Below are positions 1 through 62,346 of a stretch of DNA of 62,346 bases, one piece after another. The stretch comes from Acidimicrobiia bacterium. GTDB lineage: Bacteria; Actinomycetota; Acidimicrobiia; Acidimicrobiales; AC-14. Where the stretch lies: contig JAHFUQ010000008.1 in NCBI GenBank assembly GCA_023265045.1, positions 1 through 62,346 on the forward strand, in the 5' to 3' direction. Numbering within the stretch: position 1 is the first letter of the stretch; every line of letters begins with the position of its first letter. A model generated the notes under the pieces. It was given only the letters and a program-made list of their open reading frames with translations, was not told the DNA's origin and made no database searches. Both the position numbers and the translations under genes were made by a program.

Positions 1-613
1 GGCGCATCTGGCGGCGCAGCTCCTTGAGCAGGTCGGACAGGCGCACGAGGTGCTCCTCGGTCGCCTCCAGGCGGCGTTCGGCCTTCTCCATGCGGCGCCG
101 GAACTTGAGGATGCCCGCCGCCTCCTCGATGATCAGGCGGCGGTCCTCGGGGCGCACGTCGAGCACCTGGTCGAGGTTGCCCTGCGACACGATGACGTGC
201 TGCTGGCGGCCCACGCCCGTGTCCGACAGCAGCTCCTGGATGTCGAGGAGCCGGCACGGCACGCCGTTGATGGCGTACTCCGACTCGCCCGACGACCGGA
301 ACAGGGTGCGGGTGAGCGTCACCTCGGTGAACCCGATGGGCAGCAGGCCCGCCGAGTTGTCGATCGTCAGCGCCACCTCGGCCCGGCCCAAGGCGGCGCG
401 GCGGCCGTTGCCGGCGAAGATGACGTCCTCCATCTTCTGGGAACGGACGGTGCGCGGCCCCTGGGCGCCGAGCACCCACGCCACCGCGTCGACGATGTTG
501 GACTTGCCGCTGCCGTTGGGCCCCACCACGACGGTGAGCCCGGGTTCGAGCTCGAGGGTGGTGGCGTCCGCGAACGACTTGAAACCCTTGAGGGTCAACG
601 AGCGGAGGAACAT
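1..613 (-). CDS. smc: Chromosome segregation ATPase SMC, N-terminal part (cut by window edge)
   Basis: N-terminal head of the SMC ATPase, which condenses and segregates the chromosome as a dimer with ScpA/ScpB. The protein begins [14 protein letters not shown]. It carries a Walker [10 protein letters not shown] near residue 33, the QxxV-type segment [10 protein letters not shown], and the start of the coiled coil ([21 protein letters not shown]). About 204 residues are visible and the gene runs off the left edge. It is the last visible member of the leftward rnc-mutM-smc series, 131 bp after mutM, an arrangement also seen in mycobacteria. The identification is firm; only the length is unknown. 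Confidence 0.95.
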
Positions 614-744
614 GCCGCCCTCGAACCTATCGAGCCGTCAGCCCCGCGCCGCGGACCCTCCGGCCCATTCGGAGCTCTCCGCGCAGATGGTGGCTCCAAG
701 GCCCAATGACGCGAAAACGTCGGGTGGGGTCAAACCTGACCCGA

Positions 745-1587
745 TCACACTTGACACTGCGGGCACAGGAACGAGGAGCGGCCGTTCACTTTGACCCGGA
801 TGATCGTGCTGCGGCAGCGCCGGCAGCTCTGGCCCTCGCGGTCGTAGACCTTGTGCTGGGACTGGTAGTCGCCGATGGCGCCGAACAGGTCGACGTACTG
901 CTCGTCCCCCAGCGACGAGCCGCGGTGCTTGATGGCGTCCTGGAGCGTTTCGATCATCGACCGGTAGAGGCGGCGCACCTCTTGCGAGGTCAGCCGGTCC
1001 GACGAGCGGTCGTAGCGGAGGCCCGCGGCCCACAGGATCTCGTCGCTGTAGATGTTGCCCAGGCCGGCCACGAACCTCTGGTCCATGAGCAGGGTCTTGA
1101 GCTTGCTCCTGCGCGCCACGAGCATCTCGCCGAACTTGGTCCACGACATGACGTCGTCGACCGGGTCGAAGCCGAGGTGCGCCAGTTCGGGCACCTGCGC
1201 CTCCAGCTCGTCGGGCGTGGTCACGAACAGCTCGCCGAAGGTGCGCGGGTCCACGAAGCGCAGCAGCCCGCCCTGGGTGAAGGTGAAGGTCACGTGGGTG
1301 TGCTTGGGCGGCGGGTCCTTGACGCCGCCCTTGGCCCGCAGGAGCTGGCCGCTCATGCCGAGGTGGACGACGAGGATGTCGCCCCCCTCCAGCTTCATGA
1401 GCAGGTACTTGCCCCGGCGGGTGACCGACGCCAGCTTGCGGCCTTCGAGCTTGCCGATGAAATGCTTCTTGTTCGGGTGCCGGCGGATCGACCGCATCCC
1501 CGTCACCTCGACGGTCTTGACCCGCTTGCCGATGACCTCCTTTTCGAGGTCGCGCCGGAGGGTCTCGACCTCCGGCAGCTCAGGCAC
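745..1587 (-). CDS. mutM: Formamidopyrimidine-DNA glycosylase
   Basis: Base-excision repair glycosylase/AP lyase that removes 8-oxoguanine and Fapy lesions. The 280-residue protein starts MPELPEVETLRRDL, so after Met removal Pro is the Schiff-base nucleophile and the following Glu the catalytic acid. Further family marks are the HLGMSGQL segment, the H2TH region (MDQRFVAGLGNIYSDEILW) and a C-terminal zinc finger with CRRC and CPQC. Length is normal. The start overlaps the end of rnc by 8 bp, so the two are probably co-translated. Confidence 0.97.
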   Translation of the reverse strand: MPELPEVETLRRDLEKEVIGKRVKTVEVTGMRSIRRHPNKKHFIGKLEGRKLASVTRRGKYLLMKLEGGDILVVHLGMSGQLLRAKGGVKDPPPKHTHVTFTFTQGGLLRFVDPRTFGELFVTTPDELEAQVPELAHLGFDPVDDVMSWTKFGEMLVARRSKLKTLLMDQRFVAGLGNIYSDEILWAAGLRYDRSSDRLTSQEVRRLYRSMIETLQDAIKHRGSSLGDEQYVDLFGAIGDYQSQHKVYDREGQSCRRCRSTIIRVKVNGRSSFLCPQCQV

Positions 1588-2389
1588 CGGCGTCGTCAGT
1601 CTGCTCGGGGGCGGGGCCCGCGGGGCCGCCCGGCGCGACCTCCGCGTCGGCCCCGGGCGCGGTCGCGGGCGCGGTCGCGGTCCCGGTCTCGGGTGACGGC
1701 GCCGGGCCGAGCCCGTCGTTGCGGGCCGCCAGGGTTTCCCATGCCACGCGCGCGGCCGCTTGCTCGGCCTGCTTCTTGGACCGGCCGTGGCCGACGCCCA
1801 GCGCCTCGCCCTTCAACATCACCGTGGCGGCGAAGTGCTTGGCGTGGTCGGGGCCGTCGCCCACGACCTCGTAGCGCGGCAGTTCCTCGAACTGGCGGGC
1901 GGCCAGTTCCTGGAGCCGGGTCTTGTAGTCGCTCGCGCCAGGCCCGGCGGCGGCCTCGGAGATGCGGTCGCCCAGCAGCCCGAGCACCAGGTCCTCCGCC
2001 GCCTCCCAGCCACCGTCGAGGTAGACGGCGCCGATGACGGCCTCCATGGCGTCGGCCAGGATCGTGGGCTTCTCCCGCCCGCTGGACTGGTCCTCGCCCT
2101 TGCCCAGGAGCAGGTACGCGCCCAGGCCGAGCCCCTCGGCCGTCTCGGCGAGGGTCGCGGAGTTCACCACCGACGCCCGCACCTGGGCCAGGTGGCCCTC
2201 CGGCAGGTCGGGGTACTGGCGGTAGACGTGGGCGGTGACGACCAGGCCGAGCACGGCGTCGCCCAGGAACTCGAGGCGCTCGTTCGAGCCCGCGCCCGGG
2301 TTCTCGGCGCACCAGGACCGGTGGGCCATGGCACGTTGCAGCAGCTCAGGGTCGGTGAAGGCACGGCCGAGGCGCTTGCTGAGCTCCAC
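1580..2389 (-). CDS. rnc: Ribonuclease III
   Basis: Double-strand-specific endoribonuclease for rRNA and mRNA processing. The catalytic domain has the signature NERLEFLGDAVLG (about residues 40-52) and the downstream acidic pair in ADAMEAVIGAVYLDGG. A double-stranded RNA-binding domain follows (about 155-225, ending GRSKKQAEQAAARVAWETL). The last 45 residues are an Ala/Pro/Thr/Gly-rich tail not needed for the fold. The gene lies 17 bp after acpP and overlaps mutM. Confidence 0.97.
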   Translation of the reverse strand: MELSKRLGRAFTDPELLQRAMAHRSWCAENPGAGSNERLEFLGDAVLGLVVTAHVYRQYPDLPEGHLAQVRASVVNSATLAETAEGLGLGAYLLLGKGEDQSSGREKPTILADAMEAVIGAVYLDGGWEAAEDLVLGLLGDRISEAAAGPGASDYKTRLQELAARQFEELPRYEVVGDGPDHAKHFAATVMLKGEALGVGHGRSKKQAEQAAARVAWETLAARNDGLGPAPSPETGTATAPATAPGADAEVAPGGPAGPAPEQTDDAGA

Positions 2390-2406
2390 CGCCGAGGGTG
2401 GGTCGT

Positions 2407-2715
2407 TCAGGATTGCGCTGCCTCGGAGTCTCCGACGCGGGTGACGACGTAATCGACCGCGTCCCGAACCGTCTTCAGATCCTCCAAGTCCTCGTCCTCG
2501 ATGCGGAACCCCTCGGCCCGCCTCTGCAGATCGGCCTCGAGGGCCTCGACCAGCTCGATGAGGGCGAGCGAGTCGGCGTCGAGGTCGTCGGTGAACGACG
2601 CCCCCTCGCTGATCTGGGAGGGGTCGATCTCGAGGATCTCGGCGAGGCGCTCCCGAACGAGTTGGAAGACCTCAGGACGGCCCAGGGGCCCGTGGTCGAG
2701 GTCGATCGGCGGCAT
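2407..2715 (-). CDS. acpP: Acyl carrier protein
   Basis: Carrier of growing acyl chains in fatty-acid synthesis. The phosphopantetheine attachment serine sits in DDLDADSLALIEL. I place the start at the ATG encoding MPPIDLDHG because a GGAG lies about 8 bp upstream; an ATG 36 bp earlier would add a poorly fitting segment. The 102-residue protein has extra residues at both ends compared with the usual ~80. It sits between plsX and rnc as in many bacteria. Confidence 0.9.
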   Translation of the reverse strand: MPPIDLDHGPLGRPEVFQLVRERLAEILEIDPSQISEGASFTDDLDADSLALIELVEALEADLQRRAEGFRIEDEDLEDLKTVRDAVDYVVTRVGDSEAAQS

Positions 2716-2787
2716 CGCGACACTCCAAGAGCAGGCCAACAGGACAGGCAATAGTACCGAGGTCGCTGTTTGTGCGCTTGTGAAACG

Positions 2788-3792
2788 TCAGTCGGCCGGC
2801 AGGGCCTGGCCGACGGCGTCCCGGAGGCGGCCGACCAGGTCGGCCGCGACCATGTCGGCGGCCAGCTTGATGGCGTTGACGATGGCGCGCGCCGAGCTCT
2901 TGCCGTGGCTGATGATGCACACGCCGTCGACGCCCAGCAGCATGGCCCCGCCGTAGGTGTCAGGGTCCATCTCGATGTAGAGGGGCAACAGGGCGGGCAC
3001 GAGGGCCTCGGACGCCTGCTTGGCCTCCTCCGACGAGTTCATGGCCGCCACGATGGCGTTGACCAGCGTCTTCACCCCGCCTTCGAGGGTTTTCAGGATG
3101 ACGTTGCCGGTGAACCCGTCGGTCACCATCACGTCGACGGCGTCGGTCAGGGCGTCGCGGCCCTCGACGTTGCCGATGAACCGCCCGCCCGCCCCGTCGA
3201 ACCACCCGGGCCGGGCCAGCAGGGCGTGGGCCTCCTTCACCAGCGCCGTGCCTTTCGAGGCCTCCTCGCCGATCGAGACCAGCCCGACCCTCGGCTCGGC
3301 CACGCCGAACCGGGCCGACGCGTACACGGCGCCCATGAGGCCGAACTGGGCCAGCCACGCCGCGCTGCACTCCGAGTTGGCGCCGGAGTCGAGCAGGATC
3401 GTCGGCACGGGCGATCCGGGGACGGGCAGCGTGGTGGCGATGGCCGGGCGCTGGACGCCCTTGATGCGGCCCATGCGCAGCAGGGCGCTGGCCATCGCCG
3501 CGCCGGTGTTGCCGGCGCTCACCATGGCGCTGGCCCGGCCGTCGCGCACCGCTTCGGCCGCCTTCACCACCGACGAGTCCCGCTTGCGGCGAACCGCGCC
3601 GGCGGGGTCGTCGTGCATGTCGACGACCTCGCTGGCGGCCAGCACCTCGAGGCCGCCCGTGTCGCCCAGCGCGTCGGGCTGGCCGACGAGCACGACGGGG
3701 ATGCCCAACTCGGTCGCCGCCTGGCGGGCCCCGGCCACGATCTCGGCCGGTCCCCGGTCGGCGCCCATGGCGTCGACCGCTACGGGCAGCAC
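2788..3792 (-). CDS. plsX: Phosphate acyltransferase PlsX
   Basis: Makes acyl-phosphate from acyl-ACP for phospholipid synthesis; peripheral membrane enzyme. The 334-residue protein opens with AVDAMGADRGP and contains the family segments MVSAGNTGAAMA and LLDSGAN. It starts at GTG, 15 bp after rpmF. Together with rpmF and acpP it forms the usual rpmF-plsX-acpP lipid-precursor cluster. Confidence 0.95.
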   Translation of the reverse strand: MLPVAVDAMGADRGPAEIVAGARQAATELGIPVVLVGQPDALGDTGGLEVLAASEVVDMHDDPAGAVRRKRDSSVVKAAEAVRDGRASAMVSAGNTGAAMASALLRMGRIKGVQRPAIATTLPVPGSPVPTILLDSGANSECSAAWLAQFGLMGAVYASARFGVAEPRVGLVSIGEEASKGTALVKEAHALLARPGWFDGAGGRFIGNVEGRDALTDAVDVMVTDGFTGNVILKTLEGGVKTLVNAIVAAMNSSEEAKQASEALVPALLPLYIEMDPDTYGGAMLLGVDGVCIISHGKSSARAIVNAIKLAADMVAADLVGRLRDAVGQALPAD

Positions 3793-3807
3793 AGTGGGAC
3801 GGCGCCC

Positions 3808-3987
3808 CTACTCGACGATGATGGCCTGCCGGCCCGCGTACCACCCGCAGTTGGGGCACACCACGTGCGGCAGCTTGGCGTGGCGGCACTGGGGGCAAAG
3901 GCTGCGGGGCGGCGCCGAGAGGCTCCACGCACTCGCCCGGCGGCTCCTGCTCTTCATCTTGGAGGTCTTCTTCTTGGGAACAGCCAT
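3808..3987 (-). CDS. rpmF: 50S ribosomal protein L32
   Basis: Small zinc-ribbon protein of the large ribosomal subunit. The 59 residues begin MAVPKKKTSKMKSRSRR and include two cysteine pairs (CPQC and CPNC) that bind zinc. Length and N-terminus match the family. It lies between a Uma2-type gene and plsX. Confidence 0.96.
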   Translation of the reverse strand: MAVPKKKTSKMKSRSRRASAWSLSAPPRSLCPQCRHAKLPHVVCPNCGWYAGRQAIIVE

Positions 3988-3999
3988 GGAAAGGGGAGC

Positions 4000-4554
4000 C
4001 TACAGGCCGTCGGCCAGCAGCGTTTCCACGTCGAGCTCCAGGCCCGGGAGCAAGCCGGTGGTGAGCGTGGCGCCCGCTTCGAGCACGGTGGCCTCCGAGA
4101 AGGTCCCGCCCTCGATCCGGTACACCTCGACCCGCTCGGTGTGCGGGTCGACGATCCAGTACTCCTGGACGCCGAACTGTTCGTAGAGCCGGCGCTTGCG
4201 CACGCGGTCGTGGCCGGCGTCGGACAGCACCTCGACGGCCAGCGTGGGCGCGCCCTGCAGGTTGGGCGCGGTGATGCGGTCTTGGTCGGAGTCAGCCACG
4301 AACAGCACGTCGGGCTGGACGACGTTGATGTTCGACAGCACGACATCGAGCGGCGCCACGAAGACTCGGCCGCCACCAAACGCCGCGACGTGCTGGTACA
4401 GCTGGACCGCCACCCACAGGAGGATGTCCTGGTGGCGGACGTTCGGAGCGGACATTTCGACGAGCTCCCCTTCGATCACCTCATACCGCTTGGCGTCCTC
4501 GGGGAGCGCGGCGTACTCGTCGTAGGTCCATACCTTGCCGGGCTGAAAAGACAT
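4000..4554 (-). CDS. Uma2 family (DUF820) putative endonuclease
   Basis: Restriction-endonuclease-fold protein of the Uma2 family. Visible family marks are the N-terminal YEVIEGELVEM, the acidic VVQPDVLFV, LAVEVLSD (the PD-(D/E)XK core, residues about 95-110) and the C-terminal EYWIVDPHTERVEVYR. Length 184 is typical. These proteins occur mainly in cyanobacteria and actinobacteria, often in many copies, and their role is not settled. It interrupts the otherwise conserved DUF177-rpmF adjacency, so it was probably inserted here. Confidence 0.85.
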   Translation of the reverse strand: MSFQPGKVWTYDEYAALPEDAKRYEVIEGELVEMSAPNVRHQDILLWVAVQLYQHVAAFGGGRVFVAPLDVVLSNINVVQPDVLFVADSDQDRITAPNLQGAPTLAVEVLSDAGHDRVRKRRLYEQFGVQEYWIVDPHTERVEVYRIEGGTFSEATVLEAGATLTTGLLPGLELDVETLLADGL

Positions 4555-4562
4555 GGCGTGGC

Positions 4563-5084
4563 CTATGATACCGGGGGATCATCGATTTGCAAGACGTCGA
4601 GCGCCGCCCAGCGGTCGTCGCCAGCGGCTGGAGGGCACGCGCACGGCCCCGCGTTGCGGTCGGCGCCGCACGTGGGACAGAGGCCGGCGCAGTCGTCGCC
4701 GCACAGCGGCGCCAGGGGCAGTTCGAGGAGCAGCGCCTCCCGCACCATCGGCGTGAGGTCCATCCGGTCGCCCTTGAGCGGGTAGGTCTCCCCGTCCCGG
4801 GCGTGGGGCTCGAACAGCTCCTGGAACTCCGCTTCGACCCGCCCGTCGACAGGCTTGAGGCACCGCCGGCACAGGCCCATCCAGGCGGTCGCCGCCGTCC
4901 CCGTGGCGAGCACCCCGTCGTTGACCCACTCGAGCCGCGCGTCGACCGTGGCGACGGCGCCGTCGGCCACCGAGGTGTCCATCACCAGCATCGCCTCGAC
5001 CGGGCCCGACAGCTGCTCCCGCCGGCGCGCGCCGGGTCGGTGCAGCAGGTCGGCGACGTTGACGACGAAGGGGGCCTTCGTCAC
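4563..5084 (-). CDS. DUF177 (YceD) family protein, ribosome-assembly associated
   Basis: YceD/DUF177 proteins are co-encoded with rpmF in bacteria and are linked to 23S rRNA accumulation; biochemical function is unclear. The 173-residue protein has the expected cysteine pairs: GLCRRCL near residue 71, and a second cluster (CGDDCAGLCPTCG) near the C-terminus that looks metal-binding. It lies 12 bp after the coiled-coil gene. Confidence 0.88.
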   Translation of the reverse strand: MTKAPFVVNVADLLHRPGARRREQLSGPVEAMLVMDTSVADGAVATVDARLEWVNDGVLATGTAATAWMGLCRRCLKPVDGRVEAEFQELFEPHARDGETYPLKGDRMDLTPMVREALLLELPLAPLCGDDCAGLCPTCGADRNAGPCACPPAAGDDRWAALDVLQIDDPPVS

Positions 5085-5096
5085 GGGGAAGTCCTC

Positions 5097-5681
5097 CTAG
5101 CCGAGGTCCTGGTCGAAGAAGACCTCCCCCGACTGCATGGGGTCGGCGGGGGGCCCGTCGCTGGGTGACGGCGGGCCGCCCAGCTCGCCCTCCTGGGCGG
5201 GAGGCAGGGGCGTCACCCGGAGCTTCTCCCGGCCCGCCTGCACCGTCTTCATGGTGCGTTCGAGCACGATCTCGAACGTCGCCAGCTTCTGGTCGCAGTA
5301 GTCCTCGGCCTCATGGCGCAGCCGGCGCGCCTCGTCGTTGGCCTCCTCCATGATGCGCCGCGACAGGCGCTGCGCCTCGCGCACCAGCTCGGTGCGCTGC
5401 ACGATGCGCTCCGCCCGCTCCCGGGCCGCGGCCAGGATGTCGTCGCCTTCCCGGGTGACCTTGGCCAGGTACTCGTCGCGCTCGCGCAGCAGCCAGCGGG
5501 CCTGGCGCAGCTCATCGGGGAGCCGCTGGATGGCCTCGTGGAGCAGCTCGAGCAGCTCGTCCTTCTCCAAGCGCACCGTCGAGGACAGCGGCATCTTCGG
5601 AGCGGCGTTGACGAGGTCGACGACCCGCCGGAGCAGGATCTCGGTGTCGCCCGCCTCGTTCTGACGCTCTTGCACACTCAT
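5097..5681 (-). CDS. DivIVA/SepIVA-like coiled-coil protein
   Basis: A 194-residue, highly charged alpha-helical protein with an unbroken heptad-rich region from about residue 45 to 150, and a Pro/Gly-rich acidic C-terminal tail. Content and position (between coaD and DUF177) match the SepIVA/Wag31-related septum factor that mycobacteria encode next to the DUF177 gene. Role in septation or peripheral wall growth is therefore likely but inferred from context. Its ATG overlaps the coaD stop by 4 bp (ATGA). Confidence 0.75.
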   Translation of the reverse strand: MSVQERQNEAGDTEILLRRVVDLVNAAPKMPLSSTVRLEKDELLELLHEAIQRLPDELRQARWLLRERDEYLAKVTREGDDILAAARERAERIVQRTELVREAQRLSRRIMEEANDEARRLRHEAEDYCDQKLATFEIVLERTMKTVQAGREKLRVTPLPPAQEGELGGPPSPSDGPPADPMQSGEVFFDQDLG

Positions 5682-6157
5682 CGGGCGAACCGCTCCTTCA
5701 AGCGTTGGGCGACGACCGGGGGAACCATCGATGACACATCCCCGCCGTAGCTGGCGACCTCCCGGACGAGGGTCGCGGACAGGAACGAATGCTCGGGCGC
5801 CGTGGGCATGAACAGCGTGTCGACCCCCGACAGATGGAGGTTGAGCTGCGCCATCTGCAGTTCGTAGTCGAAGTCTGACACCGCCCGCAGTCCCTTGACG
5901 ATGGCGGTGACGTCGTGCTCCAGGGCGAAGTCGGCCAACAGGCCCCTCAGGGGCTGCGCCCGGACGTTCGGGAGCGGGCGCAGGACGTCCTCCAGCATGA
6001 CCAGACGCTCCTCGACCGTGAACAGGGGCGCGGCCTTGCGGCTGTTGGTGGCGACGGCCACCAGGACGTGGTCGAACTTCTTGGCTGTCCGTTCGACAAT
6101 GTCGAGGTGCCCGTTGGTCACGGGATCGAAGGATCCTGGGATGAGGGCGATCGACAC
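5678..6157 (-). CDS. coaD: Phosphopantetheine adenylyltransferase
   Basis: Penultimate step of coenzyme A synthesis (4'-phosphopantetheine + ATP to dephospho-CoA). The 159-residue protein begins at GTG with VSIALIPGSFDPVTNGH, which holds the nucleotidyltransferase motif (TNGH). IVKGLRAVSDFDYELQM and the C-terminal SSTLVRE-like segment (FLSATLVREVASYGGD) also match. A longer frame upstream belongs to antisense-like reading of rsmD and is not part of the gene. Follows rsmD by 16 bp. Confidence 0.96.
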   Translation of the reverse strand: MSIALIPGSFDPVTNGHLDIVERTAKKFDHVLVAVATNSRKAAPLFTVEERLVMLEDVLRPLPNVRAQPLRGLLADFALEHDVTAIVKGLRAVSDFDYELQMAQLNLHLSGVDTLFMPTAPEHSFLSATLVREVASYGGDVSSMVPPVVAQRLKERFAR

Positions 6158-6173
6158 GGGTGAAGGCGGCCTC

Positions 6174-6698
6174 TCAGAGCCGGTGGGCGAGGGTGACCAC
6201 GCTATCGCCGTAGCGCCTGGTGTGCGCCGACCACCCGGGGCCCGGGTCGATCGGGCGGTCGGACTCGAGCACGGCCACCGGCGTCGGGAGCCGGTTGAGC
6301 AGGCGCGGCCAGTCGCCGAACACGTAGGGCGGATCGGCCAGGACCAGGTCGAAGGCGTGGCCCGCATCCGCCGCCTCCTCGACGAAGCGCACCGCGTCGC
6401 CCCGCACCACGGTGGCGTGCTCGGTGAACCCGATCCGCAACAGGTTGGCCCGGACCATGGCGATCGCCGTTTCGTCGGCGTCCACGAAAGTGGCCGTCGA
6501 CGCCCCCCGGGACAGCGCTTCGATCCCGAGGGCGCCGGTGCCGGCGAACAGGTCGAGCACCTTGGCGCCGGCGATGGCGCCGCGGCTGGCGAGCGAGGCG
6601 AACACCGCCTCGCGGACCCGCTCCGACGTGGGGCGCAGGCGCCGCCCGGGCGGGGTGTGCAACCGCCGCCCGCCCGCTGACCCAGCCACCACACGCAC
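6174..6698 (-). CDS. rsmD: 16S rRNA (guanine966-N2)-methyltransferase RsmD
   Basis: SAM-dependent methyltransferase acting on the small subunit. The GTG start gives VRVVAGSAGGRRL, the usual N-terminus; motif I is VLDLFAGTGALGIEALSRG (residues about 46-64) and the catalytic motif IV is LADPPY. An upstream ATG would add 45 residues overlapping the divergent gene and is unlikely. A TACGCT box lies only 6 bp before the GTG, so the transcript may be leaderless. Confidence 0.94.
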   Translation of the reverse strand: MRVVAGSAGGRRLHTPPGRRLRPTSERVREAVFASLASRGAIAGAKVLDLFAGTGALGIEALSRGASTATFVDADETAIAMVRANLLRIGFTEHATVVRGDAVRFVEEAADAGHAFDLVLADPPYVFGDWPRLLNRLPTPVAVLESDRPIDPGPGWSAHTRRYGDSVVTLAHRL

Positions 6699-6720
6699 GG
6701 CCCCAGCGTAGGCTCGGCCG
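6699..6720. promoter_or_regulatory. Compact divergent promoter, overlapping -10 boxes
   Basis: Only 22 bp separate the GTG of rsmD and the ATG of the divergent membrane gene. The middle holds AGCGTAGGCT. On the right strand it reads TAGGCT (6709-6714), on the left strand TACGCT (6705-6710), and each -10-like hexamer ends exactly 6 bp before its start codon. This fits two leaderless transcripts sharing one promoter core. Assignment is by pattern only. Confidence 0.5.
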
Positions 6721-7185
6721 ATGCCCTCCGACGAGAGCGCCCGGCGCCGTTCGTCGATCGCCGCCGACGGACGGCGACGTTCGTCGCTTGCCATCGTGGT
6801 CGGCGGCGGCGCGCTGCTGGCCTCGCTGTTCACGCTCCCCTGGCACCACTACGCCATCAGCGTCACCGGCGCAGGCTCCTTCGCCCTCGACCGCAGCGGG
6901 GTGCAGTCGCCCGACGAGAACCTGGGCATCGCCGCCGTGCTCGTGACGGGCGTGCTGGTGGCGCTGTCGGCCTTGTCGGTCCTGGCCCCGCCCCATGTGC
7001 GGGAACGGCTGCGGCGCGCCGACGTGGTGGCGTGGTTCGGCGGGCCGCTGCTGCTGGCCCTCCTCGGCCTCAAGGTGCTGAAGAACACGAACTACCTCGG
7101 CATCGGCGCCTGGGTCTCGGTCGTGCTCGGCGTGGCCGTGGCGGCCAGCGCCCTGCGGTTCCGGCCCGCGTCCACGGCGGAGTGA
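6721..7185 (+). CDS. Hypothetical four-helix membrane protein
   Basis: I do not recognise the family. The 154-residue protein has a basic N-terminus (ARRRSSIAADGRRR) followed by about four hydrophobic segments: near residues 22-42, 70-88, 105-119 and 128-146. A loop with TLPWHHYAISVTG follows the first segment and is probably outside. It is divergent from rsmD and likely transcribed from the shared 22-bp promoter. No catalytic motif is visible. Confidence 0.7.
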   Translation: MPSDESARRRSSIAADGRRRSSLAIVVGGGALLASLFTLPWHHYAISVTGAGSFALDRSGVQSPDENLGIAAVLVTGVLVALSALSVLAPPHVRERLRRADVVAWFGGPLLLALLGLKVLKNTNYLGIGAWVSVVLGVAVAASALRFRPASTAE

Positions 7186-7303
7186 GGGTGGTTGCCCGAG
7201 ACCCCCTCAGGGGATAGGTTCGCAGCAGTCAGCGACCACGAGGCGGGGCAATGATTGTGGGAAGGCGTGGAATGTACTGGGACGCTGTGAGTAAGATCGC
7301 GCC

Positions 7304-8428
7304 ATGAGTCCGTACCCGGTCTTCCCTTGGCCCGAGAAGGCCCGTTCGTGGGCCAAGCGGTCGAGTTCGACGTTCGGCGCCTTTGTCGTCGCCATCCTGG
7401 TCGCCGCCGGCATCGCCTACGGCTCGGCGCCCGGCACGCCCGGCACGGTCGTGGGCGCCTCGCCCAGCACCAACCTCCCGAGCCCGGCCAGCATCAACAT
7501 CAGCGGCACGGGGTTTGACCCCAACAACAACAACATCTTCATCTCGCAGTGCCACCAGTTCGACCAGTTCGGCTCCGACAACTGCAAGACCCTCGCCGGC
7601 CCGATCACGGCCAACGCGTCGGGCGCCTTCAGCAACGTCGCCGTGCAGGTGACCAGCACCTTCGTGTCCGACCCGCCCGACAACATCAGCGAGACCTGCG
7701 GCGGGGGCGGCTTCAACTGCACCATCTTCGCCACCCAGACCACCGGCAACCCGGCCAAGAACAGCTTCACGTTCATCACCTTCGGCGGCGGCGGCACGAC
7801 CAGCACGACCGGCGCGACGACCAGCACCTCGACGTCCACCAGCACGTCCACCTCGACCAGCACCTCGACGTCCACCAGCACGTCCACCTCGACCAGCACG
7901 TCTACGTCCACGAGCACGTCCACCTCGACCAGCACGTCCACGTCGACGTCCACCTCGACCAGCACGTCCACGTCGACGAGCACCTCGACCTCGACGAGCA
8001 CGTCGACCTCGACGAGCGTGCCGCCGAGTTCCTCCACATCGTCCTCGACGAGCACCTCGGCGCCAACGTCCTCGACGAGCACATCGACATCGACCAGCAC
8101 GTCGACGTCGACAAGCGTGCCGCCGAGCACCTCGTCCACGTCCACCAGCACGTCGGCGCCGACCTCGTCGACGAGTACCAGCACGACATCCACGACGGCG
8201 CCGACGGGCACCGACGTGTGTTCTCGCCTGCGGGCCCAGCGAGCCGCCATCAACGCCCAGATCACCGCCCTCGAGAACGCCCTGCCGGCCAACCTGGCGG
8301 CGGCCCAGCGCGCTGGCGCCATCGCCCAGCTCGAGGCGCTGCGAGCCCAGTCGAACAGCCAGCTAGATGCGGCGCTGGTCCGGGCCGGATGTACCCCCGG
8401 TCCTGGGGCCCGCCCCGCCGCCCGCTAG
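7304..8428 (+). CDS. Exported protein with long Thr/Ser stalk
   Basis: The 374-residue protein starts with a signal-type segment (FGAFVVAILVAAGIAYG, about residues 25-41). A beta-rich domain follows (about 50-165, with ASINISGTGFDPNNNN and four cysteines) that resembles actinobacterial neocarzinostatin-like Ig folds. Then comes a Thr/Ser tract of about 135 residues and a C-terminal helical domain with two cysteines (DVCSRLRAQRAAI to RAGC) and a Pro/Ala tail. The tract looks like an O-glycosylated cell-surface stalk. No LPXTG or C-terminal membrane anchor is seen. Function unknown. Confidence 0.8.
   Translation: MSPYPVFPWPEKARSWAKRSSSTFGAFVVAILVAAGIAYGSAPGTPGTVVGASPSTNLPSPASINISGTGFDPNNNNIFISQCHQFDQFGSDNCKTLAGPITANASGAFSNVAVQVTSTFVSDPPDNISETCGGGGFNCTIFATQTTGNPAKNSFTFITFGGGGTTSTTGATTSTSTSTSTSTSTSTSTSTSTSTSTSTSTSTSTSTSTSTSTSTSTSTSTSTSTSTSTSTSTSTSTSVPPSSSTSSSTSTSAPTSSTSTSTSTSTSTSTSVPPSTSSTSTSTSAPTSSTSTSTTSTTAPTGTDVCSRLRAQRAAINAQITALENALPANLAAAQRAGAIAQLEALRAQSNSQLDAALVRAGCTPGPGARPAAR
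7800..8210 (+). repeat. Degenerate hexanucleotide tract encoding (Thr-Ser)n
   Basis: About 410 bp built from ACGTCC, ACCTCG, TCGACC and related hexamers coding alternating Thr and Ser. Because the unit is a multiple of three, expansion or contraction changes stalk length without frameshift. Short interruptions (VPPSSS, APTSS) divide it into blocks. Confidence 0.85.
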
Positions 8429-8448
8429 CTGGTCCAACGCTCGACCTT

Positions 8449-8479
8449 CAGTGGGGGGCGGTCAGACCGCCCCCCACTG
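8449..8479. terminator. Perfect 15-bp hairpin after the stalk-protein gene
   Basis: A perfect inverted repeat (left arm CAGTGGGGGGCGGTC) with a single-base centre, 20 bp after the stop codon at 8428. It lacks a T run but its stability and position suggest a transcription end or mRNA 3' stabiliser. Confidence 0.6.
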
Positions 8480-8606
8480 GCGCGTTCGTTCCAACCACGG
8501 TTCTTGGCCGCTACCGGCCTCTCGGGCCTCGCGCCCCGCCCGGCGCAGGCCCGGCGCGAGGCCCGACTCCCCAGCAGCCCCGGTCCCAGCGGCCCCGGTC
8601 CCTGGC

Positions 8607-8871
8607 GCCGGCGGCCCCCGGCGGCGCCCGACCCTGACGGCGCCCTTTCCGGCGTCCCGAGCACATTCGGCGTCCAAGCCACCGCATGGGTGACGCCGAC
8701 GCCACAGAACCTCGACCGCGGCCGGCGGCCGGCCGGCCCGGGCGGTCCAACGCCGGCGGCCCCGGCGGCGCCCGACCCTGACGGCGCCCTTTCCGGCGTC
8801 CCGAGCACATTCGGCGTCCAAGCCACCGCATGGGTGACGCCGACGCCACAGAACCTCGACCGCGGCCGCGG
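8607..8871. repeat. 144-bp-period tandem duplication, non-coding
   Basis: Two copies about 120 bp long, offset by exactly 144 bp (for example 8620 matches 8764 and 8711 matches 8855). They are essentially identical over about 109 bp; the left edge differs by one C in a C run. Open frames cross it on both strands but none has recognisable content, so I regard it as non-coding. It fills most of the gap between two convergent genes (8429-8966). Confidence 0.8.
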
Positions 8872-8910
8872 CCGGCCGGCCGGCCCGGGCGCCGGGGGCC
8901 GGACGCGACC

Positions 8911-8938
8911 GGGCCCCTCCGCCGAAGCGAAGGGGCCC
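8911..8938. terminator. Hairpin between convergent genes
   Basis: GGGCCCCT pairs with AGGGGCCC around an inner CGC/GCG step and a CGAA loop, 28 bp before the stop of the leftward beta-helix gene. Likely a bidirectional transcription end; no T run. Confidence 0.5.
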
Positions 8939-8966
8939 GGGTTCGGGCTCGTTCAGGCGAACGTCG

Positions 8967-10052
8967 TCAGTTCAGGCAGTCGCTGCCGGGGTCGTCCTCG
9001 GTGAAGTGGCTGTTCTGCGTCCACGTGTTGCTGTCGCAGAAGCGGTTCCCATCGGACAGGTCGAAGCCGGGGTCGAGCCCGGGCGAGGCGGCGTTGTTGA
9101 CGGCCACGTTGCGGGTGATGACGTTGTTGAGCGCCGGGACGGGGTTCGCCACGGTCGGGTCGATCCGGATGCCGTTGCGGGCGTTGTTGGTGACCCGGTT
9201 GCCGGTCACGGTCGTGCGCATCACCCGCCCGAAGATGTGGATGCCGTCGCCGCGGCGGGCGTTGCCCTCGTAGCCGTTGTGCTCGAACACGTTGTTGGTG
9301 ATCTGGTTGTCGTCGGCGAAGGCGAAGACGGCGATGCCATCCAGGCCGTTGCTCCGCAGCGTGTTGCCCGTCACGGTGTTGAAGTTCGGCGAGCGATGGT
9401 TGGCGGCGTTGCCCGTGGTCTCAAGTCGGATGCCGTCGTCCTCCTGCACCAGATCGCCGGGCGTGCCATGACCGGGCCGCTCGAAGGTCAGGTTGTTGTT
9501 CTGGCTGACGTTGGCCTGGATGAGGTTGTTGTCGGAGTTACCGAGCAGTCCGATGCCGTCGAAGGGGCCGTTGTGGTCGGCCATGTTCTGGATGACCCGG
9601 TTGTTGCTCGACTCGAAGAGCAGGATCCCGTCGCCGAAGTCGGTCGAGAACTCGTCGCTCTGCTCGCCAATGTTGTCGCGCACCACGACCTGGGTGATCA
9701 GGCCGTTGGTGACGTGATCGAACACCACACCGGCGTCGAAGTCGCGCACGGTGCCGCTCCGGACGGTGATCCCCGTCTTGTTTTGCGCCCACACCCCGAG
9801 CCCGTCGCCCGGAGTCGGCGTGCCGAACACGGTGTGGCCGCCGAGGTTGAGGGTGATGTTGTTGGCCCCGATCTCGATGCCGTCCGCGGGGCACGGCCCC
9901 ACGTCCTCGGTCAAGGTGGTGTTGACGGTGATCGTCGTACCGCAAAGGGCGGTGCTCGCCCCGGCCGTGGCCGGCGAGAACACGAACGTCATCGCCGCGA
10001 TGAGCGACGCCACCCCCAGCCCTGCGCTTACCTGACGTCGCCGAATTTGCAT
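8967..10052 (-). CDS. Secreted right-handed parallel beta-helix protein (NosD-like)
   Basis: The 361-residue protein has a signal peptide (about residues 10-32, ending ATAGAS). It then shows many turns of a right-handed beta-helix: repeated N/D-rich steps such as NNITLNLGGHTV, SSNNRVIQN, SDNNLIQAN, FNTVTGN, DNQITNN, TTVTGNRVTNN and NNVITRN. Cysteines near both ends (ALCGTT, GPCP, FCDS, SDCLN) may form disulfides. The fold is that of NosD/periplasmic copper-binding or polysaccharide-processing proteins; substrate unknown. It has its own upstream gap of 111 bp and ends the secreted cluster. Confidence 0.85.
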   Translation of the reverse strand: MQIRRRQVSAGLGVASLIAAMTFVFSPATAGASTALCGTTITVNTTLTEDVGPCPADGIEIGANNITLNLGGHTVFGTPTPGDGLGVWAQNKTGITVRSGTVRDFDAGVVFDHVTNGLITQVVVRDNIGEQSDEFSTDFGDGILLFESSNNRVIQNMADHNGPFDGIGLLGNSDNNLIQANVSQNNNLTFERPGHGTPGDLVQEDDGIRLETTGNAANHRSPNFNTVTGNTLRSNGLDGIAVFAFADDNQITNNVFEHNGYEGNARRGDGIHIFGRVMRTTVTGNRVTNNARNGIRIDPTVANPVPALNNVITRNVAVNNAASPGLDPGFDLSDGNRFCDSNTWTQNSHFTEDDPGSDCLN

Positions 10053-10163
10053 CGGTACCCGCCTCTCACTGTTCTCAGCTTCTCGGTCGCGTTCCTAGCA
10101 CGGTACGAACACCTGTTCAAGAGCCCGGCCGCCCCGCACCGCGTGGAATCTTACTGGTTTCAG

Positions 10164-12614
10164 TTACGTGTCACCGGTCTTGTCCTCCGCCTCCGCTCCG
10201 GCGTCGGCCCGGGCCCGGGGCCGGGCGGCCAAGGGCGTCGCTCCGGCCAAGGCGACGATGTCCGCCACTGCCAGCGTCTCGCGCTCGAGCAGCGCCTCGG
10301 CCACCCGGTCCAGCGCCGAGCGGGCATCGCTCAACACCCGCCGGGCCCGTTCCCAACCCTCCTCGGCGAGGCGGCGGGCCTCCTCGTCGACCTTGTTCCG
10401 GGCCGCCTCCGACGGCGACCACCGCTCGGGCGGGAACGCCAGCGGCCCGAGCGCGTCGCTCATGCCCATTTCCTGCACCATGCGGCGGGCCAGCTCCCCC
10501 ACCCGGTACAGGTCGCTGGCAGCAGCCGAGCTGGACTCCCCGAAGACGAGCTGCTCCGCCACGCGCCCGCCCAGACCGAGCGCAAGCTGGTCGATCAGCC
10601 GCGAGCGCGACAGCACGGCGGGCTCGGCCTCGTCGCTCAGGGTGCAGCGGCCCAGCGAGGCGCCCCTCGGGACGATCGAGAGCTTGTGCAGCCCGCCCGC
10701 GCCCCGCAAGCCGAGGGCGACGAGGGCGTGGCCGGCTTCGTGGTACGCCACCAGTCGGCGCTCGGCATCGGTGAGGGTCGTGGTGCGGGAGCTGACGCCC
10801 AGTTGCGTCCTCTCGACCGCCTCCTCCAGCAGGGCGGGCGTAATCATCGCCGCCCCTCGCCGGGCGGCCAGCAGCGCCGCCTCGTTGAGCACGTTGGCCA
10901 GGTCGGCGCCGGAGAAGCCGGGGGTCAGCGCCGCGATCGACGCCAGGTCGACGTCGCCGTCCACGCGCTTGCCGGCGGCGTGGAGCCGGAGGATAGCCAG
11001 CCGCCCGGCCCGGTCGGGCAGGGCGACGGTGACGTGGCGGTCGAACCGCCCTGGCCGCACGAGGGCGGGATCGAGCAGGTCGGGACGGTTGCTCGCCGCC
11101 ATCACGATGACCCCCTCGCCCGTGTCGAACCCGTCCAGCTCGACGAGGAGCTGGTTCAACGTCTGGTCGCGCTCCGAGTCCAGTTCGGCGGTGTTCGCCG
11201 TGCGTCGCCCGCCGATGCTGTCGATCTCGTCGATGAAAACGATGGCCGGGGCCGCGAGGCGGGCGTCGGCGAACAGGTTGCGCACGCTGCCCGCCCCGGC
11301 CCCGGCAAACCGGTCCACGAACTCGCTCGCCGCCACCGAGAAGAAGGCGGCGTTGGCCTCGCCCGCGACGGCCCGGGCGAGAAGCGTCTTGCCGCAACCA
11401 GGCGGGCCCGACAGCAGGATGCCGCGCGGCGTGCGGGCGCCTTGGCGCTCGAAGCGCTCGGGCTCGGCCAGGAAGTCACGGACCTCGCCGAGCTCGGCCA
11501 CGGCGTCGTCGACCCCGGCCACGTCGGCGAAGGTCACGCTCCCGCTCCCGGTGTAGCGCCGACCGATGCCACGGTCGCGCAACGAGAGCCGGCGCTGGCG
11601 CTCGGGCGCGGCGAGGATCCAGACGAGCGCGGCATCCAGGTCGGCCTGGGTGATCGACAAGCGGCCCGCCCGACCCGCCAGCAGGGCGCCCTCGTTGACG
11701 AGGCTGGCCAGGTCGGCGCCGGTGAGGCCGATGGCCCGGCTTGCGATGCCGGCCAAGTCGACACCGGGCTCGAGCGGCTTGGCCCGGGCGTGCAATGCCA
11801 GGATGGCCAGCCGGGCGGTCTCATTCGGGCGCTCGAGGCCGACCGTGCGGTCGAAGCGGCCGGGCCGTAGCAGGGCCTGGTCGAGGATGTCGGGGCGGTT
11901 GGTCGCCCCGATGACCAGGATTCCCTCGGTGGCGGCAAAGCCGTCCATCTCGGCGAGAAGCTGGTTGAGGGCCTGCTCCTGCTCCTCGTGGCCCATGCCG
12001 GTCGGCCCGGATCGGCGGGCGCGGCCGATGGAGTCGAGCTCGTCGACGAAGATGATCGCCGGCGCGGCCCGCCGGGCCTCGGCGAACAGGTCGCGCATGC
12101 GGGCCGCGCCCACGCCGACGTACAGCTCGACGAAGTCGGACCCCGAGATCGAGAAGAAGCTGGCCTTGGCCTCGCCGGCCACGGCGCGCGCCAGCAACGT
12201 CTTGCCACAACCAGGCGGGCCGTAGAGAAGGATGCCCTTGGGGATGGTGGCGCCGATGGCGGCGAAGCGGTCCGGCTGGGCCAGGAAGGCGGTGACCTCG
12301 CGCAATTCGACGACCGCGGCGTCCTGCCCGGCGACGTCGGCGAAGGTGGCGCCAGGGTCGGCCGTGCCACGCGCGACGCGGGCGAGCCGGCCAAAGAGGC
12401 CGGTGCCGCGCCGGAACGACAGGATCATGTAGAAGAGCAGTACGGCGATGATCAGCCCGGGCAGGAGCAGGCTCGCGAGCTGCAGGGTGCGTTTGGCGTT
12501 CTGCTGGTCGATCGTCACCCGCGCCCCGCCACGCACCAATTCGATCAGGAAGCCTTCGCGGGTGTCCTTCAGGTAGGGCGTGGTGTAGCGATGGACCTCG
12601 CCGTTGGTGCGCAC
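10164..12614 (-). CDS. FtsH-type membrane protease with two tandem AAA modules
   Basis: Counting from the GTG at 12614: a membrane segment at about 46-66; a first AAA module with Walker A GPPGCGKT (132-139), pore loop FVELYVG, Walker B IIFVDELD and SRH with arginine fingers; a second AAA module with Walker A (403-410), Walker B IVFIDEID and SRH; then an M41 peptidase with HEAGH (625-629) and a distal zinc-ligand Asp in SAAASDLYRV. Normal FtsH has one AAA module. The second module's pore loop is altered (FVDRFAGAG). The frame stays open upstream to about 12926 and encodes a first membrane helix (GLITAGAVVALVVAYVGVL) and an FtsH-like extracellular segment, so the real start is probably upstream, yet no ATG/GTG/TTG lies there. 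Non-canonical start or frameshift is possible. Confidence 0.85.
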   Translation of the reverse strand: MRTNGEVHRYTTPYLKDTREGFLIELVRGGARVTIDQQNAKRTLQLASLLLPGLIIAVLLFYMILSFRRGTGLFGRLARVARGTADPGATFADVAGQDAAVVELREVTAFLAQPDRFAAIGATIPKGILLYGPPGCGKTLLARAVAGEAKASFFSISGSDFVELYVGVGAARMRDLFAEARRAAPAIIFVDELDSIGRARRSGPTGMGHEEQEQALNQLLAEMDGFAATEGILVIGATNRPDILDQALLRPGRFDRTVGLERPNETARLAILALHARAKPLEPGVDLAGIASRAIGLTGADLASLVNEGALLAGRAGRLSITQADLDAALVWILAAPERQRRLSLRDRGIGRRYTGSGSVTFADVAGVDDAVAELGEVRDFLAEPERFERQGARTPRGILLSGPPGCGKTLLARAVAGEANAAFFSVAASEFVDRFAGAGAGSVRNLFADARLAAPAIVFIDEIDSIGGRRTANTAELDSERDQTLNQLLVELDGFDTGEGVIVMAASNRPDLLDPALVRPGRFDRHVTVALPDRAGRLAILRLHAAGKRVDGDVDLASIAALTPGFSGADLANVLNEAALLAARRGAAMITPALLEEAVERTQLGVSSRTTTLTDAERRLVAYHEAGHALVALGLRGAGGLHKLSIVPRGASLGRCTLSDEAEPAVLSRSRLIDQLALGLGGRVAEQLVFGESSSAAASDLYRVGELARRMVQEMGMSDALGPLAFPPERWSPSEAARNKVDEEARRLAEEGWERARRVLSDARSALDRVAEALLERETLAVADIVALAGATPLAARPRARADAGAEAEDKTGDT

Positions 12615-12852
12615 GTAGGCGCCGACCGCATAGGAGTCGACGTCGAGGACTTTGGCGTCCTGAACCCGGCCCTGCTGGAGGAGGTTCAGAAACGTCGAGT
12701 AGTCCAGCCGGTCGCCGGAGACGTGGGGCTGGGTGGCGGCGAGGACACCGACGTAGGCGACGACGAGGGCAACAACGGCGCCAGCCGTGATCAGGCCGAG
12801 ACGCCGCTGGCGGCGGCGGCCCCTCGCCCCCGCCCGCCGAAGACGCTTGACC

Positions 12853-13410
12853 TCAGCCCTCCGCGACTCGGCTGCGCACGGCCACCGGGACCGGGCGGCG
12901 GCGCAACACGGCCACGCCCAACACCGCTACCGCCCCCGCGAGACCGAAGCCGAGCAGGTTGGCGCCCAGCCGCAACCAGTCAGCCGGCTGCGCGGGGGCG
13001 GTTCCGGTGTGGGACCCCGGCGCGGACGTGAGCGCCCCGGTGGACGAGATCTCGTAGGCGCCGCGTGCGATCTGGCCCTGGCCGTCGGTGGCGAGCAGCA
13101 CGTGCACGCCGCCCGTGGCGTCGGGCGCCTTCACCGGTACGGCGAACTTGCCGTCGGCGTCGGCGGTGGCAGTGGCGACCTGGGGCGCGGTGCGGCTGTC
13201 CCACCGCAGCACGACCTGGGTGTTGGGCGCCGCGTTCTGGCCCGTGACCATGATCTCGCTGCCGGGCGCGCCGGCCGATGCGCTGAGGTTGATCATCGAG
13301 AAGGTCGTGCACGCCCAGGCCAAGCCTGCGACGCCGACAACGGCGGCTACGCCGATAACGCTCGCGAGGACAGTGCGTCCCCCCATCCGACGACCCATGC
13401 GTCGACTCAT
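12853..13410 (-). CDS. Exported Ig-like protein with C-terminal membrane anchor
   Basis: The 185-residue protein has a signal peptide ending AGLAWACTTF. An Ig/IPT-like beta domain follows (SAGAPGSEIMVTGQNAAPNTQVVLRW and ADADGKFAVPVKAPDATGG, about residues 44-125), then a short linker. A C-terminal membrane helix (LLGFGLAGAVAVLGVAVLRRR) has an Arg stop-transfer. The AWAC at the cleavage point recurs in the two small exported proteins at 20110-21170. Position between the YCF48-like gene and the dual-AAA protease suggests a shared surface role, which is inference. Confidence 0.75.
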   Translation of the reverse strand: MSRRMGRRMGGRTVLASVIGVAAVVGVAGLAWACTTFSMINLSASAGAPGSEIMVTGQNAAPNTQVVLRWDSRTAPQVATATADADGKFAVPVKAPDATGGVHVLLATDGQGQIARGAYEISSTGALTSAPGSHTGTAPAQPADWLRLGANLLGFGLAGAVAVLGVAVLRRRPVPVAVRSRVAEG

Positions 13411-13507
13411 CCGAGCCTCCAGCCTTCCCGATCCAGCGATCGAATGTTGTCTGTGCCGGCTACGACACTAGATGCTTTGCACATCATGCCCGTTCGGTGG
13501 GCGTTCG

Positions 13508-14737
13508 TCAATGCCTTCCACTCCCCGGTCGCCGCCTCAGCACCAGAACCCCTGCGAGCGCGGCCACGAGCACGGCCCCGCCGATCAGCACCGGCGGCGG
13601 AACCGTGAACCCGCCGCCACCGCCGCCCCCTCCGCCGGCCGCGGCCGGGAACGTGATCCGGACGATCAGCGATTTCTGGCACGTGTCGGAAAACACCTCG
13701 CATCCCACCGCGTAGGCCGTCGTCGGGCCGGCGAACGTGACGTCCCGCAGGATGGCGCCCGACACTGGGCGGGCGACCCACGTCTCGCCCCCGTCGCCCG
13801 TGGTCACCACCGCCGCCTTGCGGCCATCGCTGAAGTCCGTGTACCCGACGGCCGCGCCGCGCCGCGCGTCGCGGAAGGCGATCCCGTAAAAAGTCTCGGT
13901 CGTGTCCTTGCGCTGCACCGCCCAGTGCTTGCCGCCGTCGGACGTGGCGAAGATCCGCCCGGCGTCGCTGGCGACGTGGCCCCGGAGCGGATCAGTGAAC
14001 GAGACGGCCTGGAAGTTGGTGCGGGCGATCTGGGCGCCCATGTCAGCGCCGCCGTCGGGCGTCCAGGTGGCGCCCCCGTCGGACGTGGCGATCATCACGA
14101 ACGAAGCCGGGCGACCCTCGCCGACGGCCCGCCCGTGCTGGGGATCGGGAAAGCTCACTTGCTTGAGCCCCCCGAAGCGACGGTCCCCCTGCCAGACCCA
14201 GGTCGCGCCGGCGTCCGACGTGGCGAGGATCGTGCCGCCGGCGCCCACGAGGTACCCGGTGCGGGCGTCGGTGAAGTCGACGTCGCTGAAGGCCCACTTC
14301 AAGCCGCGACCGTCGCCGTTGTCAGGTCCTTGCTTCTCGTTGATCGGCGGTGGGTCGTGCTTCACCCAGGTGGCGCCGCCGTCGGACGTGCTGAGGATCA
14401 CGTTCGGATTGCCCACGGCCCAACCATGGAGGCTGTCGGTGAACGACACGCCCGTCACGGCGTTCACGCCTTCCACATCGGCCGTGCGAGGGTCGACGCC
14501 GCTCTTCTGCTCCACCCACGTCTTCCCGCCGTCGGTCGTCGCCACGATGACGCCAAACGCGCCGACGGCGTAGCCGTGCTGGGGATCCGGGAAGCTCACG
14601 CCGTACAACGTCGTGGCCGTGGGCACGGGAAGCACTTCGACGGTGGTGAACGCCGCTTCCGGCGCCTGCGCCCCCGCCGGCGCGGTGGCGCCCACGGACA
14701 ACGCCAAGGCCAGCGAGGTCACCAGGCGGGTCCTCAT
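13508..14737 (-). CDS. YCF48/BNR-like beta-propeller, membrane-anchored
   Basis: The 409-residue protein has a signal peptide ([24 protein letters not shown]). At least six propeller repeats follow with TSDGGxTW-type Asp boxes (TTDGGKTWV, TSDAGATWV, TSDGGATWT, TSDGGKHWA, TGDGGETWV). A Gly run and a C-terminal membrane helix with Arg tail (VLVAALAGVLVLRRR) close it. Related HCF136/YCF48 proteins assist photosystem II assembly in phototrophs, but here nothing photosynthetic is near. The ATG overlaps the FtsH stop by 4 bp (ATGA), indicating coupling with the protease. Confidence 0.85.
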   Translation of the reverse strand: MRTRLVTSLALALSVGATAPAGAQAPEAAFTTVEVLPVPTATTLYGVSFPDPQHGYAVGAFGVIVATTDGGKTWVEQKSGVDPRTADVEGVNAVTGVSFTDSLHGWAVGNPNVILSTSDGGATWVKHDPPPINEKQGPDNGDGRGLKWAFSDVDFTDARTGYLVGAGGTILATSDAGATWVWQGDRRFGGLKQVSFPDPQHGRAVGEGRPASFVMIATSDGGATWTPDGGADMGAQIARTNFQAVSFTDPLRGHVASDAGRIFATSDGGKHWAVQRKDTTETFYGIAFRDARRGAAVGYTDFSDGRKAAVVTTGDGGETWVARPVSGAILRDVTFAGPTTAYAVGCEVFSDTCQKSLIVRITFPAAAGGGGGGGGGFTVPPPVLIGGAVLVAALAGVLVLRRRPGSGRH

Positions 14738-16749
14738 CGGGGGGCGTCGGTGTGGAAGGAGTTCCTGGCCGGCGAGGGTGAGGGCGACGGCGCGCCCGCG
14801 CCGCGCACGCGCACCGAGCCCAGCACCTTGGCCAGAGCGGGGCCGTGCAGGGTCTCGTAGGTGACGAGGCCGGAGGCGACGATGTCGAGCACCCGCCGCT
14901 CGGCCTGCAGGATCGAGCGGGCCTGCCCTTCCTGCTCGTCGAGGATGCGCCGCACCTCGGCGTCGAGGTGTTCGAGGGTCGGCTGGGAGACGTCCCTGGT
15001 CAGCAGGTAGTCCCGGCCCAGGAAGATCTCCTTCTGCTCGTGCAGGACCCGCACCCGGCCAAGACGGCTGCTCATCCCGAACCGACCCGCCATGTCCCGA
15101 GCGGTGTTCGTCGCCCGCTCCAGATCGGCCTCGGCGCCAGTCGACGGCTGGCCGAGCGCCAGCTCCTCGGCCGCGATGCCAGCCATGGCGATGGCGATCT
15201 GCACCTCCATGTCGTCGCGGGTCGGCAGCAGGCGCTCGTCGGTGAGCAGCGCGAGGTGGCCGATGCCGCGGCCCCGGGCGATGACCGACAGCTTGTCGAT
15301 GGCGGCGGCCTTGCCCATGGCCGCGGCCACGACAGCGTGGCCCGCCTCGTGGTAGGCGATGCGCTGCTTGTCCTCGGGCGCCATCAGCATGCCCCGCTTT
15401 TTCGGCCCCGACACGACCCGCTCCACCGCCTCCTCCAGGTGGGCGTAGATGATCGACGCCGACCGCTCCCGCACCGCCAGCAGGGCGGCCTCGTTCAGCA
15501 TGCTGGCCAGGTCGGCGCCGGTGAAGCCCGGGGTCTGGCGGGCGATCGTGGGCAGGTCGCCGTCCGGGTCGCCCAGGCGCTTGCCTTTGGCGTGCAGGCG
15601 CAGGATGGCCAGGCGGCCCTCCAGGTCGGGACGGTCGATGACGATGTGGCGGTCGAAGCGACCCCGGCGCAGAAGGGCGGGGTCGAGGATGTCGACCCGG
15701 TTGGTGGCCGCGAGGATGGCGACGCCGTCGGACGGCGAAAAGCCGTCCATCTGGACGAGCAGCTCGTTGAGGGTCTGTTCCCGCTCGTCGTGGCCGCCGC
15801 CCAGGCCGGCGCCGCGCTGGCGGCCGACAGCGTCGAGCTCGTCGATGAACAAGATCGCGGGCGTGGCCTCCCGGGCCTGCTTGAACAGGTCGCGCACCCG
15901 GGCCGCGCCCACGCCGACGAGCGACTCGACGAACTCCGAGCCCGAGATCGAGAAGAAGTTCGCCTTGGCCTCGCCCGCCAAGGCCCGCGCCAACAACGTC
16001 TTGCCGCACCCGGGCGGGCCCTGCAGCAGGATGCCCTTCGGGGGCTGGGCGCCCATCCGCTGGAAGGCGGTGGGATCGGCGAGGTAGTCGCGGATCTCCC
16101 CCAACTCGGTGAGCGGCTCCTCGGACGCGGCCACGTTGGCGAACGTCGTCCTCGACGAGCCCTCCAGCTTCTTGTCGCCGATCTCCCCGAACTTCAAGAA
16201 GTCCTGGGTGCCGCCGCCGCCCCCCCGCACCAGGAAGAACAGCAGGGCGAACAGGTTGGCCAGGATCACCAGCGGCATGAGGAACTGGGCGATGAAACGC
16301 ACCAGGGCCTTGCCCGCCTGACCGTCGACAGTCACGTGCGTGGTCCCGTTGATGAGGGACTTCAGGATGTCGCCCGTCGTGGCGTCGCTGTGGGGGTACG
16401 CCGTCCAGAACTGCTGGGGCGACCCGTCCACCTTGCTGAGCAAGCCGGTGATCCGTGCGTCCTGGTCGAGCAGGCGAGCCCGCACCACCCGGCCCTCCTG
16501 CGCGGCGGTGATCAGCCGGTCGAGGCTCAGCTGTTCGCCCGAGGTCGCCGGCCGCAGGGCATAAAGCAAGCCGGCGTACACGAGCAGCAACCCCAGCAGG
16601 CTGAACGTCAGCACCAGCACGCCGCGGCGGACGGCGCGAATGCGCTGGACCACCCCGCCGCCGGCCTTGCGCTTGGCGTCCGCGGGCTGCGGCGGCGCCG
16701 GCTTGGCCGGCGCGGCCGGCTTCGGCTTCGGCTTCGGCTGGTCGCTCAT
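14734..16749 (-). CDS. FtsH-family ATP-dependent zinc metalloprotease
   Basis: Membrane-bound AAA protease of 671 residues. A long Lys/Pro-rich cytoplasmic N-tail ([16 protein letters not shown]) comes first. Membrane helices lie at about 43-64 and 151-174 around an extracellular segment. The AAA module has Walker A GPPGCGKT (244-251), pore loop FVESLVG and an SRH ending RRGRFDR. The M41 domain has HEAGH and a distal zinc-ligand Asp in [10 protein letters not shown]. The pore-loop aromatic (normally F in FVEMFVG) is Leu here, an unusual change for substrate threading. Probably not the housekeeping FtsH given this context. Start and stop overlap the neighbouring genes by 4 bp each. Confidence 0.9.
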
Positions 16750-18533
16750 GGTCCGACGCCCCACGCCTTGGCCGGGGCTGGCGCCGGGGCTCGCTGCGGC
16801 CCGCCCCGGTCGCCCTTGACGGCGACTCCGATCGCCGCCAAGACCATGCAGCCTCCGAGGCCGAACAGCCCGATCGGGACCGGGTTCAGGCCGCCGCCCG
16901 TGCTGCGCACCATGGCGTAGCGCGTCGCCGGGTACGCCGGCTGGCCCGGCGCCGCGCCCAAGCCGGGTGACGGGTTGAGCGGACCACCACCCAAGGGCGG
17001 CGGCGCGCCGGTGATCTGGCCCAACCCAGGGCTCGGGCCCGGCGACGGCGGCCCGGCCGGCGGGGCCACGATCCCAGTGGCGCCGCCCCCGTTCGGCGCG
17101 GCCGTGAAGCCGGCGTCGGGCCCGAACACCCCGACCTGGTTGGGCGTGCCGGGGGGCGTGAACGTGAAGTTATTGGCAAACCCCGAACCCGCCGCGCTGT
17201 TGGTCTGGCCACCCGCGAAAAACGAGCCGCCATCGGGCACACCACCACCGGCCTGGTTGGACGCGGTTCCTCCGTCACCGACCGGCCCCGTGCTGAACCC
17301 GTTGCTGGCCCCCGAACCGGTCGCCGTTGGGACCGGGAGCGTCCCGGGCGGACTCGGCTGGGGCACCGTCGTAGGAGTGGTCGCCGGCGTCGTCGAGGCC
17401 GGGCTGGTGGGCTGGGTTGTGGGCGCCGCAGCAGGCCCTAAAGGTTCGAAACGCCTGATGGAGCAGAGGCCAACATCAGCTTCGTAGATGACCGCGGGGT
17501 CGCTCGTGCGGATGGAGATCGAATTGGTGATGGCTGGCGGCCCCGGCAGCGTGCGGAACGCATCAGGCGTGGCGAGGTCCACTTGATAGAGCTCGCCGGT
17601 TCCGGTGTACCGACCGGCAACCAGCGTCTTTCCCTGCAAATCGACCGCCAAGCGTCCGATCGGCGCGCCGTTCTTCCCCGTGGTCAGGGGGAGGCCGAGC
17701 GGTTGGAAACTTTTTCCGTCCTCGTCATACCTGCGCACGCTCCCGTCAGCCGCGGCGACGTAGATGTGCCCGTCTTTGTCGGTGGCGACATCGGTCGGGC
17801 CGTAGGTGCCGGGGAGCGCGATCTTGTCCTGTACCTGCCCGCCCACGGCCACCCCCACCCGGCCCGCTTGCGCTCCTCGCGGCGGCTGCGTCACATAGAC
17901 GTTGTTCTGGAGGTCGACCGCAAGGGCACGCCGACCGGATCCCAAGTCGTTTGGGTCGGTGGCGACGACCTCCATCTTCGGCGCGCTGGCCGTGAGGGAC
18001 AACCGCAGGATCTGGAGGCCGAACTCGCTACTGCTGGCGATGTACGCGTACCGAGCGGCAGGGTCAACCGCCAAGCCGACGAGCGACAGACCGACTTGCA
18101 GGGGGTCGCTGCCGGCCACGACCAAGGGCCGGGGGTAGGAAGGCTTTGCCCCTGGGGCGCCCGCGATGGTGGTCAATTGCGGCGGGTTGAGGCTCAGCCT
18201 GCGGAGCCAGTAGGAGTCTCCGACCAATACCGTCCCGTCGATTCCAGCCGCGACGTTGAGGTTTGCCGCGTCGCCGTTGAACTCGACCCCGCCCGGCCCT
18301 TGCTGCGTCTTCGTGCCGAGGTCGCTGTCGCCCTTCGTGTCGGCGCATTTGCCCCCGGTCGGCACGAATCCCTGGAACACTGTCGCCGAATCGCCGGGGG
18401 CCGCGCCTGATGGGATCGCGCCGACTACAGACGCTACGACGATCGCGCTCATCACCGTAATGATCGGACGGAACCGCGACCCCGTCGCCCGCCACCTCAG
18501 CCCTCCCCAGCTCGCGCGCCGCATACGGGTCAT
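16746..18533 (-). CDS. Secreted NHL-like beta-propeller with Pro/Gly-rich stalk and anchor
   Basis: The 595-residue protein has a late signal peptide (IITVMSAIVVASVVGAIPSGA, about residues 24-44). A propeller-type region runs to about residue 370 with repeated blade ends (LAVDPAARYAYIA, VDLQNNVYVT, DVATDKDGHIYVA, LAVDLQGKTLVAG). A Thr/Pro then Gly/Pro/Ala-rich stalk follows to about 545, and a C-terminal hydrophobic helix (VPIGLFGLGGCMVLAAIGVAV). Catalytic residues not recognised. Stop/start overlaps link it to genes on both sides, so it is part of one transcript. Confidence 0.75.
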   Translation of the reverse strand: MTRMRRASWGGLRWRATGSRFRPIITVMSAIVVASVVGAIPSGAAPGDSATVFQGFVPTGGKCADTKGDSDLGTKTQQGPGGVEFNGDAANLNVAAGIDGTVLVGDSYWLRRLSLNPPQLTTIAGAPGAKPSYPRPLVVAGSDPLQVGLSLVGLAVDPAARYAYIASSSEFGLQILRLSLTASAPKMEVVATDPNDLGSGRRALAVDLQNNVYVTQPPRGAQAGRVGVAVGGQVQDKIALPGTYGPTDVATDKDGHIYVAAADGSVRRYDEDGKSFQPLGLPLTTGKNGAPIGRLAVDLQGKTLVAGRYTGTGELYQVDLATPDAFRTLPGPPAITNSISIRTSDPAVIYEADVGLCSIRRFEPLGPAAAPTTQPTSPASTTPATTPTTVPQPSPPGTLPVPTATGSGASNGFSTGPVGDGGTASNQAGGGVPDGGSFFAGGQTNSAAGSGFANNFTFTPPGTPNQVGVFGPDAGFTAAPNGGGATGIVAPPAGPPSPGPSPGLGQITGAPPPLGGGPLNPSPGLGAAPGQPAYPATRYAMVRSTGGGLNPVPIGLFGLGGCMVLAAIGVAVKGDRGGPQRAPAPAPAKAWGVGP

Positions 18534-20113
18534 CAGGCTACAGCGGTTGTGCGTGAAAGGGAACGGCGGCGTACAAGAAAAAGGCCCAGCGCCGCGACGA
18601 CGACCACACCCGCGCCCGCAGCCACCAGCACGCCCCCCGTCCCGCTACCGGACGAGCCCGACGGCGCCCCGGGGAACCGCACCGTGGTGGTGAACACGTC
18701 CTGCTCGGTGCTGCCCAGGGCGGCGTTGCGCATGTCGGGCCAGGCCGCGATGGCCGACGTTGAGCGCGACAGCAGCCCGATGCGGCCCCCGATCTCGACC
18801 AGGCCCTCGGCCGAAGGCACGAGGTACCGCTGGCCGATGCGGGTGTCCGAGCTCTGGCTGGTGAGCTTGACGTTGGGCGCGAACGTGCGGCCGTCGTCCT
18901 GCGACCAGCTGAAGTAGGCGTCGTTGCGGATGTCGGCCGGGTCGTTGCGCCGGTCGAGGAAGACGACGTCGATGCGTCCGCCCGGCGCCGCCCCCAGTCG
19001 GGGCAGGTACTGGTCCTTGCCGTCGCCCGACGGGTCGTCGTTCACCCGGACGCCTGGCGCGAAGGCGCGGCCGTCGTTGCGTGACGCCGCCACGTACACG
19101 TCGGGATCGCCGTTGCGCGCATCTGTCCAGCCCACGAGCACCCGCCCCTTGCCGTCCACCGCCAGCGTAGGCGGCGGCATCGTGTAGATGAGCATCACCC
19201 GCCCGGGCGGGCCGATCTTGTCGTCGACCACCACGCCGCGCCCGAAGCGCCGGCCCCGGTCGGTCGACGAGGTGACGACCACCGACCAGTTGCCGTCCCA
19301 CGCCGGGCCCTCGAGGCCCTGGTAGTCGCGCACGTCGTCCTGCAGGTCGTAGTAGGCGATGTGCACGGCGTGGTCGCGCCCGACCGCGATCGAGGGCGCC
19401 ACCACCCGGGTGCGCCCCGGGTCGCTCACCTGCACGGGCTCGGACCAGGTCGCGCCGCCGTCGTCCGAGTAGGCCGAGAAGAGCGGGTTGGGGTCGGGCG
19501 TCAGGCCGCCCAGGGCGCTGTCCGACGCCGCCTTGAGCCACACCAGGTACAGGCGGCCCTTGGCGCCGATGCTGGCGTCGATCGCCATCCGCACCTGGTA
19601 GTGGCTCGGCCCCAGTACCGGCCGCGGCGCGGTGAAGGTGCGCCCGTGGTCGGACGACGTCGCCAGGTACACCCCGGTCGGGTTGTTGCCGAGCCCGGCG
19701 AGGCCGATGAACAGGTAGTAGAGCGTGCCGTGGCGGTCGAAGACGACCTCCGGGGCATAGCAGACGTCGGCGCCGTCGGGCAGGTGGGGCACCGGGTTGG
19801 CCGGCACCCAGCTCTGGCCGCTGTCGCCCGAAACCTGGAGGCCGCAGCCGAACGTGGGCGCGTCCTGGCGGTGGGCCAGCACCACGAGGCGGGGATCGGT
19901 GGGGTCGGCGAGAAGCATGGGCGAGTTCTGGGACGCGGGGCTGCGGAGATCGGTGGCGGTCGCAGGGGTTTCGACGCCGACAACCGCCCGGAGCGCCGCC
20001 GCGGCACGGGCGGGCAGGGCCAAGGTGGCCACGCCCACTACGAACAGCGTCCCCGCCGCCCAGAGCGGACGGAGGGGACGCCGGGCGCTCGCTCGGACGG
20101 ACGCCGTGATCAG
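18533..20113 (-). CDS. Asp-box (sialidase-fold) propeller, membrane-anchored
   Basis: After a basic N-region and signal peptide (LFVVGVATLALPARA) come six Asp-box motifs (SGDSGQSW, SSDHGRTF, SDDGGATW, STDRGRRF, SRNDGRAF, SQDDGRTF). These define a six-bladed BNR propeller like sialidases and exo-enzymes. The C-terminus is a membrane helix with an Arg tail (VVVVAALGLFLVRRR). I do not see the full sialidase arginine triad with confidence, so enzymatic activity is open. Start is uncertain. A CTG at 20113 overlaps the TGA of the previous gene (CTGA). The next canonical start upstream is TTG at 20179, overlapping that gene by 70 bp. Stop/start TGATG joins the next gene. Confidence 0.8.
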   Translation of the reverse strand: MITASVRASARRPLRPLWAAGTLFVVGVATLALPARAAAALRAVVGVETPATATDLRSPASQNSPMLLADPTDPRLVVLAHRQDAPTFGCGLQVSGDSGQSWVPANPVPHLPDGADVCYAPEVVFDRHGTLYYLFIGLAGLGNNPTGVYLATSSDHGRTFTAPRPVLGPSHYQVRMAIDASIGAKGRLYLVWLKAASDSALGGLTPDPNPLFSAYSDDGGATWSEPVQVSDPGRTRVVAPSIAVGRDHAVHIAYYDLQDDVRDYQGLEGPAWDGNWSVVVTSSTDRGRRFGRGVVVDDKIGPPGRVMLIYTMPPPTLAVDGKGRVLVGWTDARNGDPDVYVAASRNDGRAFAPGVRVNDDPSGDGKDQYLPRLGAAPGGRIDVVFLDRRNDPADIRNDAYFSWSQDDGRTFAPNVKLTSQSSDTRIGQRYLVPSAEGLVEIGGRIGLLSRSTSAIAAWPDMRNAALGSTEQDVFTTTVRFPGAPSGSSGSGTGGVLVAAGAGVVVVAALGLFLVRRRSLSRTTAVA

Positions 20114-20544
20114 ATCACCGTGAAGAAGACCGGGCTGGTGGCGCTGTGGTTGCCGTCGAGGGGCAGCTCGCCGAAGCAAATCTGCCAGTCACCTGGGGAG
20201 CGGTTCACCGGCCCGCTCGTGTTGGCGATGAAGCCGCGGGCGTTGGCGAACCGGGTGGCGGGGTTGATCGGACCTGGGACGTCCATGCAGGCGTGGTCCT
20301 CGTGGCCCGCCCCCGTGCTCGTGCCGGCGACCAGCTGGAACGGCTGGTTGGCACGGGCGCTGGTGGCGAAGGCGGTGATCACGGTGCCCGACGGGCCCTG
20401 CTTCGAGAACGAGCCGTCGCTGTACCACGTGAAGCCCTGGATGACGGTGCAGGCCCAGGCCATCGACGCTACCGCCACTACCGCGAACGCACCGCCCAGG
20501 GCCACCAAAAGGGCCCGTCGACGCGAGAACCCTCGATTGCTCAC
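20110..20544 (-). CDS. Small exported protein, paralogue A (unknown family)
   Basis: The 144-residue protein starts at GTG with a GAGGAG about 6 bp before it. The signal peptide ends AVASMAWAC. The mature part shares most of its sequence with the adjacent paralogue: FTWYSDG, GPSGTVITAFATSARA, LVAGTS, GHEDHACMDVPGPINPATR, ARGFIANTSGPV, GDWQICF and PVFFTVI. The conserved His/Glu/Asp/His and Cys residues in GHEDHAC look like a possible metal site. Family unknown to me. Confidence 0.75.
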   Translation of the reverse strand: MSNRGFSRRRALLVALGGAFAVVAVASMAWACTVIQGFTWYSDGSFSKQGPSGTVITAFATSARANQPFQLVAGTSTGAGHEDHACMDVPGPINPATRFANARGFIANTSGPVNRSPGDWQICFGELPLDGNHSATSPVFFTVI

Positions 20545-20750
20545 AAGTGCTCCTCTCACGGCCGTCCGGCCGCTCCGCCGGTGTCCGAACTGTTCTGCGA
20601 ACTGTTGTAGCTCGCTACTCCGACAAGAGCAGTGAACCATGCCGGCGGCACGGTTGTCAACACACCGAACGGCTGGCGACCCCGCCAAACACGCCCCGGC
20701 GCGAAAAGTCAGCGCCACCGGGGCGCTGACTCTTCCCCGGGGACCGGGCG

Positions 20751-21170
20751 TCAGATGACCGAGAAGAAGACCGGGTTCGTAGCCGTGTCGCCGTCGGGCA
20801 CGGTCTGGCGGAAGCAGATCTGCCAGTCGCCGGCCGGGCGCACGACGGGGCCGCCGGTGTTGGCGATGAAGCCGCGCATGTTCGACATCCGGGTGGTGGG
20901 GTTGATCTCGCCGGGGAGGTCCATGCACGCGTGGTCCTCGTGGCCGGGCGTGACGTTGGTGCCCGCCACCAGCTTGAACGGGACGCCGGCTCGAGCGCTG
21001 GTGGCGTAGGCGGTGATCACCGTCCCCGACGGGCCGGACTTCACGAACGTGCCGTCGCTGTACCACGTGGTGCCCTGCGGCGTGGTGCAGGCGAACGCCA
21101 CCGAGCCCACCGCCAGAGCGGCCGCGATGCCGCCGAACCCCGCCACTGCCCACCTACGCCGAACGCTCAC
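20751..21170 (-). CDS. Small exported protein, paralogue B (unknown family)
   Basis: The 139-residue protein starts at GTG, with GAGGAG 5 bp upstream; an upstream ATG frame is less likely. The signal peptide ends GSVAFAC. Mature region: TTWYSDGTFV, GPSGTVITAYATSARA, LVAGTN, GHEDHACMDLPGEINPTTR, MRGFIANTGGPV, GDWQICF, PVFFSVI. It is clearly a tandem duplicate of the gene downstream, with a 206-bp gap between them that has room for a separate promoter. Not recognised as a named family. Confidence 0.75.
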   Translation of the reverse strand: MSVRRRWAVAGFGGIAAALAVGSVAFACTTPQGTTWYSDGTFVKSGPSGTVITAYATSARAGVPFKLVAGTNVTPGHEDHACMDLPGEINPTTRMSNMRGFIANTGGPVVRPAGDWQICFRQTVPDGDTATNPVFFSVI

Positions 21171-21293
21171 GGATCTCCTCCCCAAATGCCGAGCCCCAGC
21201 ATCGCATTGTAGTAGCGCCATCGTGCGACACCCGCCCGAGCATGCGCTACCGCGTCCATTGTGTCAACGCCTCGCGAACGGCGTGCTCCGCGC

Positions 21294-21791
21294 CTACGTC
21301 ACCCGGAACTCGGCGTTCATCCCCTTGAGGGCGTGGATGACGCCGTCGGGGTCGGCCAGGAAACACACCAGCCCGTACCGGCCGGGGGGCAGGTCGACGG
21401 CGAACCGGCTCCCGCCGCCCGGCGGGCGCGACGGCACCCGGGCCAGCGTGGCCGCGCCGCGCCGCTCGGTCGAATGGAGTTGCACGTCCAGCGGCGGCAC
21501 GTCCTCGGGCAGCTCGATCAGGGTGAGGGCGTGGTCGATGGCGCCGATGTTGGCCACGTCGAACACGACGCGCCCCCGCGGCACGGCCGAGGCCAGATCG
21601 AAGCGGTACTCCGCCATCGTGACCTTGACGTTGCCGGGCGGCGGCGGCAAAGGCGCCCCTTTGGTCGTGCCGCCGCCGATCACACACGAGCCGCTGAGCA
21701 ACGGGATCGCCAGGAGAAGTGCGGCAACTCGCCGCGGCGTGGCCCTGGACACCCGTCGCTGTTCAGGCCCACGCCCCGGCTCAGGCAGCAT
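21294..21791 (-). CDS. Cupredoxin-like lipoprotein
   Basis: The 165-residue protein has a lipoprotein signal (VAALLLAIPLLSGSC, lipid Cys near residue 36). A single cupredoxin domain follows with apparent type-1 copper ligands: His in IDHALTLIEL, then Cys, His and Met in GLVCFLADPDGVIHALKGM. A GTG at 21752 is an alternative start closer to the signal peptide. Likely an extracytoplasmic electron carrier or copper protein. A palindrome lies about 30 bp upstream of the ATG. Confidence 0.8.
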   Translation of the reverse strand: MLPEPGRGPEQRRVSRATPRRVAALLLAIPLLSGSCVIGGGTTKGAPLPPPPGNVKVTMAEYRFDLASAVPRGRVVFDVANIGAIDHALTLIELPEDVPPLDVQLHSTERRGAATLARVPSRPPGGGSRFAVDLPPGRYGLVCFLADPDGVIHALKGMNAEFRVT

Positions 21792-21820
21792 GCATGTCGA
21801 CGACCGGCGCGCTAGCTGTT

Positions 21821-21837
21821 CGTAGCATTTACCTACG
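21821..21837. promoter_or_regulatory. Palindrome upstream of the cupredoxin gene
   Basis: CGTAG and CTACG flank a 7-bp centre, 30 bp before the ATG at 21791. It shares the GTAG half with the palindrome in front of the TrmB-type regulator, so it may be a second binding site for that protein. Pattern-based only. Confidence 0.4.
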
Positions 21838-21879
21838 ACACAGAGCTTACAGCACCACGCCGGGACGCGAGCGTCGGGT

Positions 21880-22818
21880 TTATTCGGCGGTCGGCGCGCC
21901 GGGCGCGCCGGGCGCGACAGGCGCGACGGGCGCGACGGGCGTGAGCCGGACCGGGCCGGGCCGGTGGCCGTTCTCCGCCCGCTGCTCGACCGGGGTGGCC
22001 GACTCCCACATCCGCTCGAACGCCTCGGCCTGCAGGGCCGCGAACCCGGGGTGCTCGACGAGCAGGGTGGTCGGGAACCCGATGTCCGGTAGCACGGGAT
22101 CGGTCATGGCCAGCAGCACGAGCTTGCGGTCGGCGAGCGCCAGCTTGATGGGCAGCTCGTCCACCAGCCGCCCCTCGACGCCAGCGTCGTGGTACACGGC
22201 CATGGCCTCGCGAAACCCCTCGGCCGCCGGCGCCCGCCAGTGCGGGCCCTCGTAGAGCACGCGGGACGTGACGCCCCGGCGCATGGCGTCGACGACCGCG
22301 GCGTTCACCCGATCAGGCGGGAACGAGTACGGCGCCCGGTTGAACACCAGCAGCTCCTCCTGCACTTCGGCGAGCAGCCGGTCGTAGATCGAGCTGACCT
22401 GGGCCGCGCCCTGGATCACGTGGACGTACGGGCCGGCCGCGTCCGGCGCCTCGGGGAACTCCCGGGCCAGCAGGTCGCGCAGGTTCGCGGTGCGCGCCCG
22501 GTGCTGGCGCAGCCGCTCCTCCTGGGCCGCGTCCAGCCGGTCGAAGACCTCCTGGCGACCAGGCGACGCCCACACCGCGGGGCCTTCGACCGACAGCCGC
22601 TGCGCCAGCCCCTTGCGGTTGAGCTCCTCCAGCACCTGGTAGGTGCTCGTGCGGGGAACGCCCGAGTGGCGGGCCAGGTGGGCGGTGTTCGCCGAGCCGA
22701 GCCGCAGCAACGCCAGCAGCACCCGCGCCTCGTACGGGCTGAGCTCCAGCTGCTCGAACTCGTGCAGCAGGGTCTCAGGAATCGGACCGGTGGTGATCAA
22801 GGCGTCCGGACCTGCCAT
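21880..22818 (-). CDS. TrmB-family transcriptional regulator
   Basis: The 312-residue protein has an N-terminal winged helix (LSPYEARVLLALLRLGSANTAHLARHSGVPRTSTYQVLEEL, about residues 26-66, typical TrmB). A coiled linker and a C-terminal HKD/PLD-like effector domain follow (LLAEVQEELLVFNR, MRRGVTSRVLYEG). The end is an APVAPVAPGAPGAP tail. TrmB proteins sense sugars or other ligands. The neighbouring cupredoxin and secreted cluster are candidate targets. A 21-bp palindrome lies 31 bp upstream of its own start. Confidence 0.88.
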   Translation of the reverse strand: MAGPDALITTGPIPETLLHEFEQLELSPYEARVLLALLRLGSANTAHLARHSGVPRTSTYQVLEELNRKGLAQRLSVEGPAVWASPGRQEVFDRLDAAQEERLRQHRARTANLRDLLAREFPEAPDAAGPYVHVIQGAAQVSSIYDRLLAEVQEELLVFNRAPYSFPPDRVNAAVVDAMRRGVTSRVLYEGPHWRAPAAEGFREAMAVYHDAGVEGRLVDELPIKLALADRKLVLLAMTDPVLPDIGFPTTLLVEHPGFAALQAEAFERMWESATPVEQRAENGHRPGPVRLTPVAPVAPVAPGAPGAPTAE

Positions 22819-22848
22819 CGTCCCCCTTCCGGAGTTCCTGTGACCATG

Positions 22849-22869
22849 GTAGATGTACCGTACACCTAC
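22849..22869. promoter_or_regulatory. Imperfect palindrome, likely TrmB autoregulatory operator
   Basis: GTAGATGTAC and GTACACCTAC are inverted copies (9 of 10 match) around a central C, 31 bp upstream of the TrmB ATG. Position and symmetry fit an operator for a dimeric winged-helix regulator. Confidence 0.5.
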
Positions 22870-22970
22870 CGCGCTGTCGCGAGCGTAGTCCGGCCGTCAA
22901 GCATTCCCCCCGCTCGGCCCGGTGACACGGCCGCGGCGCGGGGTCGGGACCGCTCTGAGCCGGCTCGCCG

Positions 22971-25082
22971 TTAGCTCTTGAAGAGGAACTCGGCCTCGTC
23001 CGGGTCCATGAGCAGGCGCAGCTCCTCCCGCAGCAGCGGGTGATCGCCCAGCAAAGGGTCGGCGTCCACGATCTCGAACGCGACCTCGCGCGCCCGCACG
23101 ACCCACTCGCGGTCCCGCCGCAGGGAGGCCAACTTCAGGTCCGACCTGCCCTTTTGCCGGGCGCCGAGGATGGTGCCCTCCCCTCTGATGTCGAGGTCGA
23201 CCTCGGCCAGCTCGAAGCCGTCGGTCGTGCGCTCGATGGCGCCAAGGCGCTCCTCGGACTCGGCCGTCGTCGCCTCGCCGAGGAGGTAGCAGTACGACCG
23301 GTCCGCCCCCCGGCCCACCCGACCCCGCAGCTGGTGGAGCTGGGCGACGCCGAAGCGGTCGGCGTCCTGGATGATCATGACCGTGGCGTTGGGGACGTCG
23401 ACGCCCACCTCGATGACCGTCGTCGCCACCAGCACGTCAAGCTCCCCGGCCCGGAAGGCGGCCATCGCCGCCTCCTTGTCCTTCGACGGCATCTGCCCGT
23501 GCAGCAGGCCGAGCCGCAGCGACGGCCACACCTCGGCCGCCAGCCGCTCGTACTCCGCCTTGGCCGAGCGGGCCTGGATCTTGTCCGACTCCTCGACCAG
23601 CGGGCACACCACGTAGGCCTGCCGGCCGTCGCGCACTTCGTCCGAGACCCGGGCGTACGCCTCCGACTGCTCCAGCTCCCCGCCCTTCAGCCAGCGGGTG
23701 ACCACCGGCGTGCGGCCCGGCGGCAGCTCGTCCAGGACGGTGACGTCGAGGTCGCCGTAGACCGTCATCGCCGCCGTCCGGGGGATGGGCGTGGCCGTCA
23801 TCACCAGCACGTCGGCGTCCTCGCCCTTGCCCCGCAGCGCGGCCCGCTGCTCGACCCCGAACCGGTGCTGCTCGTCGATCACGACCACCCCGAGCGCACG
23901 GAACGCCACCTTCTCCTCGAGCAGGGCGTGGGTGCCGATCAGCAGGTCGACCGTGCCGTCGGCCAGCCCCGCGAGCAAGCGCACCCGCTCGGCCGCGGTC
24001 GTGCGGTTGGTCAGCAGGGCCGTGCGCAGCGGGCGGTCGCCGGTGAGCGTCGCCTCGTCGGGCACCGCCAGGTCGCCCAGCATCGATGCCACCGCCAGCC
24101 CGTGCTGCTCGGCCAGCACTTCGGTCGGCGCCATGAACGCCCCTTGGTACCCGCCCTGCACCGCCGTCAACAGCGCCGTGACCGCCACCAACGTCTTGCC
24201 CGAGCCCACGTCTCCCTGCAACAACCGGTGCATAGGATGCGGCCCTTCGAGGTCGCGCCCGATCTCGGCGATGGCCCGCCGCTGCGCCCCTGTGAGCTCG
24301 AACGCCAGCGCGGCGTGGAACCGCCGCACCAGCTCGCCGCCCGTGCGGTGGCGGATCCCTTTGGCCTCCCGCTCGATGCGCCGTTTCCGCATCACCAGAG
24401 CGAGCTGCATGCGCAGCAGCTCGTCGAGCACCAGCCGCTGGCGGGCGGCGCGCGACGCCTCCATCGACTCGGGGTTGTGGATCTGGTTGAACGCGAACGT
24501 GCGGTCGACCACGTCGAGGCGGTCGAGCCACCCGCCGGGCAGCGGGTCGGCGAAGTCCTTGGCCCTGGTCAGGCACTCTTCCACCCACTCGCCCAGCTCC
24601 CACGTCGTCAGCCCCGCCTTCTCCGACTGGGGGTAGACGGGCACGATCCGGCCGGTGCGGTTCCCCACCAGGTCGACGACGGGGTTGGTCATCTGCCGCC
24701 GCCCCCGGAACGCCTCCACCTTGCCGAAGAACACGGCCTCGGCCCCCTCGGTCAGCTGCTTGGCGCGCCACGGCTGGTTGAAGAACACGCAGTGCAGGTA
24801 GCTCGACCCGTCGAACACGTCGACTTCGACCATGGCCCGGCGCTGGCGGGTGCGCCTGCTCACGACCCGCTTGACCTTGGCCAGCACGAGGGCTTCCTCG
24901 CCCACCTTGAGGTCGCGGATCTCGGCCTGGTGGGTGCGGTCGATGTAGCGCCGCGGGTAGTGCGTCACCAGGTCGAGGACCGTCGTGATCCCCATCGTCT
25001 CCAGCGCCTCAGCCTTCTTGGGGCCGACGCCTTTGAGCTCGGAGACCGGGATCTGGGCGAGCTGCGCCAGTCTCCGGGCCAG
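22971..25082 (-). CDS. recG: ATP-dependent DNA helicase RecG
   Basis: Remodels stalled forks and branched DNA. Visible parts: the wedge domain (VLAKVKRVVSRRTRQRRAMVEVDVFD), helicase motif I GDVGSGKT, DEQH box, motif III TATPIPRT, motif VI QLRGRVGRG and the C-terminal TRG-like segment. The first ATG (24995) would drop the usual N-terminal helices, whose frame continues upstream (LAQLAQIPVSELKGVGPKKAEALE). No ATG/GTG/TTG exists there, but a CTG at 25082 lies 7 bp after a GGAG and just past the stop of the preceding gene. I use that CTG. Confidence 0.9.
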   Translation of the reverse strand: MARRLAQLAQIPVSELKGVGPKKAEALETMGITTVLDLVTHYPRRYIDRTHQAEIRDLKVGEEALVLAKVKRVVSRRTRQRRAMVEVDVFDGSSYLHCVFFNQPWRAKQLTEGAEAVFFGKVEAFRGRRQMTNPVVDLVGNRTGRIVPVYPQSEKAGLTTWELGEWVEECLTRAKDFADPLPGGWLDRLDVVDRTFAFNQIHNPESMEASRAARQRLVLDELLRMQLALVMRKRRIEREAKGIRHRTGGELVRRFHAALAFELTGAQRRAIAEIGRDLEGPHPMHRLLQGDVGSGKTLVAVTALLTAVQGGYQGAFMAPTEVLAEQHGLAVASMLGDLAVPDEATLTGDRPLRTALLTNRTTAAERVRLLAGLADGTVDLLIGTHALLEEKVAFRALGVVVIDEQHRFGVEQRAALRGKGEDADVLVMTATPIPRTAAMTVYGDLDVTVLDELPPGRTPVVTRWLKGGELEQSEAYARVSDEVRDGRQAYVVCPLVEESDKIQARSAKAEYERLAAEVWPSLRLGLLHGQMPSKDKEAAMAAFRAGELDVLVATTVIEVGVDVPNATVMIIQDADRFGVAQLHQLRGRVGRGADRSYCYLLGEATTAESEERLGAIERTTDGFELAEVDLDIRGEGTILGARQKGRSDLKLASLRRDREWVVRAREVAFEIVDADPLLGDHPLLREELRLLMDPDEAEFLFKS

Positions 25083-25086
25083 CGGT

Positions 25087-26691
25087 TTACTCCGCGCTGA
25101 ACAGGTAGGCGGACAGCGGCTGGTCGCCCCGGTGGACCTCGACCGCCACTTCGGGGCGGTGCTCGGCCAGCCAGACCTGGATGCGCTTGGTGTCCTCGGC
25201 GGTGGCGGCCTCGCCTTCGACGATCGTGAGCAGCTCGTGGTCCTCGGCCACGAGGCGGTCGAGCAGCAGGGCGGCGGCGTCGGACAGGACGGGCGCGCTG
25301 GCGATGATGTCGTGGCCCAGCAGTCCCAGGAAGTCGCCCTCCCGCACCGGCCCCGCCGGGGTGGTGGCGTCCCGCACGGCCCACGTGACCTCGCCCCAGC
25401 ACACCTCGTCGGCCGTCTTCGCCATGGCCTCGGCGTTGGCCGCCGCGTCGGCGTCCTTGTCGTACCCCATGAGGGCGGCGAACCCTTCGGCCAGGCTCGT
25501 GGTCGGCACCACCGAGACGGGCTTGGACGCGGCCGCCGCGGCCCGCTCGGCCACCGGCACGACGTTCTTGTTGTTGGGCAGGAGGACGACCTCCGCCGCC
25601 GCCGTGCCCTCGATGGCCTTCAGCAGCTCCGCGGTCGACGGGTTCATCGACTGGCCGCCGGCGACGATCGAGCCTGCGCCCAGCGAACGCAGGATCGAGA
25701 TGGCGCCGTCGCCGGCGCCCACCGCCACCACCGCCGTCCCGGGGGCCGCCTCGCGGGCGCAGTGCTCGGCCTCCACCTGCTCGAACAGGTCGGTCACCCG
25801 GATCTGGCGGGGCCGGCCCACCTCGATCCCCGCCTCGACGGCGGCGCCGATGTCGTTGGTGTGGATGTGGCAGTTCCAGACGCCGTCGCCCCCCACCACC
25901 ACGATCGAATCGCCGATCTCGGCCCACGCCTGCTTGAAGGCGTCGACGCCCCCGTCGGGCGCCTCGAGGAAGTACATCACCTCGTAGCGCAGATCGCCGA
26001 TACCCTCGCCGACGTCCTCGGCGTGGGCGTGAGGCGCCTCCGCGGCGGCCGCCGGCATGTCATCGACCTCAGGCATAGGCCGGCCCTCCACCACCTGGAG
26101 CAGGACGTCGAGCAGCAGGAGGAAGCCCGAGCCGCCCGCGTCGACCACGCCCGCCTCGGCCAGCACCGCCAGCAGCTCCGGGGTGCGGGCGAGGGCGTCG
26201 GCGCCGGATGCCGCGGCGGCGTCCAAGACGGCCGCCAGGGTCGCGCCCGGCCCCGCCGCCGCCCGCTCCGCGGCCGCGGCCGCCTCCCGCACGACGGTCA
26301 GGATCGTTCCCTCGACCGGCCGCATCACCGCCTGGTAGGCCGCCGTCGACGCCGCCGTCAGCGCCGCCGCCGCCAGCGCCCCGTCGATCGAGTCGGCGCC
26401 CTTGATCCGGTCGGTGAAGCCCCGCATCACCTGGGAAAGGATCACCCCCGAGTTGCCCCGCGCCCCCATCAGCGAGCCGTGGCTGATGGCCTTGCAGACG
26501 GCCGCCATGTCGCCGCCCCCGCCCACCTCAGCGACCACCGCTTCAAGGGTCAGGGCCATGTTCGTCCCCGTGTCGCCGTCGGGCACGGGGTACACGTTGA
26601 GCCGGTTCAACCGCTCCTGGTGGGCGCGCAGGGCGTCGCGGTAGCCGGCCATGACCGTGCGGAGGTGGCCGGCGTCCAGGCGATCGAGCAT
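25087..26691 (-). CDS. FakA-like DAK2/DegV-type fatty-acid kinase
   Basis: The 534-residue protein has an N-terminal DhaL/DAK2 nucleotide-binding domain (NRLNVYPVPDGDTGTNM with Asp ligands for Mg-ATP; HGSLMGARGNSGVILSQ; DAGGSGFLLLL). A middle domain and a C-terminal DegV-related part follow (VVAVGAGDGAISILRSLGA, LLPNNKN). This matches FakA, which phosphorylates fatty acids bound to FakB. No fakB is visible nearby. Placement directly before recG and opposite rpmB is the common actinobacterial order. Confidence 0.88.
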   Translation of the reverse strand: MLDRLDAGHLRTVMAGYRDALRAHQERLNRLNVYPVPDGDTGTNMALTLEAVVAEVGGGGDMAAVCKAISHGSLMGARGNSGVILSQVMRGFTDRIKGADSIDGALAAAALTAASTAAYQAVMRPVEGTILTVVREAAAAAERAAAGPGATLAAVLDAAAASGADALARTPELLAVLAEAGVVDAGGSGFLLLLDVLLQVVEGRPMPEVDDMPAAAAEAPHAHAEDVGEGIGDLRYEVMYFLEAPDGGVDAFKQAWAEIGDSIVVVGGDGVWNCHIHTNDIGAAVEAGIEVGRPRQIRVTDLFEQVEAEHCAREAAPGTAVVAVGAGDGAISILRSLGAGSIVAGGQSMNPSTAELLKAIEGTAAAEVVLLPNNKNVVPVAERAAAAASKPVSVVPTTSLAEGFAALMGYDKDADAAANAEAMAKTADEVCWGEVTWAVRDATTPAGPVREGDFLGLLGHDIIASAPVLSDAAALLLDRLVAEDHELLTIVEGEAATAEDTKRIQVWLAEHRPEVAVEVHRGDQPLSAYLFSAE

Positions 26692-26714
26692 TGGCCGGAG
26701 CGTAGCGACCAGAG

Positions 26715-26796
26715 TCCGCGGCGCGGGTTTAGGCGCCCCCCGAAAAGGGCGTGGATCCGACTCCGCGGCGCGGGTTTAGGCGCCCCCCGAAAAGGG
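26715..26796. repeat. 35-bp direct repeat with hairpin cores
   Basis: Two copies (26715-26749 and 26762-26796) of a 35-bp unit beginning TCCGCGGCGCGGG and ending CGAAAAGGG, spaced 47 bp apart. The second can fold into GCGCCCCCC/GGGGGTGCGC around GAAA. It lies in the divergent gap between the kinase gene and rpmB. Confidence 0.7.
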
Positions 26797-26847
26797 GGTG
26801 CGCCGTAGGCCTGCGTGGCCCGAACGCCGTGTAACGTGGCTGGCTCT

Positions 26848-27042
26848 ATGGCATCCGTGTGCGAAGTCTGTGGCAAGCACCCGTCGTTCGGGATGAGCGT
26901 GAGCCACTCCCACAAGCGCAACCGCCGGCGCTGGAACCCCAACATCCAGCGGGTCCGGGCGCTGGTCAACGGCGCGGCCAAGCGGGTCAACGTCTGCACC
27001 GGCTGCATCAAGGCCGGAAAGATCCAGAAGGCCCTCGGCTGA
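26848..27042 (+). CDS. rpmB: 50S ribosomal protein L28
   Basis: The 64-residue protein starts MASVCEVCGKHPSFG and holds two Cys pairs (CEVC, CTGC; zinc-type L28), a HSHKRNRRRWNPNIQ segment and a basic C-terminus. The ATG at 26848 is preferred over an in-frame upstream codon because it gives the conserved N-terminus. The stop TGA overlaps a CTG that begins the next open frame. Confidence 0.96.
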   Translation: MASVCEVCGKHPSFGMSVSHSHKRNRRRWNPNIQRVRALVNGAAKRVNVCTGCIKAGKIQKALG

Positions 27043-27284
27043 GCGACGAGATCGAGAAGGCGCGCAAGCGGCTCGAGGACGAGTACGGCCAGGTCCGCCG
27101 CCACCTCGACAAGATCCGCCACGCCCTCGACGCGGTCGAGCGAGCCGGTCCCGAAGACGACCTCTCCGACCTCCTCGACGAGCTGGAGAAGCGCGTCCAC
27201 GAGGTCCGCACGGGCGGCATGATCGGCTCTGGCGCCCACGGTCACAAGCGGGCGCTGGACGACTACCGCAAGCTGAGGGGCTAG
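27039..27284 (+). CDS. Small coiled-coil protein, apparent CTG start
   Basis: The frame directly after rpmB encodes 81 residues (LSDEIEKARKRLEDEYGQV to DDYRKLRG), highly charged, with a long amphipathic helix over about residues 2-58 and a Gly/His-rich turn before the end. In this frame no ATG/GTG/TTG precedes residue 61. The CTG overlaps the rpmB TGA as CTGA, the same geometry as the ATGA/GTGA overlaps elsewhere. Composition strongly suggests real coding. Function unknown. Confidence 0.6.
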   Translation: MSDEIEKARKRLEDEYGQVRRHLDKIRHALDAVERAGPEDDLSDLLDELEKRVHEVRTGGMIGSGAHGHKRALDDYRKLRG

Positions 27285-27364
27285 CCGGCGCCGAGCGCCG
27301 TTGTAGCTGCTGTCAACAGCAGCCTTCGTATGCTGTTTACAGCGCGAGCGTGAACCCCGGGACC

Positions 27365-27874
27365 CTTGAGGCGGTGCTGGAGATCCCCCCGCCGTCGCCG
27401 AACGCATCTCCCGGCGGGTGCTGGTCGTGCCGGACGAGTTCCAGGCCATGGCCGGCGTCGCGCGGGCTGATGCGGTGCTCCGCTCGCAGATCCAGCACCA
27501 GACCGACTCGGTCTCCTACCTGTTCGCGGGATCGGAGCAGTCGGTGACCGACATGCTCTTCAGCGATCGGGCCCGGCCCCTCTACGGGCAGGCGGAGCGC
27601 ATCGGCCTCGGCCCCTTCGAGCCCGATGCGCCATGTGGGGAACCGTCGACGCACGGGGCGAGATCGACGTCGCGGAGGTCGCTGCCGGCGTCGACGAGGC
27701 GCTGGCGCGCAGCGCCGGCGAGTTCACCGCCATCCTGGGCCTGCTGACCGCCGCCCAAGCCCGGGTGGCCCGCCTCGTGGCGTGGCGCGAGCCGCTCACC
27801 GGGGCCGCCGCCGCCACTCCCACGTCGATCCGCTCTTCGCGGAGTGGCTACGTCGCCTCGGCGCCAAGCCCTGA
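27365..27874 (+). pseudogene. Remnant of an AAA-type (archaeal ATPase-like) gene
   Basis: Three frames together read like the second half of a standalone P-loop ATPase. First: LVVPDEFQAM, SYLFAGSEQSVTDMLFSDRARPLYGQAERIGLGPF. Then, in another frame: DEALARSAGEFTAILGLLTAAQARVARLVA. Finally, in a third: HVDPLFAEWLRRLGAK with a stop at 27874. The P-loop half and the region between are missing, so the copy is dead. Confidence 0.65.
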
Positions 27875-27880
27875 ACGCCC

Positions 27881-28114
27881 CTACGGCGTCGTGCCGCTCG
27901 ACGGTTCGGGTGGCGCCTGCGGCGGGGGCTCGTCGTCGGCGGCGTCGGCGCCGAGGAAGCCCTTCGCCTTCTCGACGGCGGACTCGATCTTGTCGGTGTG
28001 CTTGTGGCCGGTCTTGTCGTCGACGAGGTCGGCGATCTTGTCGACGACGCCCTCGATCTTGTCGCCGTGCTCCGCGGCCAGGTCCTTGAGCTTGTCGAAC
28101 GGGCTGTCTCCCAT
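27881..28114 (-). CDS. Rv0909/MT0933-like small antitoxin-type protein
   Basis: The 77-residue protein (MGDSPFDKLKDLAAEHGDKI, DKIADLVDDKTGHKHTDKIE) has the amphipathic DKIxxxVDDKTGxKxxDKI pattern of the Rv0909-type antitoxin family, followed by a Pro/Asp-rich tail. In mycobacteria the partner toxin is Rv0910, a SRPBCC protein; no such gene is adjacent here. Start chosen at the ATG giving the conserved N-terminus. Confidence 0.7.
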   Translation of the reverse strand: MGDSPFDKLKDLAAEHGDKIEGVVDKIADLVDDKTGHKHTDKIESAVEKAKGFLGADAADDEPPPQAPPEPSSGTTP

Positions 28115-28252
28115 GCCGACAAGTCTTGCTCGAATCCGACGATGACGGACTGCGCCAACCCGGCCGCCACCGCGCTCACGCCCGTCGCCCGCACGGGCGC
28201 CGGAACGTGCCGGGAGGGGCGCGCTCGAACGAGTTCTTGCCGCGTTGGCGTT

Positions 28253-28281
28253 GTGATTTCGCCGATTTCGGCCGAAATCAC
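28253..28281. promoter_or_regulatory. 9-bp inverted repeat, operator or terminator
   Basis: GTGATTTCG and CGAAATCAC flank an 11-bp centre between the thiD stop and the antitoxin-like gene. The rest of the 199-bp gap shows nothing else. It could end the thi transcript or be an operator. Confidence 0.35.
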
Positions 28282-28313
28282 ACGGGTTTCGGCGCACCAA
28301 CCCATCTGGGGTC

Positions 28314-29138
28314 CTAGCCGGCCAGGCCGCCCCAGCCGGGGTCGACCGGGCCGACGCCGGCGCCCAGCCCGCCCACCGCCTCGCCAGCGGCGATGGCCCG
28401 CCCGACGAAGCGCTTGGCCGCGATGCAGGCGTCGGCCGGATCCATCCCCCGGGCCAGCTCGGCGCAGATGGCGGCCGACAGCACGCAGCCGGTGCCGTGG
28501 GTGTGGCGGGCGGGGATCCGGGCGCCGTCGATCCAGGTCATCGTCCCGTTGGCCACCAGCAGGTCGGGCGAATGATCGGCGTCGGGCAGGTGGCCGCCGG
28601 TGATGAAGATGACCTGCGGGCCCACCCCCGACAGCACGCGGCCCGCCTCCTCCATGGTCCCGCGGTCGCCCACCGGGAAACCGGCCAGCGCCCCCGCCTC
28701 GTCCATGTTGGGCACGAGGACGGTGGCACGGGGCAGGAGCTGGAGCCACAGGGTCTCGAGGGCGTCGCCGGCCAGCAGCTCGTCGCCGTGCGACGAGAAC
28801 ATCACCGGGTCGACCACCAGCGGCTGCACCCGGAAGTCCCTCACGGCGTCCGCCACCGCCTCGACCAGCTCGAAGGACCCAAGCATCCCGGTCTTGGCCG
28901 CGCTGACCCCGATGTCCTTCACCACCGACTCGATCTGCGCCCGCACCAGCTCGGGGCGGACGGGCTCCCACGCCTGGAGCCCGAGCGTGTTCTGGGCGGT
29001 CACGGCGGTGACCGCACACGTCCCCCACACCCCGTGGGCCTCGAACGTCTTGAGGTCGGCGGCCACCCCCGCGCCCCCGCCCGAGTCGGTCCCCGCGATG
29101 GTCAGCGCCACGAGCCGGCGCCCCGCCGCCGCGCTCAC
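28314..29138 (-). CDS. thiD: Hydroxymethylpyrimidine/phosphomethylpyrimidine kinase
   Basis: Ribokinase-fold kinase making HMP-PP for thiamine. About 274 residues from a GTG that gives VSAAAGRRLVALTIAGTDSGGGAGV. Family motifs: GTDSGGGAG, the AKTGML segment, VVDPVM, and the ATP/anion-hole motif HTHGTGC. Another GTG two codons earlier is equally possible. Located 88 bp after thiL, forming a small thiamine cluster. Confidence 0.93.
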   Translation of the reverse strand: MSAAAGRRLVALTIAGTDSGGGAGVAADLKTFEAHGVWGTCAVTAVTAQNTLGLQAWEPVRPELVRAQIESVVKDIGVSAAKTGMLGSFELVEAVADAVRDFRVQPLVVDPVMFSSHGDELLAGDALETLWLQLLPRATVLVPNMDEAGALAGFPVGDRGTMEEAGRVLSGVGPQVIFITGGHLPDADHSPDLLVANGTMTWIDGARIPARHTHGTGCVLSAAICAELARGMDPADACIAAKRFVGRAIAAGEAVGGLGAGVGPVDPGWGGLAG

Positions 29139-29226
29139 GGGCACGCCCCGACGCTCTGCGGCGTCGAGGCGACCGCCCCGGTCATTTCGACGCCGAATGC
29201 CGGTTCGACGCCGCAAAGGAGGGCCA

Positions 29227-30135
29227 TCACCACGTGTGCTCCCACCCCAGCTCGGGCAGCGGGCCGTCACGCAGGCGCCGTTCGGAGGGGTCGGCGGTGC
29301 ACCGCCCCACCCGCAACGGCGCCGTCAGGCGTGCCTCGACAAAGGCCGCTTCCATAGCCGCGGTGTCCCTCGTCGCGAACAGCAGCTCGTAGTCCTCGCC
29401 CCCCCCGAGGGCGAGGGCCTCGGGGTCGTCGGCCACCCGCGCCACCCCGACCGCCACCGGGACCCGTTCCAGCGCCACGCCCACGCCCGACGCCGCCGCC
29501 AGGTGGCGGACATCCAGGGCCAGCCCGTCGGACACGTCGATCATGGCCGTGGCGCCCGCCCACCGCGCCGCCCGGCCTTCGGCCAACCGAGGCCGCGGCC
29601 GGCGGTGGGCCGACGCCAGGTCCGGGTCCTCCCCGGCCCGGCCCGCCTTCAGCAGCGCCAGTCCTGCGGCCGACGCCCCCAGCGGCCCGGTGACGAACAG
29701 CGTGTCCCCCGCCCGGGCGCCCGAGCGCAGCACCGCCGGCGGCCCCCCGTCGTCCAACGCCCCCACCACCGCCACGCTCACCACCAACGCGGGGGCGGCA
29801 GTCAGGTCCCCGCCCACCACCTCGCACCCCGCCCACGCGGCGGCGCCCAGCAAGCCGTCGTACAGCACGTTCACGTCCACATCGCCCAGCGGTCCCGAGA
29901 CCGTCACCAACGCGTACGAAGGCCGGCCCCCCATGGCCGCGACATCGCTCACACAGGCCGCCATCGCCTTCCACCCGAAGTCGTCCAGCCCGACCAACGA
30001 CAGGTCGGCGTGCACGCCGGCGACCGCGGCGTCGGCGCACAGCAACACCCGCCCCCCGTCGACCACCGCGCAGTCGTCGCCGATGGCGGGCATGCGGGCC
30101 CGCAGCGTCTCGATCAGGGTGAATTCACGGGCCAT
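29227..30135 (-). CDS. thiL: Thiamine-monophosphate kinase
   Basis: Last step to thiamine diphosphate. The 302-residue protein shows the AIR-synthase fold marks IGDDCAVVDG, a metal-binding Asp in ADAAVAGVH, VSDVAAMGGRP, VGGDLT and the C-terminal GGGEDYELLF. Divergent from the cold-shock-like gene with only 28 bp between start codons. Confidence 0.94.
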   Translation of the reverse strand: MAREFTLIETLRARMPAIGDDCAVVDGGRVLLCADAAVAGVHADLSLVGLDDFGWKAMAACVSDVAAMGGRPSYALVTVSGPLGDVDVNVLYDGLLGAAAWAGCEVVGGDLTAAPALVVSVAVVGALDDGGPPAVLRSGARAGDTLFVTGPLGASAAGLALLKAGRAGEDPDLASAHRRPRPRLAEGRAARWAGATAMIDVSDGLALDVRHLAAASGVGVALERVPVAVGVARVADDPEALALGGGEDYELLFATRDTAAMEAAFVEARLTAPLRVGRCTADPSERRLRDGPLPELGWEHTW

Positions 30136-30148
30136 TCACCGCCTCCGG

Positions 30149-30154
30149 TAAACT
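30149..30154 (+). promoter_or_regulatory. -10 box for the cold-shock-like gene (leaderless)
   Basis: TAAACT ends 9 bp before the ATG at 30164, leaving no room for a ribosome binding site, so the transcript is probably leaderless, as is frequent in actinobacteria. Confidence 0.45.
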
Positions 30155-30163
30155 GGGTGACTG

Positions 30164-30394
30164 ATGCAAGGAGTGGTCAAGTCGTACGACCCTGGCACAC
30201 GTGAGGGTACGGTCGTCAGGGACACCGATCGATCGGAGTACCCGATCGCGCACGATGCGCTGGCCGGCTCCGTCTTCCGCATGCTCCGCCAGGGACAGCG
30301 CGTGATCTGGGACCTCGATGGAGAAGGACGGGCAACGGCGCTGCGGCTCGGCTCCGAGGTCGACATGGGAACACCCGGCTTCCCGAAGCTGTAG
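30164..30394 (+). CDS. Cold-shock/OB-fold-like protein
   Basis: The 76-residue protein ([28 protein letters not shown]) has the beta1-beta2 pattern of CspA-type domains, with G-x-V-x-x-Y-D and EGTVV. It lacks the full RNP1 aromatic set (KGFGFI), so nucleic-acid binding may be weak. The C-terminus ends [10 protein letters not shown]. Immediately upstream of pckG (29 bp). Confidence 0.75.
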
Positions 30395-30423
30395 CCGCAC
30401 AACCTGGATGGAAGGGGACGCAG

Positions 30424-32229
30424 TTGACTGTCACGACCGCGGGCCGCACCACGAACCAGCGCCTGTTGAACTGGGTGGAGGAGGTCGCCACCCTCACCAC
30501 CCCCGACCGCGTGTACTGGTGCGACGGCTCCCAGGAGGAGTTCGACCGCCTGTGCGCCGAGATGGTCGAGGCGGGCACCCTCACCTCCATCGACGCCAGG
30601 CGCCCCGGCTCCTACTGGGCCACGTCCGACCCCGGCGACGTCGCCCGCGTCGAGGACCGCACCTACATCTGCTCCAAGGCGGAGATCGACGCCGGCCCCA
30701 CCAACAACTGGCGTGACCCCGACGAGATGAAGGCCACCCTCACCGGCCTGTTCCGGGGTTCGATGCGGGGCCGCACCATGTACGTCGTCCCCTTCTCCAT
30801 GGGCCCCCTCGGCTCCCCCATCGCCCACATCGGCGTGGAGCTGACCGACTCGCCCTACGTCGCCGCCAACATGCGGATCATGACCCGCATGGGCCAGGCC
30901 GTGCTCGACGTGCTGGGCGACGGCGACTTCGTCCCCTGCCTGCACTCGGTGGGCTCGCCGCTGGAGCCGGGCCAGGCCGACGTGGCGTGGCCGTGCGACG
31001 CCGAGAACAAGTACATCGTCCACTTCCCCGAGGAGCGCACGATCTGGTCGTACGGCTCGGGCTACGGCGGCAACGCCCTGCTGGGCAAGAAGTGCTTCGC
31101 CCTGCGCATCGCCTCGACCATGGCCCGCGACGACGGCTGGCTGGCCGAGCACATGCTCATCCTCAAGATGACGTCGCCCGCGGGCGAGGCGCGCTACATC
31201 GCGGCGGCGTTCCCGTCCGCCTGCGGCAAGACCAACCTGGCCATGCTCGTGCCGACCGTTCCCGGGTGGACGGTCGAGACGGTGGGCGACGACATCTGCT
31301 GGATGAAGTTCGGGGCCGACGGCCGCCTTTACGCCATCAACCCCGAGGCCGGCTTCTTCGGCGTCGCCCCTGGGACGTCGGACGAGACCAACTACAACGC
31401 CATGCGCACCCTCGAGCGCAACTGCTTCTTCACCAACACCGCCTACACCGACGACGGCGACGTGTGGTGGGAGGGCATGACCGACGAGGCGCCCGCCCAC
31501 GTGATCGACTGGAAGCGCAACGACTGGACACCCGAGTCCACGACGCCGGCGGCGCACCCCAACGCCCGCTTCACCGCCCCCGCGGCCCAGTGCCCGACCA
31601 TCGCCGACGAGTGGGAGGACCCTGCCGGCGTCCCCATCTCGGCCATCCTCTTCGGCGGCCGCCGGTCGTCGGTGGTCCCGCTCGTGCACGAGGCGTTCAA
31701 CTGGCAGCACGGGGTCTTCCTCGGCTCGATCATGGCCTCGGAGACAACGGCGGCCCAGGCCGGCGCGGTCGGCAACCTCAGGCGTGACCCCTTCGCCATG
31801 CTGCCGTTCTGCGGGTACAACATGGCCGACTACCTGGGCCACTGGCTGGAGATCGGCCAGGCCACGGCGGCCGAGAACCTGCCCCGGCTGTACTACGTCA
31901 ACTGGTTCCGCAAGAGCCCCGAGGGCAAGTGGCTGTGGCCCGGGTTCGGCGAGAACAGCCGGGTGCTCAAGTGGGTGTTCGAGCGGGTGACGGGCACGGG
32001 CGCCGGGCGGGAGACCGCCATCGGCGTGCTCCCGGCGGAGGGGGCCATCGACACGACCGGCCTCTCGGTCTCGCCTGACGACCTGGCCGAGCTGCTGCGG
32101 GTCGACGTGGAGGAGTGGCGGCGCGAGGTGCCGTCCATCGAGGAGCACTACGCCAAGCTCGGCGAGCGCCTCCCCGACGAGCTGCGCGACGAGCTCAACG
32201 CCCTGGAGAAGCGCCTCAGCTCGGAATAA
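30424..32229 (+). CDS. pckG: Phosphoenolpyruvate carboxykinase (GTP)
   Basis: Converts oxaloacetate to PEP in gluconeogenesis. The 601-residue protein starts at TTG with a GGAAGGGGA ribosome site. Family marks: the [20 protein letters not shown] region, the P-loop [14 protein letters not shown], the metal-site GDDICWMKF, and [12 protein letters not shown]. Normal length. Its end overlaps the convergent permease gene by 14 bp. Confidence 0.97.
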
Positions 32230-33046
32230 CCCCTCGGCTGCGCGGATCGAGGGCGTCCCGTAAGCCGTCGCCCAGCAGGTTGAGGCCGAGGACGGCCAGG
32301 CTGATGGCGATGCCGGGGTAGATCATCAGCTGGGGCGCGGTCAGCAGGAAGACGCGGCCGTCGTTGAGCATCGTCCCCCACTCGGGAGTGGGCGGCTGGG
32401 CGCCGAGCCCGAGAAAGCTCAGCCCCGCCAACGCCAGGATCAGCTGGCCCATCTCCAGGCTGGCCAGCACGATCAGGGGCGACACGACGTTCGGCAGCAC
32501 GTGGCGGCCGAGGATGTGGACGTCGCCGCCGCCCGCGGCCCGCGCCGCGCCCACGTACTCCCGCTCCCGCAGGCTCAGCACCAGCCCCCGCACCACGCGG
32601 GCGTAGTCCGCCCACCCGACGGCGATCAGCCCGGTCAGCACGCCCCGCAACCCCGGTCCCACCACGCCGACGATGGCGAGCGCCAGCAGCAACGTGGGAA
32701 AGGCCAGCAACGCGTCGACCACCCGCATCAGCACGGTGTCGACCCGCCCGCCCAGGTAGCCGCTCACCGCCCCCACCGTCACGCCCACGACCGTCACCGC
32801 CGCCGTCACCACCAGGGCCCCGCCCAGCGACCAGCGGGCGCCGTACACGATGCGGCTGAACAGGTCCCGCCCCAGGGCGTCGGTGCCCAGCAGGTGATGG
32901 CGGCTTGGGTGCGCCAACCGCGCCAGCACGTCGATCGCGGTCGGGTCCTTGGGCGCGATCCACGGCGCAAAGACGGCCAGCACGGCGAAGGCGACGACGA
33001 CCGCCAGGCCCACCACTGTCAGCGGCTGGCGCAGCAGGCCCCTCAC
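32216..33046 (-). CDS. Peptide/nickel-type ABC transporter permease (DppC-like)
   Basis: The 276-residue permease has an N-terminal membrane helix ([22 protein letters not shown]), [16 protein letters not shown], about five more helices, and the EAA-type loop ([25 protein letters not shown]). The GTG start overlaps the stop of the DppB-like gene as GTGA. No ATP-binding subunit is found in the window, so it must use subunits encoded elsewhere. Confidence 0.9.
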
Positions 33047-33981
33047 GACGCCACCAGCCGCACCTTGGGGTCCAACCGGGCGTACAGCAGGTCGACGAGC
33101 AGGTTGACGACCAGGAAGACGGTGCCGGTGAACAGCACGAAGCCTTGGATCACCGGGTAGTCCCGGGCGTAGATCGAGTCGACGACGAACTTCCCCACGC
33201 CCGGCCAGGCAAAGACCGTCTCGACGAACACCGCCCCGCCGAGGAGGTGCCCGAAGCGCAGGCCCGCCACCGTCGCCACCGGGATCAGGGAGTTCCGCAG
33301 GGCGTGGCGCACGACCACCGCCCGCTCCCGCAGCCCCTTGGAACGGGCGGTGCGCACGTAGTCGTCCCCCAGCGACTCCAGCAGGCTGGCTCGGGTAAGC
33401 CGGGTCAGGATCGCACTTGACCCCAGCGCCAGCGTCAGCGCCGGCAGCACCATGTGCCGCACCCCTCCCCGCCCCGCCACGGGGAACCACTCGACCTTCA
33501 CGGCGAACAGGACGATCAGCACGTAGCCGAGCCAGTAGCTGGGCATCGACGACCCGATCAGCGCCGCCAGCCGCGACCCGTGGTCCACCACCGAGTTGTG
33601 CTTGACCGCGCACACCACCCCCAGCGGCACGGCGATCAGCAGCGCCAGCGCCAGGGCGGGGACGGCCAACTGCGCCGTGACCAGGAACCGGCCCGACAGC
33701 TCGTGGAGCACCGGCTCGCGCGTTCGGTACGACCTCCCCAGGTCGCCCTCGACCGCGTGCCCGACCCAACGGGCGTAGCGAACCACGAAGGGCGCGTCGA
33801 GCCCCAGCTCCCCGCGCACCCGGGCGACGTCCTCCGCCGACGGCGCCTGGTCGGACTGGCTCCGCAGCAACAGCTCGGCCGGGTCGCCCGGCGCCAGCGT
33901 CGCCAGCAGGAAGGCGAAGAAGCTGATGAGCAGCCAGATAGGCGCCACATAGGCAAGGCGGCGGACGAGGTATCGGCCCAC
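33043..33981 (-). CDS. Peptide/nickel-type ABC transporter permease (DppB-like)
   Basis: The 312-residue protein opens MGRYLVRRLAYVAPIWLLISFFAF, has six predicted helices, and the EAA loop DDYVRTARSKGLRERAVVVRHALRNSL. The 20-residue N-terminal basic helix and APGDPAELL are typical of DppB. Divergent from the substrate-binding protein with 44 bp between them. Confidence 0.92.
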   Translation of the reverse strand: MGRYLVRRLAYVAPIWLLISFFAFLLATLAPGDPAELLLRSQSDQAPSAEDVARVRGELGLDAPFVVRYARWVGHAVEGDLGRSYRTREPVLHELSGRFLVTAQLAVPALALALLIAVPLGVVCAVKHNSVVDHGSRLAALIGSSMPSYWLGYVLIVLFAVKVEWFPVAGRGGVRHMVLPALTLALGSSAILTRLTRASLLESLGDDYVRTARSKGLRERAVVVRHALRNSLIPVATVAGLRFGHLLGGAVFVETVFAWPGVGKFVVDSIYARDYPVIQGFVLFTGTVFLVVNLLVDLLYARLDPKVRLVAS

Positions 33982-34025
33982 GAGGTCGCTATCCTGCTCG
34001 GGCGGCGGTCATCCGGGGGGAAGAC

Positions 34026-35603
34026 ATGAGACGCAACCGCTTTGCCGTCGCGTTGTTCGCCGCCGTCCTGGTCGCCACCGGCTGCGCCAAGGACGCCACG
34101 ACCAGCTCGCAGCCGTCGGCGCCCACGACCGTCGCCAAGGACGACCTCACCGTCGGCACGCCGGCCGACTCGTTCGTCACCGAGGGGGACCGCGCCAACC
34201 TCGGCATGTTCCCGATCAACACCAACATGTTCGAGACGCTCGTACGCATGACGCCCGACTTCCAGGTCGAGCCGTGGCTGGCGGAGCGCTACGAGTACAC
34301 GGGGAACAACACCTTCCGCTTCTACCTGCGCAAGGGCGTGACGTTCCACAACGGCGCCCCGTTCAACGCCGCCGCGGTCAAGTTCAGCCTCGACCGCCTT
34401 GCCCGCACCGGCGGCGGCTCGTTGCGGATCGGCGCCGACTCGGTCAAGCCCGTCGACGACTACACGGTCGACATCACGCCGACGATCGCCAACCTGCGCC
34501 TGGTCGACCAGCTCGTGCACCCGAGCGTGGCGCCCATGGTCGCGCCCGGTGCCGACGTGGGGACAAAGCCGACCGGCACCGGCCCCTTCAAGTTCGTGAG
34601 CTACACCAAGAGCGAGAAGCTTGTCGTCGAGCGCAACGACGCCTACTGGGGCGACAAGGCCAAGCTCCGCCAGATCACGTTCAGGTTCCTGCCCGACGAC
34701 AACGCCCGCTGGCTGTCGCTCAAGACCGGCGAGGTGGACCTCATCTACGACCTGCCGCGCCAGCTGCTGGCCGAGGCGGGCAAGTCGACCGGGATCAAGA
34801 CCGCCGTCGCGCCGCCGGGGGCGACCGAGCTGATGGACCTGAACCGCTCCGGCCCCGAGGGCTACGACCTGCTCAAGGACGCCACCCTGCGCAAGGCGGT
34901 GGCCATGTCCATCGACCGCAAGGCCATCGTGGACCAGGTGTTCACCAACGCCGCCCAGGTGGCGAGCACGATCACGCCTGCGCCCCTCCTCGGCGCGGCC
35001 GCCGCCACGGTCAAGGGGGTTCCCTACGACCAGAACGGCGCCAAGGCGCTCCTCGACAACGCGGGGTGGAAAGCAGGCGCCGACGGCATCCGGGTCAAGG
35101 ACGGCCGCCGGCTCGCGCTCACGATGATCAACGGCATCCCGCCCATCGACCTCCGCAAGCCGTATCCCGAGTTCGTCCAGGCCAAGCTCAAAGACGTCGG
35201 CATCGAGGTCAAGATCGTCGAGACGCCCGAGCAGGCGACCTACACCGACCGGCTCAACAAGGGCGAGGGCGACATCTTCCTCGAGCGCGTGGCCCAGAAC
35301 GACGCCACCCCCACCCAGTTCTCCTCCGGCTTCTACTACTCCAAGGGCACGGGCGCCTACGCCAAGTGGTTCGCGGCCGGGCCCGCCTTCGACACGGCCC
35401 TCGAGGCCGCGCTGGCCACACCGGACCGCGCCGTCGCCACCCAGAAGACGGCCGACGCCCTCCACATCGCCGTGGACGAGGAGGTCGTGGTCGTGCCCAT
35501 CGCGGCGGTCAACTGGCTGTTCGCCATGCGCAGCGGCGTGCAGGGCTTCGTCCTCCATGGCTCCGCCCGCCACGTCCGCTGGGCCGGCGTGTACTGGGGC
35601 TGA
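34026..35603 (+). CDS. Peptide-type ABC transporter substrate-binding lipoprotein (SBP_bac_5)
   Basis: The 525-residue protein has a lipobox signal (FAVALFAAVLVATGCAKD, lipid Cys at residue 20). Family 5 binding-protein features follow: FETLVRMTPDFQVEPWLAERYEY, FYLRKGVTFHNGAPFNAAAVKFSLDR, GTGPFKFVSY, DLRKAVAMSIDRKAIV-like segment and the final WAGVYWG. Ligand is not predictable. A GGGGGGAAG ribosome site precedes the ATG. Belongs with the divergent DppB/DppC genes. Confidence 0.92.
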   Translation: MRRNRFAVALFAAVLVATGCAKDATTSSQPSAPTTVAKDDLTVGTPADSFVTEGDRANLGMFPINTNMFETLVRMTPDFQVEPWLAERYEYTGNNTFRFYLRKGVTFHNGAPFNAAAVKFSLDRLARTGGGSLRIGADSVKPVDDYTVDITPTIANLRLVDQLVHPSVAPMVAPGADVGTKPTGTGPFKFVSYTKSEKLVVERNDAYWGDKAKLRQITFRFLPDDNARWLSLKTGEVDLIYDLPRQLLAEAGKSTGIKTAVAPPGATELMDLNRSGPEGYDLLKDATLRKAVAMSIDRKAIVDQVFTNAAQVASTITPAPLLGAAAATVKGVPYDQNGAKALLDNAGWKAGADGIRVKDGRRLALTMINGIPPIDLRKPYPEFVQAKLKDVGIEVKIVETPEQATYTDRLNKGEGDIFLERVAQNDATPTQFSSGFYYSKGTGAYAKWFAAGPAFDTALEAALATPDRAVATQKTADALHIAVDEEVVVVPIAAVNWLFAMRSGVQGFVLHGSARHVRWAGVYWG

Positions 35604-35670
35604 CCCCGTTCGCGACTCTTCCGCGCATTTGGGGGTCTGGGCCACCAACTGCGCGGGGAGCTCGTTGGCG

Positions 35671-35838
35671 CTAGGCGACGGTGACCGGCTGGATCATCCC
35701 CTTGGCGAAGTGCGGCGCCCCACCGGCGCGGTCCTGCACGAAGCACATGAAGGCGTAGGTCCCCCTTCTTCAGCGTCACCTTGGCGGCCGACGGGAGCTC
35801 GATGCCCTCGCCCTGGCCGGTGACGGTCAGCTCCTGGC
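35671..35838 (-). pseudogene. Cupredoxin fragment with frameshift
   Basis: C-terminal piece of a cupredoxin. One frame gives CQELTVTGQGEGIELPSAAKVTLKKG. After an extra G in a G run, the next frame gives TYAFMCFVQDRAGGAPHFAKGM with the Cys-His-Met copper ligands and ends at TAG. The N-terminal half is absent and the upstream edge runs into the nucleotidyltransferase gene. Confidence 0.65.
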
Positions 35839-36351
35839 AACCGCCTCGTCGACGGCGGACCTGAACGTTGGGGCGTCCAAAGCGGGGAAGCGGTACAGAT
35901 CAGCTTCGATGCGGGAGAAGTACGCCACCAGGCCATCGCGGGTGACGAGGCCTCGCGCCAGCATCGCCTCGACATCGGCGCGGTCCTGAGCGTGCCCCCG
36001 CTGGATCTTGGCCAGCGCCTGCGCCACCAGCTCGAAGTGATGGAACGAGAGCGTTCCCTGGCGGTCGACGAACGGGCTGCGGTCCTCCCAGCCCTCTACG
36101 ACGGGGATGAAGTCGGCGGGCGACGCCAGCTCGACGTTGACGTGCAGCTCCTCTTTCAGGCGCGGGATGGACCGGAAAACGGCGTCCTCCTCAGGCGTGA
36201 TCCTGAGGTCCACATCGACCGTCGACGCCCGCCAGCCGTACAGCACGGCGGAGGCGCCGCCGGTGAAGTAGACGCGGGCCGGCTGGCGAGCCTCCCGCCC
36301 CAGGGCGCGCATGAAGCGCCGGATGCGATCCTCGTCGGCTACTTCACGCAC
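35827..36351 (-). CDS. DUF6036-type nucleotidyltransferase
   Basis: The 174-residue protein has a minimal nucleotidyltransferase core: VYFTGGASAVLYGWRASTVDVDLRI (GG-x9-S/T-x-DxD type) with Glu in the next strand. Such proteins are often one half of AbiEii- or MNT-like toxin-antitoxin modules. It overlaps the 98-residue gene by 13 bp, so the two form a pair. Substrate unknown. Confidence 0.75.
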   Translation of the reverse strand: MREVADEDRIRRFMRALGREARQPARVYFTGGASAVLYGWRASTVDVDLRITPEEDAVFRSIPRLKEELHVNVELASPADFIPVVEGWEDRSPFVDRQGTLSFHHFELVAQALAKIQRGHAQDRADVEAMLARGLVTRDGLVAYFSRIEADLYRFPALDAPTFRSAVDEAVARS

Positions 36352-36635
36352 GCGGCCGCGTTCTCGAAGCTGACCAGCCGACGCACCAGGGCGTTGTACC
36401 GCGAGTGCGCCGAGTCGGAGTCGGTCTCGGCCAGCCGCAGGTAGAGCCGCATCTCCGGCTCGGCGATCGTCTCCGGGACATCGAAACCCAACGTCCGCAG
36501 CCGGGGCGCGCCAATCGCGACGAGCAGCGCCGCGTCGGACTCCACGCCCGCGGCGATGTCAGCCAACCCCTTCTGGACGAGGTCGCCCCCCGGCAGCGCG
36601 CTCAGGTCCACCGGTCCACGGTATCGCCGAGGCAT
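36339..36635 (-). CDS. Partner of the nucleotidyltransferase (unknown family)
   Basis: The 98-residue protein includes VDLSALPGGDLVQKGLADIAAG, ALLVAIGAPRLRTLGFDVP and DSAHSRYNALVRRLVSFE. I cannot name the family. The strict pairing with a minimal nucleotidyltransferase suggests an antitoxin or accessory subunit. Its ATG overlaps the preceding stop (TAATG). Confidence 0.65.
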   Translation of the reverse strand: MPRRYRGPVDLSALPGGDLVQKGLADIAAGVESDAALLVAIGAPRLRTLGFDVPETIAEPEMRLYLRLAETDSDSAHSRYNALVRRLVSFENAAACVK

Positions 36636-37738
36636 TAGGCGGGGCCGCGGGCGAGCGGCCGGCCGTCGGGACGGACGAATATCACCTCGCCGTTCGGGTC
36701 ACCAGCGATCGTCCATCTGCCTTCGTGCACGAGCCGGTGATGGTACGGGCACAGCCACACCAGATTGTCCATATCGGTCGGTCCGCGGTGCACCCAATGT
36801 CGGATATGGTGCACGTGACCCCAGCGCCGGCGCTCGCACGACGGGAAGCGGCAGCCGCCGTCCCGCCGGCGGATCTTGCGGCACAGCCACGCCGGCGGGG
36901 TGCGCCGGGCGCGACCCACGCCGTCGGGGCCCACGATCTCCACCCGGGCGTCGCACAGCTGACGCCACAGGGCGTGGACGCCGATCGGCGGACCGCCGTC
37001 GACGGTGATGACCCCGCCCTCGCCCGCCACCGCCGACGACTCGGCCACAATGACGACCGTCGCCCGATCGGGCGACGCCTGAGCGCCGAGGTAGGACGAC
37101 GCCAACTCGGCCAGGGCGTCGGCGCCGCGCTGATCGTAGGAGTCGAACACGCCGGTCTCCGGGTTGGGCTTGTACGAGTCGGCGATGCGTTCCAGCGCCG
37201 CGGCCACTGTCGCCCCCGCCTCGTCGGGCAGCTGGCCGCGAAGGTGCAGCATGCGCCGGTCGAAGTCCCACCACCAGCGCAGCGAGCGCTGGGCGTGGCA
37301 GTCGGCCGACTCTCCCCCCGGCACCGGCCGAGCGTAACGGGCGGCCGCCCCGCACTGGGCCGCCGACCACCCCACGGCCTCCTCCGCCAGCACCTCATCG
37401 GTCTCCGGCGTCGCCAGCTTGGTCAGCGGCGCCACCTGGTCGAGCGACAGCCGGCCTTCCTCCAAGGCGCCGGCCAGCGCCGGCAGCCCTTCGAGCGCCG
37501 CCCCCACCCGAGCCCACTCGGCGCCGGTGCGGTGCGACACCCCGAGCCGGTAGGCCAGCCACGCGCCCATCGACCGGGCCCCGTCCTGCCCCCACGCCCC
37601 CCGCCGGTCGTACTCGGCCACCGCCGCCAGTAACCGCCGCTGCGCCGCTGCGCCGCTGCGCCGCTGCGCCGCCACGTCGTGCAGCCGGTCGATCGCCTCG
37701 ACCAGCTCGTCAGCAGTGCATTGGCTGAACTCGGGCAT
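36635..37738 (-). CDS. DUF222/13E12-type HNH endonuclease
   Basis: The 367-residue protein has an N-terminal helical DUF222 region and a C-terminal HNH domain (CRFPSCERRRWGHVHHIRHWVHRGPTDMDNLVWLCPYHHRLVHEG) with the HNH histidines, Asn and zinc Cys. This is the 13E12-like family that is mobile and expanded in actinobacteria and SOS-controlled in mycobacteria. A LexA-like site lies 43 bp upstream, and an 8-bp tandem repeat lies in the early coding region. Confidence 0.9.
   Translation of the reverse strand: MPEFSQCTADELVEAIDRLHDVAAQRRSGAAAQRRLLAAVAEYDRRGAWGQDGARSMGAWLAYRLGVSHRTGAEWARVGAALEGLPALAGALEEGRLSLDQVAPLTKLATPETDEVLAEEAVGWSAAQCGAAARYARPVPGGESADCHAQRSLRWWWDFDRRMLHLRGQLPDEAGATVAAALERIADSYKPNPETGVFDSYDQRGADALAELASSYLGAQASPDRATVVIVAESSAVAGEGGVITVDGGPPIGVHALWRQLCDARVEIVGPDGVGRARRTPPAWLCRKIRRRDGGCRFPSCERRRWGHVHHIRHWVHRGPTDMDNLVWLCPYHHRLVHEGRWTIAGDPNGEVIFVRPDGRPLARGPA
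37636..37667 (-). repeat. Four copies of an 8-bp unit inside the HNH gene
   Basis: GCCGCTGC is repeated four times plus a partial copy, coding the AAQRRSGAAAQRR region near residue 24-36. Since the unit is not a multiple of three, slippage would switch the gene off or on. Confidence 0.8.
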
Positions 37739-37780
37739 GCGGCATTCCCTCAGAAGAAGCGCGGGGAAGCTCGCTCATTC

Positions 37781-37796
37781 TAGAACATGCATTCGA
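37781..37796. promoter_or_regulatory. LexA (SOS)-box-like site
   Basis: Read leftward, TCGAATGCATGTTCTA matches the actinobacterial SOS consensus TCGAAC-N4-GTTCGA except for two bases, and sits 43 bp before the HNH start. 13E12-family genes are known LexA targets in mycobacteria. Confidence 0.55.
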
Positions 37797-37811
37797 TTAG
37801 CGCAAGGGCGT

Positions 37812-38462
37812 TTATGGCACGATTTTGATGTTTATCCCCCAGTTGTTCAGCGTGCTGGCGGCCCGCAGCCACATGGCGATGTTCATCTCCATGGCCCGCG
37901 ACCCGGTGATGTCGCCGAGGTCCATCACGTCCTCGTCGGGCCAGCCGTAGCTCAGCAGCAGGGCGCGCACGTCGGCTTTGGCCGCGTCGTCGTTCCCGCA
38001 CAGGAACATGGTGTGCCGGCCGGGTATCACGCTCGGGTCGACCTGGACGTTGATGTTGACCGTGTTCATGGTCTTCACCACCCGCGCCTCGGGGAACGCC
38101 CGCTGGATCTGCTCGCCCAGGCTGTCGGTGTTGCACACGAACAGGCGGGGCGGGAAGCCGCCCGAGTGGTCGAGCGGGTTGGAGATGTCGACGAGCACCT
38201 TGCCCGCCAGGTTGCCCGCGCCCGCCGCGGCGAGGGCCTCGATGGAGCCCTCCCCGTTGGTGGCGTTGACGACCATCTCGCCGAACGCGGCAGCGTCGGC
38301 GAAGGTCCCCTCGCTCGCCCGCGGGCTCGCGCCCGAGGCCCACGCCACCGCCTTCTCGTTGCCCGCCGCCCTGGAGCCCATCATCACCTCGTGGCCGAGG
38401 GAGACGAGCCTGCTCGCCTGCCCCTGCCCCACCATGCCCGTCCCCAACACGCCGACCCTCAT
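37812..38462 (-). CDS. F420:NADP oxidoreductase-like protein
   Basis: The 216-residue protein has an N-terminal Rossmann motif (MRVGVLGTGMVGQGQASRLVSLGHEVMMGSR) with NADPH-type SR after the beta2 strand. Further family marks are the VVNATNG and VLVDISNPLDHSGG segments and the C-terminal dinucleotide fold. Matches NPDG/Fno-type enzymes that transfer hydride between NADPH and F420, and the related reductase family. Follows the PAC2 gene by 4 bp. The start at ATG 38462 gives the conserved N-terminus. Confidence 0.85.
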   Translation of the reverse strand: MRVGVLGTGMVGQGQASRLVSLGHEVMMGSRAAGNEKAVAWASGASPRASEGTFADAAAFGEMVVNATNGEGSIEALAAAGAGNLAGKVLVDISNPLDHSGGFPPRLFVCNTDSLGEQIQRAFPEARVVKTMNTVNINVQVDPSVIPGRHTMFLCGNDDAAKADVRALLLSYGWPDEDVMDLGDITGSRAMEMNIAMWLRAASTLNNWGINIKIVP

Positions 38463-38466
38463 GCCG

Positions 38467-39333
38467 TCACTCCTGTTCGGTGAAAAACCGTTCGATTTCG
38501 GCGGCGATCTCGTCGCCGCTCGGGATGTCGGTGAACGCCGACCCCTGATGCTCGACGGCCACGTCGGCCTGGGCCTCCAGCTGCTGCAGCAGCGCGCCGA
38601 ACTGGGGGTTGGCGCCGGCCAGCAGATCGAGCCGCCGGCGGGTCTCATCCGCTGCCGCGGACAGCGCGCTCAAGTCGAACTCGAGCTCGCCCAGGTCCTC
38701 CAACGACTGCAGCAACGCCAAGCTCGCGGCCGGATAGGGCATGGGCGCGGCGTAGTGCGGCACCCTGGCCCAGATCCCGACCGCGGGGACGCCGGTCCCC
38801 GCGAAGCCCCGCTCCAGCACGGCGTGGATCCCGCACGAGACCTCCTGGCTGCCGGGCACGAACCCGATCCGCCGGGCCAGCTCCTCGGTCGTGGCCGTCG
38901 ACACCAGCGGGACGGGCCGGGTGTGCGGCACCGGGGACGGGAAGGCCCCCAGCCCCACCATCATCCGCACCCCCAAATCGGCGCACAAGCTGCGGACGTC
39001 GCGCGCGAACCCCCGCCACTGGAAGTCGGGCTCGGGGCCGTGCAGCAGCAACACGTCCCGTCCCGCCCGGTCCTTGGCCGCCACCAACTGGATGCGGGGC
39101 CAGCTCAAACCGGTGTTGACGCCGTCCACGACCTTCATGATCGGCCGCCGGGCGCGCTGGTCGAGCAGGTAGTCGACGTGAAACGAGGCGACAGGGGTGG
39201 GGTCGAGAGTGTTGAGTAGGGCGTTCATGGCCCCGCTTCCCGCGCTCCCGGCGTCGATCCAGCCTTCGAGGTGAACCGCCAGGACGGGCTCGACCAGGGA
39301 CTCGGGACGCTCGTGGAGCGTGTACAAGGCCAC
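38467..39333 (-). CDS. PAC2 family protein
   Basis: The 288-residue protein resembles proteasome-assembly-chaperone-2-like proteins of actinobacteria: VLAVHLEGWIDAGSAGSGAMNALLNTL, the LLLHGPEPDFQWRGF segment and GAFPSPVPHTRPVPL, then a helical C-terminus. Specific role is unknown; in proteasome-bearing actinobacteria these are common. Its start at GTG is 14 bp from the divergent methyltransferase fusion. Confidence 0.85.
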   Translation of the reverse strand: MALYTLHERPESLVEPVLAVHLEGWIDAGSAGSGAMNALLNTLDPTPVASFHVDYLLDQRARRPIMKVVDGVNTGLSWPRIQLVAAKDRAGRDVLLLHGPEPDFQWRGFARDVRSLCADLGVRMMVGLGAFPSPVPHTRPVPLVSTATTEELARRIGFVPGSQEVSCGIHAVLERGFAGTGVPAVGIWARVPHYAAPMPYPAASLALLQSLEDLGELEFDLSALSAAADETRRRLDLLAGANPQFGALLQQLEAQADVAVEHQGSAFTDIPSGDEIAAEIERFFTEQE

Positions 39334-39347
39334 CGGACACCGTAACC

Positions 39348-40475
39348 GTGAGAGTCCGCCTCGTGAAGCAGCGCCGGCCGGCGGTCGAATACGACGCCGA
39401 GCTCGTGTCCGACGATGGGACGCACCTCATCGTGCGCATCGGGCGCGGCGACGTCTGGATCGAGCACTACTGGCGCGACCGCTGGTACTCGGTCAAGGAG
39501 GTGTTCGACGCCGGCGGCCGCCACCAAGGTTGGTACTGCGACATCGCCCAGCCCGCGCGGGTCGACGGCGACACGGTGATCTCCGAGGACCTCGAGCTCG
39601 ACCTGTGGGTCTCCGCGGATCGGGCCGTCATCGCCCGCCTGGACGAGGACGAGACGGACTTCACCCCCGAGGTGACGGCCGCCGTCGAAGAGCTCGAGCG
39701 GCTCGCCCGCGCCGGCCGGGCGCCCTTTCAGGACCGCCGGCTGGTCTTCGGCGAGGACCCCGAGCTGTACGATCGCATGCGCCCGTCCTACCCGCCGGCG
39801 CTCATCGACGACCTCATCGCGCTACCCGGCGTCGGCCCCGCCGCCCGAGCGCTCGACATCGGTTGCGGCACCGGCAAAACCGCCGCGCTGCTCGCCGCTC
39901 GCGGCCTCACTGGCGTGGCCGTTGACGCCGACGCCGCCATGGCAGCCGTGGCTCGCCGCCGGCTGGCGACCCTTCCGTCGTGGCGGGTCGACGTCGCGCC
40001 CTTCGAGTCGTGGGCGCCCGCCGACGGCGAATGGCCCTTCGACCTGGTCGTCTCGGCCCAGGCGTGGCACTGGCTCGACCCGAACGTCCGCCTGCCCAAG
40101 GCCCGCGCCCTGCTGACACCGGGCGGATGGCTCGCCCTCTTCTGGAACGTGCCCGCCGAGGATCATTCACCCCTGCGGCGCGCCCTCGACGAGGTGTACG
40201 ACCGGCTCGCTCCGGGGCTCCGCCGCACCGGCGGACCGAAGGAAATGCCCCCGGGCGAACGCCGCTCCTATCCCTGGCGCCAGACCTACTCCGCCGACCA
40301 GTGGGTCGACCTGGCCCGCACCCACTCGGACCACCGCATGCTGCCCACCGACCGGCTCGGGCCGCTCCTGGCCGCCGTCCACGCCGCCATCGACGCCCAC
40401 GGCGGCGTCTACGACCACCCTTACGACTGCGTGCTCTGGTTACACCGACGCGAGGATCTGCTTCCAGGCGACTGA
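39348..40475 (+). CDS. DUF402 domain fused to a class I SAM methyltransferase
   Basis: The first ~130 residues form a DUF402/FomD-like barrel (VEYDAELVSDDGTHLIVRIG, WYSVKEVFDAGGRHQGWYCDIA, TVISEDLELDLWVSADR). FomD-like enzymes are nucleoside diphosphate hydrolases. From about residue 140 a class I methyltransferase follows, with motif I ALDIGCGTGKTAALLAARG and downstream acidic strand, DLVVSAQAWHWLDP and a closing Trp-rich region. Each domain is complete. The 36-bp overlap with the convergent hydrolase gene is genuine. Substrate unknown. Confidence 0.85.
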   Translation: MRVRLVKQRRPAVEYDAELVSDDGTHLIVRIGRGDVWIEHYWRDRWYSVKEVFDAGGRHQGWYCDIAQPARVDGDTVISEDLELDLWVSADRAVIARLDEDETDFTPEVTAAVEELERLARAGRAPFQDRRLVFGEDPELYDRMRPSYPPALIDDLIALPGVGPAARALDIGCGTGKTAALLAARGLTGVAVDADAAMAAVARRRLATLPSWRVDVAPFESWAPADGEWPFDLVVSAQAWHWLDPNVRLPKARALLTPGGWLALFWNVPAEDHSPLRRALDEVYDRLAPGLRRTGGPKEMPPGERRSYPWRQTYSADQWVDLARTHSDHRMLPTDRLGPLLAAVHAAIDAHGGVYDHPYDCVLWLHRREDLLPGD

Positions 40476-41282
40476 CGGCAGCAGGTGGCCGGCGCCGGGC
40501 ACGACGTTGAGCGTGCAGTTCGGAACGACGCCCTCCCACCAGGCGCCGTGGACGGGCGGCACGAGCACGTCCTCCTCGCCGTACCAGAGGGTCACCGGCG
40601 CGGCCACGCGCCGGGCGTCGAAGTCCCACGGCGCCACCGATGTGGCGACGATGTCGAAGGCAATCCCGGCGACGCCCTGGCGGATCGCTTCCGAGGCCAT
40701 GAGGCGCAGCCGCGGCCCCTGCACCGGATCCTCCAGCACGGCGTCGTCCGGCGGCCCCGCGGCCAGCATGTCGAGCACGGCCGCGGCGTCGTGGGCGATG
40801 GGGCTGAGCACCTCGGCGACCCGGTCGGCGGCGCCGGGCACGTCGTAGCGCAGGGCGTCGACCATGAACTTGGCGTCCTCGTCGAGGCGCGACACGTCGT
40901 CCTCGTGGGCGGGACCGCAGACGACCGCCACCCGCTGCACCACATCGGGGTGGCGCTCGGCGAGGGCCAGGGCGACCACGCCGCCCGCCGACCAGCCCAC
41001 GACCGAAACCGGCCCCAACGCCAGGTGGTGGATGACCGCGGCGGCGTCGTCGGCGAAGCCCGCCACACTCGGCGCCACCCCGCCGTCGAGGGGCGACGAC
41101 GAGCCGTATCCGGGCCTGTCGAAGGTCACGAGTCGGATCCTCGCCCCGGCCGTCGCCCACGGGTCGGGGTCGATGAGGCGCGAGCCAGGCGCCGAGTGCA
41201 GGAACACGACCGGGCGGCCGGCCGGGTTGCCTCGGTCTTCGACCGCGATGGAACGGCCGTCGGGCAGGGGTACGCGTGCCAT
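40440..41282 (-). CDS. Alpha/beta hydrolase
   Basis: The 280-residue protein carries the nucleophile elbow VVGWSAGGV (Ser about residue 97), oxyanion HSAPGSR, the acid in YGEEDVLVP and catalytic His in GAGHLLPS. Substrate not predictable (epoxide hydrolase/lactonase-like family). It lies 4 bp before the MBL gene of the formaldehyde pathway. Confidence 0.9.
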   Translation of the reverse strand: MARVPLPDGRSIAVEDRGNPAGRPVVFLHSAPGSRLIDPDPWATAGARIRLVTFDRPGYGSSSPLDGGVAPSVAGFADDAAAVIHHLALGPVSVVGWSAGGVVALALAERHPDVVQRVAVVCGPAHEDDVSRLDEDAKFMVDALRYDVPGAADRVAEVLSPIAHDAAAVLDMLAAGPPDDAVLEDPVQGPRLRLMASEAIRQGVAGIAFDIVATSVAPWDFDARRVAAPVTLWYGEEDVLVPPVHGAWWEGVVPNCTLNVVPGAGHLLPSVAWKQILASV

Positions 41283-41286
41283 CCGA

Positions 41287-41895
41287 TCAGTAGCCCCGCG
41301 CCACCCACTCGTCGAGGTGGGGCGCCTCGTCGCCGATGGTCGTGTCGTCGCCGTGACCGGGGTGGACGACGGTCTGCGCCGGAAGGCCCAACAGTTGGGT
41401 CTGCATGCTCTCGATGATCGTCGCGAAGCTGCTGAAGGTGCGGCTGGTGTTGCCCGGCCCGCCCCGGAACAGCGTGTCGCCGCTGAACAGCGTGCCGGCG
41501 CCGTCCCACAAGCAGCAGCCGCCCGGCGAGTGCCCGGGGGTGTGCAGCACGGTCAGCCCGCCCACCGCCAAGCCGTCCTCCAGCCACCGGTCGGGATTGC
41601 TGCCGGGGAAGACCTGATGCCACAGCATGAGGTCGTCGGGATGCAGGTAGACGGGCGGCCCGCCCACCGCCTCAGCCAGCGCCGGCGCGGCGTTGATGTG
41701 GTCGTTGTGGCCGTGGGTCAACACGATGGCGGTCACCGTCCGGCCCCCGACGGCCGCCGCGATCGGCGCCGCATCGTGGGCGGCGTCGACGATGACGACG
41801 GGATCGTCCCCCACGACCCACACGTTGTTGTCCACCTCCCACTCCTGGCCGTCGAGCGTGAACACGCCCGAGGTGACAACGTGGTCGATCCTCAC
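41287..41895 (-). CDS. MBL-fold hydrolase, mycothiol formaldehyde pathway
   Basis: The 202-residue protein has the metallo-beta-lactamase motif THGHNDHI, followed by HTPGHSPGG and the Asp/His ligands (SGDTLF, HPGHGDD). The GTG start overlaps the alcohol dehydrogenase stop (GTGA). In actinobacteria an MBL hydrolase next to the mycothiol-dependent formaldehyde dehydrogenase is thought to hydrolyse S-formylmycothiol; that role is assigned from context. Confidence 0.85.
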
Positions 41896-42986
41896 AGCAC
41901 CACGACAGAACGGAGTACCTCGCCCCGCTCCATGCGGTGGAACGCGTCCTCCACGCCGTCGAGGGGGATCGTCTCGGTGACGAACTTGTCGAGCGGCAGC
42001 CGCCCCTGCAGGTGGAGGTTGATCAGCAGGGGGAAGTCGCGCGACGGCAGGCAGTCGCCGTACCAACTGGGCCGGAGCCGCCCGCCCCGGCCGAAGAAGT
42101 CGAGCATGGGCAGGTCGATGCGCATCTGGGGGTTGGGCACGCCGACCTGCACGAGGGTGCCGGCCAGGTCCCGGGCGTAGAACGCCTGCTCCATCACCTT
42201 CGGGTGGCCGACCGCCTCGATGCACACGTCGGCGCCGAAGCCGCCCGTCGCCGCCTGGACGGCCGCCACCGGGTCCTCGGCCGACGCGTCGACGGTGTGG
42301 GTGGCGCCGAATTCCTTGGCCCACTCCAGCTTCCGGGGGTCGCGGTCGACGGCGATGATCGTGGTGGCGCCGGCCAGACGCGCGCCGGCGATGGCGGCGT
42401 CACCCACGCCTCCGCACCCGAACACCGCCACCGAGTCGCCCCGGCCCACCTCGCCGGTGATCATGGCCGCGCCCAGGCCGGCCATCACGCCGCACCCGAG
42501 CAGCCCCGCCACCTCGGGCCGCGCCGCCGGGTCGACCGGCGTGCACTGGCCGGCGGCCACCAGCGTCAGCTCGCAAAAGGCGCCGATGCCCAGCGCAGGA
42601 GAGAGGGGCTGGCTGGTCGAAGCCAGTGTCATCTTCTGGGTGGCGTTGTGGGTGGCGAAGCAGTACCAGGGCCGGCCCCGCAGGCAGGCCCGGCAGCGGC
42701 CGCAGACGGCCCGCCAGTTGAGGATGACGACGTCGCCCACCTTCGGGGTGTCGACGCCGAGCCCGACCGCCTCCACCACCCCGGCCGCCTCGTGGCCGAG
42801 CAGGAACGGGAAGTCGTCGTTGATCGCGCCCTCGCGGTAGTGCAGGTCGGTGTGGCACACACCGCACGCCTGCACGCGCACCAGCGTCTCGCCCGGCCCG
42901 GGGTCGGGCACGACGATGGTCTCGATCTCGACCGGCTTGCCCTTCTCCTGAGCCACGACTGCTCGCACCTCGTGCGCCATCGGCAA
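41892..42986 (-). CDS. S-(hydroxymethyl)mycothiol dehydrogenase (class III alcohol dehydrogenase)
   Basis: The 364-residue zinc dehydrogenase has catalytic Cys/His ([21 protein letters not shown]), the structural zinc lobe [15 protein letters not shown], and the Rossmann [10 protein letters not shown] with Asp for NAD. Its class III pattern and pairing with an MBL hydrolase indicate formaldehyde oxidation using mycothiol. Probably a two-gene detoxification operon with the downstream MBL gene. Confidence 0.88.
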
Positions 42987-43036
42987 CCTCCTCGCTGACC
43001 GCAGAGGCTAGGCCAGCGGCGGTATCCTGCACGGCG

Positions 43037-43489
43037 GTGCCCTCGACGTCGATCGCCGTCGCGGCGACCCCGGAACAGGTTTGGAGCATGGTGTCCGACG
43101 TCACCCGCGTCGGCGAGTGGAGCCCTGAGACGAAGAGCGCCGAGTGGATCGACGGCGCCACCGGCCCTGTCGTCGGCGCCCGGTTCAAGGGCCACAACAA
43201 GCGCAAGGGGCCGTGGAACACCAAGTGCACCGTGACCGCGGCCGACCCGGGCAAGCGTTTCGCATTCGATGTCGGCAAGGGCGAGACTCGGTGGGCGTAT
43301 GACCTCGCGCCGACCGCCGACGGCTGCGAGGTCACCGAGTCCTTCGAGATCGTCAAGGTCCCCGGGCCGTTCGGGCGGTGGTCGACCAAGCTGGGCACCG
43401 GCGTGACCTGGGCCGAGCGCGAGGGCGACCTGGTCAAGGGCATGGAGGAGACGCTGCGCCGGCTCAAGGCGGCCGCGGAGCGGGGCTAG
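43037..43489 (+). CDS. SRPBCC-family protein
   Basis: The 150-residue START-like protein (MPSTSIAVAATPEQVWSMVSDVTRVGEWSPE, GARFKGHNKRKGPWNTKCTV) fits the polyketide cyclase/SRPBCC fold that binds hydrophobic ligands. Starts at GTG 8 bp after TATCCT, so the mRNA may be leaderless. It overlaps the end of the convergent MMPL gene by 4 bp. Confidence 0.85.
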   Translation: MPSTSIAVAATPEQVWSMVSDVTRVGEWSPETKSAEWIDGATGPVVGARFKGHNKRKGPWNTKCTVTAADPGKRFAFDVGKGETRWAYDLAPTADGCEVTESFEIVKVPGPFGRWSTKLGTGVTWAEREGDLVKGMEETLRRLKAAAERG

Positions 43490-45630
43490 GTTCTGGCGGA
43501 GCGGAACGACTCGAAGCCCACCCGGGGCAGGATGCGGTCGAGCCAGCGCGGGATCCACCAGGTGGCCTTGCCCAGCAACTCCATCGTGGACGGGACGAGC
43601 ACCATGCGCACAAGCGTGGCGTCGATGAAGATGGCCGCCGCCAGGCCGAGGCCGATCTGCTTGACGACCGGTTCGGGGCCGAGCACGAAGGCGAGGCAGG
43701 CGGCGACCATGCTCGCCGCCGCGGCCGTGATCACCCGGGCGGTGGAGGCGAGCCCGTCCGCCACCGCCAGCGCGTTGTCCCCGGTGCAGAGGTACTCCTC
43801 CCGCACCCGTGACAGCAGGAAGACCTCGTAGTCCATCGACAGCCCGAACAGGATGGCGAACATCATCATGGGCACAAAGCTGGCGATCGACGGGGTGGGG
43901 GTGATGCCGGTGACGTCGCTCAGCCAGCCCCACTGGCAGGCCGCCACCAGCACCCCGTAGGCGGCCCCGATCGACAGCATGTTCATGACGGCCGCCTTCA
44001 GCGCGACGGTCACCGAACGGAACTCGGCCATCAACAGCAGTAACGACAGGGCCACGACCACGCCGATGAAGACCGGCAGCCGGGTGCGGATCGTCTCGCT
44101 CGAGTCGATGAGCCCGGCGTTGGACCCGCCCACGTGGACCCTGGCCGGCGAGTCGGCGACGATCGCCGGCACGACGTGATCGCGCAGCCGATGGACGAGG
44201 TTCTCGGTCGCCTTGTCGGTGGCGCGGGTCGTGGGGAAGACGGTGATCACGGCCACGTCGGCGGCCGGGTTGAGCTGGGCGGGCGCCACCGCGGCCACGC
44301 CGAGCACCGTGCGCAGGTCGCGTTCGAGCTTGGCCAGCACGTCACGGCCCTGCCCGCCGGGCAGGTCGACGGCCAGGATCAGGGGGGCCGAGTAACCGGG
44401 CCCGAACCCGGCGACCAGCATGTCGTAGGCCTGCCGACTCATCCTTGACCTGGGCTGCGACTCCTGACCGGGGAACCCCAGGTGGAGCGAGAACAGCGGC
44501 GTGGCCAAGGCCCCCAGGGCGACCAGGCCGAGGATGAAGGCGGTCCCCGGCCGGCGCTGGACCAACCGGCTCCACCGGAACCAGAAGCCGCGGCGCGGAT
44601 CCCCCTTCTGCGCCTTCACGAACGGGGCCCGCAGCCTGTCGATGTTGCGCCCTGCGAAGCCCAGCAGCGCCGGCAGCAACGAGACCGACGCCAGCATGGT
44701 TACGAGCACCGCCGCCGCCGCGCCCAGCGCCACCCCCCGCAGGAACCGCAGGTTCACCAGCAGCATCCCGAGCACCGAGACGACCACCGTCGTTCCCGCG
44801 AACAGGACGGCGCGCCCGGCGGTGCTGACCGAGACGATGGCCGCGGTCTCGGGGTCGAGGCCGCTGTGCAAGCCTTGCCGATAGCGGGCGACGATGAACA
44901 GCGCGTAGTCGATGCCGACGCCGAGGCCGATCGTGGAAGCCACGATGGGCGTAAAGTTCGGCGCCGGCACGACGTTGGCGAGCAGTTGGACGACGGCGAG
45001 GCCGATCCCGATCCCCGCGACGGAGGCCAGGATCGGCAGCCCCAGGCCGATGACCGACCCGAAGCTGAGGAGCAGGATGAGGCCGGCGGCGAAAAGCCCG
45101 ATGCCCTCTTCGCGGCCGCCCAGCACGAACTCGGCGTTCTGGACGGCCTGGCCCGAGAGGGCGAACCGCACCCCTTCGGCGTTGGCCGCCCGGGTCTCGG
45201 CGATCAGCTTCCTCCCCTCGGCCGCCGGGATGTCTTGGGCCGGCACGTCGAGCTGCAGGACGGCGAACGCAGTGCTGCGGTCCAACGACGTGTTCTGGGC
45301 GCCGTCCTGGTTGTACGGGCTGGCGGCGTCGACCACGTGCGGGTAGCTGAGGAGGCGGCCCAGGATCGACTCGAAGCGGGCGCGCACGGCGGGGTCGTCG
45401 ATCGAGCCCGTCCGCAAGACGAGCTGGATCGTGTCTCCGGCGCGGGCCGGGAACCGCGGCGCGAGCAGGTCCTGGGCGGCGGCGGACCCCGTACCGGGGA
45501 CCTCGAAGTCGGTGCTCCACGAGCCCCCGGCCGCGCCGCCCAGCACGACCATGAGCACGAAGCCGACGACCCACAGCGCCAGCGTCTGGCCCCGGTTCCG
45601 GTAACACCAGCCCGCCGCCCTCGCCAGCAT
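43486..45630 (-). CDS. MMPL-family membrane transporter
   Basis: The 714-residue RND-like protein has 11-12 membrane helices in two blocks separated by soluble porter-type domains, with signatures such as STIGLGVGIDYALFIVARYR, FAGTTVVVSVLGML and GLSMDYEVFLLSRVREEY. MMPL proteins export lipids or lipophilic metabolites in mycobacteria and streptomycetes; cargo cannot be said. No regulator is adjacent. Confidence 0.9.
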   Translation of the reverse strand: MLARAAGWCYRNRGQTLALWVVGFVLMVVLGGAAGGSWSTDFEVPGTGSAAAQDLLAPRFPARAGDTIQLVLRTGSIDDPAVRARFESILGRLLSYPHVVDAASPYNQDGAQNTSLDRSTAFAVLQLDVPAQDIPAAEGRKLIAETRAANAEGVRFALSGQAVQNAEFVLGGREEGIGLFAAGLILLLSFGSVIGLGLPILASVAGIGIGLAVVQLLANVVPAPNFTPIVASTIGLGVGIDYALFIVARYRQGLHSGLDPETAAIVSVSTAGRAVLFAGTTVVVSVLGMLLVNLRFLRGVALGAAAAVLVTMLASVSLLPALLGFAGRNIDRLRAPFVKAQKGDPRRGFWFRWSRLVQRRPGTAFILGLVALGALATPLFSLHLGFPGQESQPRSRMSRQAYDMLVAGFGPGYSAPLILAVDLPGGQGRDVLAKLERDLRTVLGVAAVAPAQLNPAADVAVITVFPTTRATDKATENLVHRLRDHVVPAIVADSPARVHVGGSNAGLIDSSETIRTRLPVFIGVVVALSLLLLMAEFRSVTVALKAAVMNMLSIGAAYGVLVAACQWGWLSDVTGITPTPSIASFVPMMMFAILFGLSMDYEVFLLSRVREEYLCTGDNALAVADGLASTARVITAAAASMVAACLAFVLGPEPVVKQIGLGLAAAIFIDATLVRMVLVPSTMELLGKATWWIPRWLDRILPRVGFESFRSART

Positions 45631-45724
45631 TGGCCCTAACCCCTAGCACGGTTGGGAGCGACGGCTAGGCTCCCGGCCTCACAATCGACATTTGGCACAC
45701 CAACACTCAGCGGGGGGACGGTGC

Positions 45725-45961
45725 ATGGCAGTCAGCGCCTACGTGCTCATCCAGACCGAGGTCGGCAAGGCCGCCCAGGTGGCGGAAGAAGTAGCCGCTA
45801 TCGACGGCGTCGTGTCGGCTGAAGACGTGACCGGGCCGTACGACGTGATCGTGCGGGCCGAAGCCGAGACGATGGACGACCTCGGGCGGCTGGTGGTGAG
45901 CCGGGTGCAGCTGATCGACGGCATCACCCGCACGCTCACCTGCCCGGTGGTGCACCTCTAG
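45725..45961 (+). CDS. Lrp/AsnC ligand-binding domain protein
   Basis: A stand-alone 78-residue RAM-type domain (MAVSAYVLIQTEVGKAAQVAEEVAAIDGVVSAEDVTGPYDVIVRAE) without the DNA-binding part. Such proteins bind amino acids or regulate Lrp-type partners. The ATG at 45725 has a GGGGGGA ribosome site. It ends 26 bp into the convergent ddl gene. Confidence 0.85.
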   Translation: MAVSAYVLIQTEVGKAAQVAEEVAAIDGVVSAEDVTGPYDVIVRAEAETMDDLGRLVVSRVQLIDGITRTLTCPVVHL

Positions 45962-47021
45962 CGTTGCGAGTGCGGCCCACGCGCCCGGCGCGGCGGGCGT
46001 GCCGGTCGAGCGCGAGCTGCACCAGCCGGTCGAGCAGCTCCGGGTACGGCACCCCCGACGCTTCCCACATGCGCGGGTACATCGAGATGGGGGTGAAGCC
46101 GGGGATGGTGTTGACCTCGTTCACGAGCAGGCCGCGGCTGCCCTCCTCCAGGAAGAAGTCCACCCTCGCCATGCCCTCGGCCCGCACCGCCTGGAAGGCG
46201 GCGATGGCGAGGCGCTGCACCTCGACGGTGAGGCCGTCGTCCAGCGGCGCCGGCACCAGCAGCTCGGCCGCGCCGGTCTCGTATTTGTCCTGGTAGTCGT
46301 AGAAATCCCGACTCGGACGGACCTCGCCGGGCAGGCTGGCCTGCGGCTCGCGGTCGCCGAGCACGCCGCACTCGATCTCCCGCCCGGCGATCGCCTCCTC
46401 GACGATGACCCACTCGTCGTAGCGCAGCGCCTCGGCGACGGCGGCGTCCAGCTCGGCTTGGTCATGGGCCTTGTTGACGCCCACCGACGAGCCCAGGTTG
46501 GCCGGCTTCACGAACACGGGCCAGCCCAGGTCGATGGCGGGCGGGGTCTCGCGGAACCCGACATAGGGCGCGACGGGCAGGCCCGCAGCGGCGAGGAGCT
46601 GCTTGGCGACGATCTTGTCCATGGCCGCGGCCGAGCCGAGCACGGCCGAGCCGACGTAGGGCACGTCGGCCAGCTCGCACAACCCCTGCACGGTGCCGTC
46701 CTCGCCGAAGGGTCCGTGCAGCAGCGGGAAGACCACGGTCGTCTCGGTGGCGAAGGCCTTAGCAGGGGCCACGGCCGCGAAGGGCTCCAGCTCCTCCCCG
46801 CTCGCCTCGAGGGCGGCGGGCAAGGCGTCCGCGGCGCCGTTGGCCAGCAAGCGTTGCGCTTCGGTCGCCTGCACCCACCGGCCGTCCACGGTGATCCCCA
46901 CCGGGACGATCTCGTACCGCAACGGGTCGAGCGCCCGCAGCACCGAGACCGCAGTGACACACGACACCTCGTGCTCGGCCGAGCGTCCCCCGAACAGCAC
47001 GACCAACCGGATGCGGTTCAC
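45936..47021 (-). CDS. ddl: D-alanine--D-alanine ligase
   Basis: Peptidoglycan precursor enzyme. The 361-residue protein starts at GTG with VNRIRLVVLFGGRSAEHEVSC; the ATP-grasp core includes FPLLHGPFGEDGTVQG, FVKPANLGSSVGVNK, EVRPSRDFYDYQDKY and VNEVNTIPGFTPISMYP. The GTG overlaps the stop of the small membrane protein (GTGA). It carries a 30-residue Arg-rich C-terminal tail. Confidence 0.96.
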   Translation of the reverse strand: MNRIRLVVLFGGRSAEHEVSCVTAVSVLRALDPLRYEIVPVGITVDGRWVQATEAQRLLANGAADALPAALEASGEELEPFAAVAPAKAFATETTVVFPLLHGPFGEDGTVQGLCELADVPYVGSAVLGSAAAMDKIVAKQLLAAAGLPVAPYVGFRETPPAIDLGWPVFVKPANLGSSVGVNKAHDQAELDAAVAEALRYDEWVIVEEAIAGREIECGVLGDREPQASLPGEVRPSRDFYDYQDKYETGAAELLVPAPLDDGLTVEVQRLAIAAFQAVRAEGMARVDFFLEEGSRGLLVNEVNTIPGFTPISMYPRMWEASGVPYPELLDRLVQLALDRHARRAGRVGRTRNARGAPPGR

Positions 47022-47389
47022 GTCTTGCCCACGAGCATGGCCCGGATGCCGAGCCCCATGATGAACAGCCCCCCCAGGCCGTACAGCAGGTACAGCCGGT
47101 GCCGGAGCTGCTGGCGGTAGGAGTAGATGATCCCGACGGCGATGATGGCGACGAACCCGTAGAGCATGTGGAACTTGGGGGCGGGGACGCCCTTGCCGGC
47201 GACCAGCCCGACGCCCAGCCCGACCTGGACGAACACCGCCAGCTCGACGAACACCGTGAACCACCACAGGGCCCGGGTCCGCAGCGTGGGCCAGCGCAGC
47301 GCCGCGAGGGCCCACAATCCGGCCATGCCGTTGCCGATGATCACCACCCACGCCCAGCCCTCGTGGATGGCGAGCAGCGAGGCGATCAA
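47018..47389 (-). CDS. Small four-helix membrane protein
   Basis: The 123-residue protein (start TTG, overlapping the mca stop as TTGA) has about four hydrophobic helices (AWVVIIGNGMAGLWALAALRW, WWFTVFVELAVFVQVGLGVGLV, MLYGFVAIIAVGIIY, LYLLYGLGGLFIMGLGI). The family is not known to me, though it sits between mca and ddl and is probably co-translated with both. Confidence 0.8.
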   Translation of the reverse strand: MIASLLAIHEGWAWVVIIGNGMAGLWALAALRWPTLRTRALWWFTVFVELAVFVQVGLGVGLVAGKGVPAPKFHMLYGFVAIIAVGIIYSYRQQLRHRLYLLYGLGGLFIMGLGIRAMLVGKT

Positions 47390-48186
47390 AGGCCGTCGAA
47401 CAGGTCGGTCTCCGGCTTCGCCGGGTCGCCGCCGACGAGCATGAAGTCCTCCTGCCCGAACGCCACTGCGAACCGATCCTCGGGCATGGCCAGGAAGAAC
47501 GAGCTGTCGCTGATCTGGCTGCCGTGGGCGGCCATCGCCTTGCGCTTGAGGGGAACGAACTCGGTCACGTCGACCCGGGTGGTGATCCGGTGGCCATCGA
47601 CGCCCAGCTCGAACTCGGCGGGATCCAAATCCCCCGGCATGTCGCCCGCCTCGCCCGCCTCGGCGGCCGCCGCGATGAGGGCCTTGACCCGGTCCTTGTC
47701 GACGGTGCCCATGTAGACCTTGGGCGTCCCCGCCATCTCCGCCGCGCGCAGCCCGACCCGGTGGATCTGGATGTGGTCGGGATGGCCGTAGACGCCGTTC
47801 TCGTCGTAGGCCGTCAGGATGTCGGCCTGCTCCTCGGTCAGGATGGCCGCCAGCCGCTGCGCCGCCTCCTCGACGTCCGCCTGCCAGAACGACCCGGGCG
47901 CGTCGTTCTCCGGCGTGCCCATCATCCCCGAGTCGACGTAGCCGAGGAACTCGACCCGCGACACCCCGAGGATCTCGGCCGCGGCGTGGGTCTCCTGGAC
48001 GCGCCGCTCCCACAGCTCCTCGCCTGGCTCCAGGTACCCCTCGACGACCTCGCCGTGCTCGCCCTTGGTGGCGACCACGAGGATGACCCGGTCGCCGTCG
48101 CGCGCCGCCTTGGCCATCACGCCCCCGGTGGCGATGGCCTCGTCATCGGGGTGGGCGTGGAAGACGACAAGCGTGCGCGCGGCCAT
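47386..48186 (-). CDS. mca: Mycothiol S-conjugate amidase
   Basis: Zinc amidase of the PIG-L/LmbE family that cleaves mycothiol conjugates for detoxification. The 266-residue protein has FHAHPDDEAIATGGV (His, Asp, Glu zinc site) and YGHPDHIQIH. Length and the C-terminal DFMLVGGDP fit Mca rather than MshB, but the two are close. Evidence that this bacterium makes mycothiol. Confidence 0.88.
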   Translation of the reverse strand: MAARTLVVFHAHPDDEAIATGGVMAKAARDGDRVILVVATKGEHGEVVEGYLEPGEELWERRVQETHAAAEILGVSRVEFLGYVDSGMMGTPENDAPGSFWQADVEEAAQRLAAILTEEQADILTAYDENGVYGHPDHIQIHRVGLRAAEMAGTPKVYMGTVDKDRVKALIAAAAEAGEAGDMPGDLDPAEFELGVDGHRITTRVDVTEFVPLKRKAMAAHGSQISDSSFFLAMPEDRFAVAFGQEDFMLVGGDPAKPETDLFDGL

Positions 48187-48305
48187 GGGATCGGACCCTA
48201 ATTCGGCGCCCGGCGCTACGGGTTCACTCGGCGCGCGGCGACGAGTGCGGCGGCCAGGCTGCCTCGGGCGTCAAGTCCGACCTCCTCCCGGTCGATAGCG
48301 AACGG

Positions 48306-49004
48306 GTGGTGCGTCGCGTGCGGATTGGCGTTGTGGTCATCTCGGTGCTTGGCGTGATGACCGCGGGCGTGGTCGGCGCTCTGGCCGTCGCCCGCACGGA
48401 CGATCCCCACGCGCCGACGATCCTTCAGGCTGCCGGGTTGCCGGGGCCGGCAATCGTGGCCGACGAGCCCACCACCACGGCCCCCACCACCGTCGTGTCG
48501 CCCACCACGGTCGTGCCGACCACGGCGGCGCCCGCGACGACCGTCGCGACGACCGTTGCGCCGCCGACGAAGCCGGTTGCGCCCCCGCCGACAACCACCT
48601 CGCCGACAACCACCTCGCCGACGACCGCCGTCGCGCCCACCACGACCGTGGCGCCGAAACCCTCGTCCTGGAGCGAGAGTTCGAACGGCGTGTCGATCAC
48701 CCTGCGCATGGAGCCAGCCGCGCCCCAAGCCGGCGACAGCGTCCGGTTCTTCTACCGGGCCACCAGCTCCCTGGAGTGGTGCTGCTTGGTCAACGTCTCC
48801 GTCAACGGCGCACTGGCGGTTCCCATGCCGCCCATGGTCGGGTGCCCTGACCTGAGCGCCGAGCTGCAGTTCACGGCCGTCGCGCCCGCGTCGGGATTGC
48901 TGGTGCAGGTCGATGCCGCCCGCGGCAACATCTGCACGCTCCCCCCGGCCACGCTCACGTCGGCACGGCTGCTGGCGAACATCCCCGTGGGACCCGCCCG
49001 GTAG
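48306..49004 (+). CDS. Membrane-anchored secreted protein with Thr/Pro linker
   Basis: The 232-residue protein starts with an N-terminal helix (IGVVVISVLGVMTAGVVGALAVA), then about 70 residues of TTxAPTTV repeats, and a C-terminal beta domain of about 105 residues with four cysteines (EWCCLV, VGCPDL, NICTLPP). No family recognised. Likely anchored to the outer face of the membrane, start at GTG. Confidence 0.75.
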   Translation: MVRRVRIGVVVISVLGVMTAGVVGALAVARTDDPHAPTILQAAGLPGPAIVADEPTTTAPTTVVSPTTVVPTTAAPATTVATTVAPPTKPVAPPPTTTSPTTTSPTTAVAPTTTVAPKPSSWSESSNGVSITLRMEPAAPQAGDSVRFFYRATSSLEWCCLVNVSVNGALAVPMPPMVGCPDLSAELQFTAVAPASGLLVQVDAARGNICTLPPATLTSARLLANIPVGPAR

Positions 49005-49017
49005 CGCTCGTCAATGC

Positions 49018-49990
49018 TCACGCCGCCCGCGCCACCGGCGGCGCCCGGCCGTGGCCGGGGTGCTCGGGATGGTCGGGCGGCACAAAGGCCCGCTTGCCTC
49101 GCCCGTCGACCAGACACCAGCCCTCCCGGGTTTTCAGGCGGTGATGATGGGAGCAGAGCCGGTCGAGCAGGTCGAACACGGTGACGTGCGAATCAGCCCA
49201 GTCGACGCGGTGGTCGAACTCGAGGAACGCCACCGGCGCGCAGCCCTCCGCCGCGCAGGTCGGGTACAGCCACTCGAGGGCGGTCCGCTGGTGGGCATTG
49301 GGGCGGCGGCCCAGGTGGGCGACCCCCACGACCTCGTGCCCTTTGGTGACGACCGCGGCCAGGAACGGGTCGCCGGTGTCCATGAGGTCGCGCATGGCGG
49401 AGACGGCGACGGGGCCGAAGCCGACGAGCTCGCACAGGTCGCCCTCCACCGGATAGCCCCGCAGGAGGGACGTGAGGTCGACCCGGGCGATGACCTTGGC
49501 CGGTCCCTTCCTGGTTGCGCCCGCGGCGTCGTCACCCCGGACGCGCTCGACCAACGAGTCGGCGGCGCTCGGTGAGCAACGCCGCGTCGGGGACGTCGAA
49601 GGCGAAGCGCCCCTTGACGGCCGCGAGGTCGACGGCCTTGGCGACGGCGGCCGCATCCCTCCCGACGAGCTCATAGTCCTGCGACTGGTTGGCCCGGTCA
49701 GCCACCTCGGCCGGGACTCGGGCGTCGCCCCACAGCGCCGTGGCATCCGAGGTCGTTCACGATCACCGCCACGGAGGTCGCCTCACGCCCGGGCGAGGGC
49801 TTGGCCGGATCGAAGGCCCAGACGGCGCGCGCGTTGCCGATGCGGTTGGGCCAGACCGTGCAGCCGCCGCCACCGGTCTCGAGCCGCCACCCGTCAGGCT
49901 GAGGACCTCCACGGCCCGCTCGACGTGGTCGTGGACTCGCTGGCCGGTCCTGGGCCCCTGCTGGCCGACGTCCTCGCCGGCGACCCGCCC
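49018..49990 (-). pseudogene. DUF222/HNH endonuclease, frameshifted
   Basis: Pieces in several frames read as one 13E12-type gene. First: WRLETGGGGCTVWPNRIGNARAVWAFDP. Second: ALWGDARVPAEVADRANQSQDYELVGRDAAAV. Third, from about 49570 down: SLVERVRGDD, GRRPNAHQRTALEWLYPTCAAEGC, LEFDHRVDWADSHVTVFDLLDRLCSHHH with the HNH core. At least two single-base insertions separate them. Dead copy or assembly error. Confidence 0.75.
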
Positions 49991-50079
49991 AAGCGTGAGC
50001 CCTCACCTGGCTCCGGGCGCGGCTCGCCCCCGCCCCCTGATCGGGCGATGATGTCGGCCGACCACAGGGAGGATGGGAC

Positions 50080-50475
50080 GTGCCGGGAAGGATCAGGTCT
50101 CACTGGGCGGCCGGGCAGCGCGGACACCACGCCCTCGCCGTCGATTACCTGAACCTCGTGATGAGCCCCGAGTCGGCGTTGGCCGCGACGCTCGCGTTCG
50201 ACGCCGCCCCGCTCGAACACCACCGGGCCAACGACCTCCTGCGGGCCAGCGGGCTCGCCCTGCTCTCGATCGACGACCCCCAGGTGGCGAAGGACATCAA
50301 GGCGGCCAAGCGGGGCAAGAAGCTCGCGCCCGTCCTGCTGATCCGGGGTCAGGCTGCGGCCGGCCGGCCCCTGATCATCGCCGACGGCTACCACCGCATC
50401 TGCGCCAGCTGCCACATCGACACCGAGTCCCAGATCCCGTGCCGGGTCGTCGAGCTTCCGGACGCGGCCACCTGA
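50080..50475 (+). CDS. ParB/Srx-like domain protein
   Basis: The 131-residue protein has PVLLIRG, RPLIIADGYHRICASCHIDTESQIPCRVV, which is the GxHR-type core of ParB-like N-terminal domains. Lack of the full partition protein suggests a small nuclease-like or regulatory protein. Function unknown. Probably starts at GTG. Confidence 0.65.
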   Translation: MPGRIRSHWAAGQRGHHALAVDYLNLVMSPESALAATLAFDAAPLEHHRANDLLRASGLALLSIDDPQVAKDIKAAKRGKKLAPVLLIRGQAAAGRPLIIADGYHRICASCHIDTESQIPCRVVELPDAAT

Positions 50476-50500
50476 CAGCCGGACGGTAGGGTCGCGGCCC

Positions 50501-51880
50501 GTGCCGCTGCCCGCGCCGTCGCCGACCGGGTTCAAGTTCGGCGTCGCCACGTCCGGGTTCCAGATCGAGGGCGGGTACAACGGCCCGGGCCAGCCGGCCA
50601 ACAACTGGCGGGACTGGGAACAGGCGGGAAGGGTCACCGCCGCCGGCCCCGCCCTCGACTTCTGGAACCGCTACGAGCCGATCCTCGACCGCGCCGTCGA
50701 GGCCGGGTGCCAGACGATGCGCATCTCCGTGGAATGGGCCCGGTGCGAACCGGCGGCCGGCGCCTACGACGACGGGGCGTTCGCCCGTTACGGCCGGATC
50801 CTCGACGCCTGCCACGACCGCGGCATCGAGCCCGTCGTGTGCCTGCACCACTTCACCCATCCCCACTGGCTGGGGGCGAACTTCTGGCTCGACCTCCGCG
50901 CGCCCGACCGGTTCGCCGAGTGGGCCGCCGCGGCGGCCAGCGGCCTCGCCGACCGCTGCCGCCACTGGCTGACGAGCAACGAGATCAACGCGCTGGCGTT
51001 CCAGACGTGGTTCACGGCCGGCCTGCCGCCGGGCCGCCTCGCCCGCACCGGCGACACGGTACGCGCCACCGGCCATCTGCTGGCGGCCCACGTCCTCGCC
51101 TACCGAGCGCTGCACCGCGTCCAGCCCGACGCCGTGGTCGCCACCAACAACCACTCGCAGTCGATCTACGAGCTGGACCGGCTCCTCCTCGACGCCCTCC
51201 TCGGCCGGGGCCGGGGCGTCAAGCGCCACGACCTGCGGGACTGGATGGCCGAGCGCCGGCGCGCCTACCACGCCGCCCTTCCGGCGACCCCGTTCGAGCG
51301 GGTCCTGCGCAGGTGCGCGGCGAGCATGCTTCCCCTCGACCAGGCCCTGCCCCGCGCCGTCGCGGCGGTGTACGACGGGCCGGACGAACGCCCGCTCGAC
51401 GTGATCCAAGTCAACTACTACAACCCCGTCGCCAGCGACCGGATCCGCCCCCCGGGCCGCAGGACGGTCGGCGGGCGCAGCTGGTCGCCGTTCCGCCAGA
51501 TCTGGGACGACCCCGCCGACCCCGACGGGCTCCTGCGCTACCTCCGCCTCAACCACGAGCCCGGCCTCGACCTGTGGGTCGCCGAGAACGGCCTTTGCAC
51601 CCGGGTCAAGGACGGGGTGGCGTTCGCCCGCAACGACGGCTGGGACCGGGTCCGCTACCTCAACGCCGTCCTCGCCACGCTCGAGGCGGCTGTCGCCGAG
51701 GGCCTCCCCCTCACCCGGTACTTCCACTGGACGCTGGCGGACAACTACGAGTGGGGCTCCTACGAGCACCGCTTCGGGCTGTACCGCGTCGACCAGACCG
51801 CGCACGGGCCGCGCTGGAGCGATCAGGACGCCTTCGGCGGCGACGCGGCGGCCGCCTACCGCCAGATGGCCCACCGGTGA
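50501..51880 (+). CDS. Glycoside hydrolase family 1 (beta-glucosidase-like)
   Basis: The 459-residue protein begins FKFGVATSGFQIEGG, the GH1 start. The acid/base Glu lies in LTSNEIN (about residue 160) and the nucleophile Glu in WVAENG (about residue 362). NEI replaces the usual NEP, a minor but notable change. No signal peptide, so it acts inside. Its TGA overlaps the GTG of the GalT-like gene, which suggests glucoside or galactoside use. Confidence 0.88.
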   Translation: MPLPAPSPTGFKFGVATSGFQIEGGYNGPGQPANNWRDWEQAGRVTAAGPALDFWNRYEPILDRAVEAGCQTMRISVEWARCEPAAGAYDDGAFARYGRILDACHDRGIEPVVCLHHFTHPHWLGANFWLDLRAPDRFAEWAAAAASGLADRCRHWLTSNEINALAFQTWFTAGLPPGRLARTGDTVRATGHLLAAHVLAYRALHRVQPDAVVATNNHSQSIYELDRLLLDALLGRGRGVKRHDLRDWMAERRRAYHAALPATPFERVLRRCAASMLPLDQALPRAVAAVYDGPDERPLDVIQVNYYNPVASDRIRPPGRRTVGGRSWSPFRQIWDDPADPDGLLRYLRLNHEPGLDLWVAENGLCTRVKDGVAFARNDGWDRVRYLNAVLATLEAAVAEGLPLTRYFHWTLADNYEWGSYEHRFGLYRVDQTAHGPRWSDQDAFGGDAAAAYRQMAHR

Positions 51881-52605
51881 AGGCCGATTGCGCCTTCTGC
51901 GCCGGCCCGGACGAGGTGCGCACCGCGCCCGCGGAGAAGTGCGAGATCGTCGTCTACGGCTCGGACCACGGCGCGACCCTCGGCCGCTTGGGCACCGAGC
52001 GTGTCCGCCAGGTGGTCGACTTCTGGGCCGCACGCACGGCCCTCCACGGCGCCCGGCTCGACGCCGGGTACGTGCTGGTCACCGCCGACGGGCGCGATCC
52101 GGCTGCCCATCCCCACGGCGAGATCTACGTCTTCCGGATGCCTCCTCCGGTGGCCGTCGAGGAGTTGAACGTCGCCCCCTGCCCGGTGTGCCTCGAGGAT
52201 CCCGGGGACCGCCTCGTGGCCGAGGCGCTGGGTTGGCGGGCGTGGACCGCCGCCACCACCGACGCGTCCCGTCCCTACTCGGTCGTGCTCGCGCCCATGA
52301 GCCACCGCCCCGACCTGCCCACCCTGGCCGGCTGGGAGCGCGATGCGCTGGCGCAGCTGCTGATCGACGTCCTCGCCCGCTTCGACCGGCTGGGCACGGG
52401 GCATGTCCTTTGGGTCCACCAGCGCCCGACCGACGGCGTGGCGTGGCCGAACGCGCACGTGCACGTCGAGGTCTCGGCCACGCCCCGCACGCTCACGGTC
52501 GCAGAGATGGGCAGCGGCGCGGCGTTCGACAAGGTGGCGCCGCACGAGGCGGCGCAGGCGCTGCGAGCGCCCGACCCGACGCCGACGCCGACGGCTACGC
52601 CTTGA
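51877..52605 (+). CDS. GalT-like HIT-superfamily nucleotidyltransferase
   Basis: The 242-residue protein has zinc-type CAFC and CPVC, then HPHGEIYVF and HVHVE motifs of galactose-1-phosphate uridylyltransferase relatives, and the SRPYSVVLAPMSHRPDL segment. It is shorter than canonical GalT. The middle histidine motif is HPHG rather than HPHGQ exactly, so substrate may differ. Co-translated with GH1 (GTGA). Ends in a TPTPTATP tail and overlaps the convergent glyoxalase gene. Confidence 0.8.
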   Translation: MKADCAFCAGPDEVRTAPAEKCEIVVYGSDHGATLGRLGTERVRQVVDFWAARTALHGARLDAGYVLVTADGRDPAAHPHGEIYVFRMPPPVAVEELNVAPCPVCLEDPGDRLVAEALGWRAWTAATTDASRPYSVVLAPMSHRPDLPTLAGWERDALAQLLIDVLARFDRLGTGHVLWVHQRPTDGVAWPNAHVHVEVSATPRTLTVAEMGSGAAFDKVAPHEAAQALRAPDPTPTPTATP

Positions 52606-52936
52606 CGATCCCCATCACGTTGCCGTCGGGGTCCTTGAACAACGCCATCGTCACCATGGGCATCTCGGTGACCGGCATGACCACCTCGGCGCCGAGCTCG
52701 ACCGCCTTGTCCAGCGTCGCTTGGGGATCGGGCACGGCGACGTAGATCGTCACATAGGTGGCGCTCATGGGGTTGGCGCCGACGCCGCCGCCGATTCCCG
52801 TCTCGGCCTTGTCGACCATCCCGTAGTTCCACTCGTTGTTCGAGTCGATGTTCCACCCGAACAGGTCCCCGTAGAACGCCTGGGTCTTGGCCCCGTCGGC
52901 GCCCATGATCTCGAAGTGGACGACTTCGTTCCCCAC
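52595..52936 (-). CDS. Glyoxalase/VOC-family protein
   Basis: The 113-residue protein (EVVHFEIMGADGAKTQAFYGDLFGWNID, MALFKDPDGNVMGI) has a VOC fold with His and Glu candidates for metal. Related to lyase/dioxygenase-like stress proteins; substrate unknown. Last in a leftward series with the PH-domain gene. Confidence 0.85.
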   Translation of the reverse strand: MGNEVVHFEIMGADGAKTQAFYGDLFGWNIDSNNEWNYGMVDKAETGIGGGVGANPMSATYVTIYVAVPDPQATLDKAVELGAEVVMPVTEMPMVTMALFKDPDGNVMGIVKA

Positions 52937-52945
52937 CTTGTCTCC

Positions 52946-53551
52946 TTACAGTCGGTCGAGCAGTTGGGCTTTCTTGGCTTCGAACTCCGCCTGGGAGATG
53001 ACGCCCCGCTGGCGCAGCTCGTCGAGCTTCTCGAGCTGTTCGAGGGGCGACAGCTCGCGCCGGCCCGCTTGGCGGTCGGAGTCGCGCACCTGGGCGTTCT
53101 CGATGGAACGGTGGATGACGTTCTGCACCCGCTCGGGGTGGGCGATGTGGTTGAACGGCTGCTGGCCCCGCTCGCCGCCCGACTCGATCATCAGGTCGCC
53201 CGCGCCCACCAGGCGCTGGATGACGCTGCGGCGGAAGCTGACGTCGTTCAGCCGCTCGAGGGGGATCTCCTGGCCCCGCTTGGCGAAGACGCCGTGGCGG
53301 TAGATCAGCCGGTCGGTGGTCACGACGAAGTTGGTCGTGTACCAGCGGGCGTAGCGCCCGATGCACCACAACAAGGCGACGGCGACCAAGGCGAGGATGG
53401 CCACGTTGAGGTATTTGACGCTGTGGGCCACGATGGCGAGCACGAGCGCCGCCACCAGCGCCGCCACCGGCCCGCCGAAGAACGACCAGTGCGGGCGCCG
53501 GTCGAGGACGATCTCCTCGCCCTCGTTCAGGAACTTCCGGGGGAACGGCAT
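52946..53551 (-). CDS. bPH2 membrane protein with SHOCT domain
   Basis: The 201-residue protein has two membrane helices (FFGGPVAALVAALVLAIVAH, VAILALVAVALLWCIG), then a bacterial PH domain (TTDRLIYRHGVFAKRGQEIPLERLNDVSF) and a C-terminal SHOCT motif (LSPLEQLEKLDELRQRGVISQAEFEAKKAQLL). Such proteins are membrane-associated with unknown function. Confidence 0.88.
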   Translation of the reverse strand: MPFPRKFLNEGEEIVLDRRPHWSFFGGPVAALVAALVLAIVAHSVKYLNVAILALVAVALLWCIGRYARWYTTNFVVTTDRLIYRHGVFAKRGQEIPLERLNDVSFRRSVIQRLVGAGDLMIESGGERGQQPFNHIAHPERVQNVIHRSIENAQVRDSDRQAGRRELSPLEQLEKLDELRQRGVISQAEFEAKKAQLLDRL

Positions 53552-53565
53552 GGCCGGGCCTCAGA

Positions 53566-54066
53566 TTACCGGTAGACCTTGCGGCGGAACACGGCGTGGT
53601 GGGACTCGACCCGGTCCAAGAACAGCAAGCCGTCCACATGGTCGATCTCGTGGAGCAGGGCACGGGCCTCGAAGGCGTCCGCTTCGACGACGCGCACCTC
53701 GCCCGACGGGGTGAGGCCCCGCACCACGACCCGGCTCGCCCGGGCGACGTCGCCGGTCAGGTCGGGCACGCTCAGGCACCCCTCCCGCGCCAGGATTGCC
53801 GCCTCGGCCATCAACACCTCGGGGTCGAACAGCACCAGCTCGCCATGGCACGACTGCGCCTTGCGGTGGCCGGTCACGTTCACCACGAACGCCCGGCGGG
53901 CCACCCCGATCTGCGGGGCCGCCAACCCCACGCACGCGGGCCGCGACCGCATGGTGTCCACGAGGTCGCAGGCGAGCGCCAGGGCCTCCGCGTCGACGGT
54001 CCCTACGGGCGCCGACCGCTGCTTGAGGCGTGGGTCGGGAAGGACGACGACGGGGCGGACCGGCAC
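53566..54066 (-). CDS. def: Peptide deformylase
   Basis: Removes the formyl group from nascent proteins. The 166-residue protein has all three motifs: GLAAPQIG, EGCLSVP and HEIDHVDG, so the metal Cys and two His plus catalytic Glu are present. Downstream of a structured intergenic element. Confidence 0.95.
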   Translation of the reverse strand: MPVRPVVVLPDPRLKQRSAPVGTVDAEALALACDLVDTMRSRPACVGLAAPQIGVARRAFVVNVTGHRKAQSCHGELVLFDPEVLMAEAAILAREGCLSVPDLTGDVARASRVVVRGLTPSGEVRVVEADAFEARALLHEIDHVDGLLFLDRVESHHAVFRRKVYR

Positions 54067-54077
54067 GGCGGCTTGAC

Positions 54078-54194
54078 TAGGACCGTGCCGATTTCAGCTG
54101 TAGGGGGCGGCTGACCATGATCGTGCGGAGAACAAACCTGCAGGTCAGCCGCTCGGCTGCCCAGCAGCCGACGCCATAGATCAGCACGGTCCTA
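54078..54194. other. Multi-hairpin intergenic element
   Basis: The 125-bp gap between the ACT gene and def folds strongly. An outer 11-bp stem TAGGACCGTGC / GCACGGTCCTA (54078-54088 with 54184-54194) encloses a 10-bp stem GCGGCTGACC / GGTCAGCCGC (54107-54116 with 54143-54152) and a 6-bp stem CGGCTG / CAGCCG (54154-54159 with 54165-54170). The outer right arm includes the stop codon of the ACT gene. Could be a terminator/attenuator, a structured RNA or a REP-like element. Confidence 0.55.
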
Positions 54195-54728
54195 CAGGAT
54201 GTCGGCGTCGGACGGGTGGAGGCTGCACTCGACGCCGAGGTCGGTCGCCAGCCGTTCGAGGCCCGCGCCCAGGTCGGCCACGCCCACCGTGGCCGGCACG
54301 ATCACCTCGAGCACCATGGCGTAGACCGGCTGCTCGGGCGCCCCCACCACGCGGGTCGTGAGGTCGACGATGTTGACGCCCCGCTGGGCCAGCAGCGACG
54401 CCACCCCGTGCACGATCCCCGGTCGGTCGGCGCCGTAGACCGACACCGTCCAGGCGTCGCCTTCTGACGGGGCCGCCACCGACTCGTCGATGGGCCAGAC
54501 GGTGATGACGAGGGCCAGGGCCTCCGCCGGCGCCCGCAGGGCGTCGTCGAGGGCGGCCGGGGCCAGCTCGGCGGGCGCGTCGACGACCAGCATCATGGCG
54601 AAATGGCCGCGGAGGATCGTCATCGACGTGTCCTCCAGGTTGCAGCCCTGCTCCATGAGCACGCCGGTGACGGCGGCGACGATCCCGGGCCGGTCCGCCC
54701 CGACCGCGGTGACGGCGACGTGGGGCAT
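54192..54728 (-). CDS. Double-ACT-domain protein (GcvR-like)
   Basis: The 178-residue protein has two ACT domains (MPHVAVTAVGADRPGIVAAVTGVLMEQGCNLEDTSMTILRG and WTVSVYGADRPGIVHGVASLLAQRGVNIVDLTTRV). GcvR-type proteins bind glycine or other amino acids and control other regulators. The ATG overlaps the stop of the HAD gene (TGATG). Confidence 0.85.
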   Translation of the reverse strand: MPHVAVTAVGADRPGIVAAVTGVLMEQGCNLEDTSMTILRGHFAMMLVVDAPAELAPAALDDALRAPAEALALVITVWPIDESVAAPSEGDAWTVSVYGADRPGIVHGVASLLAQRGVNIVDLTTRVVGAPEQPVYAMVLEVIVPATVGVADLGAGLERLATDLGVECSLHPSDADIL

Positions 54729-55300
54729 CAGGCGAACAGGCGGAGCTGGCAGAGGCGGCCGACGGCGTCGTCCCACGACCGCAGCCGCCGCGCCCGCTCG
54801 AGGGGGTAGTCGCGGTTGTAGGGACGGTCGATGAGCCACGATTCGCACACCTTCGCGAGCTGGTCGGCCTCGCGGGGGTTGTCCTCCACCGTCGCCGCCA
54901 CGCCCAAGCGCTCCGCCACCGCGGCCTTGGCGCCGACCGTGGTGTGGTGCACCGCCTCCAACGCCAGGCCGTGGGCGGTCAGCCACGCGGTCGTGATCTC
55001 GGCCAGGTACGCCGGGCGGGCCGTGATGCCGACCAGCCGCCACCCGGCGTCGAGCAGCCGCTCCACGCCGGCCACGGCGCCGTCGGCCACCACCGCGGCT
55101 TCGTAGAGCGCCGGATCGGCGAACACGCCGTCGAGGAACGCCTTGAACGGGGCCTGGGGCACGCCCAGCTCCAGCTCGCGCAGGTCGTAGGTGCGCCACG
55201 TGTCGGGATGGCTCGCGACGCCGTACCGGTCGGCGATGCGTGCCGCCACGCCAGGGCCGAGGTCGCACACCACCCCGTCCAGATCGAGTCCGATCAACAC
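54728..55300 (-). CDS. HAD-superfamily phosphatase (5'-nucleotidase-like)
   Basis: The 190-residue protein starts MLIGLDLDGVVCDL with the DxD nucleophile pair, ends with a C-terminal D-type motif (VEDNPREADQL), and has ITARP for the third motif. Fits NT5C/deoxyribonucleotidase-like HAD proteins. Substrate uncertain. Confidence 0.8.
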   Translation of the reverse strand: MLIGLDLDGVVCDLGPGVAARIADRYGVASHPDTWRTYDLRELELGVPQAPFKAFLDGVFADPALYEAAVVADGAVAGVERLLDAGWRLVGITARPAYLAEITTAWLTAHGLALEAVHHTTVGAKAAVAERLGVAATVEDNPREADQLAKVCESWLIDRPYNRDYPLERARRLRSWDDAVGRLCQLRLFA

Positions 55301-55402
55301 GGGCCGAAGGATACCGACGCACTACGACAGGAACGGCAGGAAGGCCCTCGCCGAGGGACGCCAACGGGCCTGATCGGGTGCGACCGTCCACCGTTTGGGG
55401 GA

Positions 55403-55672
55403 TCACGTCGGTTTCATCGAGGCGGCCCGCACCCTTGGCGTGGGACTCCAAGCGACACCCACTCGATGATCAGGCCGAAGGGGCCGGCCAGCCCGGTCCC
55501 CAACCGTCGAGCCTGCTCGTCGTCGAGGGTGACGGCCCGTGGGCGGCGAGCCGACGTAGAGGTCGCGGCGACCGGAGTGGTGGACGACGGCGCTCACCGG
55601 GCCGTCCGCGGTGTCGAGGTCGTAGCGGCGACCGATGCCGGGCAGGCTCTGGCTCTGCTCCATCCCGGTCAA
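55403..55672 (-). pseudogene. KhtT/cation-antiporter regulatory subunit, truncated by frameshift
   Basis: The N-terminus SQSLPGIGRRYDLDTADGPVSAVVHHSGRRDLYVGS matches KhtT-like TrkA-C regulators. After this a one-base shift is needed to continue into VTLDDEQARRLGTGLAGPFGLIIEW. So the gene is broken, or the assembly has an error. Starts TTGA-overlapped with the gene upstream, or at the ATG three codons later. Confidence 0.6.
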
Positions 55673-56019
55673 AAGGCCGTGGCCTGGAATCCCGCCGCGA
55701 CCAGGCGATCGCCCACCTCGGTGGGGATCGTGAGCGTCCAGCCGGCGCGCCGCAGCTCGTCCCGGGTGAGGGCGAGCTCACCGGTCACAAAGCCTCCGTA
55801 GCTGAAACGGAACACCCAGCGGGGGCCGGGGTCGAGGATCTGCACCAGGGGCGACGCCAAGGTGCGGGCGGCCGCCTGATCCACCGAAGCGGGCGGGGGC
55901 CGGCCGAGGACGCCGGCGACGGCCAGGGCGATGAGCGCGGCGGCGACCGCGAGGGACAGGTGGCGCCGCACGAAAACAACCCAACCGTCCCCCTTGACGG
56001 AACGGCCGCCGGGGTCCAT
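55669..56019 (-). CDS. Single-pass membrane protein, unknown family
   Basis: The 116-residue protein has a basic N-terminus, one helix (LSLAVAAALIALAVAGVLG, about residues 21-39) and an extracellular part (WVFRFSYGGFVTGELALTRDELRRAGW). Co-transcribed with the KhtT-like remnant. Function unknown. Confidence 0.6.
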   Translation of the reverse strand: MDPGGRSVKGDGWVVFVRRHLSLAVAAALIALAVAGVLGRPPPASVDQAAARTLASPLVQILDPGPRWVFRFSYGGFVTGELALTRDELRRAGWTLTIPTEVGDRLVAAGFQATAF

Positions 56020-56192
56020 AGTTCGAACCGTCGGAAGCGACGAGCGTCGGGCTCGCGGATCGGGAGACGTCAAGTCACCCACCGCCGGGCCGGAAGCGAG
56101 GAGCGGAAGGCATCGGCTGCGAGCCCGCAAGGGCGGACGGCTACGAGGTCTGGCCCCGAGAAGTCTGGAGAGTTTCGGCTCGAAGGCTACTC

Positions 56193-56222
56193 GGGGCCCC
56201 CTTGTTTCCGGGCCCCATTTTT
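56193..56222 (+). terminator. Rho-independent terminator (rightward)
   Basis: GGGGCCC and GGGCCCC pair around CCTTGTTTCC and are followed by ATTTTT. This is a convincing terminator on the right strand, yet no rightward gene lies before it within 230 bp. It may end an sRNA or attenuated leader transcribed from 56020 onward. Confidence 0.7.
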
Positions 56223-56253
56223 GGCGCCGCGCGCCCGCGGGTAGAGATCGGCC

Positions 56254-56397
56254 ATGTCTGATCACGAAACCCTGCCGGACGACGACGAGGACGTCGAGCG
56301 CCGGGACCCGAACGACCCGGGTGAGGTGCGGACCACCTTCACCACCGTCGGCCTGGGCTGGTCGGGCCGGGACGACGACGAGGAGGACGAGGACTAG
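56254..56397 (+). CDS. Small acidic protein
   Basis: A 47-residue frame (MSDHETLPDDDEDVERRDP, VRTTFTTVGLGWSGRDDDEEDED) with strong acidic composition. Upstream is a possible leader, downstream uvrD2. No homology known to me; reality is uncertain. Confidence 0.45.
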   Translation: MSDHETLPDDDEDVERRDPNDPGEVRTTFTTVGLGWSGRDDDEEDED

Positions 56398-56456
56398 CGC
56401 CGCCTGAGGCGGACCATCCACCAATCTGTCGTACCCCGTCGGTACGGTCGGCCGGG

Positions 56457-58493
56457 ATGGATAGCGAGCACACCGGCGGCGGCGAGGCGCTCCTCAACGG
56501 GCTGAACCCGGCCCAGCGCGAGGCTGTCGTCAGCGAGGCCGCGCCGCTGTGCATCCTGGCCGGGGCGGGATCGGGCAAGACGCGGGTGCTGACCCGCCGC
56601 ATCGCGTGGCGCGTCCGCACCGGCGCCGCCGACCCGCGCCACGTGCTGGCGTTGACGTTCACGCGCCGGGCCGCGGGCGAGCTCGGCGCCCGGCTGGCGC
56701 AGCTCGGGGTGCGCGATCAGGTCGCCGCCGGCACGTTCCACTCGCTGGCCTACGCCCAGCTCAGGCGCCGCTGGGCCGAGCGTGGCGAGCGCGCGCCCGC
56801 GCTGCTCGACCGCAAGGTTCGCCTGATCGTGCCCCTCCTGCCCCGGCGGTCCGCGGCCGGCCCGGGGGCCCGGTGGGTGCAGCCGGGCGACGTGGCGTCC
56901 GAGATCGAATGGGCCAAGGCCCGCATGGTGCCTCCCGGGGCGTACGAAGCCGAGGCGGCGGCGGCGGGGCGGCGGCCGCCTCTCCCAGCTGCCGCGATCG
57001 CCCGCATCTACGACCGGTACGAAGACGAGAAGCGCAAGCGGGCCTTGGTCGACTTCGACGATCTGCTGCTGGCCTGCGCGGAGGCCATCGAGTCCGATCC
57101 CGAGTTCGCCGCCACCCAGCGGTGGCGCTTCCGCCACCTGTTCGTCGACGAGTTCCAAGACGTCAACCCGGCCCAGTTCCGCCTGCTCGAAGCGTGGCGG
57201 TCGGGCCGGGCCGACCTCTGTGTCGTCGGCGACCCCAACCAGGCCATCTACGCCTGGAACGGGGCCGACCCGACCATCCTCACCGGCTTCCCCGGCCGGT
57301 TTCGCGGCTCCAGCGTCGTCCACCTGGACGACAACTACCGCTCCACGCCTCAGGTGCTCGCCGTCGCCAACGTTGTCGTCGGCGGGCCCCACCGGCTGCG
57401 GGCGCACGAGCCCGACGGGCCGCTTCCGACCGTCTCCTCCTACCCCACTGACCGGGAGGAGGCAGTCGGAGTGGCCCGGGCCGTGCGGCGCCAGCACGGT
57501 GCGGGGCGGCCGTGGTCCGACCACGCCGTGCTGACCCGCACCCACGCGCAGCTCGTGCTCTTCGAGGAGGCGCTGCGAGCGGCCCGGATCCCGTTCCGGG
57601 TGCGCGGCTCGGCCCAATTCCTGAGCCAGCCCGAGGTGCGCGACGCCCTCGGCGAGCTCAAGCGCCGGCCACCCCACACGCCCCTGGCGGACGCCCTGCC
57701 CGACCTGCTCGAACTGGTCCGGGAGGCGCAGGGCGTGGCCAAAGACGGCGAGCCCGCGGAGCGCGTCGCCAACCTCGAGAGCCTGGCCCGCCTGGCGCGC
57801 GAGCACTTGGCCGCCGAGCCCGCCGCGTCGATGGCCGGCTTCCTGGCGTGGCTGGTCGCCGCCCTGCGGGGCGACGAGCCCGACACCGGCGCTGACGCCG
57901 TCGAGCTGGCGACGCTCCACGCCGCCAAGGGCCTGGAGTGGCCCATCGTGTTCGTGGCCGGTCTTGAACAGGGTTTGATCCCCATCGGCCACGCCGAGAC
58001 GCCCGAGGCCCGCGCCGAGGAGCGGCGGCTGCTCTACGTGGGCTTGACGCGGGCGCGGCGCGAGCTGCACTGCTCGTGGGCGGAGAAGCGCACGTTCGGC
58101 GCCCGCACCATGTCCCGCACCCCGTCGCCGTACCTTGAGCGCATCGAGGCGGCCGTCCAGGCCTTGGCCGAGGGCCGTCCCGTGCCCGACTGGCAGGAGC
58201 ACCTGGCCCACACCCGGGCCCAGTTGCGGGCCGCCAAGCCCCTTGGCGGGGCCCAGGTGGGCCGCAACGCAGACCCCAAGATGCTGGAGGCGCTCAAGAC
58301 GTGGCGGGCCGCCACCGCCCGGGCCTCGGGCGTCCCCGCCTACGTGGTGTTCCACGACACGACCCTCGCCGCCGTGGCCGAGGCCAAGCCGCGTGACCGG
58401 GCCGGCTTGCTGGCCCTCCCGGGAGTCGGTCCGGTCAAGGTCGAGCGCTACGGCGAGGCCCTGTTGTCCCTGGTGGCGCAGGCTGCGGGTTGA
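56457..58493 (+). CDS. uvrD2: UvrD2-type helicase with HRDC domain
   Basis: The 678-residue SF1A helicase has LNPAQREAV, Walker A AGAGSGKTRVLTRRI, DEFQDVNPAQ, GDPNQAIYAWNGAD, DDNYRST, the motif V/VI region (ATLHAAKGLEWPIVFVAGLEQGLIP, EERRLLYVGLTRARREL) and a C-terminal HRDC domain (ARASGVPAYVVFHDTTLAAVAEAKP to LPGVGPVKVERYG). This matches actinobacterial UvrD2. A CGTACC/GGTACG inverted repeat lies just upstream of the ATG. Confidence 0.92.
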   Translation: MDSEHTGGGEALLNGLNPAQREAVVSEAAPLCILAGAGSGKTRVLTRRIAWRVRTGAADPRHVLALTFTRRAAGELGARLAQLGVRDQVAAGTFHSLAYAQLRRRWAERGERAPALLDRKVRLIVPLLPRRSAAGPGARWVQPGDVASEIEWAKARMVPPGAYEAEAAAAGRRPPLPAAAIARIYDRYEDEKRKRALVDFDDLLLACAEAIESDPEFAATQRWRFRHLFVDEFQDVNPAQFRLLEAWRSGRADLCVVGDPNQAIYAWNGADPTILTGFPGRFRGSSVVHLDDNYRSTPQVLAVANVVVGGPHRLRAHEPDGPLPTVSSYPTDREEAVGVARAVRRQHGAGRPWSDHAVLTRTHAQLVLFEEALRAARIPFRVRGSAQFLSQPEVRDALGELKRRPPHTPLADALPDLLELVREAQGVAKDGEPAERVANLESLARLAREHLAAEPAASMAGFLAWLVAALRGDEPDTGADAVELATLHAAKGLEWPIVFVAGLEQGLIPIGHAETPEARAEERRLLYVGLTRARRELHCSWAEKRTFGARTMSRTPSPYLERIEAAVQALAEGRPVPDWQEHLAHTRAQLRAAKPLGGAQVGRNADPKMLEALKTWRAATARASGVPAYVVFHDTTLAAVAEAKPRDRAGLLALPGVGPVKVERYGEALLSLVAQAAG

Positions 58494-58523
58494 CGCCGGG
58501 CTCAGACGGCGCGACAACAAACC

Positions 58524-58820
58524 ATGAGCTCCATGTACTTCGGAGAAGGCGGTTGGCCGTATGCAGACGGCGAGCCTGAGCTGGTCGACCTCGGCGCCAA
58601 CGTCGACGACGACACGTTCTCGCTTCGAGCCACCCCCGCCCACCTGTTCGACACCCTCGAGCCGCTCGAGCGCCAGGTCATCACCGCCCACTACGGCCTC
58701 TCCGGCGCGTCGCCCCGGTCGATGAAGGAGCTGCACACTGATCTCGGCCTGAGCCGGGCCGTGCTGCGCGACGCCCTCGCCGGCGGCCTGGCCAAGCTGC
58801 GGCTGCACCTCAGCGCTTAG
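58524..58820 (+). CDS. Sigma-70 region 4-like HTH protein
   Basis: The 98-residue protein has a C-terminal helix-turn-helix (FDTLEPLERQVITAHYGLSGASPRSMKELHTDLGLSRAVLRDALAGGLAKLR) like region 4 of sigma factors without region 2. The N-terminal 35 residues are acidic. Encoded right after uvrD2. Could be a DNA-binding regulator of that gene. Confidence 0.7.
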   Translation: MSSMYFGEGGWPYADGEPELVDLGANVDDDTFSLRATPAHLFDTLEPLERQVITAHYGLSGASPRSMKELHTDLGLSRAVLRDALAGGLAKLRLHLSA

Positions 58821-58834
58821 TCCCGCCCGAGTTC

Positions 58835-58871
58835 GAGGCAAAACCCACCGCGTTCCGGTGGTTTTTGCCTC
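58835..58871. terminator. Bidirectional hairpin terminator (copy 1)
   Basis: GAGGCAAAA..CCACCG pairs with CGGTGG..TTTTTGCCTC around GTT. It lies between the convergent sigma-4-like gene and xth; T runs fit termination on both strands. Nearly identical to the element at 61168-61203. Confidence 0.75.
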
Positions 58872-58899
58872 AAAGTCTTGCTGGAGCGCTGGAGCGCCC

Positions 58900-59676
58900 C
58901 TACGGGTCGAAGTCGATCACCATGGGGGCGTGGTCCGACGGCTGCTTGCCTTTGCGGGCGTTGCGATCGATGAGGGCGAAGGTGGCCCGCTCGGCCAGCG
59001 GTTTTGTCGCCAACGCCAGGTCGATGCGCAGGCCCCGGCCTTCGTGGAAATCGCCGGCCCGGTAGTCCCACCAGGAGTAGATGCCCGTCTCAGGGCGCAG
59101 CGTGCGAAACGTGTCCACCAGGCCCCAGTCGAGCAGCGCGCCCACCGCCTCCCGTTCCGGGGGGCTGACGTGGGTGGCGCCGTGGAGCTTGCTCGGGTCC
59201 CAGGCGTCGTCGTCGGTGGGGGCCACGTTGTAGTCACCGCAGACGATGAGCGGCTCATTGGGGTCGTAGGACGACTCGATGTGCCGGCGCAACCGCGCCA
59301 GCCACACCAACTTGGCCTCGTAGTGCTCGCTGCCGACGGAGCGCCCGTTGGGCACGTACACGCTGCCCACCCGCACCCCGCCGCACGTCGCCCACAGCAG
59401 GCGGGCCTCTACCACCTCGTCGTCGGCCTGGTCGGAGAACCCGGCCACCACGTCTTTCAGCCCCACCCGGCTGAGGATGGCCACGCCGTTCCACTGCCCC
59501 TGGCCGCAGTACACCGCCTCGTACCCCAACGTCTGGAACGCCATCGCCGGGAAGGCGCTGTCGGCCAGCTTGGTCTCCTGCATGCACAGAACGTCCGGCT
59601 CGGCGTACGCAAGCCACTCCTCGACGCGGGGCAGCCGGATCTTCAACGAGTTGACGTTCCATGTGGCGATGCGCAT
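58900..59676 (-). CDS. xth: Exodeoxyribonuclease III
   Basis: AP endonuclease in base-excision repair. About 258 residues from the ATG giving MRIATWNVNSLKIRLPRVEEW. Motifs: CMQETKL, YVPNG, CGDYNVAPTDDD, LRIDLAL and the closing SDHAPMVIDF with the catalytic Asp-His. An upstream start 13 codons earlier is less typical. Confidence 0.95.
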   Translation of the reverse strand: MRIATWNVNSLKIRLPRVEEWLAYAEPDVLCMQETKLADSAFPAMAFQTLGYEAVYCGQGQWNGVAILSRVGLKDVVAGFSDQADDEVVEARLLWATCGGVRVGSVYVPNGRSVGSEHYEAKLVWLARLRRHIESSYDPNEPLIVCGDYNVAPTDDDAWDPSKLHGATHVSPPEREAVGALLDWGLVDTFRTLRPETGIYSWWDYRAGDFHEGRGLRIDLALATKPLAERATFALIDRNARKGKQPSDHAPMVIDFDP

Positions 59677-59681
59677 CGGAC

Positions 59682-60353
59682 CTACGAGCCTAGAGGGATG
59701 GCAGTGACGCCCCACACGGCCGCGGCGGCGAGCGCGGCGGCCGCGACCACAAGGCAGAGCGACCCTGACCGGCCGGCGCCGAACACGGCGGCGAGGCCCG
59801 CCAGGACACCCGCCATCGCAACCAGCGAGAGGGCGAACACGGCCCGGCCCCGCTTGGCGCCCGACCGCCGGGCGTCGGACAGCTGGTGGATCGTCCGGCC
59901 CTCCAGGGTGCGGAGCACGGACGGGTCCGAGACCATCGCCTCCCTCGTCAACCCGTCGACGCCGCTCGACGCGTCGGGCGCGCGCCCGACCGACGCAGCC
60001 AGCGCCGCCAGCCGCGCCGCGGCGGCGACGTCGGCGTCGGCGACGGCCCGGTCAACGGCGGGGGTCGACGGGCCGGCCGCTCGTTCCCGGTCATAGTCGG
60101 CCTGGATCGCCGCCGTCCGGGCCTGGGCGGTGGCGGCGGCCTGCGCGTCGGAGACGATCTGCTGGACGGTCTCGCGCCCGTAGGCGTCCACGCTCATGCG
60201 GGCCGCGACGAACTGCGCCCGCTCGGCGTCCTTGCGCACCGTCATCTCGATGGTTCCCAGGACGGCGCCCAGCACGGCGGCGATCCCCAGCACGACGGCG
60301 AGCCCCTGACCCAGGCGGCCGCGGCCGATCGTGGCCGCCACTTCGACGTCCAT
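59682..60353 (-). CDS. Membrane protein with helical outer domain, paralogue A
   Basis: The 223-residue protein has one N-terminal helix (LAVVLGIAAVLGAVLGTI), an approximately 125-residue helical Ala-rich region, and two C-terminal helices (AVFALSLVAMAGVLAGLAAVF, CLVVAAAALAAAAVWGVTAI). The layout equals that of the preceding gene. ATG overlaps that gene's stop (TGATG). Function unknown. Confidence 0.7.
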   Translation of the reverse strand: MDVEVAATIGRGRLGQGLAVVLGIAAVLGAVLGTIEMTVRKDAERAQFVAARMSVDAYGRETVQQIVSDAQAAATAQARTAAIQADYDRERAAGPSTPAVDRAVADADVAAAARLAALAASVGRAPDASSGVDGLTREAMVSDPSVLRTLEGRTIHQLSDARRSGAKRGRAVFALSLVAMAGVLAGLAAVFGAGRSGSLCLVVAAAALAAAAVWGVTAIPLGS

Positions 60354-60991
60354 CAGAGCACGACCATCGCGAAGAGGGCGCCGGCGACCGCCGTGGCCAG
60401 GCATGCCGCGCCGCTGGCGAGCAAGCGGCGCCGCCTCGCGGGGAACACGCCGCTGAGCGCGCCACAGGCGAACGCCGCGCCGACGGGGATCGTCGCGGCC
60501 ATGAGGGCGATGGCCCGGTGGGCGGTTCGGTCGCCGACGGCCTGCCATCGGGGCGGGACGGGCGGACCGACCTTCGCCGATCCCCGCAGCTCGGCCAGGC
60601 GGCGGCCGGTGTCGAGTCCGGCAGAGGTGAGGTAGCCGGCCGACGTGGCCAGCGGCGAGCCTCCTGCGGCGAGGCGATCAGCGAGGGCAACCTCCTTCGC
60701 CGCCTCGGCCTGCACGGCAACCCGATCGGGCTCCGCCAGCCCCGCGCCGGCGGTGGCCAGCTCCTCGGCCCGCCACCGGGCGGCCGCCACCGCCAGGGCC
60801 TGCGGCGCCTCCTTCAGGTACAGCTCGTCCAGCCCGGCGCGGATGGCGTCGGCCTGCTCGAGCTGGCGGCGAACCGCCACCTGCCACGCGCCCGACGCCC
60901 TCGACGACGCCAGTGACGCGGCTGCCCCCACCACCGCCGCCACCACGGCCGCCGCCGCCAGGAGCAGCGCCGAGCTTTTCGTGCCGGCCAT
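60353..60991 (-). CDS. Membrane protein with helical outer domain, paralogue B
   Basis: The 212-residue protein has an N-terminal helix (ALLLAAAAVVAAVVGAAASLA), a helical middle (RRQLEQADAIRAGLDELYLKEAPQAL) and two C-terminal helices. Same arrangement as the following gene, pointing to a duplicated pair. Family unknown to me. Confidence 0.7.
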   Translation of the reverse strand: MAGTKSSALLLAAAAVVAAVVGAAASLASSRASGAWQVAVRRQLEQADAIRAGLDELYLKEAPQALAVAAARWRAEELATAGAGLAEPDRVAVQAEAAKEVALADRLAAGGSPLATSAGYLTSAGLDTGRRLAELRGSAKVGPPVPPRWQAVGDRTAHRAIALMAATIPVGAAFACGALSGVFPARRRRLLASGAACLATAVAGALFAMVVL

Positions 60992-61167
60992 CGACGGAAA
61001 CTCTAAGAGGCAGGCCCCCGGCGAGAGGGGCCGGGGTGGCAGGCCCCCGGCCTGAGCGCACAGCGACCGGCCCGGCCTGACCATCGCGACCGGACCACCG
61101 CCGCCCGGAGATCCCCAGCGCGCCCATCCGCCCGGCCCGGCGGGCTGAGCGCCGACGCCGGCGTTTC

Positions 61168-61203
61168 GAGGCAAAACCCACCGTTTTCCGGTGGATTTTG
61201 CCT
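61168..61203. terminator. Bidirectional hairpin terminator (copy 2)
   Basis: GAGGCAAAACCCACCG pairs with CGGTGGATTTTGCCT around TTTTC. It shares 18 bases on its left arm with the element at 58835, so this is a recurring terminator sequence. It lies just past the stop of the broken gene at 61209. The rest of the 60992-61208 gap shows nothing else. Confidence 0.7.
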
Positions 61204-61208
61204 AGGTC

Positions 61209-61984
61209 CTACCGGGCGCCGACCTCTTCGGGGGCCTTCTGGGGAACGTCGCCACCGCGCTCGCCTTGCGGCCGCCGACGCTTCCGGAGCCGCCGCCATC
61301 CGCCTGCGAGCGTAGCGGCCACGAGCGCGATCGACCCAAAGCCTTGCACCAAGGGATGGGTTGACGATGTGGCCCGACCACCGCCTGGTCTTGGCCGCGA
61401 AGCTCGCCTTCTCGGCGTTGACCGTTATCGTCGTCGTGTAGGTCTCGGCTGCCGCGCTGTCGTAGACATGACCTTCGACCATGGCGCGCCGGGATCACCA
61501 GCGTCAACGGGTGACGTCCGGTCTTGAGTGGGACCACGTCCCACTACCAGTGGATCGCCGGCTGGTCGAAGAACGAGCCCAGTTGGAAGTCCGGAGGGTC
61601 GACCCTGAAGTCGATGCCTCGGAGGAGGGCCTCTACCTCGCAGTGCAGCGGCTTGGTGACGACGATGGTGGGCGCCGGCGTGCTGACGACGGTGGTCGGG
61701 AAGCCGTCCTCACCGGCGGACGCCGTGACCCGCACCTGCGCGGCCTCCCCGACGACCATGTCCTGCTTTGGCGCGTAGGCGATCTTCGCGTGTTGGGCCA
61801 TCTCCTCGCACCGTGCCGCCCTCCCCCGATCCGACAAGGGGGACGTCGCAGGGGGGCTGGTCGTGGGTGTCGCAGTGGCGGACGCCGGCGACGTGGTCGG
61901 CGGCTCGGTAATCGGCGGCTCAGTGGTCGGCGGCGGCGGCGCCGCCGGGGGCGCACGCGCAGGCGCACCAGCGAGCCGAGGCAC
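61209..61984 (-). pseudogene. Surface protein with stop codon and two frameshifts
   Basis: A Pro/Thr-rich linker is followed by a beta domain (IAYAPKQDMVVGEAAQVRVTAS, VEALLRGIDFRVDPPDFQLGSFFDQPAIHW). Next comes a TAG where a residue is expected, then in the same frame WDVVPLKTGRHPLTLVIP, then a shifted frame (VEGHVYDSAAAETYTTTITVNAEK), and after a second shift a membrane helix (GSIALVAATLAGGWRRLRKRR) and a stop. The N-terminal signal is missing too. A dead membrane-anchored outer protein, unless the assembly is wrong. Confidence 0.7.
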
Positions 61985-62042
61985 GCCGTAGCCGGTGATG
62001 GCACCGCTTTGATACGAGCCCGGGGGCGGGCATCATCTCGAT

Positions 62043-62346
62043 GTGCCGCTGAACGCCGTCGTGTGGAGCGACTTCCTCTGACCGTGGTGCTACGTGGGCC
62101 TGGACCGGTCCGCCGCGCTACGGGAGCTGGGGGTGAGCGTCGTCACCCTCCCGCTCGAGATCCACCCTGAGATCCCGATCGGCGGGATCAGCCTCGAGGA
62201 ACGCTGGGGCGCCGGCTACCGCGAGGCGCTCGGAATGTACGCCCGCATCGAGGCGGAGTGCGCGGCGGCCGGGTTGCCGTTCACGCGGCCGGCCCACGTC
62301 CCGAACACCCGCCGGGCCTTGGAGACCGCGGAGTGGGCCCGCCACC
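62043..62346 (+). CDS. DsbA/FrnE-type oxidoreductase, candidate selenoprotein (UPWC), cut by edge
   Basis: From the GTG at 62043 the frame encodes VPLNAVVWSDFL, then TGA (62079-62081), then PWCYVGLDRSAALRELG. DsbA/FrnE relatives read WSDxxCPWCYxG at this point, so the TGA replaces the first active-site Cys. The rest is intact: LPLEIHPEIP, GLPFTRPAHVPNTRRALETAEWAR. A hairpin with a GG loop starts right after the TGA. The simplest reading is selenocysteine insertion. A base error (TGC or TGT read as TGA) is the main alternative. The gene is incomplete at the right edge. Confidence 0.75.
62082..62123 (+). promoter_or_regulatory. Candidate bacterial SECIS element
   Basis: Directly after the TGA, 9 bp (62082-62090 with 62115-62123, two G-U pairs) and then 7 bp (62094-62100 with 62107-62113, two G-U pairs) form a hairpin with a 3x1 internal loop and the apical loop TGGACC at 62101-62106. 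The loop lies 20-25 nt after the TGA and has GG in its second and third positions, as in E. coli fdhF (loop AGGUCU, 18-23 nt). High G+C raises the chance of random hairpins. Confidence 0.55.

Follow-up and report, generated by a model that had tools for sequence, protein, structure and literature searches.

Does the TGA near the end of a contig from an acidimicrobial bin close a reading frame, or does it encode selenocysteine (Sec)? The window, that is, the whole stretch of DNA that was analyzed, is an entire contig (G000:C153) of 62,346 bases. A frame on its forward strand starts with GTG at 62043 and has TGA (62079 to 62081) as its 13th codon. It reads VPLNAVVWSDFL-U-PWCYVGLDRSAALREL, with a translation that opens VPLNAVVWSDFL, passes through UPWC and YVGLDRSAAL, and goes on to LEIHPEIP. 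Past the TGA, no stop occurs before the contig end, and positions 62043 to 62346 hold the first 101 codons. The contig ends inside the open frame and so holds only roughly half of the gene.

Read with C in place of U, the fragment matched the Pfam DSBA family (PF01323) with an E value of 1e-9, above the cut-off. We found that the TGA sits at the first Cys of a CPWC motif, which becomes UPWC, and that the second Cys is encoded by TGC at 62088 to 62090 (forward strand), an invariant column in alignment A3. The sequence-only reading had placed the TGA on this redox motif, which is correct, and had called it the resolving position. The word "resolving" needs correcting because the first Cys of the motif is the attacking one in DsbA-family enzymes. 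The predicted Sec is therefore the N-terminal, nucleophilic residue, and the resolving position is that of the TGC codon.

The model of a full-length orthologue (L011) had a mean pLDDT of 95 and placed the U/C at residue 11, just where a helix of residues 12 to 26 begins. By sequence search, the PDB structures nearest to L011 were those of D. radiodurans FrnE (drFrnE; E = 7e-15) and SCO1869 (E = 1e-11). The same two proteins came out on top in a fold search with the model, with a TM score to the query of about 0.86. The likeness to DsbA and FrnE noticed in the letters was thus borne out by both sequence and fold: the protein has a DsbA-type thioredoxin fold, an inserted helical domain, and a site of the CPWC/CPFC type in which the first Cys is replaced by the predicted Sec. 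In the alignment, this Sec falls on the first Cys of the drFrnE CPWC motif (residues 22 to 25; PMC8945050). drFrnE (DR_0659; PDB 5cnw and 5co3) and SCO1869 (3gl5) share with the window clade the fold, the place of the CPWC motif, and the lack of room for a signal peptide, but they have Cys where the clade has Sec. The fold search also showed a DsbA-type fold in common with 2-hydroxychromene-2-carboxylate isomerase and kappa-class GST. Those enzymes have a Ser at this site and use glutathione, whereas the window clade retains a redox-type U/C-P-W-C. None of the proteins tried reached the cut-off of any NCBIfam model. Weak C-terminal similarity linked them to the Rcas_1661 family (seleno)lipoprotein (NF041057), and we rejected membership in that family because the score was 20 bits and the cut-off is 190.

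If the gene were decaying, the TGA could be a normal stop created by a point mutation; formally it is a stop codon, and the contig does truncate the gene. We found, however, that the same TGA occurs in orthologues from at least seven other genomes of the same family or order (G003, G005, G007, G034, G063, G098, and G141; loci L010, L011, L012, L014, L188/L137, L190, and L193/L093); a search for further homologues with TGA or U at this site had been proposed in the sequence-only reading. Their proteins are 57 to 84% identical to L011 and stay open for about 190 codons past the TGA. G001, G016, and other genomes carry a Cys form (TGC at L013 and L015). Over 88 codons downstream, the window differs from L010, L011, and L012 at 14 to 15 first, 13 to 16 second, and 35 to 36 third codon positions. 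This clustering at third positions, together with a frame that is open to the contig end, agrees with the earlier statement that the coding sequence is intact on both sides of the TGA, and we consider a pseudogene very unlikely. Translation could also restart downstream, for example, at GTG 62094, from which a table-11 open reading frame does run, and would then give a shorter protein without UPWC. That product would have no need of the upstream WSD[FY]L and the PWC, which vary little or not at all in the clade; the chance of such a restart appears negligible.

If the TGA is instead a Sec codon, SelB carrying Sec-tRNA(Sec) would bind a hairpin downstream and insert Sec at UGA 62079 to 62081. 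We found a SECIS-like hairpin on the forward strand at 62094 to 62113, with a 7-bp stem (62094 to 62100 paired with 62107 to 62113) and the apical loop UGGACC (62101 to 62106). All 7 pairs form in each of the eight Sec orthologues of the clade, at positions 16 to 22 and 29 to 35 counted from the T of TGA, and the loop reads UGGAYC. A hairpin with a GG loop had been predicted from the letters and is there; it had been said to begin right after the codon, but the conserved stem begins only at 62094. An outer 9-bp helix (62082 to 62090 with 62115 to 62123, forward strand) is confined to the window, with a z score of −3.3 there compared with −0.67, −0.01, and −0.15 in three relatives. As the relatives are without it, we set it aside as a part of the SECIS element. 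Within the clade, pair 18/33 (62096/62111) is G-C in the window and L012 and C-G in the others, a change at two synonymous sites. Because only this pair differs, in 2 of the 7 rows, and 24 of 500 shuffles do as well, this covariation is weak alone. Among the Cys members of the window clade, nine keep 2 to 6 of the 7 pairs, and the nearest, L013, keeps 7 of 7.

We then drew on a wider set of loci. A scan of about 85,000 genomes with a 35-base pattern (W-[ST]-D-[FY]-x-TGA-P-W-C-[YC]-[VI]-G) gave 91 loci, many of them in Acidimicrobiia and others in Myxococcota and Chloroflexota. The Myxococcota matches include cultured Corallococcus, Archangium, Myxococcus, and Pyxidicoccus. The window clade, with the motif UPWCYVGLDRSALL, is a smaller actinobacterial one made up of metagenome-assembled genomes (MAGs), several of them apparently from soil. 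A further TGA clade has the motif UPWCH (L208 to L213, family f59), and a single locus (L206) has UPFC. On plasmids, tblastn found only relatives annotated with Cys, at less than 60% identity.

In 74 distinct sequences from the other UPWC clades, the stem lies at positions 17 to 24 and 28 to 35, with 91% of cells paired. We counted 100 doubly changed cells in these sequences, compared with 36.6 in shuffles (matched in 0 of 500) and 59 in the best slid register; the covariation score was 0.437, and the best slid register reached 0.203. Column 21, the wobble position of a Gly codon, alternates between G and C together with column 31, the first base of a Leu or Val codon. Paired columns sum to 51 in the window clade and to 52 in the others, and we rejected one stem model for all UPWC clades. 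The hairpin of the UPWCH clade (L208 to L213) fits neither of the two registers. Checked across relatives in this way, the hairpin is conserved, covaries, and decays in most Cys relatives. These data also bear on a sequencing or assembly error that hides a true TGC or TGT. The same-family relative G001 does have TGC here, but the TGA recurs in seven other independent assemblies, and the SECIS-like hairpin tracks it. We therefore put the likelihood of an error close to nil.

All four genes named for a genome search by the sequence-only reading, selA, selB, selC (tRNA-Sec), and selD, are present in the bin (G000; 4.3 Mb in 323 contigs, 85% complete, 5.9% contaminated). selB (C235:1851-2912) adjoins selA (C235:652-1791), selD lies on C67 and scored above the cut-off, and tRNA-Sec with the anticodon TCA (UCA) is found twice, on contigs C92 and C102 (L228 and L229). 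We also found an FdhA-type formate dehydrogenase gene (L226; G000:C106:14800-19000) with a TGA at the canonical Sec site (C106:15852; QARIUHSSTVPG) and a GUCCCCGGUCUGGGGAC hairpin downstream. Thus, Sec decoding is present in the bin and, on like evidence, is used elsewhere in it. Over 1 kb, the identity between the contigs that carry tRNA-Sec is about 87%, and two related organisms probably share the bin. Given this and the 5.9% contamination, the window contig possibly belongs to an organism closely related to that of the main genome. As a separate observation, the selD matches in G035, G042, and G033 (L083 to L085) have one in-frame TGA each and are probable Sec forms of SelD.

The inserted residue is not readable from sequence alone, and genome-wide recoding or near-cognate readthrough could place Cys, Trp, or Gly at the UGA. 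However, TGA is the ordinary stop of a UvrD-like helicase gene within the window (56457 to 58493), the bin has complete Sec machinery as well as a Sec formate dehydrogenase of the classical type, and the TGA form is almost entirely confined to genomes with selA. We found selA in 17 of 18 TGA genomes versus 2 of 10 Cys genomes of the clade (Fisher P = 1.2e-4, uncorrected for kinship). The one TGA genome counted as lacking selA, G005, has tRNA-Sec and selD, and its assembly is in 630 contigs; a partial selA match below the cut-off was counted as present in G063, and an unconfirmed TGA site in G142 (L205) was excluded. We regard insertion of another residue as highly improbable. The locus combines an in-frame TGA aligned with the Cys of homologues, a conserved stem-loop just downstream with G in its small apical loop, Sec machinery in the genome, and a PF01323 domain in whose CxxC motif U takes the place of the first Cys. 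On these sequence comparisons, we are highly confident that this bacterial gene truly encodes a selenoprotein of the DsbA-like UxxC kind (FrnE, COG2761 type; we take COG2761 to be the FrnE group).

How Sec and Cys have been exchanged in this family can be followed in part. On a quick tree that is midpoint rooted and has several weakly supported forks, only three changes are needed to account for the Sec/Cys label, and within the window clade the Cys rows fall inside groups of Sec rows. This nesting fits Sec loss. In G001, L013 (1534 to 1578) has the Cys codon TGC with the complete SECIS-like hairpin. This hairpin is possibly a relic left by a recent change from TGA to TGC, or else the state from which the opposite change would start. 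The apparent link between Sec/Cys exchange and selA loss is, as judged from these genomes, new here.

We also found an xthA-like exonuclease III gene (58900 to 59715, reverse strand; PF03372, E = 7e-32) about 2.3 kb from the oxidoreductase gene and in the opposite orientation. Open reading frames on the reverse strand between the two, at 59682 to 61984, had no Pfam match. Of the 19 clade loci tested, 14 have an exonuclease III gene nearby, in Sec and Cys forms both, and in several (L012, L013, and L093) it is divergent and adjacent. From this neighborhood, we infer that the two enzymes may be functionally linked. One could go further and combine these observations into a single account: a previously unlisted soil actinobacterial Sec-FrnE clade whose SECIS, with its different register, arose or was remodeled separately, in which Sec gave way to Cys more than once as the machinery was lost, with the G001 hairpin as a relic and the enzyme possibly working jointly with exonuclease III in oxidative damage. 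We hold this combination only tentatively and think it rather doubtful that all of its parts are right.

The product would be an enzyme of roughly 200 residues. It is probably cytoplasmic, since the stretch before the active site, about 10 residues, is too short for a signal peptide. By analogy with the Cys enzymes, a substrate disulfide would be attacked by the selenolate at the N terminus of helix α1, the Cys of UPWC would resolve the intermediate, and a cellular thiol system would reduce the Se-S bond again. A C-terminal CX4C recycles drFrnE, and some FrnE homologues are without it (PMC8945050). No drFrnE-type C-terminal CX4C was found in the full-length orthologue L011. It is speculation that a third Cys, invariant at column 71 of A3, might replace it in recycling. 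Sensitivity to cadmium and diamide is a trait of drFrnE mutants (PMC8945050), and therefore a role in cytoplasmic thiol stress is our likeliest guess. Sec insertion itself, the reductase direction, the recycling partner, and the role in thiol or oxidative stress are all inferred.

The sequence-only reading knew of no described Sec form of this subfamily in this kind of bacterium. DsbA-like UxxC selenoproteins of COG2761 had, in fact, already been described in Sargasso Sea data in 2005 (PMC1088965), and the DsbA 1 and DsbA 2 selenoproteins followed from GOS in 2008 (PMC2398784). Four DsbA-like selenoprotein sequences were found in sequenced bacterial genomes in 2006 (PMC1794560), and a 2026 review lists "DsbA-like protein form 1" (PF01323) (PMC13188914). 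The gene thus adds to a kind known since 2005, and the phenomenon is not new. With these proteins it shares the PF01323 fold, U for the first Cys of CxxC, a downstream SECIS-like hairpin, and widespread Cys homologues. The window clade differs from the Sargasso and GOS forms, to which we likened it by their published description, in that it consists of actinobacterial MAGs. Its stem register is one position off that of the UPWC forms in other Acidimicrobiia, Myxococcota, and Chloroflexota. A literature search on FrnE selenoproteins and on Acidimicrobiia selenoproteins found nothing on point. What appears to be new here, from the sequences compared, is the soil actinobacterial clade with its different SECIS register.

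Standard gene callers end such genes at the TGA. The function of the DsbA-like selenoprotein group is largely uncharacterized (PMC13188914), and our analysis adds to this group one Sec enzyme with good support and a survey that counts 91 loci across three phyla. Cultured myxobacteria with a UPWC gene make a direct test possible. L013 of G001, with its Cys codon and intact hairpin, may be a snapshot of the replacement of Sec by Cys.
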